Below are positions 1 to 64,000 of a DNA stretch of 64,000 nt, in pieces; the stretch's first letter is position 1; each line of letters begins with the position of its first letter. The notes below the pieces were generated by a model. That model ran no database searches and was not told the origin of the DNA. It saw only the letters and a program-made list of their open reading frames with translations. Position numbers and translations under genes: made by a program. Source of the DNA: Phyllobacterium myrsinacearum (GTDB lineage: Bacteria; Pseudomonadota; Alphaproteobacteria; Rhizobiales; Rhizobiaceae). Location: assembly GCF_014138285.1 (NCBI RefSeq), contig NZ_JACGXN010000006.1, positions 62,001 through 126,000 of the forward strand, written 5' to 3'.

Positions 1-2432
1 CTCCCCGTGCGCATCAGCTGGAATTGCTTGAAGAAGCGCAACAGGGCCATTCGGCCCTGCTCATTGCGCCGACGGGTGCGGGCAAGACATTGGCTGGCTT
101 TCTACCGGCGCTGGTCGATCTGGCCACACGCGGCAAGAGCAACAATGCCAGCCGGGGCGTTCACACGCTCTATATCTCACCGCTCAAGGCGCTGACCGTT
201 GACATCGAACGCAATCTTGCCAGACCCATCGAGGAAATCGGGCTCGACATCACCATCGAAACACGTACCGGGGATACACCGGCCTATAAGCGGCAGCGCC
301 AGAAGCTTGTTCCCCCCGATATTCTTCTGACCACGCCGGAGCAGCTTGCCCTTTTGATCGCCAACAAGGATGCCGGGCGGTTCTTCTCGGATCTGCGCTA
401 TGTCATCTTCGATGAGTTGCATTCGCTTGTCACATCCAAACGCGGACACCTCCTGTCGCTGGGACTGGCGCGGCTGCGTATTTTGCAGCCGGGCCTGCAA
501 ACCATCGGTCTTTCCGCGACCGTTGCCGATCCGGACGCCTTGCGGCGCTGGTTACTGCCGCAGCTGGAGGGCGGGCTCATGGCCAGCCTTGTCAAGGTGG
601 AGGGTGGTGCCAAACCCCATATCACCATTCTTGAAACGTCAGACCGTATTCCCTGGGCCGGGCATTCGGCCGTTTATGCGTTGCCGGGCATCTATGAAGC
701 GATCAAACGGCACCAGACGACGCTGATTTTCGTCAATACCCGCAGTCAGGCGGAGCGTCTGTTCCACGACCTGTGGATGGCAAACGACGATAATCTGCCG
801 ATCGCGTTGCATCACGGTTCGCTGGATGTCAGCAAGCGGCGCAAGGTTGAAGAGGCCATGGCCAGCAATGCGCTGCGGGCGGTCGTCGCCACCTCGACCC
901 TCGATCTCGGCATCGACTGGGGCGACGTCGATCTCGTCATTCATGTCGGTGCACCGAAGGGCGCGAGCCGATTGGCGCAACGTATTGGTCGTTCCAACCA
1001 CCGGATGGACGAGCCCTCGCGCGCGATCCTTGTTCCGGCCAACCGTTTCGAGGTGATGGAATGTCAGGCGGCACTGGATGCCAATTATCTTGGCGCCCAG
1101 GATACGCCGCCTCTCGGTGATGGTTCACTGGATGTGCTTGCCCAGCACGTTCTGGGCATGGCTTGCGCTGAACCGTTTCATGAGGATGCTCTTTTCGAAG
1201 AGATTACGACGGCCCTGCCCTATGCGGGCTTGCCGCGTGAAACGTTTCACCGGATTATCGATTTCGTCGCCACGGGTGGTTATGCCCTGAAAAGCTATGA
1301 ACGCTTTGCCAAAATCCGCCAAACTGCGGATGGCACATGGCGCGTGACGCACCCGCGCGTAGCTCAGCAGTACAGGCTGAATATTGGCACAATCATTGAA
1401 GCTCCCAGTCTCAACGTTCGCCTGACCCGCCAGCGCGGCAAGGGCGGCAATGCGCGTGGCGGTCCGGTGCTTGGAAAAGTGGAAGAGTCGTTTCTGGAGG
1501 CCCTGTCCCCGGGTGATACGTTCTTCTTTTCAGGGCGGGTGCTGCGCTTTGAAGGCATTCGCGAGAATGAATGTCTTGTTTCCAATGCGGAAGGGTTTGA
1601 TGCAAAGATACCCGCCTATGCGGGCGGAAAGTTCCCGCTGAGCACATATCTTGCTGATCAGGTGCGCTCCATGCTTGCCGATCCGGATCGCTGGGGTGCC
1701 CTGCCCGATCAGGTCAGTGACTGGCTGAGAATCCAGGCGGAAAAATCGGTGCTACCCGATCCCGGCAGCCTGCTGGTCGAAACATTCCCGCGCGGTGAAC
1801 GCTATTACATGGTGATCTACCCCTTTGAAGGGCGGCTTGCGCATCAGACACTTGGCATGCTGCTGACCCGGCGGCTCGAACGGGCCAAGGCCCGGCCTCT
1901 CGGCTTTGTCGCCACGGATTACGCTTTGTCGATCTGGGGCCTGCGCGACATGGGCCGCATGTCCAGAAAGGGCGAGCTGCCGCTTTCCGAGTTTTTCGAT
2001 GAGGACATGCTGGGCGATGATCTGGAGGCGTGGCTGTCCGAAAGCTGGATGCTCAAGCGTACATTCCGCAATTGCGCGCTGATCTCCGGACTTGTCGAGA
2101 AACGCCACCCCGGTCAGGAAAAGACCGGGCGGCAGGTGACCGTCTCGACGGATCTCATCTATGATGTTCTGCGCACGCATGAGCCCGATCACATTCTCAT
2201 TCAGGCCACGCGGGCCGATGCGGCCACCGGGCTTCTCGACATTCGCCGTCTTGCCGATATGCTGGCACGAATCAAGGGTCACATCATCCACAAGGAGCTC
2301 GACCGGATATCACCGCTCGCCGTGCCTGTGATGATGGAGATCGGCAAGGAGCGTGTTCCGGGAGAAGCGCATGAAACGCTGCTCGAAGAGATTGCTGATG
2401 AACTGACCCGCGAGATGATGGAGCGGAAATGA
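1..2432 (+). CDS. Ligase-associated DEXH-box helicase (Lhr family), 5' end cut by window
   Basis: Superfamily 2 helicase of the Lhr type that in many bacteria is encoded with pdeM and an ATP-dependent DNA ligase and is thought to act in DNA repair. The reading frame is open from base 3 (P-R-A-H-Q-L-E-L...), which matches the conserved lead-in before Walker A, so the gene begins upstream of the window and the TTG at 24 is not the start. Visible motifs: Walker A APTGAGKT (bases 66-89), DELH box (411-422), GLSATVADP (motif III), and QRIGRSNHR (motif VI), followed by the long C-terminal Lhr-type region. About 809 codons are present, so probably only a few are missing. The stop overlaps the pdeM start by ATGA. 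Family assignment is firm; the repair role is inferred from the family and from pdeM. Confidence 0.93.
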   Translation, partial: PRAHQLELLEEAQQGHSALLIAPTGAGKTLAGFLPALVDLATRGKSNNASRGVHTLYISPLKALTVDIERNLARPIEEIGLDITIETRTGDTPAYKRQRQKLVPPDILLTTPEQLALLIANKDAGRFFSDLRYVIFDELHSLVTSKRGHLLSLGLARLRILQPGLQTIGLSATVADPDALRRWLLPQLEGGLMASLVKVEGGAKPHITILETSDRIPWAGHSAVYALPGIYEAIKRHQTTLIFVNTRSQAERLFHDLWMANDDNLPIALHHGSLDVSKRRKVEEAMASNALRAVVATSTLDLGIDWGDVDLVIHVGAPKGASRLAQRIGRSNHRMDEPSRAILVPANRFEVMECQAALDANYLGAQDTPPLGDGSLDVLAQHVLGMACAEPFHEDALFEEITTALPYAGLPRETFHRIIDFVATGGYALKSYERFAKIRQTADGTWRVTHPRVAQQYRLNIGTIIEAPSLNVRLTRQRGKGGNARGGPVLGKVEESFLEALSPGDTFFFSGRVLRFEGIRENECLVSNAEGFDAKIPAYAGGKFPLSTYLADQVRSMLADPDRWGALPDQVSDWLRIQAEKSVLPDPGSLLVETFPRGERYYMVIYPFEGRLAHQTLGMLLTRRLERAKARPLGFVATDYALSIWGLRDMGRMSRKGELPLSEFFDEDMLGDDLEAWLSESWMLKRTFRNCALISGLVEKRHPGQEKTGRQVTVSTDLIYDVLRTHEPDHILIQATRADAATGLLDIRRLADMLARIKGHIIHKELDRISPLAVPVMMEIGKERVPGEAHETLLEEIADELTREMMERK

Positions 2433-3145
2433 ATCTGGCGGTTCACGCAACGCGGACAATGCTGCACGGCGCGGTCGAGACCGATATTGCCGGCCATGCG
2501 GCTATTTGTGATCCGTCCGGTGCGCTTTATCTGGAAACCGATCGTATTCTGATCGTCTCGGACCTGCATTTCGAAAAAGGTTCATCCTTCGCCCGGCGCG
2601 GCATGATGCTGCCGCCCTATGACACCGCCTCCACATTGAAAGCATTGTCGGCGAGCATCGCCCGCTATCAACCCGCATGCGTCATCAGCCTCGGTGACAG
2701 TTTTCACGATGGCGATGCGGCGGCGCGCCTGCCCGCGATCTATGCCGATCAGCTGGCGGCCTTGATGCATGGCCGTGACTGGATCTGGATAACAGGCAAT
2801 CATGATCCTGATCATCCGGCGGACCTGCCCGGCGAAACCTATACCGAGCTGGCCTTTGGCGCATTGGTGTTCCGTCACGAACCTTCAAAGACCGCATCGC
2901 GGGGCGAAATCGCCGGACATCTGCATCCGGCGGCAAAGGTGGTAAGGCGCGGTCAGGCGGTACAGCGACGCTGCTTCGTCACGGATCACACGCGCATGAT
3001 CATGCCAGCCTTTGGCGCCTATACCGGCGGGCTGAACATTCTGGGCAGGGCCTTCCATGGATTGTTCGACAGCAACAGCCTCAAGGCCTATATGCTCGGC
3101 CATGCCAGGGTTTACCCCATGCTGCGCAAGACGCTGTATCCTTGA
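2429..3145 (+). CDS. pdeM: PdeM, ligase-associated metallophosphoesterase
   Basis: A 238-residue calcineurin-like phosphoesterase, predicted DNA endonuclease/phosphodiesterase of the ligase-associated DNA damage response set. Metal-binding motifs are all present: DLHFEK (about residues 45-50), GDSFHD, GNHDPD and GHLHP. The start ATG overlaps the helicase stop (ATGA), indicating translational coupling with the helicase. No ligase gene is visible in the window; it could lie upstream. The gene ends just before a convergent toxin-antitoxin module. Confidence 0.9.
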   Translation: MNLAVHATRTMLHGAVETDIAGHAAICDPSGALYLETDRILIVSDLHFEKGSSFARRGMMLPPYDTASTLKALSASIARYQPACVISLGDSFHDGDAAARLPAIYADQLAALMHGRDWIWITGNHDPDHPADLPGETYTELAFGALVFRHEPSKTASRGEIAGHLHPAAKVVRRGQAVQRRCFVTDHTRMIMPAFGAYTGGLNILGRAFHGLFDSNSLKAYMLGHARVYPMLRKTLYP

Positions 3146-3151
3146 AATACT

Positions 3152-3433
3152 CTAGCGCTTTCTGGCGCGTTCATAGACTTCGCCGCGTTCCCGTTTCCCG
3201 ACGGCAACAACGAGTACGGTGATAGTTTCGTCATCTACACGATAAACGAGCCGGTACCCCGCTTGTCGAAGCTTGATCTTGTAATGATCGGGCATGCCAT
3301 GTAGGGCAGCGCTGGATATACGAGGAAGTTCCAGTCTTTCTCTCAGCTTCTTAACCAGTTGCTGACGTACGGTTGCTCCCAGCTTATCCCATTCCTTGCG
3401 CGCAGATGGGAGAAATTCGAGCTTAAAGGTCAT
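3152..3433 (-). CDS. RelE-family mRNA interferase toxin
   Basis: A 93-residue protein strikingly like E. coli RelE along its length: it has an N-terminal F-L-P-S-A-R-K-E-W-D-K-L stretch, the core GMPDHYKIKLRQAGYRLVYRV, and the GKRERGEVYERA tail. RelE toxins cleave mRNA in the ribosomal A site. The frame is open further upstream, but the ATG at 3433 gives the family-standard length and overlaps the antitoxin 3' end by 11 bases, the usual antitoxin-first arrangement. Basic residues and the C-terminal Tyr used in catalysis appear retained, so it looks functional. Confidence 0.9.
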   Translation of the reverse strand: MTFKLEFLPSARKEWDKLGATVRQQLVKKLRERLELPRISSAALHGMPDHYKIKLRQAGYRLVYRVDDETITVLVVAVGKRERGEVYERARKR

Positions 3434-3668
3434 CGATGTCGACCGGAGTGCCCTTTTCATCCGAACGGGATTTGATGATTTCGGCCAGATGGATATCGTC
3501 CAGTCGATCAAGCATGGCTTCGTAAACCTCAGCCGGGACCATATAGGCCATGACGCGATTATGATTGAGGACGGCGATGGCTTCACCCTGTGCCTCATTC
3601 ATGATGGCGGTCGGACTTTTTTTCAGGTCCGATACGGTCACCACCACAGAGGCTTCAACACGCTGCAT
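3423..3668 (-). CDS. RelB/Phd/YefM-type antitoxin
   Basis: An 81-residue partner of the RelE toxin. The N-terminal half (V-V-V-T-V-S-D-L-K-K-S-P, then G-E-A-I-A-V-L-N-H-N-R) is the Phd/YefM DNA-binding fold; the acidic C-terminus (ending D-I-D-D-L) is the expected toxin-neutralising tail. The ATG at 3668 is chosen over an in-frame ATG at 3680 because GGAG sits about 7 bases before it, whereas the upstream ATG has no Shine-Dalgarno sequence. It overlaps the toxin by 11 bases. It probably represses its own operon through the palindrome at 3696-3711. Confidence 0.87.
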   Translation of the reverse strand: MQRVEASVVVTVSDLKKSPTAIMNEAQGEAIAVLNHNRVMAYMVPAEVYEAMLDRLDDIHLAEIIKSRSDEKGTPVDIDDL

Positions 3669-3695
3669 GGTAATCTCCATTGTGTACGAAATATC

Positions 3696-3711
3696 ATACT
3701 TATATCAGTAT
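3696..3711. promoter_or_regulatory. Candidate toxin-antitoxin operator
   Basis: Inverted repeat ATACT-TATATC-AGTAT lying 28 bases upstream of the antitoxin start in an AT-rich patch. One internal pair is mismatched. Position and symmetry fit autoregulation by the antitoxin or toxin-antitoxin complex; this is inference. Confidence 0.5.
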
Positions 3712-3760
3712 AATAATCCGTTCTATTTATAAAGCTTTAATTGAGGATTGTCGTGAAGAG

Positions 3761-4222
3761 TCAAATCGGCAGCTTTCCATCTTCCTTCAGCGTGTCCAGC
3801 ACGATGGCGGTTTTGACGTTCTGCACGGATTCATGTGGCAGGAGCACTTCATTGACGAACGCCGAAAGCGCGCGCAGATCCGGTGTGACCACCTTGATGA
3901 AATAATCCATCTCCCCGGTGAGGGCATGGGCTTCCATCACCTGCGGCAGTTTTGAGATAAGATCGGAAAAGCGGCGCGCATTGTCCCTGTTGTGGGTAGC
4001 AAGCGTGACGGAGATGATGTTGACAATGCCAAGGCCGAGCTTTTCGCGATCAATTTCCGCCCTGTAACCGCGAATGAACCCCTCCTCCTCGAGGCGCGAG
4101 CGGCGGCGGGAGCATTGGGAAGCCGATAAATTGATCCGCTCGGAAAGTTCGTTGTTCGTGAGTCGCCCGTCCTCCTGCAGTGAAGACAGTATTTTGCGGT
4201 CAAACACGTCAAGATGCTCCAT
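3761..4222 (-). CDS. Lrp/AsnC family regulator, divergent from hpd
   Basis: A 153-residue feast/famine regulator. Residues 1-60 form the winged helix-turn-helix (D-R-K-I-L-S-S-L-Q-E-D-G-R-L, then L-S-A-S-Q-C-S-R-R-R), followed by the RAM effector-binding domain with the G-E-M-D-Y-F-I-K-V motif. It is transcribed away from hpd, sharing a 120-base intergenic region with several ATGCAA/TTGCAT half-sites. The arrangement suggests it senses an aromatic amino acid or keto acid and controls hpd; the ligand is not deducible from sequence. Confidence 0.9.
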   Translation of the reverse strand: MEHLDVFDRKILSSLQEDGRLTNNELSERINLSASQCSRRRSRLEEEGFIRGYRAEIDREKLGLGIVNIISVTLATHNRDNARRFSDLISKLPQVMEAHALTGEMDYFIKVVTPDLRALSAFVNEVLLPHESVQNVKTAIVLDTLKEDGKLPI

Positions 4223-4285
4223 TCATGCTCTCTTTTACATTTATATGCACAAAGTATGCAAATTATGCCCATGCAGAGCGTTTAA

Positions 4286-4302
4286 ATGCAAGCACTTTGC
4301 AT
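4286..4302. promoter_or_regulatory. Inverted repeat in the lrp-hpd intergenic region
   Basis: Perfect 6-bp inverted repeat ATGCAA-GCACT-TTGCAT 41 bases before the presumed hpd start. A related ATGCA half-site sits upstream near 4254. This is a plausible binding site for the divergent Lrp-type regulator. The same ATGCAA half-site recurs in the hmgA/MarR intergenic palindrome (9533-9561). Confidence 0.5.
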
Positions 4303-4342
4303 CCCGTTTGCGCGATAATGGTGGGAGCCAGAGGAGGATGTC

Positions 4343-5455
4343 ATAGGCCCATTTCCGCACGACGCACCGGTAGCCACGATCAGCAAGGATAATCCCGCCG
4401 GGACTGATGGTTTTGAGTTTGTCGAGTTCTCGCATCCGGAACCGGAAAAGCTGGAAGAACTCTTCACGCGCATGGGCTACAAGCCCGTTGCACGGCATCG
4501 CAGCAAGAACATAACGTTGTGGCGCCAGGGTGACATCAATTACATCCTCAATGCTGAACCCAATTCGCATGCGATGAAATTCGTCGGTGAACATGGCCCG
4601 TGCGCGCCGTCCATGGCCTGGCGCGTGGTGGATGCCAAGCATGCCTTCGATCATGCTGTTGCCAAAGGTGCGACGCCCTATACAGGCGATGACAAGACAC
4701 TCGACGTTCCGGCCATTGTCGGTATTGGCGGATCGATGCTCTATTTCATTGAAAAGTATGGCGAGAAAGGCTCGGTCTATGAAGACGAGTTCGAGTGGCT
4801 GGGCGAGCATGACCCCAAGCCTGAGGGCGTCGGTTTCTATTATCTCGATCACCTGACCCATAATGTCTATCGCGGCAATATGGACAAGTGGTGGGCGTTC
4901 TATCGGGAACTGTTCGGCTTCAAGCAGATTCACTTTTTCGACATTGCCGGCAAGCTGACGGGCCTCGTTTCGCGTGCCATCACCTCCCCCTGTGGCAAAA
5001 TCCGCATTCCGCTGAATGAATCCACGGATGACAAGAGCCAGATCGAGGAATATCTGCGCAAGTACAAGGGTGAAGGTATCCAGCATATCGCCGTCGGCAC
5101 GGAGGCGATTTACGACGCGACGGACAAACTGGACGCCAATGGTCTCAAATTCATGCCAGGCCCACCAGAGACCTATTATGACATGTCGCATGAGCGCGTG
5201 CATGGCCACGACGAACCGATCGACCGGATGAAGAAGCATGGCATTCTCATTGACGGCGAAGGCGTAATCGATGGCGGCATGACAAAAATTCTGCTGCAGA
5301 TTTTCTCCAAGACCGTCATTGGGCCGATTTTCTTCGAATTCATCCAGCGCAAGGGTGACGAAGGCTTTGGCGAGGGCAATTTCCGCGCTCTGTTCGAGTC
5401 AATCGAAGAAGACCAGATCCGCCGTGGTGTTATCAAGGTCGCTGCCGCGGAATAA
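4343..5455 (+). CDS. hpd: 4-hydroxyphenylpyruvate dioxygenase with non-canonical ATA start position
   Basis: Fe(II) dioxygenase converting 4-hydroxyphenylpyruvate to homogentisate. The two VOC domains are evident; metal ligands are the His in L-D-H-L-T-H, the His in I-Q-H-I-A-V-G-T and the Glu in F-F-E-F-I-Q-R-K-G-D. Homology continues upstream of the first in-frame ATG (4472): codons from 4346 read G-P-F-P-H-D-A-P and then T-D-G-F-E-F-V-E-F, the expected N-terminus, and family members from memory begin M-G-P-F-P-H-D. At the start position the codon is ATA (4343-4345), placed 5 bases after GAGGAGG. The ATG at 4338 is out of frame and hits TAG after two codons. So this is an AUA-initiated gene, a start-codon mutant, or a sequence error. 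From 4343 it encodes 370 residues, normal for the family. Confidence 0.88.
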   Translation: MGPFPHDAPVATISKDNPAGTDGFEFVEFSHPEPEKLEELFTRMGYKPVARHRSKNITLWRQGDINYILNAEPNSHAMKFVGEHGPCAPSMAWRVVDAKHAFDHAVAKGATPYTGDDKTLDVPAIVGIGGSMLYFIEKYGEKGSVYEDEFEWLGEHDPKPEGVGFYYLDHLTHNVYRGNMDKWWAFYRELFGFKQIHFFDIAGKLTGLVSRAITSPCGKIRIPLNESTDDKSQIEEYLRKYKGEGIQHIAVGTEAIYDATDKLDANGLKFMPGPPETYYDMSHERVHGHDEPIDRMKKHGILIDGEGVIDGGMTKILLQIFSKTVIGPIFFEFIQRKGDEGFGEGNFRALFESIEEDQIRRGVIKVAAAE

Positions 5456-5507
5456 CGTACAATGGGGCGGGCTATAAATTGGGCTCATTGTGCATTATAT
5501 TGAGTGC

Positions 5508-5735
5508 ATGATGACTGCAGCTTTTGTAGCCCCTATCGTTCCTGCCGATTTTCCCGAGCTGAAATTGCTCGCGTGGAACAGGGACGTTGCGCGTCCAATT
5601 CCCGCTGAAGAAGTGTTTGAACTGTATGAGCGCAATTGGCGTTTCGTCGATGCCGAGCACCTGACCACCCGTGAAGCAAAGCTCATTCGGGAGCTGACGC
5701 GGGTTTTCGGTAATGGTGTATTGCTGATTTCCTGA
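5508..5735 (+). CDS. Small hypothetical protein, possible partner of the AbiEii-like toxin
   Basis: About 75 residues starting M-M-T-A-A-F, with no recognised domain. It is followed 59 bases later by an AbiEii-like nucleotidyltransferase on the same strand. The C-terminal half (T-T-R-E-A-K-L-I-R-E-L-T-R-V-F-G-N-G-V-L) looks helical. No strong Shine-Dalgarno sequence is visible; a GTG at 5490 is an alternative start. The antitoxin role is inferred only from gene order. Confidence 0.5.
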   Translation: MMTAAFVAPIVPADFPELKLLAWNRDVARPIPAEEVFELYERNWRFVDAEHLTTREAKLIRELTRVFGNGVLLIS

Positions 5736-5794
5736 CTTTTCCATCCATCGCGGTTCCTGCATAGTGCAGGAGGGAAAAACGTGATCGGAAAGTT

Positions 5795-6520
5795 ATGCGG
5801 GAATTCAAGAGGCAGGAACATCGCGTCATCATTGAAGCACTTGGGCTGATGGATCATGCGTTCCTGTTTGCCAATCATTGCTGGTTTGGTGGTGGTACGG
5901 CGATCGTTCTCAAGCTTGGTGAATACCGGCAATCCCTGGATGTTGATTTTCTCTGTTCCGATGCGGATGGATACCGTGAACTGCGTTCAGCCGCAGTGGA
6001 GAAGGGAATTCGCGCGTTTTTCCCGAAACCGGTTGAATCCTTGCGCACCTTCAAGATTGATCAATATGGCTTGCGGACTGCCTTGCTGTTGCAAGGTCAG
6101 ACCATCAAGTTTGAAATTATCCGTGAAGCCCGCATTGAGGTGCAGGGCCATCTGGACGATCAACTCGGTGTTCCCACATTGGTCCCTGCGGATATGTTCG
6201 CTGAAAAGCTCCTGGCGAATGCGGATCGCTGCCAGGACCGGTCGATTGCTTATCGTGATGCGATTGATCTTGGAATGTTGATCAGAGGCTATGGGTCCAT
6301 TCCCGATGCGGCTGTCCAAAAGACTACAAAGGCCTATGGCCAGGACATCAAACGCAAACTCGTGTGGGTCGTGAACAGACTTCAGGACGCGGAAGAACTT
6401 CGCCATGCCGCTGATGTTCTGAACATGAACATAGAGGATGCTTTTGAGGGAATTGCTGCCCTAAAAAGCGACGTGGCCCGCATATGGCCGGAGAGGCCAA
6501 GCCCCAAGAGAGGTCTTTAG
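5795..6520 (+). CDS. Nucleotidyltransferase AbiEii/AbiGii toxin family protein
   Basis: A 241-residue protein of the DNA polymerase beta-like nucleotidyltransferase fold used by type IV AbiE toxins. The N-terminus has the G-G-G-T-A-I-V-L-K-L-G motif followed by S-L-D-V-D-F-L, supplying the catalytic Asp pair; a later E-K-L-L-A-N-A-D-R and R-D-A-I-D-L-G stretch is also family-typical. It sits with a small upstream gene between hpd and maiA, interrupting an otherwise coherent tyrosine catabolic locus. Its 3' end overlaps the convergent maiA by 4 bases. The start ATG is preceded by GGAAAG. The family call is good; activity as a toxin is inference. Confidence 0.78.
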   Translation: MREFKRQEHRVIIEALGLMDHAFLFANHCWFGGGTAIVLKLGEYRQSLDVDFLCSDADGYRELRSAAVEKGIRAFFPKPVESLRTFKIDQYGLRTALLLQGQTIKFEIIREARIEVQGHLDDQLGVPTLVPADMFAEKLLANADRCQDRSIAYRDAIDLGMLIRGYGSIPDAAVQKTTKAYGQDIKRKLVWVVNRLQDAEELRHAADVLNMNIEDAFEGIAALKSDVARIWPERPSPKRGL

Positions 6521-7161
6521 CCTTCAGGTTTGGCTTTATCCGGATGGGCGGCTGAGAAAGCCTTGAGTTTTTCACAGCGCCTGGAGATGGCATTCACCCG
6601 TTTCAATCCCGAGATATCAGCACCCCAGCGGCGTGCATTGTAAACCTGCGGAACCAGGCAGAAATCGGCCATGCCCGGTCTGTCGCCGTGGCAGAACTTG
6701 CCGGTATCCGAGTTGTCCAAGAGCCTTTCGAAGGCCTCCAGCCCTTCCGCGATAAATTTCTGCATCCAGGCGCTGCGCGCTGCATCGCCGTCCCCGGTGA
6801 TATCCATGACATGCGTAACAACGTTCATGTTGCAGACCGGATGTGTCTCCATGGCAATGGCATAGGCGAGCGCGCGTACGCGCTGCCTGCCTGCAGGATC
6901 GGGCGGGAGAAATACCGCATCAGGATAAATCTCGTCCAGATACTCGATTATGGCCAGAGACTGGGTCATCATCCGGCCGTCCATGGCCAAGGTCGGAACG
7001 AGGCCTTGTGGGTTGCGGCTCAGATTATCCGGTTGTTTGTGTTCACCCTTCAGCAAGTTGACCGGAACAGTTTCGTATTCCAGCTTGAGGCTTTGCAGCG
7101 CTATCCGCACCCGGTAGCTTGACGATGAGCGCCAATAGTCAAAGAGGATGAGCCCGCTCAT
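6517..7161 (-). CDS. maiA: Maleylacetoacetate isomerase
   Basis: A 214-residue zeta-class glutathione S-transferase fold enzyme that isomerises maleylacetoacetate to fumarylacetoacetate. The N-terminal thioredoxin-like domain carries the family signature around S-S-S-S-Y-R-V-R-I-A-L (residues 12-22) and the glutathione-binding N-P-Q-G-L-V-P-T-L and T-Q-S-L-A-I-I-E-Y-L motifs. It is the last gene of the operon hmgA-fah-maiA; its start overlaps the fah stop (ATGA). Together with hpd these genes take tyrosine carbon to fumarate and acetoacetate. Confidence 0.93.
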   Translation of the reverse strand: MSGLILFDYWRSSSSYRVRIALQSLKLEYETVPVNLLKGEHKQPDNLSRNPQGLVPTLAMDGRMMTQSLAIIEYLDEIYPDAVFLPPDPAGRQRVRALAYAIAMETHPVCNMNVVTHVMDITGDGDAARSAWMQKFIAEGLEAFERLLDNSDTGKFCHGDRPGMADFCLVPQVYNARRWGADISGLKRVNAISRRCEKLKAFSAAHPDKAKPEG

Positions 7162-8183
7162 CGCTCATTGTCCGCTTCATAGCGCATCACCTGTTGCTCG
7201 ATGGCACCGAAAACGGAGTGGCCGGCACGATCCTTCATCTCGATGCGCACCGTGTCGCCAAACTTCATGAATGCCGTCTTTGGCGCGCCATGATTGATCG
7301 TCTCGATCATGCGGATCTCGGCGATGCAGGAATAACCTGCTCCACCTTCCGCGACGGGTTTGCCCGGTCCGCCGTCCAGCTTGTTGGAAACGGTGCCGGA
7401 ACCAATGATTGCGCCTGCTGACAGCGGACGGGTTTTCGCAGCGTGGGCAATGAGCGCGGGGAAATCAAAGGTCATGTCGACCCCGGCATTGGCGCGGCCG
7501 AAGGGCTTGCCATTGTAGTCGACGCTGAGCGGCAGGTGCACCTTGCCGCCATCCCATGCGTCGCCCAGTTCATCCGGGGTGACGGCAACGGGGGAGAAGG
7601 CGGAAGAGGGTTTTGACTGGAAGAAGCCGAAACCTTTGGCAAGTTCAGCCGGGATCAGTCCACGCAGGCTGACATCGTTGACGAGCATGATGAGACGGAT
7701 CGCCTCACGCGCCTGATCTGGCGTCGCACCCATGGGTACATCGTCGATAATGACAGCCACTTCACCTTCCATGTCGATGCCGTAGGCTTCATCGGCCATG
7801 ACGATCGATGCGCGGGGGCTGAGGAAACTGTCAGAGCCGCCCTGATAGATCAGCGGATCGGTCCAGAAGCTTGCAGGCATTTCCGCCCCGCGAGCCTTGC
7901 GTACCAGCTCGACGTGGTTGACGTAAGCCGATCCATCTGCCCACTGAAAGGCACGTGGCAATGGCGACAGCGCCTCATGTTCATGAAAGCGCTCCGAGGG
8001 AACAGAGCCGTGGTCGAGGCTCTCGGCCAAAGCTTCCAGATGCGGGGCAATGCGCGCCCAGTTATCGAGAGCCGATTGCAAGGTAGGTGTGAGAAACGAT
8101 GCATCGGTGAAGTGGGTCAAATCCCTGGATACGATGACGAGTTTGCCGTCCCGTGTCCCGTTGTTCAAAGATGCAAGTTTCAT
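7158..8183 (-). CDS. Fumarylacetoacetase (FAH family hydrolase)
   Basis: A 341-residue FAH-superfamily protein, the last hydrolytic step of homogentisate degradation (fumarylacetoacetate to fumarate plus acetoacetate). Metal and active-site motifs include [12 protein letters not shown] (acidic metal ligands), L-V-N-D-V-S-L-R and the glycine-rich I-I-G-S-G-T-V-S-N. It is shorter than the approximately 420-residue animal-type FAH and corresponds to the shorter rhizobial form. It overlaps hmgA (ATGA) and maiA (ATGA), implying coupled translation. Confidence 0.92.
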
Positions 8184-9496
8184 TCGGACCAGTCTCCTTC
8201 AGGTGTTCCATTGAACCGCTTTTTCAGGTCCGTCCAGCAATCGGCATAATTGTCCTGCAGCGATTCCAGTTCGGCCGCAAATCGTGTCAGATGCTGCGGA
8301 AAACGGGTTTCAAACATGAAAGCCAAGGTGTTCTCCAGCTTGTGCGGCTTGAGTTCCACGGTCGATGCCTTGTTGAAGCCCATCGTATCCGGTCCGTGCG
8401 GCAGCATCATATTGTGCAGGCTCATGCCTCCGGGAATGAACCCCTCCTCCTTGGCGTCATACTGACCATAAACCAATCCCATGAATTCGGACATGATATT
8501 GCGATGGTACCATGGCGGACGGAAACTGTGTTCGGCAACGAGCCAGCGTGGCGGGAAAATGACGAAATCCACGTTGGCTGTTCCCTCTTCGCCCGAAGGC
8601 GCCGTCAGCACGGTAAAGATCGACGGATCGGGATGGTCAAAGAGAATGGCGCCTACGGGGGAAAAGGTGCGCAGATCGTATTTGTACGGTGCGTAATTGC
8701 CGTGCCAGGCGACCACATCGAGTGGTGAATGGCCGAGGCCCGTCTCATAGAACTTGCCGCACCATTTCACATGCAGACGGCACGGCGTTTCCTTGTCTTC
8801 ATAGGCTGCAACCGGCGTCTTGAAATCGCGTGGATTGGCCAGACAGTTGGCACCGATCGGCCCGCGATCCGGCAGCGCGAATTTTGCGCCGTAGTTCTCG
8901 CAGATATAGCCGCGAGCTTCACCATCAAGCGCAGCAACCTTGAACACCATACCGCGCGGGATGATGCAGATTTCCGAAGGCTCGATCTCGATGATACCCA
9001 TCTCCGTGAACACCCGCAGACGGCCCTTTTCCGGCACCAGCAGCATTTCGCCATCGGCATTGAAGAAATAATCATCCTCCATGTCACGGTTGAACGCATA
9101 GACATGGGCAGCCATGCCGACCTGACCGTGCACGTCGCCAGCCGTCGTCATGGTATGGATGCCATCGATGAAATTTACCGGTTCTGATGGCATGGGTGTC
9201 GGGTTCCAGCGCAACTGGCCGATAGGGAGTTCGTGATCGTCGAGATTGGGAGCGGTCTTCCAGTCTTTCCGTACTGCCGGTGTGAACCGTCCCGAATGCT
9301 TGACGGAAGGACGGATACGGTAAAGCCAGGACCGCTCGTTGATGCCGCGCGGTGCAGTGAAGGGGGACCCGGACAGCTGTTCCGCATAGAGGCCATAGGC
9401 ACAGCGCTGCGGCGAATTCTGGCCCTGCGGCAGTGCGCCGGTGAGAGACTCGGTTTCAAAATCATTGCCGAAGCCCGGCATGTAGTGAAGGGTCAT
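8180..9496 (-). CDS. hmgA: Homogentisate 1,2-dioxygenase
   Basis: A 438-residue cupin-fold Fe(II) dioxygenase that opens the homogentisate ring to maleylacetoacetate. Characteristic stretches are Y-M-P-G-F-G-N-D-F at the N-terminus, P-P-R-W-L-V-A-E (residue about 325) and the iron-site region [14 protein letters not shown]. The ATG at 9496 is chosen because GGGAGGA lies 7 bases before it; an in-frame TTG at 9502 abuts the Shine-Dalgarno sequence and is unlikely. First gene of the hmgA-fah-maiA operon, divergent from a MarR gene. Confidence 0.95.
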
Positions 9497-9532
9497 GATC
9501 AATCCTCCCGATCATTCGAAGATGCAGGTGCA

Positions 9533-9561
9533 AAATGCAACCGATCTATTTAGTTGCATTT
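9533..9561. promoter_or_regulatory. Candidate MarR operator between hmgA and marR
   Basis: Perfect 9-bp inverted repeat AAATGCAAC / GTTGCATTT separated by 11 bases, in the 107-base region between the divergent hmgA and MarR-family genes. MarR proteins bind such palindromes and commonly control the adjacent divergent operon, so repression of hmgA-fah-maiA relieved by homogentisate or a precursor is a reasonable inference. Confidence 0.65.
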
Positions 9562-9603
9562 GTGACGATCTTTTTTGTAACTATCAACGGCAAAGGAGTT
9601 CAA

Positions 9604-10071
9604 ATGACTGGGAAACAGAATGAGGAGGCTGCGCCGCCGCTGGTGCTGGAGGATTTCATACCCTACCGGCTGAACAAAGCTGCGGAGGCGATCAGCCGGC
9701 GTTTTGCCAGCCAGTATCGCGATGAATACGGCCTGACGCGACCGGAGTGGCGCACACTGGCAACACTCGGCCAGTTCGGGGCATTGTCGGCCACGGCTAT
9801 CGGCGCGCATTCGTCCATGCACAAGACGAAAGTCAGCCGCGCGGTGTTTTCACTGGAGCAGCGTCATTGGCTCAAGCGCAAGCGTGATGAAGCCGACCGC
9901 CGCACGGAGCATCTGGAGCTGACACCCGCCGGACGCAAGGCGTATCAGCTCCTTGCCACGATGGCCCACAACTATGAGACAGAGCTTTTTGCCAGACTCG
10001 GCGAACGCGGCGCCAAAGAACTGAAAGCGGGGTTGTCGGCGCTGGAAGCCTACTACCGGCAGGGACGGTAG
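9604..10071 (+). CDS. MarR family regulator, likely of the homogentisate operon
   Basis: A 155-residue winged-helix regulator; the wHTH spans roughly residues 45-115 (R-P-E-W-R-T-L-A-T-L-G, then H-K-T-K-V-S-R-A-V and the wing D-E-A-D-R-R-T-E-H-L-E-L-T). The ATG at 9604 is chosen for its AAAGGAG 5 bases upstream; the frame extends to an ATG at 9535, but that falls inside the palindrome. It is divergent from hmgA, the usual layout for regulators of homogentisate degradation. The specific ligand is not visible. Confidence 0.88.
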   Translation: MTGKQNEEAAPPLVLEDFIPYRLNKAAEAISRRFASQYRDEYGLTRPEWRTLATLGQFGALSATAIGAHSSMHKTKVSRAVFSLEQRHWLKRKRDEADRRTEHLELTPAGRKAYQLLATMAHNYETELFARLGERGAKELKAGLSALEAYYRQGR

Positions 10072-10089
10072 TAGCAGGTTGCATGTTGG

Positions 10090-11559
10090 TCAGAATGGCA
10101 TTTCGACCCGTGGCCAGATTTCGCGGGTCAATTTCCGGTAATCGGTCTTCTTCGGGTTGGACGGATAAGGCGCGCCCGCATCGATATAGATGATCTCGGC
10201 GGCGACCGGCTCGAAACCCGCATGGAAATGATTGGTCGATTTGACCAGCAGGATATCCTTGGAAGCAGGCTCGATGCCAAGATTGGAAAAAATGTCCGGT
10301 TCAAATGTCTGGGTCCGGTTGGTATTGAGGATGACCTCGATATCAGTGCCTTCAAGACGGATGACGGCAGCCGGTCCGAGGGTTACCCGGCTCTTGCCAA
10401 AACTCTGCCAGCCTTCCTGGACGGCTTTTAAAACCTCAACCTGTGCATCGATCGGTGCGCCGCCATCCGGGCCGGCCTTGCCACCAAAGCGCAACTGAAT
10501 CCGTGCGCCCTCACCGGCGGCGAGACAGAACGTGACGGCAATCGGGTCCCAGATTGTCGCCACGGCAACATTGCCGATACCGCGCTCGATGATGCGGCGC
10601 AGGATCAGGGTGCCGTCACCGGCAACACCGCCGCCCGGATTGTCCCAGACGTCGGCAACCACGACCGGCTTTCCGGTCTTCTTCGCAGCCAGGGCCACAG
10701 CCTTGTCGAGGCCTGCTTCCGTATCGAGCATCGGCATGGCGGTGCGGCCGCGCATGGCAAAAATTTCCATGCCCAGCGATTCAGCCAATGCCGCACCACG
10801 CGACGCATCATTGTCGGTGACAACCATAACCTGCGTGCCAAGCTCGGGCACATCACCAGCCATGAAGCCATGGATCAAGGAGATGGAGAGAATATTGAGA
10901 TGACCCTGCATCGCCTGAATGCGATCGATGAAGGAGCGCATCGGCTCGCGGCTGGTCGGATAGACGCCGATCATCCGACAATCAAAGGTAGAAATAACCG
11001 GTTTGATTTCGCCTCTTAGCGTCCGAAGTGCAAGATCGACCACGTGTTCACCGCGCTCGTAGAAATCCGTATGCGGAAATTCGAGAAAGGCTGCGAGAAT
11101 GTTGGAGTTCTGCACCCGCTTGCGGGTCAAATGGCTGTGCGGGTCAAGTTCCGACGCAATAAGCACGTCGGGACCGACGATCGACCGGATACGTTCGAGA
11201 AGATCACCTTCGCAATCATCATAGCCCTGGGCGACCATCGCCCCGTGCAGACCAAGGATCACGCCATCAACCGGCAAGGCTGTTTTCAGTTGGTCAAGGA
11301 TTTCATCGCGCAGTTCTTCATAGGCCTGTTTCTGCAGCAGGCCACCCGGTTCTGCCCACGTGGCAGTGCCCTCAACCAGCTCAAAGCCCTCTTCCCGCGC
11401 GCGACGACGCAGAACCACCATGGGTGCCGAGCAGAGCGTCGGAGTATCCGGATGTTCGCCGGGTGCCGCATAGAATGCCATTTCAAAACTGGCCCGGTCC
11501 GTGGGAACCGGCGAGAATGTGTTGGTTTCCGTCGCGAGGGATGCGGTGAAAATGCGCAT
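10090..11559 (-). CDS. M81 family metallopeptidase (MlrC-like)
   Basis: A 489-residue protein of the family named for MlrC of microcystin degradation, which cleaves small linear peptides; most members have unknown substrates. N-terminal domain: M-R-I-F-T-A-S-L-A-T-E-T-N-T-F-S; metal-ligand region G-L-H-G-A-M-V-A and S-E-L-D-P-H-S-H-L-T; C-terminal MlrC domain with D-V-W-D-N-P-G-G-G-V-A-G-D-G-T and N-H-F-H-A-G-F-E-P. The start is placed at the conserved M-R-I-F-T; the frame extends 23 codons upstream without homology. It is last in the operon binding protein-permease-permease-ridA-M81, suggesting the imported compound or a derivative is its substrate. Confidence 0.9.
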   Translation of the reverse strand: MRIFTASLATETNTFSPVPTDRASFEMAFYAAPGEHPDTPTLCSAPMVVLRRRAREEGFELVEGTATWAEPGGLLQKQAYEELRDEILDQLKTALPVDGVILGLHGAMVAQGYDDCEGDLLERIRSIVGPDVLIASELDPHSHLTRKRVQNSNILAAFLEFPHTDFYERGEHVVDLALRTLRGEIKPVISTFDCRMIGVYPTSREPMRSFIDRIQAMQGHLNILSISLIHGFMAGDVPELGTQVMVVTDNDASRGAALAESLGMEIFAMRGRTAMPMLDTEAGLDKAVALAAKKTGKPVVVADVWDNPGGGVAGDGTLILRRIIERGIGNVAVATIWDPIAVTFCLAAGEGARIQLRFGGKAGPDGGAPIDAQVEVLKAVQEGWQSFGKSRVTLGPAAVIRLEGTDIEVILNTNRTQTFEPDIFSNLGIEPASKDILLVKSTNHFHAGFEPVAAEIIYIDAGAPYPSNPKKTDYRKLTREIWPRVEMPF

Positions 11560-11581
11560 GGAAATGCCTGTTCTTTGTGGA

Positions 11582-11947
11582 TCAGAGGGGCTTGTAGGCG
11601 ATGGCTTCGATTTCAATCTTGATGTCAATCATCAGGCGCGATTCAATCGTCGTGCGCGCCGGAGGATTCTGCGGGAAATAGGTCGCGTAGGTCTTGTTGA
11701 ACGCGGCGAACTCGCGTGCATCTTCGAGAATGACGAAGGTCTTCACCACATCTGACAGTTCTGCTCCCGCAAGAGCGAGCGCTGTCTTGATATTCTCCAT
11801 CACCTGTTTGGTCTGCGCTTCAATCCCTCCGATAATGACGGTGCCATCGGCACCGACCGGGACCTGACCTGAAATGTAGATGAAATCTCCGGCGCGAACT
11901 GCCGGTGACAGCGGCACATGTGCGGATCCAAAATGCTGTTTTGTCAT
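11582..11947 (-). CDS. RidA family enamine/imine deaminase
   Basis: A 121-residue YjgF/YER057c/UK114 protein. RidA enzymes hydrolyse reactive enamine/imine intermediates released by PLP-dependent dehydratases. Signature regions: Y-I-S-G-Q-V-P-V-G, the central K-Q-V-M-E-N-I-K-T-A-L, and the C-terminal N-P-P-A-R-T-T-I-E containing the conserved Arg that binds the substrate carboxylate. The C-terminal I-E-I-E-A-I-A-Y is also typical. The ATG at 11947 is favoured over a TTG at 11956 by spacing from AGGA. It lies in the same operon as M81 and the importer and opposite a PLP enzyme gene, consistent with clearing dehydratase intermediates. Confidence 0.92.
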   Translation of the reverse strand: MTKQHFGSAHVPLSPAVRAGDFIYISGQVPVGADGTVIIGGIEAQTKQVMENIKTALALAGAELSDVVKTFVILEDAREFAAFNKTYATYFPQNPPARTTIESRLMIDIKIEIEAIAYKPL

Positions 11948-11969
11948 GATGTTCAATTCCTGTAGTTGA

Positions 11970-12797
11970 TTATTTGACGGCGCCGATGGAAAGGCCGCGC
12001 ACCAGATAGCGCTGCAACCATGCGAAGAGAATGGCTACCGGGACAGATGCAACAAATGCCGCAGCCATCACATAGTGCCAGTCGACCGTGTAGCGGCCGG
12101 CAACGAGCGAGAGCACACGGATAGGCAATGTGTAATTCTCTTCCTTGCGCAGCATGGTGAGTGCGATGACAAACTCGTTCCAGGCGTTGATGAACGTGAA
12201 GATGGCGGTAACCACCATTGCCGGGACTGCAAGCGGCAGGAAGACGCTGCGCAGCGTGCGCCAGCGGTTTGCCCCTTCCATCCATGCTGCTTCTTCGAGA
12301 TCGCGCGGTATGGTTGAGAAATAGCTTTGCAGCATCCACACGCAAAAAGCGATGTTGAAGCCCGTGTAGATGATGACGAGCACATTCAGGTTGTCGATCA
12401 TCCCGACATTGGCCACCAGCCGGAACAGGCCGATGACCAGCACGATCGGTGACAGCATCTGCGAGACGAGCAGAAATTGCCGGTATGCATTGCGGCCCGC
12501 GAACTGGTAGCGGCTGAGGGCGTAGGCAGCGGGAATGGAGACGGCAATTGTTAGCAAGGTCGACAGCGCTGACACATAGAGTGAATTGGCGAGTGCCGAC
12601 GCAATGCCTGACGTCTGCCACATCTCGGAAAAATTCTGCCAGTGCAGTTCTTCCGGCCACCAGGTGGGGTTCAGCACTTCTGTTGCCGACTTGAACGAAG
12701 TGATGGTCATAACCGCATAGGGAAAAAGAATGACGACAACAATGGGCGAGAGGAAAAGCCAGAAAAGGATCGAGCGCTTGAGCTTGCTGTTCATCAT
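11970..12797 (-). CDS. ABC transporter permease, CUT1 sugar type (MalG-like)
   Basis: A 275-residue inner-membrane subunit with about six transmembrane segments and a C-terminal EAA loop ([16 protein letters not shown]) that docks the ATPase. It resembles MalG/UgpE-type permeases of carbohydrate importers. The start overlaps the stop of the upstream permease (ATGA). It pairs with the permease at 12794-13663, the binding protein at 13744-14973, and the ATPase encoded on the opposite strand at 16046-17113. Confidence 0.92.
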
Positions 12798-13663
12798 GCC
12801 TTCTCCTCACGCATGGCCAGCCGCACATAGATCAGGGTAAAAACCAGAAGGATGACAAACATGATCAATGATACGGCGGCTGCATCACCCAACCGGCCGA
12901 GCCGGAAGCCAAGCTCGTAGAGGTAGGTGACCAGAATATGCGTTGAGTTTGCTGGCCCGCCCTGTGTGGTTACCCAGATGATGGGGAATGAATTGAAGAC
13001 GTAAATCGTGTTCAATACGAAGGCGATATTGATAAACGGTCGCAACAAAGGGAGCGTGATCAGGCGAAACTGATCCCAGCGCCCTGCGCCTTCGGTGGCC
13101 GCAGCCTCGTAGAGATCATCAGGAACCGAGGACAGTCCGCCGAGAAAGATTGTGACGGTAAAGGGCATTGAAACGAGAATGCCGATCAGGATCTGCATGG
13201 GAAAGGCGGTGGAGGCTTCGGCAAGCCACTGGATGTTGCTGTTGATCAGCCCGAGATCGCGCAGGGCTGAGTTCAGCATGCCGCTTTCGCCGTTCAAAGC
13301 CCAACGCCACACAACGGCGGTCATGCTCAGTGAAATCGCCCAAGGCAGCATGATCAAAATGCGGGCAATGCCCCGACCGTAGAAATCTTCATTAAGGATC
13401 AGCGCAATCGGTACGGATACAATCAAGGTGCCAAGTACGACGCAGACAGTCCAGATCAAAGTGCGCCAGGTGGCGGCGATAAAGTCTGGATCAGCGAAAA
13501 GCACACGGAAATGCTCGAGCCCGACAAAGTCGCGCAGCATGCCGAAGCGGTTCACATCATGCAGCGAGAGCGAGACAATTTCTTTCAGCGGCCACAGAAT
13601 GATGGCGGCTGCCAGAACAAAGCTCGGCAGGATGAGAAAATAGGGGGCTGTTGCCCGTTGCAT
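12794..13663 (-). CDS. ABC transporter permease, CUT1 sugar type (MalF-like)
   Basis: A 289-residue inner-membrane subunit with six predicted transmembrane segments beginning at residue 9 ([12 protein letters not shown]) and an EAA loop ([15 protein letters not shown]). It is MalF/UgpA-like. It follows the binding-protein gene after a strong hairpin (13711-13736) and overlaps the next permease by 4 bases. Confidence 0.92.
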
Positions 13664-13710
13664 ATGCGTGCGTTCCTTGACCGGAGAGTATGGCTTTTGA
13701 AGAGCGGAAT

Positions 13711-13736
13711 GGGAGAGCGGACACGCCCGCTCTCCC
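13711..13736. terminator. Perfect hairpin between binding-protein and permease genes
   Basis: Stem of 10 perfect base pairs (GGGAGAGCGG with CCGCTCTCCC) and a 6-base loop, just after the binding-protein stop and before the first permease. There is no T-run, so it is more likely an mRNA-stabilising or attenuating element that keeps binding-protein levels above permease levels, as known for malE-malF type operons. Confidence 0.7.
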
Positions 13737-13743
13737 GGTTGGC

Positions 13744-14973
13744 TTACTTCAGCGTTGCGTTGATCTTGGCAGCAGCATCTTTCAATGTTGCCTCGGCTTC
13801 GCCCTGGCCAAGATAGATTTTCTGCACGGCATTGGAGGTCGTCTTGGCGATATCTTCCCAGCCCGGAATAACAGGTGCAAAACGTGCATTCGGCAGAAGC
13901 GACGTGAAGACCTTCAGATCGGCATTGTCCGCGAAGTAAGGATCTTTCGCTTCTTCCGCGTTCACTGGCAGGAAGCCTTCGATCTTGTCGAACTTGGTGC
14001 GCTGTTCGGCGGTGAAGATGAAATCTAGGAACTTCCAGGCGGCTTCCTTATTCTTGGAATTCTCGAACAGGACAATGGAGTCGGTGACGCCATAGGTACC
14101 CTTGTCGCCGTTCGGACCTGCAGGAATAGGCGCTACACCGTAGTTCAGTTTGGGCGCTTCAGTCTTGATCTGGCCGGACAGGAACGGTGCGGTGATGACC
14201 GTCGCGACCTTGCCCTGCTTGAACAGGTTCTGCACATCTTCACGGGAATAGGAAGTCACGCCCGGCTGGGTCAGACCCTCATCGATGAAGCTCTTGTAAA
14301 GCTTGGCTGTCTCGATTGCTGCCTTTGAATCGAGACCTGATTTGCCGTCCTTGACGATCTCACCGCCGTTCGACCACATGCCGTAGTAGAAATAGACGTC
14401 GGTCTCGATTTCCTTGCCCTGCAGACCGAAACCATAGGTCTCGCCGCCGAGCTTCTTGATCTTTTCCGCATCGGTCTTGAAGTCGGCCCAGGTTGCCGGT
14501 GGCGTGCTGATGCCGGCCTTGGCGAAAATATCCTTGTTGTAATACATCGCACGCGCCGAAGCGGCGATCGGCAGGCCATAGACCTTCCCGTTCATGACGG
14601 AAGGCGTAAGGAACGTATCGATAAAGCGGGCCTTGAACTCAGGTTTGATGTGCTCATCGAGTGGCGCAACGATACCCTCCGACACATAATCGAGCAGCCA
14701 GCGCGTCCCGATGATCGAAAGATCGGCATTGGCGCCGGCGGAGATATCTGTGGTCAGTTTCTGCTGCAGGCTGTCCCACGGCACAACTTCGATCTGGACT
14801 TTGACGTCAGGATTGGCGGCTTCGAACGCCTTGGCAGCTTCCTGGAAATAAGGGCCTGTACCCTTGCTGTATTCGGCGATGGTGACTCGCACAGTGCTGT
14901 CGGCAAAGGCGCTGCTGCTGAAAGCAACGAGGCTTGCTCCGGCAAGCAGGCATAGTTTCTGTTTGAACGTCAT
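13744..14973 (-). CDS. ABC transporter substrate-binding protein (family 1, sugar type)
   Basis: A 409-residue periplasmic binding protein. The N-terminal signal peptide runs to about residue 24 (hydrophobic stretch ending S-S-S-A-F-A-D). The mature protein has the family-1 layout ([14 protein letters not shown] near the N-terminus; [11 protein letters not shown] motif). The ATG at 14973 is used because GGGG lies 7 bases before it, while the ATG at 14979 is too close. First gene of its operon; the ligand is unknown, and the neighbours suggest an amino-acid-containing or peptide-like compound rather than a plain sugar. Confidence 0.92.
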
Positions 14974-15095
14974 TGTCATTCCCCTTGTTATCGTCGCGTT
15001 CGAGCGGCGTTTGTTGTGTTCGTGAACCGTCTTCGGCGGGCATACTCATGCCCTTCGGGAAGCCGCTTCTTTCAACCAGCCCTTCTATCTTCAAA

Positions 15096-15110
15096 TGTAA
15101 TTTAATTTCA
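15096..15110. promoter_or_regulatory. Pseudo-palindrome in divergent promoter region, candidate RpiR site
   Basis: TGTAATTTAATTTCA, symmetric at 12 of 15 positions, in the 279-base AT-rich region between the divergent operons at 14973 and 15253. AT-rich palindromes of this kind are used by RpiR-family regulators, and an RpiR gene is in the adjacent operon. This is inference from symmetry and position only. Confidence 0.4.
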
Positions 15111-15252
15111 TGCAAGCGAATTTTGCAGCGATTTAATGTATTTTTATGTTGCTTTTTTTCACACATCGCCATTAGCTGAATAGCAAGCGGTCGAATCCGC
15201 AGAATGTCGTCCGTGATAACGGGCCAATGATACGGGAACAGATGAACGAGCG

Positions 15253-16044
15253 ATGACCCTACCCAATTTGCATGATTTTTTCGGTCTCAAAGGCAAGCAG
15301 GTTCTGATTACCGGAGCCGGAGGCGGGATCGGTCAAGCGCTGATCGCAGCATTCAACGCCGCCGGGGCCATTGTCTCGGGTGCCGACCAGACGGGCATTG
15401 CGCTTGAAGCCTTGCCCCTTGCCCATCGCCTTGTCTTTGAACTGACGGACCGCACTGCCATTGCAAAGGTCATTGGCGACTTTATCAAAACGTCAGGCGC
15501 GCCGGATGTGCTGATCAACAATGCCGGATTTACCCGTGGCGAAACGCTGGATCAGGTGGATGGCGATGTCTGGGATCGCGAGATTGCAATCAATCTGAAT
15601 GGCGCATTTCATGTGACGACTCCGGTCGTTAAGGCCATGGCCAAGCGCGGCAGCGGCAACATCGTGTTCATATCCTCGGTCAATGGGCTCTCGCATTTCG
15701 GCAATCCCGCCTATTCGGCAGCCAAGGCCGGGCTGATCTCTTATGTGAAAGCACTTGCGGTAGAGCGTGGGCGCTATGGCATCCGCGCCAATGCAGTCTG
15801 TCCCGGCTCGGTACGAACACCCGCATGGGATCATCGTCTGGCCGACCAGCCGGAACTGCTGGCGAAAGTCCTGCCGCACTATCCGCTTGGCCGCATGGTA
15901 ACACCGGAAGAAGTGGCAAATGCCGCCCTGTTTCTCTCGTCATCAGCGGCCTCGGGCATAACTGGCACAGCGCTGGCTGTGGATGCCGGGTTGACGTCAG
16001 GCAATCTGCGCTTCATCAACGACGTTCTTGTGGGAGAAAACTGA
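15253..16044 (+). CDS. SDR family NAD(P)-dependent oxidoreductase
   Basis: A 263-residue classical short-chain dehydrogenase: cofactor motif T-G-A-G-G-G-I-G (residues 20-27), N-N-A-G (residue about 93), catalytic Ser in I-S-S-V-N-G and Y-S-A-A-K (Tyr/Lys), then the P-G-S-V-R-T motif. It probably oxidises or epimerises a hydroxyl group of the compound imported by this locus; the substrate cannot be read from sequence. First gene of a four-gene operon (SDR, ATPase, RpiR, PLP enzyme) with gaps of only 1 to 3 bases. Confidence 0.93.
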   Translation: MTLPNLHDFFGLKGKQVLITGAGGGIGQALIAAFNAAGAIVSGADQTGIALEALPLAHRLVFELTDRTAIAKVIGDFIKTSGAPDVLINNAGFTRGETLDQVDGDVWDREIAINLNGAFHVTTPVVKAMAKRGSGNIVFISSVNGLSHFGNPAYSAAKAGLISYVKALAVERGRYGIRANAVCPGSVRTPAWDHRLADQPELLAKVLPHYPLGRMVTPEEVANAALFLSSSAASGITGTALAVDAGLTSGNLRFINDVLVGEN

Positions 16045-16045
16045 C

Positions 16046-17113
16046 ATGGCCGGCCTCCAGATCAAACAGCTCGTCAAGTCTTACGGCGCGATGAGTGTCC
16101 TGCACGGCATCGATCTTGACGTGCGTGATGGTGAGTTTCTCGTCCTCATCGGCCCGTCCGGCTGCGGCAAGTCCACGCTGCTCCGCATGATTGCCGGTCT
16201 CGATGACATTTCTTCGGGTGAGTTATGGATTGGCGATCGCCTGACCAATGGCCTTGCACCGCAGCAGCGCAATATTTCCATGGTCTTCCAGAGCTATGCG
16301 CTGTTTCCGCATATGACGACGCGCAAGAATATCGGCTTTGGTCCGAAAATCCGGCGTGAGGCCGGAAGTGTGATCGACGCCAAGGTGAACAAGGCAGCAG
16401 AAACACTGAATCTGCACGATTATCTCGACCGTCTGCCGCGCCAGCTCTCAGGTGGTCAGCGCCAGCGTGTCGCAATGGGCCGCACCATCGTGCGCGAGCC
16501 GGATCTTTTCCTTTTTGACGAGCCGCTTTCCAATCTCGACGCCAAGTTGCGTGTGCAGATGCGCACGGAGATCAAGGCGTTGCATCAGCAACTCAAGACA
16601 ACCATCGTCTATGTAACGCATGACCAGATTGAAGCCATGACCATGGCCGACCGGATCGTCGTGATGAATGGCGGCCGCATCGAACAGATCGGTTCGCCGC
16701 TCGAACTGTATGACGGTCCAGCCAATAAGTTCGTTGCCGGGTTTCTTGGATCCCCCGCGATGAGCTTCATTCCGGGTATATTGGAACGTGGTGACGGGGT
16801 TGTGCGTATGCGGACAGCAGAGGGTTTCACGATCCCGGTGGGTGATACGACCGCTGCTTCGGGCCAGCCGATTGAAGTGGGCATCCGTCCCGAGCATTAT
16901 CGTCTGGCGGCGAGCGGTCAGGGTTTCCCCTATAAAGTCGCAGTGGTTGAACCCACAGGCTCGGAAACGCACCTCTTTGGCACGATTGCAGGCGTGGACG
17001 TTCGCGCTGTCTTCCGTGATCGCATCGCTCCGGAACCGGGTAGCCAGATGTTGCTGACGGTCGATCCTGGCAAGGTTCATGTCTTTGACGGGAAAACCGG
17101 AAACCGGATCTGA
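16046..17113 (+). CDS. ABC transporter ATP-binding protein, UgpC/MalK type
   Basis: A 355-residue ATPase with Walker A G-P-S-G-C-G-K-S-T, Q-loop F-Q-S-Y-A-L-F-P-H, signature L-S-G-G-Q-R-Q-R-V, Walker B L-F-D-E-P-L-S-N-L-D and H-loop T-H-D, plus a C-terminal TOBE/MalK regulatory region after about residue 235. Start at 16046, one base after the SDR stop; the frame also allows a start at 16028 inside the SDR gene, which is unlikely. It should energise the permeases encoded on the opposite strand at 11970-13663. Confidence 0.93.
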   Translation: MAGLQIKQLVKSYGAMSVLHGIDLDVRDGEFLVLIGPSGCGKSTLLRMIAGLDDISSGELWIGDRLTNGLAPQQRNISMVFQSYALFPHMTTRKNIGFGPKIRREAGSVIDAKVNKAAETLNLHDYLDRLPRQLSGGQRQRVAMGRTIVREPDLFLFDEPLSNLDAKLRVQMRTEIKALHQQLKTTIVYVTHDQIEAMTMADRIVVMNGGRIEQIGSPLELYDGPANKFVAGFLGSPAMSFIPGILERGDGVVRMRTAEGFTIPVGDTTAASGQPIEVGIRPEHYRLAASGQGFPYKVAVVEPTGSETHLFGTIAGVDVRAVFRDRIAPEPGSQMLLTVDPGKVHVFDGKTGNRI

Positions 17114-17114
17114 A

Positions 17115-17996
17115 ATGGCTTCGCCGCATTTTGATATCGTTGCCCGGCTGCGTGAAATCGCCGAGAATGGCCAGCGCTCCGATCAAAGGGTGGCTGCGGC
17201 CGTACTGGAAGATGCGGATTTTGCCACCCATGCTTCGATCGAACGGCTGGCGGAAAAGGCGGGTGTCAGCGAGCCGACGATTACCCGTTTCTGCCGCATG
17301 CTCGGCTTCGAAGGCACGCGCGATTTCAAAGTTGGCCTCGCACAGTCCCTGGCGATTGCCGGGCGGTTCATCTCGGTCAATCCGGCAGATGCTTCTACCG
17401 GCAATGGCGTTCCCTCCATCATCGCCAGCAGTGCCATGAACGCTATCGAGACCGTGACAGGCCTGATAAACCGAGCTGATCTTGATCAAGCCGCCACTAT
17501 CGTTGCCGGCGCGGGCATGGTTCGCGCCTATGGATCAGGCGGTGCTTCATCCATGGCAGCGACCGAGCTCGAAAACCGCTTGTTCAGACTGGGCCTTCCC
17601 GCCGCCGCGCATATTGACGGCGAAATGCAGCAGATGACCGCGGCGACCAGCAACAAGGATACGGTTATTGTCGCGTATTCGCTGTCCGGTGAGGTCAAGC
17701 CAGTCATCGATGCCGTGACCATTGCGGGACGTTACGGGGCGAAAACAATTGCTTTTACGGCTGCCAATTCTTCTTTGGCGGCGGCGGCGCAGCTGATCTT
17801 GCCTTTTCATATTGAGGAGGGCACGAATGTCTACCGGCCCTCGCCCGCCCGCTACGCCCTGCTTGCCCTCACCGATATGCTGGCCATGAGTGTGGCAGAG
17901 AAAATTGGTGCACCTGCGGTGGAACGCATGCGCCGCATCAAGAACCTTCAGGGCATGCAAAAAAGCGATGCTCCGAACCTTCCGCTTGGAGATTGA
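17115..17996 (+). CDS. RpiR/MurR family transcriptional regulator
   Basis: A 293-residue regulator with an N-terminal RpiR helix-turn-helix (A-S-I-E-R-L-A-E-K-A-G-V-S-E-P-T-I-T-R-F) and a C-terminal SIS domain (G-S-G-G-A-S-S, later S-L-S-G-E-V-K-P-V) that normally binds a phosphorylated sugar. Start at 17115, directly after the ATPase stop. It likely controls both divergent operons of this locus. Confidence 0.92.
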   Translation: MASPHFDIVARLREIAENGQRSDQRVAAAVLEDADFATHASIERLAEKAGVSEPTITRFCRMLGFEGTRDFKVGLAQSLAIAGRFISVNPADASTGNGVPSIIASSAMNAIETVTGLINRADLDQAATIVAGAGMVRAYGSGGASSMAATELENRLFRLGLPAAAHIDGEMQQMTAATSNKDTVIVAYSLSGEVKPVIDAVTIAGRYGAKTIAFTAANSSLAAAAQLILPFHIEEGTNVYRPSPARYALLALTDMLAMSVAEKIGAPAVERMRRIKNLQGMQKSDAPNLPLGD

Positions 17997-17999
17997 GAA

Positions 18000-19058
18000 T
18001 TGAAATTGTCCGACCTTGATACGCCTGCCGTCCTTATCGATGTGGACCGGGCCGACGCCAATCTGCAGCGTTTCCAGACCTACGCCGATGCACATGGGCT
18101 GGCGGTACGCCCGCATATCAAGACACACAAACTGCCGCGCTTTGCCAAGCGGCAGGTCGAACTCGGTGCCGTCGGAATCACGTGCCAGAAACTGGGCGAG
18201 GCCGAAGTCATGGCCGATGCCGGTCTGACCGACATCTTCATTCCCTACAATATCATCGGGAAAGCCAAGCTCGACCGGCTTGTTACCCTGAACGACCGGA
18301 TCAAGATCGCCGTGACGGCTGACAGTGCGGCGACGGTAAACGGACTTGCGGCTGCATTTGCGGGCTCGCCGAAGCCGCTCGAGGTTCTGGTTGAATGTGA
18401 CACGGGCATGGGGCGTTGCGGTGTGCAGACACCGGATGACGCGGTTGCACTGGCGAAGGCGATCGATGCCGCTGATGGCCTTACCTTTGCGGGGTTCATG
18501 ACCTATCCGAAAGCGGGTGCTGTATCGGAGAATCAGACCTGGCTGGCCACAGCGAAGCAGAAGGGCATCGATGCCGGGCTTGACCCGCGCATCATCTCGA
18601 ATGGCGGCTCACCTGACATGTGGCGTGCCCATGAGGTGACGGCAGCTACGGAACACCGGCCTGGCACCTATATCTATATGGACCGGTTTCAGGTCGCAAA
18701 GAACGTAGGTACCTGGGACGATTGCGCCCTCACCGTTCTCGCAACGGTTGTCAGCCGCCCGACGGAAAACCGCGCGGTCATCGATGCCGGTTCAAAATCG
18801 CTTTCAAGCGATACTTTCGGGATGGAAGGGTTTGGACGGATCGTCGAGTTTCCCGATGCTGTCATCACGTCGCTCAGCGAGGAGCATGGGACGATCGATG
18901 TATCGGCTTGTGCATCGAAGCCGCAAATCGGCGACCGGGTACGCATCATCCCCAATCATGCCTGTGTCGTGTCAAACCTGTTCGACAGCATCGTGCTGAT
19001 ATCAGGCGACGAGGTTGTTGACATTGCCCCCGTCGCCGCCCGTGGTCGGGTTGGTTAA
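18000..19058 (+). CDS. DSD1/D-threonine aldolase-fold PLP enzyme (D-hydroxy-amino-acid lyase)
   Basis: A 352-residue fold-type III PLP enzyme of the family holding D-threonine aldolase, 3-hydroxy-D-aspartate aldolase and eukaryotic-type D-serine dehydratase. The PLP Lys is K41 in R-P-H-I-K-T-H-K. Near the C-terminus N-H-A-C (H320, C322) gives a His-x-Cys pair; from memory this pair binds Zn in D-serine dehydratases, whereas aldolases use His-x-Asp, so dehydratase chemistry is favoured. The start is TTG at 18000 with GGAG 8 bases upstream. Last gene of the SDR operon, opposite a RidA gene, which fits an enamine-producing lyase. The exact substrate is unknown. Confidence 0.85.
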   Translation: MKLSDLDTPAVLIDVDRADANLQRFQTYADAHGLAVRPHIKTHKLPRFAKRQVELGAVGITCQKLGEAEVMADAGLTDIFIPYNIIGKAKLDRLVTLNDRIKIAVTADSAATVNGLAAAFAGSPKPLEVLVECDTGMGRCGVQTPDDAVALAKAIDAADGLTFAGFMTYPKAGAVSENQTWLATAKQKGIDAGLDPRIISNGGSPDMWRAHEVTAATEHRPGTYIYMDRFQVAKNVGTWDDCALTVLATVVSRPTENRAVIDAGSKSLSSDTFGMEGFGRIVEFPDAVITSLSEEHGTIDVSACASKPQIGDRVRIIPNHACVVSNLFDSIVLISGDEVVDIAPVAARGRVG

Positions 19059-19762
19059 TTGCCGTAGATTGCCGCCCGCATTTTTTTCTGCGCTTCGGCC
19101 ATCGCCTGTCCCTTGGCATTGACCTGTTCAAGCAGGGTGTTCAACTGTGCCTGAACTGTGGGATCAGATACCTCAAACATCGAGCCGGAAATTGTTATCT
19201 TGTCCTTATGCTGATCGACGAAATCGACGACCTTCAGGAGAATGTCAAAGGTCGCGCTCGTGGCCGGAAAGATTTCCTTATAGGTGTTGGCGAGATTGCT
19301 GACGGTCTTCTCATAGGCCTTGTCGAAGACGGGCTTGAGGTCTTCCGGCTGCTTTAATGCGGCATGGGCTTTGTCAGCGGTGGTCTGCTCTTCATCCATG
19401 GTCGTGCGCAGGGCGCTCAATCCGGCATAGGCGGTTTTGATGTCCTCCTTGCGGTTCATGGCGTCATCAATGGAGGTAATTGCGCCTTTGGCAGTAAGGG
19501 CTTCCATTGGCTTGCTGATCTTTTCGTTCATGGCTGCATGAAAATCAGTGATTATCTTGTACTGGCCTGCATAATTGCCAAGGGACTTTGTCTCTTCCGC
19601 CGTCAGCTGCGGCACGCTCACGCCCTTCTTGTCGACGATGCGTGTCTGCAGAAAGTCGATGAATGCCTTGCGTTGAGTGGCTTCGCTGTCCGAACAAGCT
19701 GAAATCATCAGGGCCATGAACACGGTCATGACAGCCGCAATGGCAAAACGGAATCCTGGCAT
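19055..19762 (-). CDS. DUF3053 family lipoprotein, YiaF-like
   Basis: A 235-residue protein resembling E. coli YiaF (DUF3053). The signal peptide ends in a lipobox (M-I-S-A-C, Cys at residue 23), so it should be a lipid-anchored envelope protein. The family landmark Q-R-K-A-F-I-D-F-L-Q follows the lipobox, and A-H-A-A-L-K-Q-P-E-D-L-K-P-V-F-D is conserved centrally. Mostly helical; the function of the family is unknown. It converges with the PLP enzyme gene, with the 3' ends overlapping by 4 bases. Confidence 0.8.
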   Translation of the reverse strand: MPGFRFAIAAVMTVFMALMISACSDSEATQRKAFIDFLQTRIVDKKGVSVPQLTAEETKSLGNYAGQYKIITDFHAAMNEKISKPMEALTAKGAITSIDDAMNRKEDIKTAYAGLSALRTTMDEEQTTADKAHAALKQPEDLKPVFDKAYEKTVSNLANTYKEIFPATSATFDILLKVVDFVDQHKDKITISGSMFEVSDPTVQAQLNTLLEQVNAKGQAMAEAQKKMRAAIYGN

Positions 19763-20008
19763 TTTGTTAGTTTCCTTTTCTTTTTCTTACGTCCGCTCAG
19801 GCAAAAGAAACCCGAGCAGTTGGACCTGTCGGCCATCATTGCGCTCTGTGGTGCTGCGAAAATTGGGCACCAGCAAGGGTAGAGCGTTGTATTACCCTCA
19901 AAGATTAATTGCGTCTGTGGTTAGCACCTAGTGCAGAAAGGCTGTATGTACAACCACGATGGTCAGCTCGAATCATGTTTTCCAGAAGCAATGGGGCGCA
20001 ATGAAAGT

Positions 20009-20935
20009 TCAGGGCCGGGCGATCTTCCCCAGCTTTACCTGTTCGACAAGGGATTTTCGGAACAGCCGTGAGGCCGGTCCCAACGGTTCATCGCAGCGGT
20101 GCGCTATATAGGCGCGCAACACCGTTTCGCCATTCCGGCCATATTCGGCGGTGGGCACCCGCACCAGCCGTCCTTCCTTCAGATCCTGTTTAACCAGCCA
20201 GATGGGAAGGTTACCCCAACCGATGCCTTTCAGGATGAGCACCCGCTTGGTGTCGTTGTCGCTGACCCGCCAGGTTCGTGGCGAAAGCACATGAAAATCA
20301 CGTCCCTGTGTCAGATGCGACGGGTCTTCGCCAACGATTTGAACGTGATCAGCCAGTTCTGCAGCAGTGATGACAGGTCCCTGCGCCGCGCGTATTGCCA
20401 AGGGGTGATGAGGCGAAACCACAGCAACACGCCAGAGAAAAGCCAGTTCTTCCAGTTCAATCATCGGATCCGGCATGTCAAATGCCATAATGGCAATAGT
20501 GCAGCGGCGTTCACGCAGGGCTGCGATGGGGGTTCCCATAGGGGCGATTGTCAATCGCACTCCAACCGAGGGATAGGCATCCTGCATCGTCTTCAATGCA
20601 TGGGCTGCAAGCTCGACGGGAAACTGCGGGTCAAGTGCGATGGAGATGCCGAGTTCCAGTCCCTCGCCCAATCCGCGGGCGCGGGCTCGCATTGTATCGA
20701 CCTTCAACAGGATGGCCCGAATATCGGCGAGCAACGCCTGTCCTTCCGACGTCAAAACGGGGCGATGGCCGGAGCGGTCAAACAGCATGACACCAAGCTG
20801 CGTTTCCATACCGCCTATCGAATGACTGATGGCAGATTGTACGCGGGACAGTTGAGTTGAGGCTGCGCGAAAACTCCCCGTCTCGGTGACGGCAATGAAC
20901 ATACGCATCTGGTCCAGAGTCAGTGCATCGAGCAT
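20009..20935 (-). CDS. LysR family regulator, divergent from MFS transporter
   Basis: A 308-residue LysR regulator: N-terminal helix-turn-helix (F-I-A-V-T-E-T-G-S-F-R-A-A-S-T-Q-L, residues about 13-29) and a type 2 periplasmic-binding effector domain. It is transcribed away from an MFS transporter gene with a strong palindrome at its start codon (20934-20954), so autoregulation and control of the transporter are expected. The effector is unknown. Confidence 0.92.
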   Translation of the reverse strand: MLDALTLDQMRMFIAVTETGSFRAASTQLSRVQSAISHSIGGMETQLGVMLFDRSGHRPVLTSEGQALLADIRAILLKVDTMRARARGLGEGLELGISIALDPQFPVELAAHALKTMQDAYPSVGVRLTIAPMGTPIAALRERRCTIAIMAFDMPDPMIELEELAFLWRVAVVSPHHPLAIRAAQGPVITAAELADHVQIVGEDPSHLTQGRDFHVLSPRTWRVSDNDTKRVLILKGIGWGNLPIWLVKQDLKEGRLVRVPTAEYGRNGETVLRAYIAHRCDEPLGPASRLFRKSLVEQVKLGKIARP

Positions 20936-20954
20936 GATCGATTAAATCGATCAT
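20934..20954. promoter_or_regulatory. Perfect 21-bp palindrome containing a LysR T-N11-A box
   Basis: Palindrome centred on base 20944 whose core TCGATTAAATCGA (20938-20950) is exactly a T-N11-A LysR box. It overlaps the LysR start codon and lies upstream of the divergent MFS gene, the classical place for an autoregulatory recognition site. Confidence 0.75.
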
Positions 20955-21032
20955 ATCATCTCATATTTTGTCAATATCATCGATGAAGCGACCGTGACAA
21001 TATCCAACGGATATCAACTTTGGATATGCACC

Positions 21033-22241
21033 GTGACAGAAATTGACACTGCCAGCCTTCCCATCGCCAGAACCAATCGCCTTTCGACAATCCTTGTCAT
21101 TGCAAGCGGCGTTGTTGCAGCGCTTCAGGTGGGGAAAGCCGCTATTGCCATTCCTGCCTTGCGCACTGATTTTCATCTCAATCTTCAGCAGGCCGGATGG
21201 GTCATGTCGATTTTCGCCCTCCTCGCCGTTGTGGGCGGCATCCCCGTAGGTGCCGCCACGACCCGTTTTGGCGACAGGAATCTGCTTGTTGCCGGGTTGT
21301 TCGCCATCGCGGCAGGGAGCGCGATCGGCGCTTCTACCGAGACATTCGGCATCCTGCTCGCTGCTCGGATATTGGAAGGAACCGGGTTGCTTCTGGTGGT
21401 GATTTCAGGGTCAGCCATCCTCAATCGCGTTGCAACCAAACAGGATCGCGACCTCGTCTTCGCATTCTGGAGCTGCTACATGCCGGCTGGAATGGCACTG
21501 GCGCTTCTGCTCGGCATTGCCATTGATGGCTGGCGCGTTTTCTGGTTTGCCAATGCGGCCGTTGCTAGCCTTTTTGCGGTTCTTGTCCACATTCTGGTAC
21601 CCCGGGAGAGATCGCAGAGTGCCCCGGCAACGTTTGCGATCATTGCAGAAAATGCCCGCAAAACCCTTACGTCGGCCGGCCCGCTGCTTCTCGCGCTGAT
21701 GTTCGCCATGTATGGCCTGCAATTCTTTGCGCTGTTCAGTTTCCTGCCGGTTTTGCTGGTTGAACGGATCGGTGTGTCGCATGCAACGGCAGGCGTGATG
21801 AGTGCGTTTGCCATCGCCGCTAATATCGCCGGCAATATCGGTGCTGGCGTCGCGTTGCGCCGGGGCGTACCCCGCGCGCTGCTGCTTGCCGGTGCAAGCG
21901 CTGTCATGACAGTCACGGGTATCGCCGTGTTCATCCTTCCGGCGCCTACATGGGTGATCTTTGGTCTTTGCGTCATCTTTTCAGGTGTGGGTGGTTGTTT
22001 GCCGTCGGCCATGATGGGTGCGGCGCCAAGAGCGGTGCCTGAACCACACCTCGCAGCAATGTCAGTTGGTCTCGTGATGCAGGGCAGCAATCTTGGCCAG
22101 ATGATCGGACCAGTGGTTGTTGGCAGTCTTGTGGACCGCGGTGGCTGGACGATGGCCGCAGTTCCCGTGGCGATCGCCGGCGGAATTGCCATAGCCACTG
22201 CGTTTGCCCTGCAAGGAGTGTTCCGCCGCTTTACGCTATAA
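21033..22241 (+). CDS. MFS transporter (CynX/NimT-like)
   Basis: Major facilitator protein of about 402 residues with twelve predicted transmembrane helices in two halves of six; G-A-A-T-T-R-F-G-D-R-N is the loop 2-3 signature. It resembles CynX/NimT-type transporters for small organic anions, but the substrate is not predictable. The GTG at 21033 has GGA about 9 bases upstream; a GTG at 20994 is an alternative start that adds 13 residues. Divergent from a LysR gene. Confidence 0.85.
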   Translation: MTEIDTASLPIARTNRLSTILVIASGVVAALQVGKAAIAIPALRTDFHLNLQQAGWVMSIFALLAVVGGIPVGAATTRFGDRNLLVAGLFAIAAGSAIGASTETFGILLAARILEGTGLLLVVISGSAILNRVATKQDRDLVFAFWSCYMPAGMALALLLGIAIDGWRVFWFANAAVASLFAVLVHILVPRERSQSAPATFAIIAENARKTLTSAGPLLLALMFAMYGLQFFALFSFLPVLLVERIGVSHATAGVMSAFAIAANIAGNIGAGVALRRGVPRALLLAGASAVMTVTGIAVFILPAPTWVIFGLCVIFSGVGGCLPSAMMGAAPRAVPEPHLAAMSVGLVMQGSNLGQMIGPVVVGSLVDRGGWTMAAVPVAIAGGIAIATAFALQGVFRRFTL

Positions 22242-22375
22242 GATCAAGATCCTGACGCTGCTTCCTGACACATTTTCGAGTGTTGTTCCTGGAACATGCC
22301 GATTGTGGCTAATCATATATAGTCATAGAATACGATGGCTGCGGCTGTTTGTTTCAAGCCGGAAAAGAGGTGCCA

Positions 22376-22798
22376 ATGGAGGAAGATGCGGCAGAGTTCG
22401 CTCATCATCTGAGACAGAGGGCGGTAACCTATGGCGTGCTGACCTGTATTCTCATGGTCGGCACTTCAATCATTGCCGACAAGGGCGGCGCTCTGTTTGC
22501 CGGGTTATGGCCCCTCATGATGATTGGCGGCCTGATCACGCTGTTCCTCACCGGCTATCTGCTTTTTGATGCAGCCCTGTTCCGGTTTATAGCCTCCCAT
22601 GAGGATGAACTCGATGGTTGCAAGGCCTTGGACGATATACTGGCGCGGATGCGCCTGCGCGCCCGTCCGGAGAAGACCCGGCCGTTGCATCTTCGCATTT
22701 CAGGAACCAAGAGCCTTCTCGTAAAACTGCATATTGCGTTTGCAGCCTTTGTGACCCTGTTCGTTGCTCTGGTCATCTACGGGCTTTGGGGCCGGTGA
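22376..22798 (+). CDS. Small membrane protein of unknown function
   Basis: A 140-residue protein not recognised. Two hydrophobic segments in the first half (Y-G-V-L-T-C-I-L-M-V-G and A-G-L-W-P-L-M-M-I-G-G-L-I-T-L-F) and a third at the C-terminus (I-A-F-A-A-F-V-T-L-F-V-A-L-V-I-Y), with a charged middle rich in Arg/Asp. The ATG at 22376 has AAGAGG upstream; the frame continues to 22349. Probably monocistronic. Confidence 0.6.
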   Translation: MEEDAAEFAHHLRQRAVTYGVLTCILMVGTSIIADKGGALFAGLWPLMMIGGLITLFLTGYLLFDAALFRFIASHEDELDGCKALDDILARMRLRARPEKTRPLHLRISGTKSLLVKLHIAFAAFVTLFVALVIYGLWGR

Positions 22799-22873
22799 AA
22801 GGACTCGACTCGAGGCCAGTTTTTCCGACATCATGCTCAACTCTGGTAGAGCGTAACGTGTGAGGCCCGGGAA

Positions 22874-23065
22874 ATGCCAAGTCCTGCAGTCAAGGTGTTG
22901 TTTGAAGAACGATCGCCAATGGCGAGCAAGGCTTACCATGCTGTCCGGGGCGATGACATATTTCCCGCAGTGAAGCCGGAAGAAACCTCCGCCGATTTTC
23001 TCTGCTCGGAGGAGCGCAATCATACGACTGATGATCGCGATCCATCTCAGCGTTGGGAAGAGTAG
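22874..23065 (+). CDS. Doubtful small hypothetical reading frame
   Basis: A 63-residue frame starting M-P-S-P-A-V-K-V-L-F-E-E, hydrophilic, ending one base before the convergent ABC-2 permease stop. CGGGAA precedes the ATG, a weak ribosome site. No recognised motif. The 268 bases 22799-23066 hold nothing else visible. Confidence 0.25.
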   Translation: MPSPAVKVLFEERSPMASKAYHAVRGDDIFPAVKPEETSADFLCSEERNHTTDDRDPSQRWEE

Positions 23066-23066
23066 C

Positions 23067-23828
23067 CTAGCTCTTCAATCGGTATCCCGTCTTGAACATC
23101 CAGCGAACAATCAGAATGCAGACAACGAGGAACACGGCAGTCATGCCAAGGCTGGTTCCGATATGCACATCTGACACACTGTAGAAGCTCCAGCGAAAGC
23201 CACTGATGAGATAGACCACTGGGTTGAACAGGGTGACTGTGCGCCAGAATGGTGGAAGCATGTCGATGGAATAGAAGCTTCCGCCCAAGAATGTCAGCGG
23301 CGTGACGATCATCAACGGCACCAGCTGCAGTTTTTCAAAGCCATCAGCCCATATGCCGATGATAAAGCCGAACAGGCTGAAGGTAACGGCAGTCAGTACC
23401 AGAAACAGCACCATCACAAACGGATGTTCGATCCGCATCGGCACGAACAATGCGGCCGTAGCCAGAATGATCACGCCGAGAATGATCGATTTCGACGCTG
23501 CCGCACCGACATAGGCAACAACGATCTCGAAATAGGAGACGGGTGCTGACAGCAGTTCGTAGATCGTTCCGGTGAATTTGGGAAAGTAGATGCCGAAGGA
23601 TGCGTTCGAAATGCTCTGCGTCAGCAGCGACAGCATGACGAGCCCCGGCACGATGAATGCGCCGTAGCTGACGCCGTTGATTTCAGGAATTCGCCCGCCG
23701 ATCGCCGAACCGAAGACGACGAAATACAGGCTGGTCGAAATGACAGGCGAGATGATGCTCTGCATGATCGTGCGCCAGGTGCGATGCATTTCGAACAGGT
23801 AGATTGCACGGATAGCGTGGAGGTTCAT
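23067..23828 (-). CDS. ABC-2 type transporter permease (YadH-like)
   Basis: A 253-residue membrane subunit of an ABC-2 exporter with six predicted helices and the family motif near the C-terminus ([15 protein letters not shown], then [11 protein letters not shown]). Its start overlaps the ATPase stop by 4 bases. It resembles the YadH/NodJ class exporting drugs, polysaccharides or lipids; the cargo is unknown. Confidence 0.9.
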
Positions 23829-24751
23829 TTGCGTTCTCTCACCAAATTGACGAAGATTTCCTCAAGAGAACTTTGCTTCGTCTGAATATCGTTGAACCCT
23901 ATGCCCGCCTTGTCCAGATCCTTGAGCAGGGAGGCAATGCCGGTTTTGTCCTTGTGCGCATCATAGCTGTAGATCAGCTCGCAGCCGGTGGGTGTCAGTT
24001 CGAGCCCGTACTTGGCAAGTGCCTCCGGCACGGCCTTGCGCTCCTCCTGCAATTGCAACCGAAGCTGTTTCTTGCCCAGTGAGCGCATCAGTTCGCTCTT
24101 TTCCTCAACAAGGATGATCTCGCCCTTGTTAATGACGCCGATGCGATCGGCCATCTGTTCGGCTTCTTCGATGTAGTGGGTCGTCAGGATAATGGTTACA
24201 CCGGACTCGCGCAGCGCGCGCACCACATTCCACATGTCACGCCGCAGCTCGACGTCGACGCCGGCGGTCGGCTCGTCAAGGAACAGGATCTCCGGTTCAT
24301 GCGAGAGCGCCTTGGCAATCATGACGCGGCGTTTCATGCCGCCCGACAGCGTGATGATCTTGTTGTCTTTCTTGTCCCAGAGCGAGAGCTCTTTCAGAAT
24401 CTTCTCGATATGGGCGGGATTGGATGACTTTCCGAAGAGGCCCCGGCTGAAACTTACCGTGTTCCATACCGTTTCAAACGCATCCGTTGTCAGTTCCTGC
24501 GGCACAAGGCCGATCTTGGTGCGTGCAGCGCGGTATTCTTTCTGGATATCGTGGCCATCGGCGAGGATTGTTCCCGATGTCGGGTTGACGATGCCGCAGA
24601 TGGTGCTGATCAGCGTTGTCTTGCCCGCACCGTTTGGCCCAAGCAATGCGAAGATTTCGCCGTGATGGATATCGAGATTGATGTTCTTGAGTGCCTCAAA
24701 ACCTGAATCATAGGTTTTGTGCAGATTGGAAACCGATATGGCTGATGACAT
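23825..24751 (-). CDS. ABC exporter ATP-binding protein (YadG-like)
   Basis: A 308-residue ATPase: Walker [10 protein letters not shown], signature L-S-G-G-M-K-R-R, Walker [14 protein letters not shown]-loop T-T-H-Y. The L-S-G-G-M form and the ABC-2 partner mark it as an exporter ATPase. Start placed at M-S-S-A-I-S-V (24751); the open frame reaches 24880 but the extra residues lack homology. Operon of two with the permease. Confidence 0.92.
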
Positions 24752-24908
24752 GAGACCTGTCCGAACGGAATTTTCAGTCGTGACGTCTCTGGGGAATGAA
24801 ATAAGAGACCCGACCATCATTGGAAGAATTGTTTTCCTTATATGGTGATCGGAACAGGTTTTCAAACCACCTCCTGACAAAACAAGTCAGCAGGGCCTGC
24901 CAAACGAA

Positions 24909-24938
24909 ACACCCGCAATGCTAAAGCATCGCGGGTGT
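24909..24938 (-). terminator. Rho-independent terminator after the TonB receptor gene
   Basis: Stem ACACCCGC-A-ATGC / GCAT-C-GCGGGTGT with loop TAAA and only one internal mismatch. On the minus strand it is followed by a T-rich run (TTTCGTTTG). It lies 37 bases past the receptor stop at 24975 and upstream of the exporter operon. Confidence 0.8.
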
Positions 24939-24974
24939 CCGAATGAGCATGTGTTTATGAAAGCTGTTTTTTGA

Positions 24975-27158
24975 CTACCATTTGGTATGGGCTGACAGCG
25001 TGATCGTCCGGCCGTCCCCGTAGCCGCAGACCGCCTCTCCGTCGCATCCCTTCACATAGGCTTTGTCGAAAAGGTTGGTAACATTGAGGGCAACGCCCCA
25101 GGTGTCCTTCTCGTACCGGATTGTCGCGTCAAACAATGTGGCATCGGGAACCTTCAGTGTATTGGTCTTGTTGGCATAGGATTCGCCTTGGTAGCGGACG
25201 CCTGCCCCGAGATTGACGCCCTCCAAGGGACCCTGGTCAACCGTATAGTCCAACCAAAACGATGCCGACACTTTAGGGACGATTGTCGGCCAGTTACCAA
25301 CCAATGCGGAATCTTCATCCTTGGTTATATCCATATCGAGCACAGTCAGCGACGCCAGAGCTTTCCAGTTCTGGTCGATATTGACCTTACCTTCCAGTTC
25401 CAGCCCGGTCGATGTGACCTCACCCAACTGTGTGTCGATGAAGGTGCCGGGAATGCGCGAAAGGGCATTTTGCTTGGTGATCTGGAAAACCGATGCAGTC
25501 AGCAAACCATCAACGAAATCGGGTGCGTATTTGATACCCGCTTCGAACTGATACCCCTCTTCCGGCTTCAGGGGTTTTTCCAGGGTGGTGCCAATCACAG
25601 GATTGAAAAATGTTGCGGCACTGACATAGGGCGTTATGCCATTGGAAAACTCATAACCGAGGCCGACACGGCCGCTCACGGCGCTTTTGTTATAGTTGTA
25701 GGTTGGCCCCAGCGGAAAGAACGGGCCTTCTGCCGAATCTGACTTGATGCTGACGTAATCGTACCGGCCATTCAGGGTGACGAGCCAGCCATCGCCGAAC
25801 CGCACTTGATCCTGTGCATAGACGCCAATCTGGTTCATCTTCAGAACCTGATCAAGGTACACGCTGGTCGGGCCCTGCGGTGTACCATAGACCGGATTGT
25901 TCGCACTGATTGGCGTAGCGCCGCCCGAAGCTTGAACCTGATCGATCTTGAAATACTTGTAGTCGACGCCAAACAGGAAGTTGTGTTCGAGGGCTCCGGT
26001 CGTGAATTCTTTCTCGGCCCGGTTGTCCATCAGAAACGTATCGACCTTGGTGTCGTGGTTGAAGCCAATGCGATACAATTGATTGTCGGGTGTCGTAGGG
26101 TTCGGGCCACCGCCATAGGGATAAGCGGGATCGACGTAACCATACGGATAAGGGCTGGTTTCTTTCTTGTTCTGATGGCCGTAGCGAACGTTCTGGCTGA
26201 GCTTCCAGCCGTTGTCGAATGTGTGTTCAGCTTCGTAACCGATCATGTATTGGCGGTTGGTGCCGTCATCGATACCAGGCTCGGTGAAATTGGCCTTGCG
26301 GCTGATCTTGCCGAATGGGGCGTCAATAACTGTACCAACGTAAGGCAGAAACGCGCCGCCGGCGTGGGTCTGGTCGAGCGCCGAGAACTGACCAAAGACA
26401 TTGATTTTTGTGTCAGCTGACGGTTCATATGTGATCTGCGGCATCACCGAGCCGCGGAAATCCTTGGCAAAATCCGTCTGCTGCTCGCCCCCGGCAATCC
26501 GTCCGGTGAAGCGGTAGGTCCACACGCCATTTTCATCGATCTTGTCGCCGACATCCACGCCGAGATAGGCATTGCCGTACTGGTTGACGCCGGTTTCGAT
26601 ACGGCCGAAGCGGTCCTTTTCCGGGCGCTTGCTGACCATGTTGACGATACCGCCCGGATTGGCGCCGCCGTAAAGTACGGAAGCAGGGCCTTTAAGAACT
26701 TCAACGCGCTCCAGCATGAACGGATCAAGCTGGAAGCCGCCGAATCCGTAGCCGAAAAGCGGCAGGCCATCGAGGAAGATGCCGGTCTGGGTGGCCTGGA
26801 AGCCGCGAATGAAAATCCAGTCCGTATCCGGGTCTTCACCGAAGGGCGAAGCGGTGATGCCTGCTGTATAGCGCAAGGCTTCGTCAACCTTCTTGACGCC
26901 GCGATCCTGCAATTCTTGCTGGCCAACCACGGAAACCGACTGTGGAATGGCGGTAATCGCCATATCGGATTTTGAGCCCACGGTTGTCTTTTTGGCGACA
27001 TAGCCCTTGACCGGGCCGGTCGCGGTGCCGCCGCCGTCGATGACGATTTCTTTCAGAAGCACGGGTTCCTGCGCCATGGCGATGCCCGGCTGCAGGAGCC
27101 CGAGTGCCGTACCGGCTAGGAGAAAACCTGCCCAGCGGACCTTGTTCTTTACTGTCAT
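24975..27158 (-). CDS. TonB-dependent siderophore receptor
   Basis: A 727-residue outer-membrane receptor. Signal peptide ends around A-M-A-Q (residue 30); an E-P-V-L-L-K-E-I-V-I-D segment near the mature N-terminus may include the TonB box. Plug domain: V-V-G-Q-Q-E-L-Q-D-R-G, I-R-G-F, V-L-K-G-P-A-S-V-L-Y-G and G-G-I-V-N; the beta-barrel ends in an aromatic residue (T-K-W). It belongs to the ferrichrome/ferrioxamine (FhuA/FoxA) type. The ATG at 27158 is preferred to a TTG at 27182. A RirA-type iron box lies upstream (27239-27253), and the AraC gene next to it is a likely siderophore-responsive activator. Confidence 0.93.
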   Translation of the reverse strand: MTVKNKVRWAGFLLAGTALGLLQPGIAMAQEPVLLKEIVIDGGGTATGPVKGYVAKKTTVGSKSDMAITAIPQSVSVVGQQELQDRGVKKVDEALRYTAGITASPFGEDPDTDWIFIRGFQATQTGIFLDGLPLFGYGFGGFQLDPFMLERVEVLKGPASVLYGGANPGGIVNMVSKRPEKDRFGRIETGVNQYGNAYLGVDVGDKIDENGVWTYRFTGRIAGGEQQTDFAKDFRGSVMPQITYEPSADTKINVFGQFSALDQTHAGGAFLPYVGTVIDAPFGKISRKANFTEPGIDDGTNRQYMIGYEAEHTFDNGWKLSQNVRYGHQNKKETSPYPYGYVDPAYPYGGGPNPTTPDNQLYRIGFNHDTKVDTFLMDNRAEKEFTTGALEHNFLFGVDYKYFKIDQVQASGGATPISANNPVYGTPQGPTSVYLDQVLKMNQIGVYAQDQVRFGDGWLVTLNGRYDYVSIKSDSAEGPFFPLGPTYNYNKSAVSGRVGLGYEFSNGITPYVSAATFFNPVIGTTLEKPLKPEEGYQFEAGIKYAPDFVDGLLTASVFQITKQNALSRIPGTFIDTQLGEVTSTGLELEGKVNIDQNWKALASLTVLDMDITKDEDSALVGNWPTIVPKVSASFWLDYTVDQGPLEGVNLGAGVRYQGESYANKTNTLKVPDATLFDATIRYEKDTWGVALNVTNLFDKAYVKGCDGEAVCGYGDGRTITLSAHTKW

Positions 27159-27238
27159 TGTGTATTGCCCCAAATGATCCAATAGTCCTGCACGCCGCCC
27201 ATCCGCGCAGGTATCGTCATGCCGCTTGAAAGATATTA

Positions 27239-27253
27239 TGAATATTTAACTCA
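27239..27253. promoter_or_regulatory. Candidate iron-responsive operator (TGA-N9-TCA)
   Basis: TGA-ATATTTAAC-TCA, 81 bases upstream of the siderophore receptor start, matches the TGA-N9-TCA operator known for RirA in Hyphomicrobiales. It would repress the receptor when iron is plentiful. The same pattern occurs upstream of hemP. Confidence 0.6.
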
Positions 27254-27335
27254 ACTATATCAGTGGGTCTTGTCTGAAAACACGGATCATTGAATGTTTC
27301 TGGGCTAAAGTCCGGCGCCTGTCGGGCTTCTCACG

Positions 27336-28217
27336 CTATTTCTGTGAACGTTGCCACGCCGCTGGAGTGAGCCCCGTATGCTGACGGAAAACGCGCGTGA
27401 AATGCGCCTGATCGGCAAAGCCCGCCAGTTCTGCGATGTGGTTGAGGCTGTGGCTGGTTCGCAGCAGCATCTCTTCGATACGCCGGATGCGGATGCTCAT
27501 CTGCCACTGGTGTGGCGGCATTCCGGTGGATGCCTTGAAGGCGTGGCCGAAATGCGATTGTGACAATCCGGTCAGTTCTGCCAGTTCCTGCAAACGGATC
27601 GTCTGCATCCAGTGCGCTTCCATGTAATCGGTGGCACGGCGCAATTGCCATGGCGCAAGCCGGCTGCGCTTGCGCTCGGTCTTGGCCTTGATGTCGAACA
27701 GGACAGAGAACACGGCGATCGCAAGGCTTTCACCGTAGAGCTGATGCAGCGGTTCGTTATTGGCACACTCGCCAGCGAGAAGATTGGCGAGCGACAGGAT
27801 CCGGGCATCGGAAAACATCAGGCGCGGGCGCGTGATGGCCGTCAGGTCGATGTCCTCTCCAAAACGTTTGACGAGGCTTTTCACATTGAAGTGCAGGTCG
27901 ATGTGACGGATGTGTTTCACGTTGTCGAGCCGTGCCCAGAGCGGCATTCCGGCGGGCACATAGCACATGGGATTGGTGACGCCCTCACCGGCCAGATCCT
28001 TGCTCTCGGCGCCAAGCCGTACGTTGAACTTGCCTGTCTTCAAACCATCGAGAACAATGAAAAGCCGCGGGTCTCTGGCCTCGTACTGGCCACTGGCATC
28101 CGGGGCACAATCCACGCTGAAAAGATCAGCCACAACGCCGTCCCAGGAGCGCTGTTGCAGCCCTCCCACGACCGAGAAACCATTGATCTTGGTGCTCATA
28201 CGCGGTTGAAAAGTCAT
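27336..28217 (-). CDS. AraC family regulator adjacent to siderophore receptor
   Basis: A 293-residue protein with a C-terminal double helix-turn-helix AraC domain (L-Q-E-L-A-E-L-T-G-L-S-Q-S-H-F-G-H-A-F-K and I-A-E-L-A-G-F-A-D-Q-A-H-F-T-R-V-F-R), preceded by an unassigned N-terminal sensor domain. Located directly upstream of, and on the same strand as, the TonB receptor, like PchR-type regulators that activate receptor genes on binding the siderophore. No clear Shine-Dalgarno sequence is seen at 28217; M at 28199 is an alternative start. Confidence 0.88.
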   Translation of the reverse strand: MTFQPRMSTKINGFSVVGGLQQRSWDGVVADLFSVDCAPDASGQYEARDPRLFIVLDGLKTGKFNVRLGAESKDLAGEGVTNPMCYVPAGMPLWARLDNVKHIRHIDLHFNVKSLVKRFGEDIDLTAITRPRLMFSDARILSLANLLAGECANNEPLHQLYGESLAIAVFSVLFDIKAKTERKRSRLAPWQLRRATDYMEAHWMQTIRLQELAELTGLSQSHFGHAFKASTGMPPHQWQMSIRIRRIEEMLLRTSHSLNHIAELAGFADQAHFTRVFRQHTGLTPAAWQRSQK

Positions 28218-28444
28218 GCATCTGACTTAAAGTGATCTGAAATAGCACACAACTACAATGATTTAGAACGCTTCCAGAAGGTTTTGCTCTAAGTAAAAAA
28301 ATATGAATAAAGAAATCATCTTTACCAATTGAAATCATTGAACCAATTGGAAACGGGCCCGGATCATCTGCGATCCGGACCCGCTAAGGTTGAAGCCTCA
28401 TTATTTCCGCAACTGTCGCAGCGCCGCAACAATCGCAGGGATAC

Positions 28445-29671
28445 CTAGGCTGGCATTACTGCACTTTCACCCTTCACCTCACGCATGCTCGGCAGGAAGA
28501 TGGTCAGCAGGCCAAGGAATGGCAGGTACGAGCAGATCATATAGACAAAGTCGATGCCCTTGTTGTCAGCGACGACACCGAGAACGGCGGCGGCTATGCC
28601 GGCCATGCCGAAAGCGAAGCCGAAGAAGATACCCGCAATCATGCCAACCCGTCCCGGCACCAGTTCCTGAGCAAACACCACGATGGCCGGGAATGCAGAA
28701 GACAGGATGAGGCCGATGAACACGGTCAGCACACCGGTCCAGAACAGGTTTGCATAGGGCATCAACAGCGTGAAGGGCAGTACGCCAAGGATCGAGAACC
28801 AGATGACGGTCTTGACGCCGATCTTGTCACCGACCAGCCCGCCGCCAATGATGCCGACAGCAGCAGCACCAAGGAACAGGAAGAGCATCAGCTGTGACTG
28901 CTGCACCGTGATGCCGAATTTGTGGATCACATAGAACGTGTAGTAGCTGGATATGCTTGCCAGATAGATGTTCTTGCTGAAAACCAGCAGCGTGAGAATG
29001 ATCAGCGACATCGTCACCTTGCGGCGCGGCAGTTTCAGGGCGCGGCTGGCTGGCGGTTTTTTCGAGTTGGCGGCGCGGTAGCGCTGATACCAGTTACCGA
29101 CCTGATACAGGACGATCATGCCAATCAGTGCTGCTGCCGAGAACCAGGCAATGCTTTGCTGGCCGCGCGGCAGGATGATGAAGGCAGCGAGCAGAGGCCC
29201 GAGCGCCGTACCGAAATTGCCGCCGACCTGAAACAGAGACTGGGCAAGGCCGTGGCGTCCACCGGATGCCAGACGCGCCACACGCGAAGATTCCGGATGG
29301 AAAATGGAAGAGCCAATGCCGATGAAGGCGGCGCCAATCAGCAGCATCGAATAGTGCGTGGCGATCGACAGCAAACCAAGGCCGACGAGCGAAAAGCCCA
29401 TACCGACCGGCAGGGAATAGGGCATCGGACGTTTGTCGGTATAGGTTCCAACCACAGGCTGCAACAGCGAAGCCGTAACCTGGAATGTCAAGGTCAGCAG
29501 GCCAATCTGCTTGAAATCAAGTCCATAATTGGTCTTGAGCATCGGATAGATGGCGGAGAGCATGGACTGCATCATGTCATTGAGCAGATGGCAGAAGCTC
29601 ACGGCAAAAATGATGCCGAAGGCAGTTATTTCAGCGGATGAGCGCTGCGCAGGTAAGGATGTATCGGTCAT
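28445..29671 (-). CDS. MFS transporter, fosmidomycin-resistance (Fsr) family
   Basis: A 408-residue twelve-helix MFS exporter resembling E. coli Fsr: conserved F-C-H-L-L-N-D-M-M-Q-S-M near helix 1, F-H-P-E-S-S-R-V-A-R-L-A-S-G-G in the first half and V-F-A-Q-E-L-V-P-G-R-V-G later. The start is set at M-T-D-T-S (29671); the frame extends 57 codons upstream without homology and into the divergent AraC promoter. Probably regulated by that AraC protein. Confidence 0.9.
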   Translation of the reverse strand: MTDTSLPAQRSSAEITAFGIIFAVSFCHLLNDMMQSMLSAIYPMLKTNYGLDFKQIGLLTLTFQVTASLLQPVVGTYTDKRPMPYSLPVGMGFSLVGLGLLSIATHYSMLLIGAAFIGIGSSIFHPESSRVARLASGGRHGLAQSLFQVGGNFGTALGPLLAAFIILPRGQQSIAWFSAAALIGMIVLYQVGNWYQRYRAANSKKPPASRALKLPRRKVTMSLIILTLLVFSKNIYLASISSYYTFYVIHKFGITVQQSQLMLFLFLGAAAVGIIGGGLVGDKIGVKTVIWFSILGVLPFTLLMPYANLFWTGVLTVFIGLILSSAFPAIVVFAQELVPGRVGMIAGIFFGFAFGMAGIAAAVLGVVADNKGIDFVYMICSYLPFLGLLTIFLPSMREVKGESAVMPA

Positions 29672-29765
29672 ATCGGGCGTTCCATCGGAGAATGAGGGCT
29701 TTGATTGCGTGCTTCGCGTCACCCTTCGCCACCCTGATATACCTGTTGCATGAAACCTGCCTTCG

Positions 29766-29802
29766 TGGTTTGGTCTACTTCTTTCGCGAGTGGGCCAAAC
29801 CA
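29766..29802. promoter_or_regulatory. 8-bp inverted repeat between fsr-like gene and araC
   Basis: TGGTTTGG / CCAAACCA, perfect arms separated by 21 bases, in the region between the divergent MFS and AraC genes. The right arm touches the ATG at 29802, so either it is an autorepression site or the AraC protein starts further downstream (ATG 29826). Confidence 0.45.
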
Positions 29803-30629
29803 TGCTGTATTTGAAATTTCCCGAGATGAGTTTCCACGGCACCGAGCTGGGGCGCGTACATCTGCAGCGGCTTGAGTGGCTCGAGCAGTCGAAGGGGGAT
29901 GTTGTTGCCGGATTGGCACATTATCCCTCCGGATGTCATGTCCCCGAGCATCGTCACAGCCTGTCCCAGTTGCTGCACGCGATGACCGGCGTGGTAATGG
30001 TCACGACCAAATTCGGCCGCTGGATGGTACCGCCACACCATGCCTTGTGGCTTCCGGCCGGGATCGGGCATGCGGTCGATATGCATGGTGATGTCGCCAT
30101 GCATTCCATCTATGTCCGCCCTGAAGCCGTCGAGGGGCTGAAGAGCCATCTGCATGTGGTGGCCCTGACGCCCCTTATGGATACATTGATCCGCGAAGTC
30201 GTGGCCTCGCCTGCGGAACAGGAAACGAGCCCGCGCACGATCTTCATGATGGGGCTGCTCCTGCACGAGATCCCCAATCTGGAAGAACGCCCGCTGGGCC
30301 TGCCTTTCCCGGAGGATGCACGGCTTGCGGCGCTTTGCCGGGGTTTTCTGAAAGACCCCTCGCCTCATACCAATATCGATGGCTGGGCTGATCAGTTGGG
30401 AATGAGCCGCCGCACCTTCACGCGCATCTTCCGCAAGGAAACGGGCTTGAGCCTTTCGACATGGCGGCAGCAGGCGTGTCTGCTGTCAGCCTTGCCGCGT
30501 CTGACCGAAGGCGAGGCGGTAACAAGTGTTGCGCTTGATCTTGGCTACAACAGCGTTCCCGCCTTTACCACCATGTTCAAACGCATGCTGGGAGCCCCTC
30601 CCCGCAATTACCTTCACTCTGCCGCCTGA
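29802..30629 (+). CDS. AraC family regulator with cupin domain, divergent from MFS exporter
   Basis: About 275 residues: N-terminal cupin sensor ([16 protein letters not shown], then [11 protein letters not shown]) and C-terminal AraC DNA-binding domain ([21 protein letters not shown]). Start uncertain: GTG 29790, ATG 29802 or ATG 29826. It likely regulates the divergent Fsr-like exporter. Its 3' end overlaps the convergent metH by 16 bases. Confidence 0.88.
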
Positions 30630-33600
30630 ACCCGCGGGGCCGGAACGTAATTGAGGATGGGGCCAAGCCAGCGCTCGACCTCTTCGATCGGCATCGCCTT
30701 GCGCTTGGAATAATCCTCGACCTGATCGCGCTCCACCTTGGCCACGCCGAAATAGTAGGATTCCGGATGGGCGAGATAGATGCCCGAAACGGACGAGCCC
30801 GGCCACATGGCATAACTCTCCGTCAGGCGAACGTTGATCTGCTTTTCTGCGTCAAGCAGGCTGAACAGCGTGTCTTTTTCCGTGTGATCGGGCTGCGCCG
30901 GATAGCCGGGTGCCGGACGGATGCCGCGATAGGGCTCGCCGATCAGTTCGTCTGGCTTCAGGGTCTCATCGGCAGCATAACCCCAGAATTCCTTACGTAC
31001 TTTCTCGTGCATCAATTCGGCAAATGCTTCCGCAAACCGGTCGGCAAGCGCCTTCACCAGAATGGACGAATAATCGTCGTTGGCCCGTTCAAACCGTTCG
31101 GCAATGGCAATTTCCTCGATGCCTGCCGTTACAACGAAACCGCCGATGTAATCCTGTTTTCCGCTCGCCACCGGCGCGACGAAATCCGACAGGGCGACAT
31201 TCGGACGGCCATCACGCTTCGACAGCTGCTGGCGCAGCGTGTACATGGTTGCAAGTTCACTCTTGCGGGTTTCGTCGGTGAACAGACAGATATCATCACC
31301 AACGGTACCGGCTGGCCAGAAACCGATAATGGCTTTCGGATTGAACCATTTCTCGTCGATGATCTTGGTCAGCATGGCCTGTGCATCGGCAAACAATTGC
31401 CGCGCTGCCTCGCCCTGCTTTTCATCCTGTAGAATAGCCGGATAGCGGCCCTTCAACTCCCACGTCTGGAAGAACGGTGTCCAGTCGATATACCGCGACA
31501 ATTCCTCGAGGTCGTAATTTTCAAATACCCGAGTTCCCAAGAACGATGGCTTCGGTGGTTCATAGCCCGACCAGTCGATCTTGTGTGCATTCGCCCGCGC
31601 CTTTTCCAGCGACAGCCGCTGCTTGTCGGCCTCGTTGCGGGCATGGGTCTCGGCCACCTTGGTGTATTCGCTGCGGATGTTATCGACAAAGCCGCCCTTG
31701 GTGTCCGGCGAGAGAAGCTGGGAGACGACACCGACAGCACGGCTCGCATCGGTCACATAGACCGTCTGCCCCTTGTGATAGCGCGGGTTGATCTTCACCG
31801 CCGTATGCACGCGGCTTGTCGTGGCCCCGCCGATCAGCAGCGGAATGTTGAACCCTTCGCGCTCCATCTCGGATGCCACATGCACCATCTCATCGAGCGA
31901 TGGTGTAATCAGTCCGGACAGGCCGATAATGTCGACATTGAGCTCTTTTGCAGTCTGCAGGATCTTGGTGGCAGGCACCATGACGCCGAGGTCGATGATC
32001 TCGTAATTGTTGCAGGCGAGAACGACGCCAACAATATTCTTGCCGATGTCGTGCACGTCACCCTTGACCGTCGCCATCAGCACCTTGCCGGCGCTTTCAC
32101 GTTCGCCCGTGCCGCCATTGGCAAGCTTTTCCGCTTCCATATGCGGCAGAAGCAAAGCCACAGCCTGTTTCATCACGCGGGCAGATTTCACCACCTGCGG
32201 CAGGAACATCTTGCCGGCACCGAAGAGATCGCCGACCACATTCATGCCGGCCATCAGCGGGCCTTCGATCACATGCAGCGGCCGAGCGGAACCAAGCCTC
32301 GCCTCTTCCGTGTCAACATCAATGAATTCGGTGATACCATTGACCAGAGCGTGGGAAATGCGGTCCGCCACGCTCCATTCGCGCCAGGCGAGATCGCGCT
32401 CACGCGCTTCCTTGCCTGCTGATCCCTTGTAGCGCTCGGCCAAATCCAGCAGCCGTTCTGTCCCGTCGTCGCGGCGGTTGAGCACGACATCTTCGCAGGC
32501 CTCGCGCAATTCCGGATCAATGGACTCATAGACCGCCAGCTGTCCGGCATTGACGATGCCCATGTCCATGCCGACCTGGATCGCATGATAAAGAAATACC
32601 GCATGCATGGCTTCACGAACGGGCTCATTGCCGCGGAACGAGAAGGACAGGTTTGAGATGCCGCCGGAGATATGCACATGCGGCAGCGTTTCGGTGATCT
32701 GACGCGTCGCCTCGATAAATGCAACGCCATAGCCATTGTGTTCCTCGATACCCGTGGCAACAGCAAACACATTCGGATCGAAGATAATATCCTCAGGCGG
32801 GAAACCCGCCTCCTTGGTCAGAAGCTCATAGGCGCGGGTACAGATCTCGACCTTGCGCTCCAGCGTGTCAGCCTGCCCTTCCGTATCGAAGGCCATGACC
32901 ACGACGGCGGCACCATAAGCACGGACGCGTTTGGCATGATGAAGGAAAGCTTCCTCGCCTTCCTTCATGGAGATGGAGTTGACGAGCGGCTTACCCTGTA
33001 CGCATTTCAAACCGGCCTCGATGACGTCCCACTTGGAACTGTCGATCATGACGGGTACGCGGGCGATATCCGGCTCGGCGGCAATGAGGTTGAGGAACTC
33101 GACCATCGCCTTTTCGCTGTCGATCAGGCCTTCATCCATGTTGATGTCGATGATCTGCGCGCCATTGGCCACCTGATCGCGTGCGACGTCGAGCGCTGTC
33201 GCAAAGTCGCCTGCGGTGATCAGCTTGCGGAACTTGGCCGAACCGGTGATGTTGGTGCGCTCGCCGACATTGACGAACGGAATGTCCTTGGTCAGCGTGA
33301 ACGGCTCAAGGCCGGACAGACGCATATGCGTGGAGATTTCCGGAATCTGGCGCGGCGGATATTTGCTGACAGCTTCGGCAATCGCCCGGATATGATCCGG
33401 CGTCGAACCGCAACAGCCGCCGACGATATTCAGCAACCCCTCCTTGGCAAAGCCTTCCAGCTGTTCCGCCATGGCCTCGGGAGTCTCGTCATACTGCCCG
33501 AATTCGTTGGGAAGACCGGCATTCGGATAGGCGCAGACGAACGTGTCGGCCACACTGGAGATTTCAGCCAGATGGGCGCGCATCGCATTGGCGCCGAGCG

Positions 33601-34390
33601 CACAGTTGAGGCCGATGGTGAATGGCTCCGCATGGCGCACGGAATGCCAGAACGCCGTCGGCGTCTGCCCGGACAAGGTGCGGCCTGAGAGATCAGTGAT
33701 CGTGCCGGAGATCATAATGGGCAAAGTAACGCCCTTTTCCTCGAACACTTCCTGCGTAGCAAACACCGCCGCCTTGGCATTCAGCGTGTCGAAGATCGTC
33801 TCGATCAGGATAATATCGGCCCCGCCGTCCATCAGGCCGCGCACCTGATCCGCATAGGCAATGCGCAGATCATCAAAGGTGACCGCCCGATAGCCGGGAT
33901 TGTTCACGTCAGGCGAAATGGACGCAGTGCGGTTCGTCGGTCCGAGTGCCCCGGCCACGAAGCGGCGTTTTCCATCCTTCTGTTCGGCCTTGATCGCCGC
34001 GCGGCGGGCAAGACGTGCGCCATCGCGGTTCAGCTCATAGACGACCTCTTCCATGCTGTAATCAGCCTGGGCGATGGTCGTGGACGAGAACGTGTTGGTT
34101 TCGAGAATGTCTGCACCAGCCATGGCATAGGCATAGTGGATGTCCTCGATAGCCTGGGGCTGCGTCAGAATCAGAAGATCATTGTTACCCTGCAGGTGAC
34201 AGGAGCAATCGGTAAAGCGGTCGCCGCGAAAATCATCCTCGTTCAGGCTCAAGCCCTGAATCTGCGTGCCCATGGCCCCGTCGAGAATCAGGATGCGCTC
34301 CTGCGCCGCTTTGGTCAGCGCTTCAAACACCTCCGAGCCATCCCGTGGAGCGCCCATGGGACCGAACAGATTATCGACTGCAATGTTCAT
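30614..34390 (-). CDS. metH: Cobalamin-dependent methionine synthase
   Basis: A 1258-residue four-module MetH transferring a methyl group from methyltetrahydrofolate to homocysteine. Homocysteine/Zn domain: G-A-M-G-T-Q at the N-terminus, Cys in G-L-N-C-A-L-G and G-G-C-C-G-S (residue about 322). Pterin domain begins F-V-N-V-G-E-R-T-N. The B12 domain has D-V-H-D-I-G-K-N (residue about 777; His is the lower cobalt ligand). The C-terminal AdoMet reactivation domain contains [12 protein letters not shown]. Full length. A perfect palindrome upstream (34436-34455) is a likely operator. It is neighbour to cobF and a B12 riboswitch operon. Confidence 0.97.
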
Positions 34391-34435
34391 AACTCAAACG
34401 CCTCTTGGCCATCTTGGGATGAGAAGCATAAACTC

Positions 34436-34455
34436 ACATAAAGATATCTTTATGT
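34436..34455. promoter_or_regulatory. Perfect 20-bp palindrome upstream of metH (SahR-like site)
   Basis: Two perfect 10-base arms (ACATAAAGAT and its complement) 45 bases before the metH start. From memory, palindromes with this AAGATATCTT core lie upstream of methionine-cycle genes in alphaproteobacteria and are bound by the ArsR-family S-adenosylhomocysteine sensor SahR. No such regulator gene is in the window. Confidence 0.65.
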
Positions 34456-34535
34456 CAACAAATCAATTCTATTGGCGGCACGTTCTGTCGTAGCTGCGGC
34501 ATCCTGTCATGAGCAGCCAAGACGCCTGCAATACG

Positions 34536-35300
34536 CTAATTTTGGTCGGGCCGTTTCAACAAATACGTATCCATGATCCAGCCTTTTTGTTGCCGTGCGA
34601 CAGTGCGCAGCCGTTCGATCTCATCGACAACATCACGCAACCGCCCGGAAAGAAGAATCTCGTCTTCCGTGCCGACATAGGCACCCCAATAGATGTCGAC
34701 GTCTTCCTTGATGTTTTTGAACGCGCCATCGCCATCGAGCATGACGACAATGCTTTCCGAATTGTTGGGAAACCCCTCCTCCAGCTTGCGACCCGTGGTG
34801 ATGGTGATGGATTCGCCGATACGGTTGAGGACGACCTTGTGTTTCGCCGTCAGCGCCTGAATGGCGGTTATGCCCGGTATCACGTCATATTCCAGCTCGA
34901 AGCCACCCTTGGCATTGAGCCGATCGAGAATCCGCAGCGTGCTGTCATAGAGTGACGGATCACCCCAGACGAGAAACGCCCCGCACTCGCCGTCACCAAG
35001 TTCCTCAAGCAGCAGATGCTCATAGGTCGCCTCGACCTTGTCGTGCCAATCTTCGACACTGGCGCGATAGGTTGAAGACGGCTTATGACGGACGGGCGTT
35101 TCAAAATCGACCATGCGGTAGTCGTGGTCAGTGATAAAGCGCTCGCAAATCTCGCGGCGGATACGCGCAAGCTGTTCCTTCTGGGCACCCTTGTCCGGAA
35201 TGAAAAACACATCGACCTGATTGAGCGCATTGACCGCCTGAATGGTGACGTAATCGGGGTTTCCAGCCCCGATGCCGATGATGAGAACCTTCCGTTTCAT
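34536..35300 (-). CDS. cobF: Precorrin-6A synthase (deacetylating)
   Basis: A 254-residue tetrapyrrole methylase of the aerobic B12 pathway; CobF methylates C-1 of the corrin precursor and releases acetate. N-terminal K-V-L-I-I-G-I-G-A-G-N-P-D-Y-V-T matches the SAM-binding P-loop, and F-L-V-W-G-D-P-S-L-Y-D-S-T is the second methylase motif. The start at 35300 overlaps the stop of the preceding 71-residue gene (ATGA), and homology begins exactly there, although the frame is open to 35360. It is placed in the ribonucleotide reductase operon, away from any other cob gene seen here. Confidence 0.92.
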   Translation of the reverse strand: MKRKVLIIGIGAGNPDYVTIQAVNALNQVDVFFIPDKGAQKEQLARIRREICERFITDHDYRMVDFETPVRHKPSSTYRASVEDWHDKVEATYEHLLLEELGDGECGAFLVWGDPSLYDSTLRILDRLNAKGGFELEYDVIPGITAIQALTAKHKVVLNRIGESITITTGRKLEEGFPNNSESIVVMLDGDGAFKNIKEDVDIYWGAYVGTEDEILLSGRLRDVVDEIERLRTVARQQKGWIMDTYLLKRPDQN

Positions 35301-35512
35301 TGCTTGGTCTGCGAGCTCTGCGGCCGGGCCGATGCTTTCTTCTCGCGGATCAGTGCACAAAAGAGGTCATGCAGTCGTTTGGCACCCGGATGGCTGGCAT
35401 AGGACTGCAGCCGTGCAACCTCGGCACTGGCTGCAACGACAAGATCGGCATTCCTCGGCTGGTGCATCAGCCACGCGACGAATACGTCTTCGGGAGCGGG
35501 CATCGTGTTCAT
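35297..35512 (-). CDS. 71-residue protein of unknown function in the nrdAB-cobF operon
   Basis: A small protein not recognised, with N-terminal [16 protein letters not shown] and a basic tail. No signal peptide or transmembrane segment. Its ATG shares a base with the nrdB stop (TGATG) and its stop overlaps the cobF start (ATGA), so it is translationally coupled on both sides; this supports it being real. Position suggests a role with the reductase or with B12 synthesis. The frame is open upstream to 35608 inside nrdB, but that part is not credible. Confidence 0.75.
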   Translation of the reverse strand: MNTMPAPEDVFVAWLMHQPRNADLVVAASAEVARLQSYASHPGAKRLHDLFCALIREKKASARPQSSQTKQ

Positions 35513-36651
35513 CAATCCCATGCCAGCGCTCCACCGTTCTGGTACTCGATAACCCGGGTTTCGAAGAAGTTCTTTTCCTTCTTCAGATCCATGGCTTCCG
35601 ACATCCACGGGAACGGATTGTCCGTATCAGGGAAAACCTGGGCGAGGCCAAGCTGGGCACAGCGGCGGTTGGCGATGAAGTGCATATAGGTTTCACACAG
35701 GGCAGCATTCAGCCCGAGGAAACCGCGTGGCATCGTATCGCGGCCGTAGGAAGCCTCGAGTTCTGCGGCATCCCGGATCATCCCGCGCAATTCTTCGGTG
35801 AAGGCTTTCGTCCACAGATGCGGATTCTCGTGACGGATCTGGTTGATCACGTCGATACCGAAATTCATGTGGATGCTCTCGTCGCGCAGGATGTACTGAT
35901 ACTGTTCGGCAATGCCGACCATCTTGTTGCGTCGGCCGAGCGACAGGATCTGGGCAAAGCCCGTATAGAACCACATGCCTTCGAAAATGACGTAGAAAGC
36001 CACGAGATCACGCAGAAATTGCTGGTCCATCTCCGGTGTGCCGGTTTTGAAGTCGGGATTGTCGAGGTTCTGCGTGTGCTTGAGCGCCCATGCCGCCTTG
36101 TCGGTGATGGAAGGCACTTCGCGGTACATGTTGAAAAGCTCACCCTCATCAAGGCCAAGGCTTTCGACAATATACTGGAACGTATGGGTATGAACGGCTT
36201 CTTCGAAAGCCTGACGCAGCAAATACTGGCGGCATTCCGGATTAGTCAGGTGCCGATAGATGGCCAGCACAATATTGTTGGCAACAAGTGACTCGGATGC
36301 CGCGAAGAAACCGAGATTGCGCTTGATCATGCGGCGTTCGTCATCAGTCAGCCCATCCTTGGATTTCCACAGGGCGATATCCGCCTGCATCGATACCTCA
36401 GTCGGCATCCAGTGATTGTTGCAGCCGTTAAGGTATTTCTCCCAGGCCCAGTGATATTTGAGCGGCAGCAACTGATTGACGTCGGCACGTGAGTTGATCA
36501 TCGCCTTGTCATCGACGCGTACACGGCCACCGCCGCGTACGATATCGCCAAGACCCGTGGCATCGGCGGCGGGTGCCTGATCCGGTGCAAGGGCGGGGTG
36601 GATGGCGCGTGCCGAGTTGGCGGCAGCTTCGGTGTTGGTCCAGTCAAGCAT
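35512..36651 (-). CDS. nrdB: Ribonucleotide reductase R2 subunit, class Ic-like (Tyr-less)
   Basis: A 379-residue ferritin-like beta subunit providing the radical initiator for NrdA. Metal ligands by alignment to E. coli R2: E120 (first ligand, Glu instead of Asp), E151, H154, E224, E258, H261. The residue four after H154, which is the radical Tyr in class Ia, is F158 (stretch E-A-V-H-T-H-T-F). Spacing 120-151-154-158 is identical to E. coli 84-115-118-122 and to Chlamydia 89-120-123-127. Glu plus Phe are the hallmarks of class Ic enzymes with a Mn/Fe cofactor. A C-terminal Tyr (Y370) for radical transfer is kept. AAGGA precedes the ATG. Confidence 0.95.
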
Positions 36652-36691
36652 GTTGTCAGTCCTTGTTGTTATTGATGTTGAGAACTGGAGC

Positions 36692-36850
36692 ACCCCCCTC
36701 TGGGCTGTCGCCCATCTCGCCCACAAGGGGGGAGATCAGCCTTCATCAATATTTCCATCCGGTGGCATTATTGCCAAACCAAGTGAGATGGCTGGTATCG
36801 ATGTGATCTCCCCCCTTGTGGGGGAGATGCCCGACAGGGCAGAGGGGGGT
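36692..36850. repeat. RIME-like intergenic mosaic repeat, copy 1
   Basis: Two long inverted arms of about 47 bases (36692-36738 and 36804-36850) rich in CCCCCCTCTG...GGGGGGAGATCA flank a central spacer of about 65 bases. It lies between nrdA and nrdB and would form a long hairpin in the operon mRNA. A second copy (48200-48357) shares both arms and the inner ends of the spacer. It resembles the Rhizobium-specific intergenic mosaic elements (RIME); family naming is from memory. Confidence 0.9.
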
Positions 36851-36858
36851 GCATAATT

Positions 36859-39738
36859 CTACTGGCAGGCTTCACAGTCAGGATCATTGATCGAACAGGC
36901 ATTACCGGCTGGTTCCGACAGAATGATCGGTTCGGCAATCGGCTTGGCGGCGACGGCATTGAGTTTGCCATCGGTGCCTTTCAACGTGGACTTTTCTACG
37001 TGCGAGGCCGAGCGCGAGCGCAGGTAGTAGGTCGTCTTCAGGCCGCTGTTCCAGGCGAGGCGATAAAGCTCGTCGAGCTTCTTGCCGCTTGGGTTTGCAA
37101 TGTAGAGATTGAGGGACTGGGCTTGATCGATCCATTTCTGCCGGCGCGAGGCCGCGGCAATCAGCCATGCGCTGTCGATTTCGAACGCTGTGGCATAGAG
37201 GGCCTTGAGGTCGTCCGGGATACGGTCGATTTCACCAACCGAACCGTCGAAATATTTCAGGTCCGAAATCATCACCTCGTCCCACAGGCCGCGCTTCTTC
37301 AGGTCATGCACGAGGGCCGCATTCACGACGGTGAAGTCACCCGACATATTGGATTTGACGAAGAGATTCTGATAGGCGGGCTCGATGGACTGGGCAACAC
37401 CGCAAATATTCGAAATCGTTGCGGTGGGTGCAATTGCCATGGTGTTGGAATTGCGCATTCCGGTTTTCATCATTCTCTTGCGCAGGGCTTCCCAATCAAG
37501 GGTAATGCTGCGGTCCATCGAAAGCTTGGCACCGGCTGCCGTGCGGGCCTGATCAAGCAGTTCGATGGAATCGATCGGGAGAATGCCTTTTGACCAGAGC
37601 GAGCCGCCGAAACTTGGATAGCTGCCGCGTTCGCTGGCGAGGTCAACCGACGCCGAAATGGCATGATAAGAAATGGCTTCCATGCTGAGATCGGCGAAAG
37701 CCACGGCTTCGTTGGAGGCGTAGGGAATACGCAATGCCTGCAATGCATCCTGGAAACCCATCAAACCGAGACCGACCGGACGGTGACGCAGGTTGGAATG
37801 GCGCGCTTCCGGAATAGTGTAGAAATTGATGTCGATGACATTGTCGAGCATGCGCATGGCTGTTGCCACAGTGCGCGCCAGACGCTCAAGATCGAGACCT
37901 TCGGCTGCAATGTGGTTGGCAAGATTGATCGAGCCGAGGTTGCACACCGCAACTTCATCCTTCGATGTGTTGAGGGTAATTTCCGTACACAGGTTCGAAG
38001 AATGCACTACGCCAACATGCCCCTGAGGCGAGCGGATATTGCAGGGGTCCTTGAACGTGACCCATGGGTGGCCGGTCTCGAACAGCATGGTGAGAATTCG
38101 GCGCCAGAGATCCAGAGCCCGCACCACGCGGGAGACGCGCATTTCGCCACGCGCAGCCTTGGCTTCATAGGCCTCGTAGGCAATTTTGAAGTCCGCGCCG
38201 TAGAGATCATGCAGATCAGGTGTCTCGTCGGGCGAGAAAAGGGTCCATGGCTCGTCCTTTTCCACGCGGCTCATGAACAGGTCAGGCACCCAATTGGCCG
38301 TGTTCATGTCATGGGTGCGGCGGCGGTCGTCACCGGTGTTCTTGCGCAGATCGAGGAACTCCTCGATGTCGACGTGCCAGGTCTCAAGATAGGCGCAGAC
38401 AGCGCCCTTGCGCTTGCCGCCCTGATTGACGGCGATGGCCGTATCATTGGCCACTTTGAGGAACGGAACAACACCCTGGCTTTCACCGTTGGTGCCCTTG
38501 ATATGGGCGCCAAGACCACGCACCGGCGTCCAGTCATTGCCAAGGCCGCCGGAATATTTTGCCAGAAGCGCGTTGTCCTTCACCGCCTTGAAAATACCAT
38601 CGAGATCGTCGGCAACGGTGGTCAGGAAGCAGGAGGACAGCTGCGGACGCAGCGTGCCTGAGTTGAACAATGTCGGTGTGGATGCCATGAAGTCAAAGGA
38701 CGACAGCAGGTCGTAGAATTCGACGGCGCGTGCTTCCCGGTCGATCTCGCGGGTGGCGAGGCCCATGGCAACGCGCATCAGGAAGGCCTGCGGCAACTCG
38801 AACCGGATACCGCGTGTCTGCTGGAGATAACGATCGTAGAGTGTCTGCAGGCCGAGATACTGAAACTGCAGGTCGCGTTCCGGCTTCAGGGCTGCGGATA
38901 TTTTCCGCAGATCGAAGCGGGCCAGTTCCGGATCAAGCAATTCCGCTTCAATGCCAGCCTTTACATAGGCCGGGAAATAATCGGCATACCGCTCGGCCAT
39001 TTCGTGCTGGGTCGCCTGTTCAGGACGGCCGAAGACAAAGCTCAAGGCTTCTCGGCGCAGCTTGTCCAGAAGCAACCGGGCGGTGACGAAGGAGTAGTTC
39101 GGTTCGGTTTCAACGAGGGTGCGCGCTGCCAGAATGGGTGCAAGCGACAGTTCGTCGAGCGTAATGCCATCATAAAGGTTGCGCTGGGTTTCGCTGAGGA
39201 TCGGCGCGGCGCTCACCCCCTCAAGTCCTTCGCAGGCTTCGTCGATGATGCGCGCAAGCCGTACCGCATCGAGAGGAGCTTTGGTTCCGTCGAGTAGGGT
39301 AACGCTCAGTGACGGGCCGGTTTTGGCCACCGGTTCCGCCAGCTTCGCTCGTTCTCTCGCGCGTTCTTCCCGATAGAGAACATAGGCGCGTGCAACTTTG
39401 TGGTTTTCGCTGCGCATGAGGGCAAGCTCGACCTGATCCTGCACATCCTCGATGTGGAACAGGCGGCCTTCGCTGCTGCGGCGCTTCAAGGTTGTCACAA
39501 TGTCGGAGGTCAAGCCTTCGACGACATCATGCACGCGGCGCGAGCCGGCGGCGACATTGCCTTCAACAGCGAGGAAGGCTTTGGTCAGGGCAACGGTGAT
39601 TTTCAGCGGGTCGAACAGTGTCACCGAACCATTGCGGCGAATGACACGATAGCCGGGCTCGGTGAATGATGATTGTGTTTCGCCGGGACGAACGGGCGCA
39701 AGTCCATCGATGCCGGTGGTTTCAAGAGAAAGAGACAT
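36859..39738 (-). CDS. nrdA: Ribonucleotide reductase R1 subunit with tandem ATP cones
   Basis: A 959-residue catalytic subunit reducing ribonucleoside diphosphates. Two N-terminal ATP-cone-like regions are visible (about residues 30-125, with R-R-N-G-S-V-T-L-F-D-P-L-K-I, and about 140-225, with L-L-D-G-T-K-A-P-L-D-A-V-R-L-A), longer than E. coli NrdA (761). Active-site cysteines: S-S-C-F-L-T, N-L-C-T-E-I (thiyl radical site) and V-C-N-L-G-S; the C-terminal shuttle pair is C-E-A-C-Q. The start ATG at 39738 follows GGGG; a TTG at 39753 is less likely. The gene is preceded by a cobalamin riboswitch on the same strand. Confidence 0.96.
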   Translation of the reverse strand: MSLSLETTGIDGLAPVRPGETQSSFTEPGYRVIRRNGSVTLFDPLKITVALTKAFLAVEGNVAAGSRRVHDVVEGLTSDIVTTLKRRSSEGRLFHIEDVQDQVELALMRSENHKVARAYVLYREERARERAKLAEPVAKTGPSLSVTLLDGTKAPLDAVRLARIIDEACEGLEGVSAAPILSETQRNLYDGITLDELSLAPILAARTLVETEPNYSFVTARLLLDKLRREALSFVFGRPEQATQHEMAERYADYFPAYVKAGIEAELLDPELARFDLRKISAALKPERDLQFQYLGLQTLYDRYLQQTRGIRFELPQAFLMRVAMGLATREIDREARAVEFYDLLSSFDFMASTPTLFNSGTLRPQLSSCFLTTVADDLDGIFKAVKDNALLAKYSGGLGNDWTPVRGLGAHIKGTNGESQGVVPFLKVANDTAIAVNQGGKRKGAVCAYLETWHVDIEEFLDLRKNTGDDRRRTHDMNTANWVPDLFMSRVEKDEPWTLFSPDETPDLHDLYGADFKIAYEAYEAKAARGEMRVSRVVRALDLWRRILTMLFETGHPWVTFKDPCNIRSPQGHVGVVHSSNLCTEITLNTSKDEVAVCNLGSINLANHIAAEGLDLERLARTVATAMRMLDNVIDINFYTIPEARHSNLRHRPVGLGLMGFQDALQALRIPYASNEAVAFADLSMEAISYHAISASVDLASERGSYPSFGGSLWSKGILPIDSIELLDQARTAAGAKLSMDRSITLDWEALRKRMMKTGMRNSNTMAIAPTATISNICGVAQSIEPAYQNLFVKSNMSGDFTVVNAALVHDLKKRGLWDEVMISDLKYFDGSVGEIDRIPDDLKALYATAFEIDSAWLIAAASRRQKWIDQAQSLNLYIANPSGKKLDELYRLAWNSGLKTTYYLRSRSASHVEKSTLKGTDGKLNAVAAKPIAEPIILSEPAGNACSINDPDCEACQ

Positions 39739-39858
39739 GTGCTTATACCCCAAAAGTTGGGGGCAAAGGTCGAGCGCACGCGTGCAAAGAGAGAGTCAGC
39801 TTGCGGCTGACCATTGCAAGCGACACACCGGGACACCCCGCCCGTGGACGTTCATCAT

Positions 39859-40043
39859 GTTATGGCAGGTCTCCTGGCTCACAGGTCGGCGCTGGTGTCG
39901 GCCTTCCCGAAGCTGGGCTTCAGTGGCATTGTCGACAACAACTCGCTGTTTACAGTTGCGGGGGCAGCGCCGGCATCAATGTCAACGACATCTCACCGGC
40001 TTCCCTCTTAGCTCCCGGTCTTGCGACTCGGTAGAACCATAAC
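39859..40043 (-). promoter_or_regulatory. Cobalamin riboswitch upstream of nrdA
   Basis: On the minus strand the conserved elements occur in order: GGTTCTACCG at the 5' end, AAGAGGGAAGCCGGTGAGA, the B12 box CCGCAACTGTAAACAGCGAG, GCCACTG, GGGAAGGC, and the terminal GAGCCAGGAGACCTGCC, all diagnostic of the Cbl aptamer. It ends 120 bases before the nrdA start. No obvious intrinsic terminator follows; control could be on translation. It should switch off nrdA-nrdB-71aa-cobF when B12 is plentiful. The 39739-40106 gap holds nothing else recognised. Confidence 0.93.
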
Positions 40044-40106
40044 ATCTATATTTAGTATCAAATCGTCATCTGCAGTCAATAGGTAGATGGCGATATCTTC
40101 AATTAC

Positions 40107-40898
40107 TCAGAGTACTGCGGACTGCGGCAGAACGAACGGTACGGATTTGCCGGGCAGACCACCCACCTTGAGCGCACATTCATAAACACGCAAGATACGG
40201 TCATCCGTCAAGACTTCCATAGGTGTACCCACAGAATCAGCCCGTCCCCCATGCATAACCACAATACGGTCGGCAAACATGGAGGTAAGGTTAAGGTCGT
40301 GTAGGATCGCGATGACCCCGCCCCCGCGATCGGCAAAATCGCGGGCAATCTGCATGATGATAAGCTGATGTTTGATGTCGAGGCTCGAAACCGGCTCATC
40401 GAGAAAGAGGAAACGCGGCTGGCCGTCCAGCACCGGTTGCCAGACCTGACAGAGAACGCGCGCCAGTTGCACGCGCTGCTGTTCGCCGCCGGAGAGTTCC
40501 TGATAAAAACGTCCGCCGAAGCCGTCAAGATCAACACGCTCGAGTGCTTCGTCAGGCAGCGTATCCATACTGTGGCGCGAAGCGCCGGAACGGCCGCTGG
40601 TCATTCCCAGCTTGACGATCTCACGCACGGTAAACGGAAAGGACAGCGAAGTGGATTGCGGCAGGATCGCCCGCATGGTTGCCATCTGCCAAAGCTTCAA
40701 CCGGTTGATGGGCGCGCCGTTGATGCTGATTGTCCCGTCATACGGCAGATCGCCCGAGAGCGCGCGCATGAGGGTAGTTTTGCCTGATCCGTTAGGGCCG
40801 ACGATAACAGTGAATGCGCCTGCCTCTGCATCAAAGGATATGTCCTCGACAATTCTGCTTCGGCCGAGGGATACGGAGACATTGGTAACACGGATCAT
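40107..40898 (-). CDS. hmuV: Haemin ABC importer ATPase HmuV
   Basis: A 263-residue ATPase: Walker A G-P-N-G-S-G-K-T-T, signature L-S-G-G-E-Q-Q-R-V-Q-L-A-R, Walker B F-L-F-L-D-E-P-V-S-S-L-D, H-loop I-L-H-D-L-N. The start is at M-I-R-V-T (40898), two bases after the hmuU stop; the same frame runs open to 41336 across hmuU but that part is an arginine/cysteine-rich shadow. Last gene of hemP-hmuS-hmuT-hmuU-hmuV. Confidence 0.94.
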   Translation of the reverse strand: MIRVTNVSVSLGRSRIVEDISFDAEAGAFTVIVGPNGSGKTTLMRALSGDLPYDGTISINGAPINRLKLWQMATMRAILPQSTSLSFPFTVREIVKLGMTSGRSGASRHSMDTLPDEALERVDLDGFGGRFYQELSGGEQQRVQLARVLCQVWQPVLDGQPRFLFLDEPVSSLDIKHQLIIMQIARDFADRGGGVIAILHDLNLTSMFADRIVVMHGGRADSVGTPMEVLTDDRILRVYECALKVGGLPGKSVPFVLPQSAVL

Positions 40899-40900
40899 GG

Positions 40901-42022
40901 TCAGAGGTCCAGAATGCCGCGGCGACGCAGCAATATCCACAGGAAGAACGGTGCACCGACGGCGGCCGTGACAATACCGATCGGCAATTCGGATGGAGCA
41001 ACGATTGTCCGGCTGACCGCATCGGCAATCAGCAGCAGGCTGGCGCCGAGCAGAGCCGCCGCCGGCAGGAGATAGCGATGATCGGGACCGATCACGAGGC
41101 GCAGAAGATGCGGGACGACGACACCGACAAAGCCGATGCCGCCACTCACCGCAACCGATGCGCCGGTGGCCGCAGCGACCGTGACAATGGCGATGCGTTT
41201 GAAGCGCTGAACAGGAATACCGAGATGGCTGGCCGATGCTTCGCCCAGTGCCAGGCCATTCAGCCCGCGGGCAAGGAATGGCGAAATAATGAGGGCCAGC
41301 GCAATCAGCGGGCCCGACGCTGCAATCTTGACCCAATTTGCTCCCGCCAGTGATCCGAGACCCCAGAAAGTGAGATCGCGCAATTGCTTGTCGTCGGCCA
41401 CGTAGACCAGCACACCGATATAGGCGGCGGCCATGGCACCAAGCGCGATACCAGCGAGGAGCATGGTAGCGATGGACGTCTGCCCGCGCCGTGTTGCGAC
41501 ACGGTACAAGATGAGCGTAAAGATCAGGGCGCCGAAAAAGGCGGCAAGCGGCAGCGCGTAAAGTCCGAATATCGCAATGACAGGGGCGAGAAACGTTCCA
41601 CCCAGAACAATGACACTGACGGCACCGAGCCCGGCACCTGCGGAAACGCCCACGATACCCGGATCAGCCAGCGGATTGCGAAACAATCCCTGCATGACCG
41701 CACCCGATACGGCCAGTGAAGCGCCGATCAGGGTGCCGAGGATGACCCGGGGTAGGCGTATATCGTAGATAATGATGCGGTCACGGACCGAAAGTGCATT
41801 GTCTGTGATATCGGATCCTGCGATCAGGGACTTCACGACGGATACAACCGAAGCATCGGAGGCACCGAAGGCAAGACTGAAAAGGATGGTGGCAATGAGC
41901 GCGACGCACAGGCACGCGATCACTGACCGGGCGAGTGCCGACCGGTCACCATCAGGGCGTGGTTTCTTACCGCCCTGTGCGGAAGCAAGGACGGCGGGCT
42001 TTCTCAAGATTGCCTCACTCAT
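40901..42022 (-). CDS. hmuU: Haemin ABC importer permease HmuU
   Basis: A 373-residue FecCD-type permease with about ten helices; conserved R-L-P-R-V-I-L-G-T-L-I-G-A-S-L and N-P-L-A-D-P-G-I-V-G-V-S-A-G-A, then G-G-I-G-F-V-G-V-V-V-P-H. Its start overlaps the hmuT stop (ATGA). Moves haem across the inner membrane with HmuT and HmuV. Confidence 0.94.
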   Translation of the reverse strand: MSEAILRKPAVLASAQGGKKPRPDGDRSALARSVIACLCVALIATILFSLAFGASDASVVSVVKSLIAGSDITDNALSVRDRIIIYDIRLPRVILGTLIGASLAVSGAVMQGLFRNPLADPGIVGVSAGAGLGAVSVIVLGGTFLAPVIAIFGLYALPLAAFFGALIFTLILYRVATRRGQTSIATMLLAGIALGAMAAAYIGVLVYVADDKQLRDLTFWGLGSLAGANWVKIAASGPLIALALIISPFLARGLNGLALGEASASHLGIPVQRFKRIAIVTVAAATGASVAVSGGIGFVGVVVPHLLRLVIGPDHRYLLPAAALLGASLLLIADAVSRTIVAPSELPIGIVTAAVGAPFFLWILLRRRGILDL

Positions 42023-42930
42023 TGGCTCAGTTCATTGCCGTAGATGGCTTCTGCCAGCTCGTGGATTGCCTTGGGTGCGCGTGGGCCAAAACCAAGCAGA
42101 TACTGACCACCCATGCGGATGATCTTCTTGTCTTTGCCGGCAGGTGTTGCGGCAATCGCCGCATTGGCAAGAAGATCGGCATTGTCGGAAGAATGGTCAC
42201 CACCGCGATCCATGACCAGAATGACATCGGGCTTGGCCGTAATGATCGCCTCGTCCGTCAAGGCCTTGTATCCGGGATATTCCGTGATCGCATTATCGGC
42301 ACCGGCCAGTGCAATGATGCCGTTGGCCGCTGTCTTGGTGCCTGACGCCATGATCTTGCCACCCTGAGCGCTGAGGACGAACAGGACTCGCTTGCGGTTC
42401 TTGATGTTTTTCGTTGCGTCTTCGGCCGCCAGCAGATCCTTCTCGACCTGCGAGGCCAGTTTTTCCGCCTTGTCATCAACCCCAAGTGCCGTCCCCACCA
42501 CGCGTATCTTCGCCGAGATGCTTTGGCCCGTATAATCTTCCGGCACGAAAACGAAGGGCACGCTGGCCTTCTTCAGGACGTCGATGGTTTCCTTGGGGCC
42601 GCTGCCTTCAACGGCGATGATCGCTGTCGGATTGATGGAGAGGACTCCTTCGGGGGACAGCGCGCGCATATAGCCGACGTTTGGCAGCTTCTGCGCCGCT
42701 TCCGGGTAGGTACTTGTCTGGTCGCGGCCGACAAGGTGCCCCTCTTCTCCCAGCGCATAGACGATTTCAGTAATGGAATCGCCAATGGACACCACGCGGG
42801 CCGCATCGGGAAGGCGTCCGGTTATTTCTTCTGCAGAAGCCATGCCTTGCGGGGATACCAATGCCATCACCGTGGCAAGCGAAGTCGCAATAAGAAGTCT
42901 CGTCGGCTTGCTCTGGCGTTTAACAGACAT
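42019..42930 (-). CDS. hmuT: Periplasmic haem-binding protein HmuT
   Basis: A 303-residue class III binding protein. Signal peptide to about residue 33 (I-A-T-S-L-A-T-V-M-A-L-V...G-M-A-S-A-E). Mature protein has R-V-V-S-I-G-D-S-I-T-E-I-V-Y-A-L-G and L-P-N-V-G-Y-M-R-A-L-S-P-E-G, both standard in HmuT. The ATG at 42930 has AAGGA at 7 bases; the ATG two codons upstream is too close. Couples with hmuS upstream (gap 10 bases). Confidence 0.93.
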   Translation of the reverse strand: MSVKRQSKPTRLLIATSLATVMALVSPQGMASAEEITGRLPDAARVVSIGDSITEIVYALGEEGHLVGRDQTSTYPEAAQKLPNVGYMRALSPEGVLSINPTAIIAVEGSGPKETIDVLKKASVPFVFVPEDYTGQSISAKIRVVGTALGVDDKAEKLASQVEKDLLAAEDATKNIKNRKRVLFVLSAQGGKIMASGTKTAANGIIALAGADNAITEYPGYKALTDEAIITAKPDVILVMDRGGDHSSDNADLLANAAIAATPAGKDKKIIRMGGQYLLGFGPRAPKAIHELAEAIYGNELSQ

Positions 42931-42940
42931 GTTCATTTCC

Positions 42941-43999
42941 TTAAGCGGCCGAACGCATGATGCGCGGCAGGTTTTCAACAAGCTGGCGCCAGTCTTCCCG
43001 TTCGCCTGAACCTTCATAGCGCTTGCCAAAAAACTGGATGATCATTTCGCCTTCAGCGCAATAGGCTTCGAGCGATGTCACATGGCCGTCCTTGGTAGGT
43101 TTGCGCACAGCCCAAAGTTCAGCAATGTGGTCGAGACGCAGATGCATGTGAAACGTTTCATCGAGAATATTGAGCCATGGTCCCATCGGCTTGATGTTTG
43201 CGATCGGGCCGGAATGGATCTGGATGCAGCCACGATTGCCGACAAAGCACATGATCGGTATCTGCTCCTGCGCCGCATGGTGCATCATGGCGGTCAACGC
43301 ATCACGATCCAGCGCCCAAGCATAGTCCTGTCCGATCACCTGCACTGCCTGATGACGGGTCATCTTCAGCGCGCGTAGAATGCCGAAAAACTCGTGCACG
43401 TCCTTCATCTGTGTCCAACGGTCCCGCAGGCCGTCCGCATCAAGCTCGTGAATTTCCGCGGTCTTCTCCTCGGGCTTCGGGAGAGTTGTCAGTTCGATGC
43501 TTTGGGACTGATCATCAAGACGCAGCTTGGCAACAAGCGCGTGGTAGGCATCGAGATCCGAGACGGGGCGCAAATGAATTTTGTGGATTGCCTCACCGGT
43601 CGCATCAAAGAATTGAAGGCTGCGGCGGGTAAATTCGCCGTCCTGCTTTTCAACGGCGAAACCATGTGCCCAGCTATCGGGAAACAGACGCATGTCGATC
43701 TGCTCGCCAAGCAGCATGGATGCATGCTTGCCGACGATCGGCTTGTCATAGACGCCGATCTTTTCATGTACGGCGCTTTCGTTGCGTGTCAGGGCCATGA
43801 CCTCGCCCAAAGTCTGTATCTCGGTCAGGAAGGTCTCGATGCGCGGCGTGATGCGAATAACATTGAGACCGCAAAAGGCTGCAACCAGATCAGCCTCGGT
43901 GATACCCAGTTGCTGTGCGAGATCACGCTCGCGCATTTTGGGATTGTCTGCCCGTGCCTGCCGGATGTCGTGGGGTTCTGGCTTGTGCGTATCAGTCAT
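42941..43999 (-). CDS. hmuS: Haem-degrading/transport factor HmuS (HemS family)
   Basis: A 352-residue cytoplasmic haem-handling protein with two HemS-like repeats (N-terminal R-N-E-S-A-V-H-E-K-I-G and C-terminal G-N-R-G-C-I-Q-I-H-S-G-P-I). It receives haem from the HmuTUV importer and participates in iron release. Separated from hemP by 24 bases and from hmuT by 10, in one operon. Confidence 0.93.
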   Translation of the reverse strand: MTDTHKPEPHDIRQARADNPKMRERDLAQQLGITEADLVAAFCGLNVIRITPRIETFLTEIQTLGEVMALTRNESAVHEKIGVYDKPIVGKHASMLLGEQIDMRLFPDSWAHGFAVEKQDGEFTRRSLQFFDATGEAIHKIHLRPVSDLDAYHALVAKLRLDDQSQSIELTTLPKPEEKTAEIHELDADGLRDRWTQMKDVHEFFGILRALKMTRHQAVQVIGQDYAWALDRDALTAMMHHAAQEQIPIMCFVGNRGCIQIHSGPIANIKPMGPWLNILDETFHMHLRLDHIAELWAVRKPTKDGHVTSLEAYCAEGEMIIQFFGKRYEGSGEREDWRQLVENLPRIMRSAA

Positions 44000-44023
44000 G
44001 GTCTCTGGATGCCTATCAATACG

Positions 44024-44233
44024 TTATTTGTTGAGAATGAGCTTGCCCTGGCGGGTGATTTTGAGGCGGTAGAGCGAACCGGCATGTTCGATACCCACTT
44101 CATTGGACCCATCGAACAGGATTTCGCTGCCATAGACGCGCATGTCAGATTGAGAAATCGGCATGATCTCTCGTGCGATGGGCGCCAACCTTGGCAGCCG
44201 GACCTGCAGATCGATGATTTGACGTCGTGACAT
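44024..44233 (-). CDS. hemP: HemP/HmuP haem-uptake small protein
   Basis: A 69-residue protein whose C-terminal part is the HemP domain: S-E-I-L-F-D-G-S-N-E-V-G-I-E-H-A-G-S-L-Y, followed by L-K-I-T-R-Q-G-K-L-I-L-N-K. HmuP in related bacteria is needed to activate the outer-membrane haem receptor gene and begins haem operons. First gene of the haem operon; the promoter region carries an iron box at 44292-44306. The haem receptor itself is not in the window. Confidence 0.9.
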   Translation of the reverse strand: MSRRQIIDLQVRLPRLAPIAREIMPISQSDMRVYGSEILFDGSNEVGIEHAGSLYRLKITRQGKLILNK

Positions 44234-44291
44234 TGTGGCCAGCCTTTTCGTGCTGTCGCCCCGGACCAGTCCGGAAGCGGATATTCAAACT

Positions 44292-44306
44292 TGACTCGTG
44301 TGGTCA
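44292..44306. promoter_or_regulatory. Candidate iron-responsive operator upstream of hemP, with flanking GAGTCAA repeats
   Basis: TGA-CTCGTGTGG-TCA fits the RirA operator pattern TGA-N9-TCA, 59 bases before hemP. Two direct copies of GAGTCAA (44330-44336, 44338-44344) and an inverted TTGACTC (44291-44297) surround it and could supply -35 boxes on the minus strand. The rest of the 44234-44611 gap holds only the terminator at 44568-44589 and no recognised gene. Confidence 0.6.
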
Positions 44307-44567
44307 TATTTATTACTCAACATAAAGAGGAGTCAACGAGTCAAGTTAGTTGGCGCTTGAAAAAGTTCATGAAAACTGCGCTCAACCCGGTTGCCTCAGG
44401 CAATCGGAACCAGTGACAGGAATTTTGCAGCAAGACTTGGCCGAAGCATGACCGCTGCTCCCGCCATACTTACCCTTGCAGCAAACAGGGTCGGCGTCGG
44501 GGCAAGAGTCCTCCCCGGCGCCAGCCCTGACGTTTGGTTTTGAAATTCTTGAGTGATGCACAAAAGA

Positions 44568-44589
44568 AAAAGGCCCGTGAGGGCCTTTT
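44568..44589 (-). terminator. Rho-independent terminator after the ribose-type importer operon
   Basis: Stem AAAAGGCCC/GGGCCTTTT with a 4-base loop followed, on the minus strand, by TTTTTCTTTT. It is 22 bases beyond the binding-protein stop at 44612, ending the operon that begins with the LacI gene. Confidence 0.9.
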
Positions 44590-44611
44590 CCGGTTTTGGG
44601 TGGTGTTCGCC

Positions 44612-45556
44612 TTAGAAAGGCGAATCCGGGAAGTAAAATTCCTTGGCATTTTCCTTGGTAACCAACGTCGCATCAAGGATATATTTGCCGCGCACCGGAA
44701 CCTGATCGTAGAAATTGGCCACTGTCAGTTCGAGTGCCGTCGCGATCATGGATGGCGGATAGAGAACATTGATCGGTGTCATGGCGTCGCCGTCGCTGAC
44801 CCGTTTGATCATGTCCTTCATGCCTGCACCGCCGATAACCATCTTGATATCGGTGCGCTTGGCCTGGCTGATGGCTTCGAGTACGCCGACAGCCATGTCG
44901 TCATCCTGGCACCAGACGGCATCGATCTTCGGGAACTTGGTCAGATAGTCCTGCATGACCTTGAAGGCATCATCGCGCGACCAGTTGCCGAACTGCTTGT
45001 CGAGCACCTTGATACCGCTTCCGGCGATGGCTTCGTCGAAGCCCTTCTGGCGTTCTTCATCGATGACAATCGGCAGACCGCGGATGACGACAACGTCGCC
45101 CGTGCCGAGCTTATCCTTCAAATATTTGCCAGCCACGCGGCCGAGTTCCGGATTGTTGCCGGCGACATACAGATCCTGAATCGTCGGATCGGAAAGCGCA
45201 CGGTCAACCACGGTGACGAAAACTCCCTTCGATTTGACCTGACGGATAGGGTCGGTCAACTCGTCGGAATTGTGCGGCAGGGTGACCAGGGCATCGATGC
45301 CCTGCGTGGTCAGATCTTCCAGCGCATTGGCCTGTGAAGCACCATCCGGTGAAGTCTTGATGATGATCTTGAGGCCTGGATGATTGGCTTCAAGGATCTT
45401 TGCGGCACGTTCAGCGTGATAGACGACGCCGCCCGTCCAGCCATGGTCGGCAGCCGGAATGGAGACAGCAATGCTGACTTTCTTGTCCTCGGCGTGAGCA
45501 AGGGTCATGCTCGAAGCGAGCAACGCCCCGGCAAGACCCAACATGAGTTTACGCAT
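44612..45556 (-). CDS. Ribose-type ABC substrate-binding protein (CUT2)
   Basis: A 314-residue periplasmic binding protein of the RbsB family: signal peptide to A-H-A (about residue 22), then [18 protein letters not shown] and G-I-D-A-L-V-T-L-P-H-N-S-D. The start at 45556 has GGGAGAG a few bases upstream; the frame is open to 45673 without homology. Last gene of the operon, unusual for a binding protein, with its own strong terminator. Ligand unknown; neighbours suggest a sugar or polyol oxidised after uptake. Confidence 0.93.
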   Translation of the reverse strand: MRKLMLGLAGALLASSMTLAHAEDKKVSIAVSIPAADHGWTGGVVYHAERAAKILEANHPGLKIIIKTSPDGASQANALEDLTTQGIDALVTLPHNSDELTDPIRQVKSKGVFVTVVDRALSDPTIQDLYVAGNNPELGRVAGKYLKDKLGTGDVVVIRGLPIVIDEERQKGFDEAIAGSGIKVLDKQFGNWSRDDAFKVMQDYLTKFPKIDAVWCQDDDMAVGVLEAISQAKRTDIKMVIGGAGMKDMIKRVSDGDAMTPINVLYPPSMIATALELTVANFYDQVPVRGKYILDATLVTKENAKEFYFPDSPF

Positions 45557-45632
45557 AATTCTCTCCCAAGTGTTGTGCGGGCCCTTGTTCCTCGGTCGGT
45601 GGGTGGCCCTTGTTCCCCCCTCCCAAACTTGA

Positions 45633-46643
45633 CTATCCCTTGCGTTGCAGCGTCCTCTGCACAAGCATCGCAATAATGATGATAACGCCCTGCACCGCTC
45701 CGATCAGGTATTCGCTGACGAAGTTGGACAGGACCATGATATTGCCGACGATCTCCAGCATGAACGCACCGCAGATCGTGCCCCAGATGCGCCCGACGCC
45801 GCCTTTCAGCGCTGTGCCGCCAATGACAACCGCTGTGATGGCCTGCAATTCCCACAGCATACCGGTGGTTGTAGTTGCGGCGCCAAGTCGCGGCACGTAA
45901 ACGACAACCGCGATGGCCACGCAGATGCCCTGAATGACATAGGTCATGGCGCGGACACGATTGACGTGGATGCCGGAATAACGCGCCACGTCTTCATTGG
46001 AGCCGACTGCGATCACATGCCGTCCAAATGAGGTCTTGTAGAGAATAAAAGCGCCCAGCAGGCCAACGGCAAGGATAATCCATACGGGTATCGGCAACCC
46101 GAGAAATGTTCCCGTATAGACCGGCCGGAACAGATTGCGCATTTCACTGGATTTCATTGCTATCGAGCCGCCATTGGCCAGCCACACGGTCACGGACCTA
46201 TAGATGGCCATTGTTCCAAGCGTCACGATGAACGGCTCGATGCGCCCCAGGGTCGTGACGGCACCATTCACCAGACCGGCTCCCGCGCCGACGCCAATGG
46301 CGATGACAACACCGGCTGCCAGCATGGCGAAATTGCCGTCGATTGCCGCCGAGTTCAAGAACAGGATCATGACACCCGCAACAAGCGCAGCCATCGAGCC
46401 CACCGAAAGATCAAGCCCGCCCGCGGAAATCACGAAGGTTGCACCAACCGCAATGATAGCAATGAAGGACGAGCGGGTCAGCACGTTCAGTATATTGTCG
46501 ATACCGATGAAGCTTGGATTGACCAGAGCGCCCAGAACAAACAGCGCGGCAAGTGCCAGAAATGGCGCAATTGCCGTCTTGTCGATATCCGCCAGCTTGC
46601 GGCCGAAGCCGCGCGTGTCGGTGTTTGGTTGCGTATCGCTCAT
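45633..46643 (-). CDS. Ribose-type ABC permease (RbsC family)
   Basis: A 336-residue permease with eight to ten helices and conserved I-S-A-G-G-L-D-L-S-V-G-S-M-A-A and T-L-G-T-M-A-I-Y-R-S, then V-I-G-G-T-A-L-K-G-G-V-G. It overlaps the ATPase stop by 4 bases (ATGA). Confidence 0.94.
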   Translation of the reverse strand: MSDTQPNTDTRGFGRKLADIDKTAIAPFLALAALFVLGALVNPSFIGIDNILNVLTRSSFIAIIAVGATFVISAGGLDLSVGSMAALVAGVMILFLNSAAIDGNFAMLAAGVVIAIGVGAGAGLVNGAVTTLGRIEPFIVTLGTMAIYRSVTVWLANGGSIAMKSSEMRNLFRPVYTGTFLGLPIPVWIILAVGLLGAFILYKTSFGRHVIAVGSNEDVARYSGIHVNRVRAMTYVIQGICVAIAVVVYVPRLGAATTTTGMLWELQAITAVVIGGTALKGGVGRIWGTICGAFMLEIVGNIMVLSNFVSEYLIGAVQGVIIIIAMLVQRTLQRKG

Positions 46644-48190
46644 GCGGACCCCGTTGCGTAAAGTTCTGCTTCGTTTGTTTTGACGCCGGTGGCGTAGACC
46701 ACGATTTCATCTTCCGTCATCGTCTCCCCGGCAACCTCACCGACAATACGCGATGAGCGCATGACAAGGATGCGGTGGCAGATGCCGATCAGTTCCTGCA
46801 TCTCGGAGGAGATGACGATGACCGATTTTCCTGATTTGGCGAGATCAGCGATGAATTTGTAGATTTGTTCCTTGGTGCCGATATCAATGCCGCGTGTTGG
46901 CTCGTCGATGATAACGATACTGGGATCCAGCAGCATCATTTTGGCCAGCAGCAGCTTTTGCTGGTTGCCGCCGGAAAGCTGACCCGCCAGCAGATCGCGC
47001 CGCCGCGCCCGGATGTCGAATTCGGCAATGGCGTTGTCCAGTCCCTGTTCCTCGCGCTTGCGTTCGATCAGGGGTCCTTTGGTGAATTTTTGGAGCGAGG
47101 CAAGGGTGAGGTTCGTGCGCAGATTCTGCGCGAGAAGAAGTCCCTTACCCTTGCGGTCTTCACTCAGGTAAACGATCCCGGCCGCCATGCTGTCTCGCAC
47201 CGTATGAAACCTGACTGGCTTGCCGTTCAATTTGACTTGTCCATGCCCGGGGCGCAGTCCGACAATGCCTTCGAGCAGTTCGGTCCGTCCGGCGCCGATC
47301 AATCCGGCAAAGCCAAGGATTTCTCCCTTGCGCAGGGTGAAAGATGCGTCGCGGGCATAACCTGAAACATCAAAGTTGCTGATTTCCAGAATGGTCTCAT
47401 GCGTCGCCGTCTCTTCCCTTTCAGGGTAAAGTTTTGACATGTCGCGCCCGACCATCAGCTTGGCCATGTCGACAGGCTGCAATTCCGATGCATTGCGTGT
47501 CGCGATAAGCTTGCCGTCGCGCAGCACGGTGATGCGATCGGCAATGGCGCCGACCTCCGGCAGGCGGTGAGAAATATAGAGCACGGCAACGTTCTGGTCG
47601 CGCAGGTTGCGGATGACCTTGAGCAACGCTTCGGTCTCATACGGGGTGAGAGATGCAGTGGGTTCATCGAAGATCACCACGCGGTGCGGCACCTGCAGTG
47701 CGCGGGCGATCTGCACGAGCTGCCGCCGGGCAATGGAAAGCCGCGATACGGTCGTTGTCGGGTCGATCTCCGCGCCAAGCTTGCGTACCGCTTCCGCCGC
47801 CAGCCGGTTCATCTCCCGGTCGTTGACCATGAGACCGCGCCTCAGTTCGCGGCCCATGAAGATATTCTGCGCGACCGTCAAATGCGGTGCCAGCAGGATT
47901 TCCTGATGCACCAACACGAGACCGCGATGTTCGGCGTCGACAGGACCTGTGAGGGTCACATCTTCACCGTCCATTGCAACCGAACCACGGGTTGGCTGCA
48001 GATGGCCGCTCAAAAGCTTCATCAGCGTGGATTTGCCCGCCCCATTCTCACCGATGATCGCATGCACCTCTCCGGGCTGGATGGTGAGACTGATATCGGT
48101 GAGCACTTCCACCGGCCCAAAAGCCTTGGCGATGCCGCGGGCTTCCAGGACCGGCAGCAGGGTTGATTGCGTGGCCGAGGGTGAAGTCAT
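46640..48190 (-). CDS. Ribose-type ABC ATPase with two nucleotide-binding domains (RbsA family)
   Basis: A 516-residue tandem ATPase. Domain 1: G-E-N-G-A-G-K-S-T, with LSGG replaced by L-S-I-A-R-R-Q-L-V; domain 2: degenerate Walker A G-L-I-G-A-G-R-T-E-L plus L-S-G-G-N-Q-Q-K, the usual RbsA asymmetry. The start at 48190 (M-T-S-P-S) follows GGAAAG; the frame is open 11 codons further, into the mosaic repeat, which should not be coding. Confidence 0.94.
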   Translation of the reverse strand: MTSPSATQSTLLPVLEARGIAKAFGPVEVLTDISLTIQPGEVHAIIGENGAGKSTLMKLLSGHLQPTRGSVAMDGEDVTLTGPVDAEHRGLVLVHQEILLAPHLTVAQNIFMGRELRRGLMVNDREMNRLAAEAVRKLGAEIDPTTTVSRLSIARRQLVQIARALQVPHRVVIFDEPTASLTPYETEALLKVIRNLRDQNVAVLYISHRLPEVGAIADRITVLRDGKLIATRNASELQPVDMAKLMVGRDMSKLYPEREETATHETILEISNFDVSGYARDASFTLRKGEILGFAGLIGAGRTELLEGIVGLRPGHGQVKLNGKPVRFHTVRDSMAAGIVYLSEDRKGKGLLLAQNLRTNLTLASLQKFTKGPLIERKREEQGLDNAIAEFDIRARRRDLLAGQLSGGNQQKLLLAKMMLLDPSIVIIDEPTRGIDIGTKEQIYKFIADLAKSGKSVIVISSEMQELIGICHRILVMRSSRIVGEVAGETMTEDEIVVYATGVKTNEAELYATGSA

Positions 48191-48199
48191 CTTTCCATT

Positions 48200-48357
48200 A
48201 CCCCCCTCTGTCCTGTCGGACATCTCCCCCGCAAGGGGGGAGATCAGCCTTCATGACCGTGTTAGCCAAACTTCGATGTTGGAAATTACGAGAAATCCTT
48301 GATGCCGATGTGATCTCCCCCCTTGTGGGGGAGATGTCCGACAGGACAGAGGGGGGT
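48200..48357. repeat. RIME-like intergenic mosaic repeat, copy 2
   Basis: Same structure as 36692-36850: arms at 48200-48246 and 48311-48357, perfectly complementary over most of their length, with a different spacer core that shares GATCAGCCTTCAT at one end and GATGTGATC at the other. It sits between the oxidoreductase and ATPase genes of one operon, 10 bases before the ATPase start, so the hairpin may affect translation or mRNA decay there. Confidence 0.9.
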
Positions 48358-48373
48358 GAAATCAACACTTCCA

Positions 48374-49546
48374 TCATACCTTCGTCCAGACGCCGCCAGC
48401 CTTCGACGACTTCACAGCCGCTTCGATGAATTCCATACCAATCAGACCGTCCTCGACCGTAGGATAGATTACATCTTTTGGCGTTTTCTTGCCTGTCCGG
48501 GCAGCAATGATTGCCTGCGCGGCTTCCGTATAGATGTTGGCGAACCCTTCGAGATACCCTTCCGGGTGGCCGCCGGGGACGCGCGTCACGCGGGCGGCTT
48601 CCGGTGAAGCACCGGCTCCGCCGCGGGTCAGCAATTGTTTGGGTTTGCCGAACGGCGTGTACCAGAGATAGTTCGGATCGGCCTGCGTCCATTCCAGCCC
48701 GCCCTTTGTGCCATAGACACGCAGTTTGAGGCCATTCTCGTGACCGGGTGCCACCTGACTTGCCCAGAGCATACCTTTTGCGCCGCCATCGAAGCGCATC
48801 AGTATCTGTACGTCATCATCGAGCTTTCGGCCTTCGACGAAGCTGGTGAGTTCGGCGCAAAGCTGCTTCAGTGTCAGGCCGGAAACGAAACAGGCAAGAT
48901 TATAGGCATGGGTGCCGATATCGCCGATGGCTCCACCAGCTCCCGAGCGCTTCGGGTCCGTACGCCATTCCGCCTGCTTCGACCCGCTGTCCTCGGCTTT
49001 TTCGGTTAACCAGTCCTGTGGGTACTCGGCCTGTACCAGCCGGATTGTGCCGAGCACTCCCTTTTCAACCATGGCGCGGGCCTGCCGGATCATGGGGTAT
49101 CCGGTGTAATTGTGAGTCACGGCAAAAATCTTGCCGGTCTTTTTCACCAGCGCCACCAATTCCTTGGCATCCTTGACCGTCGTCGTCAGCGGCTTGTCGC
49201 AGATGACATGGATCCCGGCCTTCAGAAAAGCCTTGGCAGCGGGGGCGTGCATATGGTTCGGCGTAACAATAGCCACCGCCTCAATGCCATCCGGGCGCTT
49301 GGCTTCCGCTTTCGCCATTTCTTCGAAAGAACCATAGGCACGGTCTTCCGCGATCCCGAGCTCCTTCGCCGAAGCCTTGGCACGTTCAGGATCGGAGGAG
49401 AGTGCTCCGGCGACGAGTTCGTACTGGTCGTCGATGCGCATGGCGATACGATGCACGGCACCAATGAAGGCACCCTGCCCTCCTCCGACCATGCCGATGC
49501 GAATGCGCCGTGTTGCTGCCTTTTGTTTGCTTGCTTCAATAGCCAT
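48374..49546 (-). CDS. Gfo/Idh/MocA family oxidoreductase
   Basis: A 390-residue NAD(P)-dependent sugar or cyclitol dehydrogenase. Rossmann motif G-M-V-G-G-G-Q-G-A-F-I-G (residues about 18-29), the family motif C-D-K-P-L-T-T-T (Lys of the catalytic E/D-K-P), and G-D-I-G-T-H-A-Y-N-L (catalytic Asp/His). With the TIM-barrel isomerase next door it probably acts on a keto-sugar or inosose-like compound imported by the operon's transporter. Substrate not predictable. Confidence 0.93.
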   Translation of the reverse strand: MAIEASKQKAATRRIRIGMVGGGQGAFIGAVHRIAMRIDDQYELVAGALSSDPERAKASAKELGIAEDRAYGSFEEMAKAEAKRPDGIEAVAIVTPNHMHAPAAKAFLKAGIHVICDKPLTTTVKDAKELVALVKKTGKIFAVTHNYTGYPMIRQARAMVEKGVLGTIRLVQAEYPQDWLTEKAEDSGSKQAEWRTDPKRSGAGGAIGDIGTHAYNLACFVSGLTLKQLCAELTSFVEGRKLDDDVQILMRFDGGAKGMLWASQVAPGHENGLKLRVYGTKGGLEWTQADPNYLWYTPFGKPKQLLTRGGAGASPEAARVTRVPGGHPEGYLEGFANIYTEAAQAIIAARTGKKTPKDVIYPTVEDGLIGMEFIEAAVKSSKAGGVWTKV

Positions 49547-49564
49547 TGCCGCTTCCTTCCGTTC

Positions 49565-50620
49565 TTATACCAGACCAAGGAGACGGCGGTTGGCCGCGTC
49601 GTCGGTTCCTGCGCCAGCGAAGTCATCGAATGCCCTTTCGGTCACGCGGATCAGATGTGCGTTGATGAATTCGGCACCTTCACGCGCACCGTCTTCGGGA
49701 TGTTTGAGTGCGCACTCCCATTCCAGCACTGCCCAGCCGTCAAAGTCGTAAGCCGTCAACTTTGAGAACACGGCACCGAAATCCACCTGTCCGTCACCCA
49801 GCGAACGGAAACGTCCGGCACGATTTACCCAGGGCTGGAAGCCGCCATAAACGCCCTGACGACCTGTCGGATTGAACTCGGCATCCTTGACGTGAAAAGC
49901 CTTGATGCGCTCGTGATAGATGTCGATGTAGTCGAGATAGTCGAGCTGCTGCAGCACGAAGTGCGAAGGATCATAGAGCAGATTGGCGCGGGGATGATTG
50001 TTCACGCGCTCCAGGAACATCTCGTAGGTGATGCCGTCATGCAGGTCTTCGCCCGGATGGATTTCATAGGCCGCATCGACACCCTGTTCGTCGAGATAAT
50101 TGAGGATCGGCGTCCAGCGCTTGGCCAGTTCATCGAAGGCCGCTTCCACGAGGCCGGCCGGCCGCTGCGGAAACGGATAGAGGAATGGCCAGGCCAATGC
50201 ACCCGAGAATGTCGGCATGACTTTCAGGCCAAGGTGATTGGAGGCACGTGCGGCGCGCTTGACCTGATCCACCGCCCATTCCTGGCGCGCTTTGGGATTG
50301 CCATGCACCTCGGGCACGGCAAAACCGTCCATCAGTTCGTCATAAACCGGATGAACAGCGACAAGCTGGCCCTGCAGATGGGTCGAAAGCTCGGTGATTG
50401 CAAGGCCATGCGAATGGGCAATGCCTGCTACTTCATCGCAATAGGTCTTGGAGTCCGAAGCCTTCTTGAGATCGAACAGTCGCGCATCCCAGGTAGGAAT
50501 CTGGATGCCTTTGTAGCCCAATGATGCTGCCCATCGGCATATCGCTTCGAATGAGTTGAACGGTGCCGCATCACCCGCAAACTGCGCGAGAAAAATGGCT
50601 GGTCCCTTGATCGTCTTCAT
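49565..50620 (-). CDS. Sugar phosphate isomerase/epimerase (AP endonuclease family 2 TIM barrel)
   Basis: A 351-residue xylose-isomerase-like TIM barrel. Metal-site residues appear in Y-E-I-H-P-G-E-D-L (Glu/His), L-L-Y-D-P-S-H-F (Asp, His), F-H-V-K-D-A-E and V-L-E-W-E-C (Glu). The start at 50620 has GGAGG upstream; earlier in-frame codons lack homology. It is co-transcribed with the LacI gene (57 bases upstream) and the oxidoreductase (18 bases downstream); such pairs commonly convert inososes or 3-keto-sugars. Confidence 0.92.
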   Translation of the reverse strand: MKTIKGPAIFLAQFAGDAAPFNSFEAICRWAASLGYKGIQIPTWDARLFDLKKASDSKTYCDEVAGIAHSHGLAITELSTHLQGQLVAVHPVYDELMDGFAVPEVHGNPKARQEWAVDQVKRAARASNHLGLKVMPTFSGALAWPFLYPFPQRPAGLVEAAFDELAKRWTPILNYLDEQGVDAAYEIHPGEDLHDGITYEMFLERVNNHPRANLLYDPSHFVLQQLDYLDYIDIYHERIKAFHVKDAEFNPTGRQGVYGGFQPWVNRAGRFRSLGDGQVDFGAVFSKLTAYDFDGWAVLEWECALKHPEDGAREGAEFINAHLIRVTERAFDDFAGAGTDDAANRRLLGLV

Positions 50621-50677
50621 GTCTCGTCTCCTCCAATTCATGTGGGCGTCTCGGGTAGACGCCACGCCGTTCACAGT

Positions 50678-51703
50678 TCAGGGCATGTTGTCCCTGAGGA
50701 AAATATCGATGCGGATGTGTTCCTGACCCGGCACAATCGGGCGGCCTTCTCGCAGCGCGGTGAGAATCCGCGCGGTGCTGCGGGCCATGTGTCCGACATC
50801 CTGATTGATGAGCGCGTCCACGGTGCCGCGCACCAGATGACGGCGGGTCGACGCGGTAAGTTCATGCGCCACAAAAATCACGTCGGATACACGGCCGGTA
50901 GCTTCGAGCGCAGCGAGCACCCCCGCCTGGCCACCACCGGCATTGTAGATGGCGACCAGATCGGAATGATCGCGCAGCAGCGATCGCGCGACGGTCTCCA
51001 CGCGCGCATTCTCGTCGCGCGCTTCCCGGACAGGCAGAACTTCAAGATTGGTGTATTCGCGGGAAATGACCTGTTCGAACCCGAACTGCCTTTCCACGTG
51101 ATCGCGCAGGGCCAGTGAACCGGCAATCATGCCGACCTTGCCCCTGCGTGGTCCGACGAACCGGCCAATCAGCGATGCAGCGGTGCGCCCGGCGGCGTAA
51201 TTGTCGATTCCCACAAAATGGGCACGGCGCGAATTCGGCACATCTGAAACCAGCGTCAGGACAACGACGCCCCTGTCGGCGAGCGCATTGATGGCTTCGG
51301 TGACTGCGGGATGGTCCAGAGCGACGACGGCGACGCCATCGATACCCGAGGGGAGCCGTTCAAGCGCGAGTGCGAGGGCTTCGCCATCGAAGGTATCAAC
51401 GTAGTGAATGGAGAGCCGCACGCGTTCCAGCAACTGGCGTTCGCGCGTTGCACGGAACTCCGCATCGAGCGCCTGCATGAATTCGTTTTCGCCGGTCGGC
51501 AGGATAATCCGGAAATCGTAGTCGCGTCCGCGTGCAAGCCGCGATGCGTGCTGATCCGGATGAAATCCGAGCATTTTGATAGCCGCGTTGACGCGCTCGA
51601 TGGTGCGCGCATGCACACCATTCCGCCCGTTCACAACACGATCAACCGTTGCAAGACTGACACCGGCTTCTCGGGCGACGTCTTCAAGCGTCATCTTTAC
51701 CAC
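50678..51703 (-). CDS. LacI family regulator of the sugar operon
   Basis: A 341-residue regulator: LacI helix-turn-helix at the N-terminus (T-L-E-D-V-A-R-E-A-G-V-S-L-A-T-V-D-R-V-V-N-G) and a periplasmic-binding-like effector domain. GTG start at 51703 preceded by GGAGGAG at 7 bases. First gene of the operon to 44612, so it probably autoregulates; three direct repeats lie upstream (51758-51789). Confidence 0.92.
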   Translation of the reverse strand: MVKMTLEDVAREAGVSLATVDRVVNGRNGVHARTIERVNAAIKMLGFHPDQHASRLARGRDYDFRIILPTGENEFMQALDAEFRATRERQLLERVRLSIHYVDTFDGEALALALERLPSGIDGVAVVALDHPAVTEAINALADRGVVVLTLVSDVPNSRRAHFVGIDNYAAGRTAASLIGRFVGPRRGKVGMIAGSLALRDHVERQFGFEQVISREYTNLEVLPVREARDENARVETVARSLLRDHSDLVAIYNAGGGQAGVLAALEATGRVSDVIFVAHELTASTRRHLVRGTVDALINQDVGHMARSTARILTALREGRPIVPGQEHIRIDIFLRDNMP

Positions 51704-51757
51704 GAGAAATCTCCTCCGCCTGATATACTAGTTCGGCGAAATGAGGTGTGCAACTCT

Positions 51758-51789
51758 TTTTGACGGGTTTTGATGGGAATTTTGACGGG
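51758..51789. repeat. Three tandem 10-bp direct repeats upstream of the LacI operon
   Basis: TTTTGACGGG (51758-51767), TTTTGATGGG (51768-51777) and TTTTGACGGG (51780-51789), spaced 10 and 12 bases apart, in the 206-base region between the divergent LacI gene and an ABC ATPase gene. Near-helical phasing suggests a cooperative protein-binding array. An inverted repeat CCCGT/ACGGG lies nearby (51838-51859). Confidence 0.6.
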
Positions 51790-51909
51790 TGGCGGATAGG
51801 GCCTTATTCGGCAAAGGATTTTATGCGGAACCGCTGCCCCGTCACATTGTTGTAACGGGATTGGCGCATAGGCCGTGTCAAACATGAAAAAGCATTGTAA
51901 AAGCGGCGC

Positions 51910-52947
51910 ATGACCGACATCCACATCCAGAATCTCACCAAGCGCTTCGGCGGGACGGTTGCTCTCAGAGATATCTCCATCGATTTTCCGGCAGGCTCGT
52001 TCACGTCGCTGCTGGGACCTTCCGGTTGCGGCAAGACCACACTCCTGCGTCTCATTGCCGGTTTTGAGGCACCCGATAACGGTGCCATCCATTTCGGCGA
52101 GGACCTGATCGCCGATGCGCATCGCCAGAAAACGCCTGAGGAGCGCGGTGTCGGTGTTGTCTTTCAGTCCTATGCTCTGTGGCCGCATATGAATGTTGCT
52201 GAAAACGTAGCCTATCCCCTGAAGACCCGCAAAATCGCCAAGGGCGAGATTGCCCAACGTGTCGAGGCCGTGCTGGAAAGCGTTAGCCTCGGCGGCTTCG
52301 CTGACCGGCGTATCGAGGAACTGTCGGGCGGTCAGCGGCAGCGTGTGGCGCTGGCGCGCTGTCTGGTTGCCGATGCGAAAATCATCCTTTTCGATGAACC
52401 GCTTGCCAATCTTGATATGCATTTGCGTGCCTCGATGATAGAGGCTTTCCGCGATATTCACCGCCGCACCCGCGCGACTATTGTCTATGTCACACACGAT
52501 CAGTCGGAAGCGCTGGCGCTTTCCGACCGCATTGCGGTGATGAGCGCGGGGAATATCCTGCAGATAGCGTCGCCGACGGAAGTGTATCACTCCCCGGCTG
52601 ATCGGCGCGTGGCCGGTTTTATCGGACGCGGCACACCGGTTTCCGGCACCGTTGTAGAGAAGCAGGAGTCGTCGGCTCTTGTGGATGTGGCAGGTTATCG
52701 CCTTTTAGCGCGGGGGACAGCCAATGGCTCTGATGCCGTCTCATTGCTGTTGCGCCCGGAGGCCCTCAGCCTTGCGGACGCCGGACTTGCGGCCAACGTG
52801 CAGGAAAGCACCTATCGCGGTGCCGTATATGAAACCCGGCTTGAACTCGCCAATGGCGAGCGCCTGACGCTGGACAGCGCCTCGTCACTGCAGCCCGGCA
52901 AAACCGTACATGTCGCCATTGCCGACGCCTGGATCATCCCCGGCTGA
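51910..52947 (+). CDS. ABC transporter ATPase (FbpC/PotA type)
   Basis: A 345-residue ATPase: G-P-S-G-C-G-K-T-T, F-Q-S-Y-A-L-W-P-H, L-S-G-G-Q-R-Q-R-V, L-F-D-E-P-L-A-N-L-D, T-H-D, plus a C-terminal TOBE-like region. It ends one base before the convergent permease gene, so it probably energises the permease/binding-protein pair of the opposite strand, but is transcribed separately. Confidence 0.93.
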   Translation: MTDIHIQNLTKRFGGTVALRDISIDFPAGSFTSLLGPSGCGKTTLLRLIAGFEAPDNGAIHFGEDLIADAHRQKTPEERGVGVVFQSYALWPHMNVAENVAYPLKTRKIAKGEIAQRVEAVLESVSLGGFADRRIEELSGGQRQRVALARCLVADAKIILFDEPLANLDMHLRASMIEAFRDIHRRTRATIVYVTHDQSEALALSDRIAVMSAGNILQIASPTEVYHSPADRRVAGFIGRGTPVSGTVVEKQESSALVDVAGYRLLARGTANGSDAVSLLLRPEALSLADAGLAANVQESTYRGAVYETRLELANGERLTLDSASSLQPGKTVHVAIADAWIIPG

Positions 52948-52948
52948 T

Positions 52949-54700
52949 CTATCGCCAGGGCAGGACGCCGGGCGGCAGCCTTTTACCGAGACGATCAAGC
53001 ACGGCTAAAAGTACGACGACGATCAGAATGGTCGTTACTGCAATGGCCGCCGCGTGTGTGCCGAGTCCGGCTTCTTCGAGGCTGAACAGCACGACGCCGA
53101 GTGTTTCATGCCCGCTTGACCAGAGCAGGGCGGAGACCGTCAATTCGTTGAATGCGCTCATGAAGACAAGCAAGGCTCCGGCGACGGCAGCGGGGGCGGT
53201 CAGTGGCCCGGTGATTGTCATGAGACGGCGCAGCGGACCTGCACCGGATACGGCCGCCGCTTCATTGAGATCGCGTGACAGCTGCCCGATTGCCGTTGTG
53301 ACCGGTTTCATGGCCAGGGCGAAGAAGCGCATGAGATAAGCGACAAGGATGATCCATGCCGTGCCATAGAGGCTGCCAATCAACGGCAACGGGCGCAGGA
53401 ACAGCAGAATGCAGGCAATGGCAAGCACAATGCCCGGTAAGGCGTAGGGTAGTTCGATGGCCCCATGCAGGATGCGTTGCGATAGACGCGAGAAACGCTC
53501 GAGGCCTACTGCAACCGGAATGGATCCCACCGCGAGAATGAGAGCAGCGCCGCAGGCAAGGATCGCCGAATTCCAGAAGGCGCGGCTGGTGGACGCCTGC
53601 CGGAACAGCACTTCCTCGAAATTGGAGAATGTCAGGGTGGACCAGTTGAGCGGTACGCCGAAAGAAGGGATTAATGCCGTTGTTGTCAGGGCAAGCACCG
53701 GCAGGATCAGCATGAACAGGATCGCGGCCCAGCCGAGGGTGGCGAACAACCACCGGTAGCGGCCAAGGGTAAATCGTGCGGGTGTTCCCGCCGTGAAACG
53801 GTGGCTGACCTTTGTGAGGGCCAGTGCCTGTAGGACCACACCAAGCAAGGCGAGCACGGCAATCAGGACCGAGAGCGCAGCAACCTGTGGAAGCACGCTG
53901 GGACCAAAACTGGCGATGCGCTGGTAGATCATGGTCGTCAGGGTAAGATAATTGACAGGCATACCCAGCAGAGCGGGAATACCGAAATTGCCGACGCCGG
54001 ATACGAAGGCAAGCGCTGTGGCGGCAACGAGGTAAGGCCGCACCATCGGCAGGATGATCGTCAGGAGCACGCGCAATGGCGATGCTCCCGAGGAACGCGC
54101 CGCTTCGACCAGATCGCGCGGGACGCGGGTCAGCCCTGCCCGCAACGTAATGAACACGATGGGTGCATGCTGGATGGCATAGAGCAGGATGATACCGTTG
54201 CGCCCGAGCAATGGATTGGATGTGCCCGGCGGCGGTGCAAGACCGAAAGCACCGAGCAATGTACTCGACGGTCCGAACAGATGCAGCCATGACAGAGCCA
54301 TGACCTGCGGTGCGATCATCAGGGGCAGCAGCAACAGAAAACCAAGGATTTTTCGCCCCGGCAGATCCGTCATGGCGATGCCAATGGCAAAGGGCGCGCC
54401 GACTAGAAGCGCCAGCACGGCGCCGAAGAAGGCTGTATCGAGCGTGTTCAGGGTGGCGCGTATCACAGAGGCGCCGGAAAGCCGCTCCGCCATGGCGCCA
54501 AGATCAATCTCGCCGCCCGGTGCGACAGCAGTGACCAGCAACCGCAACATCGGCAAAAAGCTGAGAACAAAGATAATGGCGAGAACAAGCACGGCGGACA
54601 ATCCGCCATCCTGCCTGAAATAACGCCACACCCTGTAGAGGCGCGAGCCCGCATGGGTGGATGCGGGCCCTGTTGTGTCTATGGAATGCGTTACGACCAA
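52949..54700 (-). CDS. Fused ABC permease, ferric-iron type (FbpB-like)
   Basis: A 583-residue membrane protein with two permease halves of about six helices, each with an EAA loop (V-E-A-A-R-S-S-G-A-S-P-L-R in the first; N-E-A-A-A-V-S-G-A-G-P-L-R in the second). Such fusions are typical of Fe(III) and related importers. The TTG at 54700, 6 bases after the binding-protein stop, has no good Shine-Dalgarno sequence; a later GTG is possible. Pairs with 54707-55681 and the convergent ATPase. Confidence 0.9.
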   Translation of the reverse strand: MVVTHSIDTTGPASTHAGSRLYRVWRYFRQDGGLSAVLVLAIIFVLSFLPMLRLLVTAVAPGGEIDLGAMAERLSGASVIRATLNTLDTAFFGAVLALLVGAPFAIGIAMTDLPGRKILGFLLLLPLMIAPQVMALSWLHLFGPSSTLLGAFGLAPPPGTSNPLLGRNGIILLYAIQHAPIVFITLRAGLTRVPRDLVEAARSSGASPLRVLLTIILPMVRPYLVAATALAFVSGVGNFGIPALLGMPVNYLTLTTMIYQRIASFGPSVLPQVAALSVLIAVLALLGVVLQALALTKVSHRFTAGTPARFTLGRYRWLFATLGWAAILFMLILPVLALTTTALIPSFGVPLNWSTLTFSNFEEVLFRQASTSRAFWNSAILACGAALILAVGSIPVAVGLERFSRLSQRILHGAIELPYALPGIVLAIACILLFLRPLPLIGSLYGTAWIILVAYLMRFFALAMKPVTTAIGQLSRDLNEAAAVSGAGPLRRLMTITGPLTAPAAVAGALLVFMSAFNELTVSALLWSSGHETLGVVLFSLEEAGLGTHAAAIAVTTILIVVVLLAVLDRLGKRLPPGVLPWR

Positions 54701-54706
54701 GGGAGT

Positions 54707-55681
54707 TTACTGCCCCATCACTTCGCTGAACTTTTCCTTGTTCTTCGTCTCGTTGGCAAGCGCGCCTGCTGCGTCGAATTTCATGACCTTGATGGATGCG
54801 CGGTCAGGATAACCTGCGGGAAGAGCGACATCGGCACTTGCCGGAATATAGCCCATCTTGGCGGCCAGTTCCTGTCCATCTTTTGACAAGAGAAAGTCAA
54901 CGAATGCCTTGGCAGCTTCGGGATTTTTGGCGGTGGACAGAATGCCGACCGGCTCGGTGACGGCCGAAACGCCTTCCTTCGGGAAGACGAACTCAACCGG
55001 TGCACCCTTGGCTTTCTCTCGGATCGGCATGTAATCGACGATCATGCCATAAAGTTTGTCGCCGCCGCTGACCGCTTTCAGAATATCGCCATTGCCACCC
55101 GCTGCCTGCGCACCGTTCTTGGCCAACTCTGCATAATAGTCCCAGCCCTGCTTGAGATTTTCGGTAAGCGTGACCGTGTGGATCAGCGCAGCGCCTGACG
55201 TCAGCGGGCTTGGCATCGTGACAAGCCCTTTCGCCTCGGGTTTGGCGAGATCGGCCCAGCTTGTCGGCACAAAGGGCGCCTTGGTGTTATAGACAATGCC
55301 CGTCGTTATCAGCTTGGTGGAAAAGTAGGTTCCGTCCTTGTCAACGAGCGCAGCTTCGATGCCCGAAGTCTTGGCATCCTTGAACGGCAGCAGGCGGCCT
55401 TCCTTCTTCAGACCTTCCATGGTGACCACGTCGGCAATCAGCAGAACGTCAGGCTGTGGCTGCCCCGCTTCGATTTCAGCGCGCAGCTTGGCCATGAGCT
55501 TCGGTGTTCCGTCACGCACCCATTCGACCTTGATGCCCGGATTTTTCGCCATGAATGCGTCAGCGGTTTGCTGGGCATCGGTATTGGGCTGACTGGTGTA
55601 GAGAACCAGTTTGCCATCTGCGGCGAAAACCGGCTGAAGACCGGCGGCAAGCAGGATGGAAGCTACGAGAAGTCGGCGCAT
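54707..55681 (-). CDS. ABC substrate-binding protein (Fe(III)/phosphonate-type family)
   Basis: A 324-residue periplasmic binding protein with a signal peptide ending P-V-F-A-A-D (about residue 20). The mature N-terminus K-L-V-L-Y-T-S-Q-P-N-T-D and L-K-A-E/R-I-E-A-G type segments place it with FutA/AfuA-like iron binders, though 2-aminoethylphosphonate binders look similar. No conserved Tyr-Tyr pair could be confirmed by eye, so the ligand is open. AGGGG precedes the ATG; the frame is open upstream to 55870 without homology. Confidence 0.88.
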   Translation of the reverse strand: MRRLLVASILLAAGLQPVFAADGKLVLYTSQPNTDAQQTADAFMAKNPGIKVEWVRDGTPKLMAKLRAEIEAGQPQPDVLLIADVVTMEGLKKEGRLLPFKDAKTSGIEAALVDKDGTYFSTKLITTGIVYNTKAPFVPTSWADLAKPEAKGLVTMPSPLTSGAALIHTVTLTENLKQGWDYYAELAKNGAQAAGGNGDILKAVSGGDKLYGMIVDYMPIREKAKGAPVEFVFPKEGVSAVTEPVGILSTAKNPEAAKAFVDFLLSKDGQELAAKMGYIPASADVALPAGYPDRASIKVMKFDAAGALANETKNKEKFSEVMGQ

Positions 55682-55785
55682 GATTACCCCTATTGTGTCT
55701 GGACGAGACGAGCCCGCTTTGATTTTTGCAGGCTCATAATGTCGGTCACTCCTATACAAGCCGGATAACGGTTCTATGACATCTA

Positions 55786-55798
55786 TACAAAAGTTGTA
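55786..55798. promoter_or_regulatory. Short inverted repeat TACAA-AAG-TTGTA in a divergent promoter region
   Basis: Perfect 5-base arms with a 3-base centre, about 105 bases upstream of the 55681 start and 211 before the 56009 start. CTATACAA also occurs at 55752-55759. The 327-base gap 55682-56008 shows no other recognised feature. Operator role is a guess. Confidence 0.35.
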
Positions 55799-56008
55799 AG
55801 GTTTTCGCCCAACTTTCCGTGGATCGGCCGTCGTGGAATATTGGGGCTGGGCGACACTTGAGGCGGCCAACGCTACGCATCAATGTCATGCGGTTTCATC
55901 GGGTGAATTGGTCTGGCAAACTCCGTCAAAATTTTTCACTTGTCATCCCGCTGTTATAAACAGACAGTACAAAGAAAAAAATTGCACAGCTGCGCAATGG
56001 GATGGAAA

Positions 56009-57118
56009 ATGACTGAACCTGCTTTCCTCAAGGTCGAGAGGATGAGCGTCGGCTATGGCTCGACGACAGTGCTCGACAATCTGGACCTCGATATTCACAA
56101 GGGTGAATTCGTGGCGCTTCTCGGCTCGTCCGGCTGTGGCAAGACAACGCTTCTGCGGACGATTGCCGGTTTCTCCAAACCATTCAACGGTTCCATCCAG
56201 GTTGCGAACCGCGATGTCACGCAAATGCCGCCGGACAAACGGGGCATGGCGCTGGTGTTCCAGTCCTATGCGCTCTGGCCACACATGACAGTGGCACAGA
56301 ATATCGGCTACGGCCTGAAGCTGCAGAGACGCTCGAAGGACGTGATCGAGGCGAGGGTCAACGAAATGCAGAATCTGCTTGGTCTTGGCGGTCTTGGCGC
56401 ACGCAAGCCGGCTCAACTTTCCGGCGGCCAACGCCAGCGCGTGGCGCTCGGCCGGGCACTGGCGATCGATCCGGAAATTCTGCTTCTTGATGAGCCGCTT
56501 TCCAACCTCGATGCCCGTATCCGTCTCACGGTGCGCCACGAAATCCGTTCGCTGCAGAAGCGTCTCGGCATTACGGCCATTCACGTTACGCATGATCGCG
56601 AGGAAGCCATGGTGATGGCTGATCGCATTGTGATCATGAATGCCGGGCGGATCGAACAGCAGGGAACACCCGAGGAAGTCTACAACAAGCCCGCCTCGCC
56701 CTTCGTTGCTGCTTTCATGGGTGCGGAGAACCTTCTATCCATGCAGGCGCGTGTCAATGGCGAACAGATTGAACTCGCGGAAGGTGCGTTCAATCCCCAG
56801 ACGATCACAGCGCGGTCGGGCCGTGCGCTTGCCAGTGGTCCGGTACAATTGCGCTTTCGTGCCGAAGCCGCCCGCCTTGCTGGCAGCCGCGATACGGTTT
56901 CAGCCGAGCCGGGTGCACTTGAACTGCGCGGCCAGGTTGCCAGCGTCAGCTATCCCGGCGGCCATTGGCGCCATGCGGTAAGGCTTGGCAACGATGAAAT
57001 ACTTGTTGATGCGGACACTGCATTTGCCGAGGGCGAAACCGTCAAGGTGCATATCCCGGCCCAATCCCTGTTCATTTTCAATGCGCCGCAGCTTGCTGCG
57101 GGCGCACCTGCCCATTGA
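56009..57118 (+). CDS. ABC transporter ATPase of the phosphodiesterase operon
   Basis: A 369-residue ATPase: G-S-S-G-C-G-K-T-T, F-Q-S-Y-A-L-W-P-H, L-S-G-G-Q-R-Q-R-V-A-L, L-L-D-E-P-L-S-N-L-D, T-H-D-R-E-E-A, with a C-terminal TOBE-type region. The ATG at 56009 has GGGA upstream; the frame is open from 55940. First gene of a six-gene same-strand run ending with the phosphodiesterase. Confidence 0.93.
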   Translation: MTEPAFLKVERMSVGYGSTTVLDNLDLDIHKGEFVALLGSSGCGKTTLLRTIAGFSKPFNGSIQVANRDVTQMPPDKRGMALVFQSYALWPHMTVAQNIGYGLKLQRRSKDVIEARVNEMQNLLGLGGLGARKPAQLSGGQRQRVALGRALAIDPEILLLDEPLSNLDARIRLTVRHEIRSLQKRLGITAIHVTHDREEAMVMADRIVIMNAGRIEQQGTPEEVYNKPASPFVAAFMGAENLLSMQARVNGEQIELAEGAFNPQTITARSGRALASGPVQLRFRAEAARLAGSRDTVSAEPGALELRGQVASVSYPGGHWRHAVRLGNDEILVDADTAFAEGETVKVHIPAQSLFIFNAPQLAAGAPAH

Positions 57119-57195
57119 GGACAGAAGGCCAGAGCAACTGGCCGCTGCCCCATAGACTGCCCAAACAAAAACATCCATGCTCACGGGAGTTCACG

Positions 57196-58332
57196 ATGAA
57201 AACGTTTCTACAGGCTTCTCTTATACTCGGACTGGCGGCGACACCTGCCGCTGCCGGTGACCTTACGGTGTTGACGGCGGGCGACCAGAACATGGTCGAT
57301 TACGTCAATGATTACCTCGCGCCAATTTTCGAAAAGGAAAATCCAGGCACGAAGGTGCGTGTTGTCGGCACGGGCCCCGGCGATGCGGGCTCGCAGAAGA
57401 TTCTCGAGCGCTTTGATGCTCAATCTAAGGCCAATTCGGATAAATGGGATGTTGACGTTGCCGTGGTCCACGAAAAGTTCGCTGGTCCTATGGTCAAGGA
57501 GGGTTATCTCGAATCTTATCGTTCAAAGATTCCGTCTGACAAAATGGTCACCACAGAGAAGGCCAAAATGGCGCTTGGCGCCAATGTCGATGGTTATGTC
57601 ATGCCGATGTATTCCAGCCAGACGGCCATTGCCTACAATCCGGCCCTGATCCCCAATCCACCGAAGAGCTATGAAGAGCTCGTCGCCTGGGCCAAGCAGA
57701 ACCCGAAACAGTTCGGTTATAACGGCATCAAGGGCGGCGCTTCGGGTGTCAGCTTTGTCATGGGCTGGATCTATGCCTTCGGCGATGGCGATGCCAAGAC
57801 GCTGATGAATGGTCCGTTCGAAGAATCCGAAACCAAGAAATGGGACAAGGCATTTGCCGGCCTCAAGGATTTCACCACCAATGCAACCTTGACCCCCGGC
57901 AATGCCGGTACACTCGATATGCTGAGCCGCGGCGAAATCGCCATGGGCCCGGTCTGGGTCGACATGTTCTATTCCTGGAAGGCCGACGGCAAGTTGCCGC
58001 CTGAAATGAAGCTGTTCCTCCCGGCTCCTGGTATGCCAGGCCAGCCGATGCATTACGTCATTCCGGCCAAGAGCCCGAATACGGAACTGGCCGAGAAGTT
58101 CGTCGCCCTTGCCACGAGCCCGAAAGTTCAGGCAGAAGGCATCGTCAAGCGCTTCAACTGGTATCCCGGTATCGATGCGAAATACGTGCAGCCGGAACTC
58201 GACAAGGCCAGCTGGGACAAGCTTTTTGTCGACATCTCGCCGGAAGATCTGGCTACCAAGGCAAAGCCTTTCCCGATTGCCAAATACAATTCGGCAATTC
58301 TCGAAGCATATGAGCGCAATGTAGCCAATTAA
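57196..58332 (+). CDS. ABC substrate-binding protein (family 1)
   Basis: A 378-residue periplasmic protein with signal peptide cleaved after about residue 20 (A-A-T-P-A-A-A-G). It has the class D binding-protein pattern (D-L-T-V-L-T-A-G-D-Q-N-M; V-A-V-V-H-E-K-F; Q-T-A-I-A-Y-N-P-A-L-I). Strong ribosome site CGGGAG. Followed by a hairpin at 58349-58375. The ligand is not visible, but the operon's phosphodiesterase suggests a phosphate-diester compound. Confidence 0.92.
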   Translation: MKTFLQASLILGLAATPAAAGDLTVLTAGDQNMVDYVNDYLAPIFEKENPGTKVRVVGTGPGDAGSQKILERFDAQSKANSDKWDVDVAVVHEKFAGPMVKEGYLESYRSKIPSDKMVTTEKAKMALGANVDGYVMPMYSSQTAIAYNPALIPNPPKSYEELVAWAKQNPKQFGYNGIKGGASGVSFVMGWIYAFGDGDAKTLMNGPFEESETKKWDKAFAGLKDFTTNATLTPGNAGTLDMLSRGEIAMGPVWVDMFYSWKADGKLPPEMKLFLPAPGMPGQPMHYVIPAKSPNTELAEKFVALATSPKVQAEGIVKRFNWYPGIDAKYVQPELDKASWDKLFVDISPEDLATKAKPFPIAKYNSAILEAYERNVAN

Positions 58333-58348
58333 TAGGATGTGCTTTTCA

Positions 58349-58375
58349 GGGCCATCGACGCGGGTCGGTGGTCCC
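58349..58375 (+). terminator. Hairpin between binding-protein and permease genes
   Basis: GGGCCATCGAC pairs with GTCGGTGGTCCC (one bulge and one G-U pair) across a 4-base loop. No T-run follows. Like the hairpin at 13711-13736 it may protect the upstream message or limit permease expression. Confidence 0.45.
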
Positions 58376-58398
58376 CTCCCCTTCTCTGGAACGTCCTG

Positions 58399-59220
58399 AT
58401 GCAAAAACGCCTCCTTGCTATTCTTCTCGTGATCCCGGCACTGGTCATGATCGTGCTGTTTTTTATCGTGCCGCTCGGAGCATCGATTGTCGGTGCCTTT
58501 GTGGTCGGAGATAGCTATGGCCTCGGGAATTTCAGCAAGTCGTTTGAGCTCTATTCCAGCGACATGATCTTCACAGTGCTGATCGTCAGCTTGTCCACAC
58601 TGCTGATCGGCCTTTTCTCGATCGCGATTGGCGGCTATCTGACATTGGGTGAGAACCCGCGCGCTGTCGCGGTGCTGCGCTGGCTTTATCGCTGGCCCAT
58701 GTTCATTCCCTTTATCGTCGTGGGTCAGGTGCTGCGCACATTCCTTGCCAAGAACGGGTTGATGAACAATATCCTTGTCAGTCTTGGTGTGCTGACGCCG
58801 CTGCAGACCATCGGCTTTCTCGACTGGCGCGGTATTGTCATTGCCTTCGTGTGGAAGCAGACACCGTTCGTTACATTGCTTGTAGCAGGGGCTATGGCCT
58901 CGCTGGATCGCAGCACTATTGAAGCTGCGCGCAATCTCGGAGCCTCACGCCTGCGTATCCTGATCGAGATCGTCCTGCCGCAGATCACCGGTACGCTGCT
59001 GGTTGGCCTCATTCTGTCGTTCGTCACCATGATGTCGGTGCTCTCGGTCCCGTTGATGATCAATGCGCAGTCCCCCACCATGTTGACCGCTGATATTGCC
59101 TTCCGCATCAATGCCCATGGCGACTACGGCGTTGCCAATGCACTGGGCATGATATCGCTGTTGCTGACGGCCGGTGTCGCGCTGATCTACCTGCGCCAGT
59201 CGGTGAAGGAGCGCTCATGA
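58399..59220 (+). CDS. ABC permease subunit 1 of the phosphodiesterase operon
   Basis: A 273-residue inner-membrane protein with six predicted helices; EAA loop I-E-A-A-R-N-L-G-A-S-R-L-R-I. Start at M-Q-K-R-L-L (58399) with GGAAC upstream. Its stop overlaps the next permease (ATGA). Confidence 0.9.
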   Translation: MQKRLLAILLVIPALVMIVLFFIVPLGASIVGAFVVGDSYGLGNFSKSFELYSSDMIFTVLIVSLSTLLIGLFSIAIGGYLTLGENPRAVAVLRWLYRWPMFIPFIVVGQVLRTFLAKNGLMNNILVSLGVLTPLQTIGFLDWRGIVIAFVWKQTPFVTLLVAGAMASLDRSTIEAARNLGASRLRILIEIVLPQITGTLLVGLILSFVTMMSVLSVPLMINAQSPTMLTADIAFRINAHGDYGVANALGMISLLLTAGVALIYLRQSVKERS

Positions 59221-60029
59221 TGGCCCGTATCGATCTGTGGTGGCTGCCGCGTGCGCTTGTTCTCGGCCTGCTTGCCTTCGTGATTTTTGGCCCCCTGACC
59301 AATCTCCTGCTGTGGACCGTGGCGGAGAAATGGTATTTCCCGCATATGCTGCCACTGGAATACGGTTTCAGCTTCTGGCAGCGCGTGTTCTCGCCGCGCG
59401 GCAATGCCATGGAATCGCTGGTGACAAGTATCATCGTGGCCAGCCTGACGGTGGTGGTTGCACTCGCACTGGCGGTCCCGGCCGGTTATGCTCTTTCGCG
59501 GCTGAAATTGCCGTTTCGCAGCCTGATACTGCTCGCCTTCCTCATTCCACAGGCATTTCCCAATCTGCCCGTCTATGTGAACATCGCCCGTTTCTTCTAT
59601 CAGATCGGCCTGAACGGTACGATCATGGGCGTTGTACTGGTTCACGTTAACCATGGTCTGGTCTACGCGGTCTGGATCGCCACGGCAGCGTTCTCCGCCG
59701 TGCAGATCGATCTGGAGGAAGCGGCGCGCTCCATTGGGGCAGGTCCCTTGCGCGCCTTTCGCGATGTAACACTGCCGCTGGCTGCTCCCGGGCTTCTCGC
59801 CAGTGCCATTTTCGTATTTCTGGAGTCTCTCGACGAGTTTACCGGCAGCTATTTCGTTGGCGCCCCTGATGTAAACACTCTGCCGCTGCTGCTTTACACA
59901 GCGGGCTCCGGTGGCAACTATCAGATTGCATCGATCACTGCGCTGCTGCTACTCATCCCGTCTATTGGTTTTATGCTGGTAGTGGAGCGATTCTTGCGCG
60001 CCGATGTGCTGTCCAAGGTCGGACACTAA
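59217..60029 (+). CDS. ABC permease subunit 2 of the phosphodiesterase operon
   Basis: A 270-residue inner-membrane protein with six helices and EAA loop E-E-A-A-R-S-I-G-A-G-P-L-R. Overlaps subunit 1 by 4 bases and is followed 10 bases later by the LacI gene, all on one strand. Confidence 0.92.
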   Translation: MMARIDLWWLPRALVLGLLAFVIFGPLTNLLLWTVAEKWYFPHMLPLEYGFSFWQRVFSPRGNAMESLVTSIIVASLTVVVALALAVPAGYALSRLKLPFRSLILLAFLIPQAFPNLPVYVNIARFFYQIGLNGTIMGVVLVHVNHGLVYAVWIATAAFSAVQIDLEEAARSIGAGPLRAFRDVTLPLAAPGLLASAIFVFLESLDEFTGSYFVGAPDVNTLPLLLYTAGSGGNYQIASITALLLLIPSIGFMLVVERFLRADVLSKVGH

Positions 60030-60039
60030 AGGAAGAAGC

Positions 60040-61086
60040 ATGGATTCGAACGCTGACGAACCGCCGAAGAAGACCCAGCACTATGTCAGCGCCGTCGAGG
60101 TGGCCGAGAAGGCTGGCGTATCGCGCTCCGCAGTGTCGCGGGCGTTTACTCCCGGTGCCAGTGTGTCAGCCAAGAAGCGTGAGAAGATCATGGCTGCCGC
60201 CGAAGAGCTCGGTTATCAGGTCAATGATCTGGCGCGAGGGCTATTGGCACGAACAAGCCGACTTGTTGGGCTCGTCGTTACCAATCCGGAACTGGGCTAT
60301 CGCTCGCATCTCGTTGCGGCCTTGACCAAGGCGCTGATCCATCGCGGCAGCGTGCCTATTGTTATCAATACCGGCCGCACGGAAGAGGAACTTGTCGCGG
60401 CGCAGAAAACACTGTTCGGCTATCGCGCCGAAGCGACTATTATTCTGTCCGGTTCTCCTCCCTCGTCCTTCGTCGAACTGGCGCGGCGCAATGGTCAGCC
60501 GCTTATCGTGCTCGGACGTTCAGAAACCGGTGCCGATGACGTCAACATCGACAATGAAGGTGCGGGGCGGGAAGCAGCACGGGTCTTCCTTGCCAACGGA
60601 TTCAGGACCTTGGGCTTTGCCGGAACGGTGTCCCGCACTCCGACCACCGTCGAGCGCGAGAACGGCTTTTCTCAGGAAGCATTGCTGCACGGGGCGAGAG
60701 TCATGATCGGTCATGGCGGTAATTCTGATTATGCAGGCGGGCAGGAAGCCGCCCGGCAGCTTTTTGCCGGCAATGAACGCCCGCAGGCAGTGTTCTGCGT
60801 CAATGATCTGGTCGCCTTCGGTCTCATCGATTATGTGCGGCGGCATACACGTCTGCGCATTCCCGATGATCTCTCTGTCATCGGCTTTGACGATATACCG
60901 GAGGCTGCATGGGACACCTATGATCTTACAACCTTCCGTCAGGACCCGGCGCTGATGGCTGAGCATGCCGTGGCGCTTCTTGATCAGCGGCAAGCCGAGC
61001 CGGATCGCCCACCTGTCCATGATCGTCTGAGCACACATATCGTTCTGCGTGGCAGCGCCCGCATCCCGGCATCATTCAAACCCTGA
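60040..61086 (+). CDS. LacI family regulator of the phosphodiesterase operon
   Basis: A 348-residue LacI-type regulator: V-S-A-V-E-V-A-E-K-A-G-V-S-R-S-A-V-S-R-A-F forms the helix-turn-helix (residues about 15-35), followed by the sugar-binding-like effector domain ending V-I-G-F-D-D-I-P-E-A. AAAGGAAG precedes the ATG. Fifth gene of the operon. Confidence 0.92.
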   Translation: MDSNADEPPKKTQHYVSAVEVAEKAGVSRSAVSRAFTPGASVSAKKREKIMAAAEELGYQVNDLARGLLARTSRLVGLVVTNPELGYRSHLVAALTKALIHRGSVPIVINTGRTEEELVAAQKTLFGYRAEATIILSGSPPSSFVELARRNGQPLIVLGRSETGADDVNIDNEGAGREAARVFLANGFRTLGFAGTVSRTPTTVERENGFSQEALLHGARVMIGHGGNSDYAGGQEAARQLFAGNERPQAVFCVNDLVAFGLIDYVRRHTRLRIPDDLSVIGFDDIPEAAWDTYDLTTFRQDPALMAEHAVALLDQRQAEPDRPPVHDRLSTHIVLRGSARIPASFKP

Positions 61087-61105
61087 TAGGCCAGAGACTT
61101 CCCCT

Positions 61106-61879
61106 ATGAAAATTATCCAGGTTACCGATCTTCATCTTGTCACGCCGGGCGATATTTTGTGCGAACGGGATCCGCTCAAGAATCTTCGGGCTTGCATTGC
61201 CAATATCAATGAGAACCATGCAGACGCGGAACTGGTGATCTTCACCGGTGACCTCAGCGATACCGGCGGCGAGGACACCTATCGGGCGTTGGCAAATGAA
61301 CTGGAGAAGCTTGTTCCACCGTATCGGCTTCTTATGGGCAACCACGACAATCGCGGCGCTTTTCTACAGGTTTTCAATTCCGTCACGCCGGAAGATGGCT
61401 TCGTGCAAAGTGTTGTCGATACCGCGGAAGGCCGTCTGATACTGCTCGATACCCTGTCGGAGGGTTTCGTCGAGGGCCGTCTGGATGAGACCAGGCAGGC
61501 ATGGCTGAAACGCCGCCTGGCAGAAGCGGCTGACCGGCCGGTTTTTCTCTTTCTGCATCATCCCCCCTTCCCTATTTTCATGCCGCTGCTCGACGGGTTG
61601 GGTCTTGTCGAATCAGACGCCCTTCACGCTCTGCTTCGGGAACACGGCAATGTCAGGCATATCTTCGTCGGTCATGCCCACAGGCCTGTGGCAGGCAGCT
61701 GGCGCGGTATCCCGGTCAGCGTCATCCGCGGGACCAACCATCAGACGGCACTGGATTTCTCGCCGGACAAAATCATGACGACACTCGAACCGCCCGTCTA
61801 TGCCGTCATTTTCATCGATCGTGATACCGTCATTGCACACTTTCACGATTTTCTCGATCGCACGGCTGCCTATCGTTAG
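61106..61879 (+). CDS. Metallophosphodiesterase, GpdQ/cAMP-phosphodiesterase-like
   Basis: A 257-residue dinuclear metallophosphoesterase with full motif set D-L-H-L, G-D-L-S-D-T-G-G, G-N-H-D-N-R-G, H-H-P-P-F-P and G-H-A-H-R-P, in the order and spacing of Enterobacter GpdQ (glycerophosphodiesterase) and the related cyclic-nucleotide phosphodiesterases. No signal peptide, so it should be cytoplasmic and act after import. It ends the operon, with a strong hairpin overlapping its stop. Confidence 0.9.
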   Translation: MKIIQVTDLHLVTPGDILCERDPLKNLRACIANINENHADAELVIFTGDLSDTGGEDTYRALANELEKLVPPYRLLMGNHDNRGAFLQVFNSVTPEDGFVQSVVDTAEGRLILLDTLSEGFVEGRLDETRQAWLKRRLAEAADRPVFLFLHHPPFPIFMPLLDGLGLVESDALHALLREHGNVRHIFVGHAHRPVAGSWRGIPVSVIRGTNHQTALDFSPDKIMTTLEPPVYAVIFIDRDTVIAHFHDFLDRTAAYR

Positions 61880-61892
61880 GGATAGGCAGCCG
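61863..61892. terminator. 12-bp perfect hairpin between convergent genes
   Basis: CGGCTGCCTATC / GATAGGCAGCCG with a 6-base loop, covering the phosphodiesterase stop codon. It lies between the convergent phosphodiesterase and Hint-protein genes; without T-runs on either side it is probably a bidirectional transcript end or stabiliser. Confidence 0.65.
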
Positions 61893-61924
61893 TCCAGAAG
61901 TATTGTACCTATATCTCATTGTTT

Positions 61925-63205
61925 TTATTGTATAAATGGGAATACATTTCTGATCTTCTCTCCAGTCAAAGCAGGGTTGCCGCTCTGATAGCCAAGTTCG
62001 ATGGCGCGTTGCCCGAGTGCCTCTCTGATGCCATCGAGGATTGGACCCGTGTATATGGGAGGATAACAGGCAGTAGGCTTTTCCGGACCAGCCGGCGCGG
62101 TGAAGATGAGGGTCCCGGGTTCCAGAAAACTCACTCGGTTACCAAGGTCGAGATAGCTTTCGACATAGGCCCCTTCCGCGATCAGTACGTTGTGGCGTCC
62201 CAGTTCAATATGAAAATAGGTGAATGGCTCGAGCGTTGCGTTCTGCGTTATCGAGGTGCCATTGATGAGAAGCTTTGCCGGAATCAATGCCCCATTGTGG
62301 AACAGGCAGTGATCCGGTGACACGTAGAGGTCGCGGTTTGGGCTGCCGTGATCCAGCGCACCAGGGCGAATGCGGATTGGCGCATGCTCGCGTAATTGAT
62401 CGACTGTCTTTGGATCAATCCGGCGGTGTCCAATCCAGATGATCGGCACGGCATCGCCATTCATGGTATAGATCAGATTACCAGTCTTGAGCCTTTCAAC
62501 GGATATTTCTCCCGCCGGCGTGGAGATCAGCGTCCCCGCGAGGAAACAGGGTGTCTTGATGGTAATCTCGCCGTCCTTGCCTATCCGTGCGAAGTCAAAG
62601 GTGGCGTCTGGATCGATAGTAAACTTTGCTCCTCCGCCAAGTATCTCTCCAACTGTGCCAGTGACATCCTTGACCGCTGTTGTAACGGTCTTTGTAAGCC
62701 TCGAAAGAAGGCCGGGCTTTTGCACAGGCTGGGGTTCTGCTGTCTTCCCCGTCTTGAAAAGGAGCGTGTCGCCCTTCAGTTCGGCAGAGGTTGCGCCCTC
62801 GACTTTGATCCTGTCACCTTCGTGCAGGTTGATGAGTTTGATGGGGCTAGCCAGATTGATGCCAATTCTAGCTGGCTCATACTCAAAGACTCCTGTGCCG
62901 TTTGAAAGGCCGAAATCAATGGTCGTTGAGTTTCCCACATTGACGCCCAAGGGCGTTGCCCCGAGCGTCAGCGTGCAATTATCTCCTATTCCATAAGTCA
63001 CGTTGCTGAGAGCGCTTACATCCAAGCCCGCTGGATTCACGGTGAGATGGGCGCCGTCGATTAGTTCAATTCTTGCGATGTTCAGTGCACCAAGATCAAT
63101 GTCGCGACCGTCTAAAGTTATATCCTCACCAATGACGGCGTAGACATCGTCCTGAAGCAGTACGAGCCCTGCGGGTAAGTGGTCAGACGCTGATTCATTG
63201 CCCAT
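61925..63205 (-). CDS. Hint-domain (Hedgehog/intein-type) protein
   Basis: A 426-residue protein. The N-terminal about 215 residues are beta-rich and repetitive, without an assigned domain. From about residue 218 a Hint_2 domain begins with T-P-C-F-L-A-G-T-L-I-S-T-P-A-G, putting Cys at the self-cleavage position; the second conserved block is H-A-P-I-R-I-R-P-G-A-L and S-P-D-H-C-L-F-H-N-G. The tail resembles other bacterial Hint proteins attached to secreted or surface proteins. No signal peptide is seen. The ATG at 63205 has AAGGA upstream. Autoprocessing is inferred. Confidence 0.85.
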   Translation of the reverse strand: MGNESASDHLPAGLVLLQDDVYAVIGEDITLDGRDIDLGALNIARIELIDGAHLTVNPAGLDVSALSNVTYGIGDNCTLTLGATPLGVNVGNSTTIDFGLSNGTGVFEYEPARIGINLASPIKLINLHEGDRIKVEGATSAELKGDTLLFKTGKTAEPQPVQKPGLLSRLTKTVTTAVKDVTGTVGEILGGGAKFTIDPDATFDFARIGKDGEITIKTPCFLAGTLISTPAGEISVERLKTGNLIYTMNGDAVPIIWIGHRRIDPKTVDQLREHAPIRIRPGALDHGSPNRDLYVSPDHCLFHNGALIPAKLLINGTSITQNATLEPFTYFHIELGRHNVLIAEGAYVESYLDLGNRVSFLEPGTLIFTAPAGPEKPTACYPPIYTGPILDGIREALGQRAIELGYQSGNPALTGEKIRNVFPFIQ

Positions 63206-63300
63206 GATTTCGATTCCTTCTGAAAATGGGTTGGTGATTGAATAAAGGGGATGCAAAAGTTTGAGCGAAACAAAGCGGCAGCGATCGGATAAGTGACAGC

Positions 63301-64000
63301 TCAGCCGGTATTCTTAACATCGGAGCCCGGCACGGATGCTTGTGTCCGGTGCTCCTGCGGGGTGTGCCAAGTCTTCAAGGTCGTGGACGGCTTTTGCCCG
63401 TAGGCTTCGCGATACATGATCGCGAAGCGCGCTGGATTGGAAAATCGTAGATTGGTTGCAACGTCCGTGACAGTTTTTGCCCTGCCGCTGATAATCACGT
63501 TGTTCGCTTCGGCGATACGATAGTGACTGAGAATGCGGATTGGCGTTGCGTTGCGGAAATGCCTGAATATGCGCTGCAGGGTTCTCGTGCTGCAGCCCGC
63601 TGCCCGGGCTATGTCGTTGATGGTTATTGACGCATAGAGATTGTTACGCATGAACTCTTCGGCAGAGCGGAGTTGCCGGGGACACGGAGGCTTGATGGTG
63701 GTTTTGTCGCTGCTGAAGTTGTGCGGTGCAGTCGCATAGAGGTGCGCTATCAGCAACTGCTCATAACTCGCGTCCAGCAAGGATGTTTTCCCCTCCCCTC
63801 GCCTTGCCAGCAGAAATTCAAGCGTGTGATACAGATTGACCACTGCATGATCACGGAAGTCGGGAATGGTTGAGAAGACCGGTTCCCGAAAGCAGAATTT
63901 CCGCGCCCATATGCCAAATTGGCTTCGCAGCAGGGAGAGTGGCATCTGGAATGCCAGCCACCGGCATCCTGGCCCCAGCCTGAGCAATGTGGTGGAGTGA
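63301..64000 (-). CDS. AraC family regulator, N-terminus outside window
   Basis: At least 228 residues, with the frame continuing upstream to the window edge (H-S-T-T before L-L-R-L-G-P-G-C-R-W-L), so the gene is truncated by the window, not by mutation; the TTG at 63987 is not the real start. The C-terminal AraC DNA-binding domain is complete (I-T-I-N-D-I-A-R-A-A-G-C-S-T-R-T-L-Q-R-I-F, then R-F-S-N-P-A-R-F-A-I-M-Y-R). The visible N-terminal part resembles the AraC-binding-like sensor domain. It lies 96 bases upstream of the Hint gene on the same strand, so it may control that gene. Confidence 0.88.
   Translation of the reverse strand, partial: HSTTLLRLGPGCRWLAFQMPLSLLRSQFGIWARKFCFREPVFSTIPDFRDHAVVNLYHTLEFLLARRGEGKTSLLDASYEQLLIAHLYATAPHNFSSDKTTIKPPCPRQLRSAEEFMRNNLYASITINDIARAAGCSTRTLQRIFRHFRNATPIRILSHYRIAEANNVIISGRAKTVTDVATNLRFSNPARFAIMYREAYGQKPSTTLKTWHTPQEHRTQASVPGSDVKNTG

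Follow-up and report, generated by a model that had tools for sequence, protein, structure and literature searches.

A class Ic ribonucleotide reductase operon behind a cobalamin riboswitch in Phyllobacterium myrsinacearum, a probable B12-free stand-in for NrdJ

The nrdAB operon found in a 64,000-nucleotide stretch of the Phyllobacterium myrsinacearum genome (hereafter the window) encodes a class Ic ribonucleotide reductase (RNR) that probably stands in, under riboswitch control and with no need of B12, for the NrdJ that this genome also encodes. The B12-dependent NrdJ is encoded on another contig (2356 bits in a profile search), and its presence, together with a cobalamin riboswitch before nrdA, makes the role of a B12-free stand-in the most likely one for nrdAB. 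Neither this type of enzyme nor the logic of its control is new, and it is only their pairing that merits a second look. In this regard, the accessible part of PMC545781, which cites an earlier report, describes B12-independent RNRs under B12 elements in genomes with NrdJ, the case in question being NrdDG. As in the window, a B12 element precedes a B12-independent RNR in those delta-proteobacteria and NrdJ is present, but the enzyme there is NrdDG, whereas here we find a class Ic NrdAB (PMC545781, in the same part). A link between class Ic RNRs and a riboswitch is not stated in the available text of PMC4428469 or PMC9936198, within a partial literature search that covered mostly papers outside subscription. 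NrdB itself is an ordinary and well-formed member of class Ic; of more use is the finding that B12 likely controls it.

The nrdB gene lies at 35512-36651 on the minus strand, where translation from the ATG gives 379 amino acids with no internal stop, and its product belongs, by sequence, among the class Ic R2 proteins. NrdB matches Pfam PF00268 with 313.5 bits and NCBIfam NF005550 with 676 bits (cut-off 309). In an alignment with Chlamydia R2c (1syy chain), E. coli NrdB, E. coli NrdF and Tyr-type relatives, residues E120, E151, H154 and F158 fall on Chlamydia E89, E120, H123 and F127, and on the Asp, Glu, His and Tyr of E. coli NrdB and NrdF, with a 31/34/38 spacing common to NrdB, Chlamydia R2c and E. 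coli NrdB. The initial annotation had named E120 as the first metal ligand and F158 as the occupant of the radical-Tyr position, in a spacing identical to that of E. coli and Chlamydia, and the alignment bears out both statements. Moreover, E224, E258 and H261 correspond to Chlamydia E193, E227 and H230, giving by alignment a ligand set of four Glu and two His (E120, E151, H154, E224, E258 and H261), while W81, F228, Y253, D257 and Y370 correspond to W51, F197, Y222, D226 and Y338.

Altogether, the 12 Chlamydia R2c positions checked are matched residue for residue, and comparison with the characterised R2 proteins, which had been proposed as the check, finds Phe at the radical position, where class Ia and Ib proteins have Tyr, with no other Tyr aligned to it. 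None of the 12 positions varies among the 80 relatives compared, which are the best-scoring of at least 580 confirmed ones and hence close kin, in which invariance is partly expected. Conservation of the Glu/Phe state in these 80 close relatives rules out chance or a sequencing error as its source. The nearest named relatives in the same set, P. myrsinacearum (L011) and P. calauticae (L012), have a NrdB 99% identical to that of the window. Both the alignment and the residues of the relatives speak against a shift in register that would bring some other Tyr to the radical site, and this possibility was rejected; so was an R2lox identity, by the profile scores, the best R2lox model reaching 53.6 bits against a cut-off of 194.

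It is the Phe, rather than the Glu, that carries the class Ic call. According to the accessible text of PMC4118035, the first ligand is Asp in classes Ia and Ib and Glu in class Ic, R2lox and monooxygenases. The occurrence of Tyr-type R2 proteins with a Glu first ligand makes Glu non-diagnostic when taken alone, so that of the Glu/Phe signature initially read as class Ic only the Phe keeps that meaning: Glu is the first ligand in 4 of the 9 Tyr-type R2s found when the order was sampled evenly (150 genomes), one of the 4 being the R2 of a prophage in the window genome. Among solved structures, a sequence search against their chains returned 6y2n and Chlamydia R2c as the nearest to NrdB. The R2 of Saccharopolyspora erythraea (PDB 6y2n) is the closest, with 682.9 bits over NrdB residues 42-379 and one stretch of ten residues identical in both; in PMC7467353 it is a crystallography test sample, and no cofactor assignment was seen in the available portion of that paper. 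The class Ic R2 of Chlamydia trachomatis (1syy, 4m1i), 57.7% identical to NrdB over 336 columns, shares the six ligands and the radical-site Phe, and its W51, F197, Y222, D226 and Y338 have equivalents in NrdB; unlike it, NrdB comes from an operon led by a cobalamin riboswitch, and its genome encodes NrdJ as well.

The Glu/Phe state is not rare, being present in 11 of the 150 genomes of the order sample, where the R2 proteins counted are those found by the NF005550 model. This model finds 20 R2s there, of which the 11 over the cut-off are all Glu/Phe and the 9 below it all Tyr-type. At the level of the phylum, 72 of 398 genomes have a match over the cut-off, and the 27 loci fetched comprise 20 Asp/Tyr and 7 Glu/Phe proteins; in the phylum of a Streptomyces locus (L088) the figure is 12 of 246 genomes, 8 of the 12 having been read with L088 included. 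Across the over-cut-off loci that were read, Glu pairs with Phe (in two actinobacterial cases with Leu) and Asp with Tyr. The NF005550 family is thus mixed, and a match to it does not amount to a class Ic call. Two R2 relatives from the Streptomyces phylum (L150, L151) combine a Glu first ligand with Leu at the radical position, and a third protein (L152) is a Glu/Phe R2 with only 34% identity. In the window genome itself, a prophage-like region of contig 16 (L009, 6206-8820) carries a nrdB with Glu as first ligand and Tyr at the radical position, and a short nrdA comes after it; this Tyr-type set is the third RNR of the genome beside nrdAB and NrdJ, and its neighbours, read from their translations, are annealing-protein-, RuvC- and ThyX-like.

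Upstream of nrdA, a cobalamin riboswitch (RF00174) occupies 39847-40056 on the minus strand, 108 bases before the nrdA start, and matches the full model with 136.9 bits (E 2.2e-34) against a gathering score of 31.5. Probable twin NrdR boxes lie at 40074-40089 and 40043-40058 of the same strand (span 40043-40089), 31 bases apart, in a stretch containing TTGACT and TACTAA elements that resemble a -35 and a -10 and would form a promoter. A gene of the NrdR regulon is expected to carry two boxes at its promoter, with a spacing of about 31-32 bases. Scored with what we take to be the NrdR motif, the window pair alone is modest, its score being reached by 9 of 300 single-base shuffles. For 50 of the 58 relatives scored, which are not independent of one another, no more than 3 of 60 shuffles equal the pair, whereas for the other 8 between 4 and all 60 do; the best spacing is 31 or 32 in 45 of the 58, six spacings being allowed. 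Between the riboswitch and nrdA, a terminator-like hairpin (39794-39812, minus strand) is a possible expression platform, a weak candidate given that the 8 such hairpins found in the region compare with 5.5 expected from shuffles, near chance level.

The remaining genes of the region run in the same direction. The catalytic subunit is encoded by nrdA (36859-39738, minus strand, 959 amino acids; NF005544, 1685 bits), in which an ATP-cone domain is reported in two stretches. The 207-base gap between nrdA and nrdB (36652-36858) holds a long inverted repeat that, by eye, resembles a small palindromic repeat element. Downstream, a small ORF of 71 amino acids (35297-35512, minus strand) overlaps the nrdB stop by one base with its ATG; it has no NCBIfam or Pfam match and, among the best 80 of at least 580 loci, is matched in L011, L023 and L026 (in the last away from nrdB), with no counterpart found in the other 77. 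It is followed by cobF, for a precorrin-6A synthase (34536-35291, minus strand; TIGR02434, 360.6 bits), which is possibly under the same riboswitch as nrdAB and is matched at L011 only in that set of 80, and then by a metH-type methionine synthase gene (30614-34390, minus strand) named from its translation. Homologues of metH also lie 3' of nrdB in L011 and L012; a B12-using metH beneath a B12-off switch would be odd, if co-transcribed with nrdAB. The idea that the operon includes an accessory gene for class Ic was considered and rejected, nrdA being the only one of nrdA, the small ORF, cobF and metH matched in 80 of 80 loci.

The association of the riboswitch with nrdAB extends to relatives. 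Among the best 80 of at least 580, a riboswitch precedes nrdA in 61 of the 76 testable loci, 53 of them found by the Rfam covariance model and 8 by the B12-box motif only; model searches covered 68 of the 80 loci and the motif 8 more, and the 4 dropped (L021, L022, L065, L073) are those whose contig ends before the nrdA start. NrdJ was scored as present on a TIGR02504 match over the cut-off other than the operon NrdA, whose own scores, at about 367 to 410 bits, come close to this threshold. Two NrdJ fragments in L037 were scored as presence, the short R1 genes of the L031, L053 and L056 genomes as absence by score alone, and L011 and L047 were left out. On this hand-made list, NrdJ is found in 53 of 59 riboswitch-bearing and 9 of 15 riboswitch-less genomes (Fisher p 0.012), and in the non-actinobacterial subset in 44 of 49 versus 2 of 7 (Fisher p 0.0012), in tests that ignore relatedness. 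Relatives without NrdJ tend, then, to be without the riboswitch too. The exceptions in this set are the 9 of 15 riboswitch-less loci with NrdJ, 7 of the 9 actinobacterial, and, on the other side, 6 of the 59 genomes with the riboswitch, in which no NrdJ passes the cut-off and among which are several draft MAGs; a further exception (G064) has NrdJ and a riboswitch 3' of nrdB. In the order sample the riboswitch is present at 10 of 11 Glu/Phe loci and NrdJ in 11 of 11 genomes, and two phylum samples supplied 10 further Glu/Phe genomes, picked by hand, in which the riboswitch accompanies NrdJ in 9 cases and both are missing in 1. Four class Ic nrdAB loci (L014, L034, L075, L086) have neither a riboswitch before them nor NrdJ over the cut-off in their genomes, where class Ic nrdAB may be the main enzyme. 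Nine loci (L020, L024, L025, L027, L046, L059, L062, L067, L088) show a second cobalamin riboswitch close upstream on the opposite strand, which suggests a divergent B12-regulated gene.

The notion that the riboswitch marks class Ic itself was rejected, as in the order sample it also stands before nrdA in 4 of the 6 Tyr-type loci with NrdJ (G035, with only 40.6 bits, G146, G116 and G023); the two lacking it are G088 and the prophage of the window genome. It is found in 0 of the 3 Tyr-type loci of genomes with no NrdJ over the NF005736 cut-off, and the gene order is nrdA-nrdB in the eight chromosomal Tyr-type loci checked. Moreover, no riboswitch was found near nrdAB in 17 genomes from other classes of the phylum that carry close Asp/Tyr kin, 7 of them with NrdJ. 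From these Tyr-type and Asp/Tyr counts, the riboswitch follows lineage and the presence of NrdJ, and not the radical type alone.

The residues, the homology, the riboswitch sequence and the NrdJ gene are established, and a working scheme of the operon can be set on them. For the metals and the radical chemistry we infer from the Chlamydia enzyme that F158 leaves no room for a tyrosyl radical in its customary place and that the oxidising equivalent would be kept in a Mn(IV)/Fe(III) cluster, with the four Glu and two His as its ligands, to be passed through W81/D257 and Y370 to the active-site Cys of NrdA. The direction of the switch and the NrdR site are likewise presumptive. Plentiful cobalamin would let the riboswitch shut off nrdAB, and perhaps cobF too; when cobalamin is scarce, the operon would open and its product would replace NrdJ, with NrdR setting initiation by the nucleotide pool at its predicted site.

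The Phe in place of Tyr, the Glu first ligand, the Chlamydia-type residues at the 12 positions and the nearest solved chains together point to class Ic, and therefore Mn/Fe, as initially predicted, is probably the cofactor of NrdB and the likeliest prediction from its sequence. An R2-like protein with another cofactor (e.g., Fe/Fe or Mn/Mn, with no stable tyrosyl radical), its Phe making it a class Ic look-alike, is improbable. Metal choice is unreadable from the ligands alone, as pointed out in the accessible part of PMC4118035, and the window sequence holds nothing to settle it, but the four Glu carboxylates, the radical-site Phe and the Tyr at the Chlamydia 222 position make up the Chlamydia pattern, and Chlamydia R2c is highly active with mixed Mn/Fe only (PMC4118035, same part). 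The iron-sparing setting to which the cofactor had been tied in the initial annotation found no support at nrdAB, where the leader displays the cobalamin riboswitch, the likely NrdR twin box and no match to an Irr-type motif. A riboswitch before nrdAB, in a genome that encodes NrdJ, directs attention to the supply of B12. The iron regulators covered were limited to Irr: the motif, in the form that we take to be Irr-type, has no match at the nrdAB promoter and 2 matches in the 64-kb window (28262 and 63208) against 0.74 expected, with at least 2 in 16 of 100 shuffles. A function of the operon in iron or oxidative stress, to which control by B12 would be subordinate, is accordingly very improbable, the leader being occupied by the riboswitch and NrdR-like boxes, even if a Mn/Fe cofactor spares one iron per site and adaptation to iron limitation is mentioned as speculation in the available text of PMC4118035.

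A different matter is whether the Glu/Phe state of the window clade arose apart from that of Chlamydia, as a convergent class Ic, or whether the Asp/Tyr kin reacquired their Tyr; we regard this as possible though doubtful, and it can stand together with the preferred reading of a class Ic, B12-free stand-in. The Asp/Tyr R2 proteins of NF005550, from other classes of the phylum, have, like NrdB, a Tyr at the Chlamydia 222 position and, unlike it, an Asp first ligand and a Tyr at the radical site. The NrdB of P. aeruginosa is, we presume, a member of this set. It is described as a tyrosyl-radical enzyme in the accessible part of PMC6754346. These Asp/Tyr proteins are closer to NrdB (62.8-69.6% identity over about 339 columns) than Chlamydia R2c is (57.7%), which speaks for a separate origin. 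The R2 phylogeny that had been called for is divided on the point. In the best tree with outgroups, computed with the two switching columns left out, the window clade (99/100) stands apart from the group holding Chlamydia (89/100), with the Asp/Tyr groups unresolved between them; the best outgroup trees need two changes, and a single change is enough in 12% and 20% of bootstrap trees in two analyses. On the other side, a single Glu/Phe clade is not rejected (p-AU 0.516), its likelihood being 0.17 higher than that of the free tree, whereas a tree that groups the window clade with the Asp/Tyr kin and keeps Chlamydia outside loses 5.4 log units (p-AU 0.075). Glu/Phe rows also fall on one side of a branch when outgroups are omitted (81/52), and together when the close Asp/Tyr kin are (88/91), and the available text of the review PMC4390871 places tyrosine-less NrdBs in a tight cluster.

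A broader proposal, which we advance tentatively as rather unlikely, is that the Glu/Phe and Asp/Tyr states have switched more than once inside a single R2 family, ligand and radical residue together, and that in many Alphaproteobacteria, Acidobacteriota and Actinomycetota class Ic mainly substitutes, without cobalt and with a cobalamin riboswitch as its readout, for the class II enzyme. If true, class Ic would be a repeatedly reached chemistry and not one lineage, and its main role would differ from the life of pathogens and extremophiles to which the accessible part of PMC4118035 ties these enzymes. In any case, comparing the class Ic enzyme with its close Asp/Tyr sister set allows one to study how the choice of metal and the radical site evolve jointly. 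According to the same part of PMC4118035, no R2c had yet, by 2014, been shown to bind Mn/Fe in vivo, and such binding would become testable if cobalamin sets the level of class Ic. The B12 link, if true, would suggest what a bacterium that is no pathogen gains physiologically from a Mn/Fe enzyme, and would provide a simple laboratory means to switch such an enzyme on.
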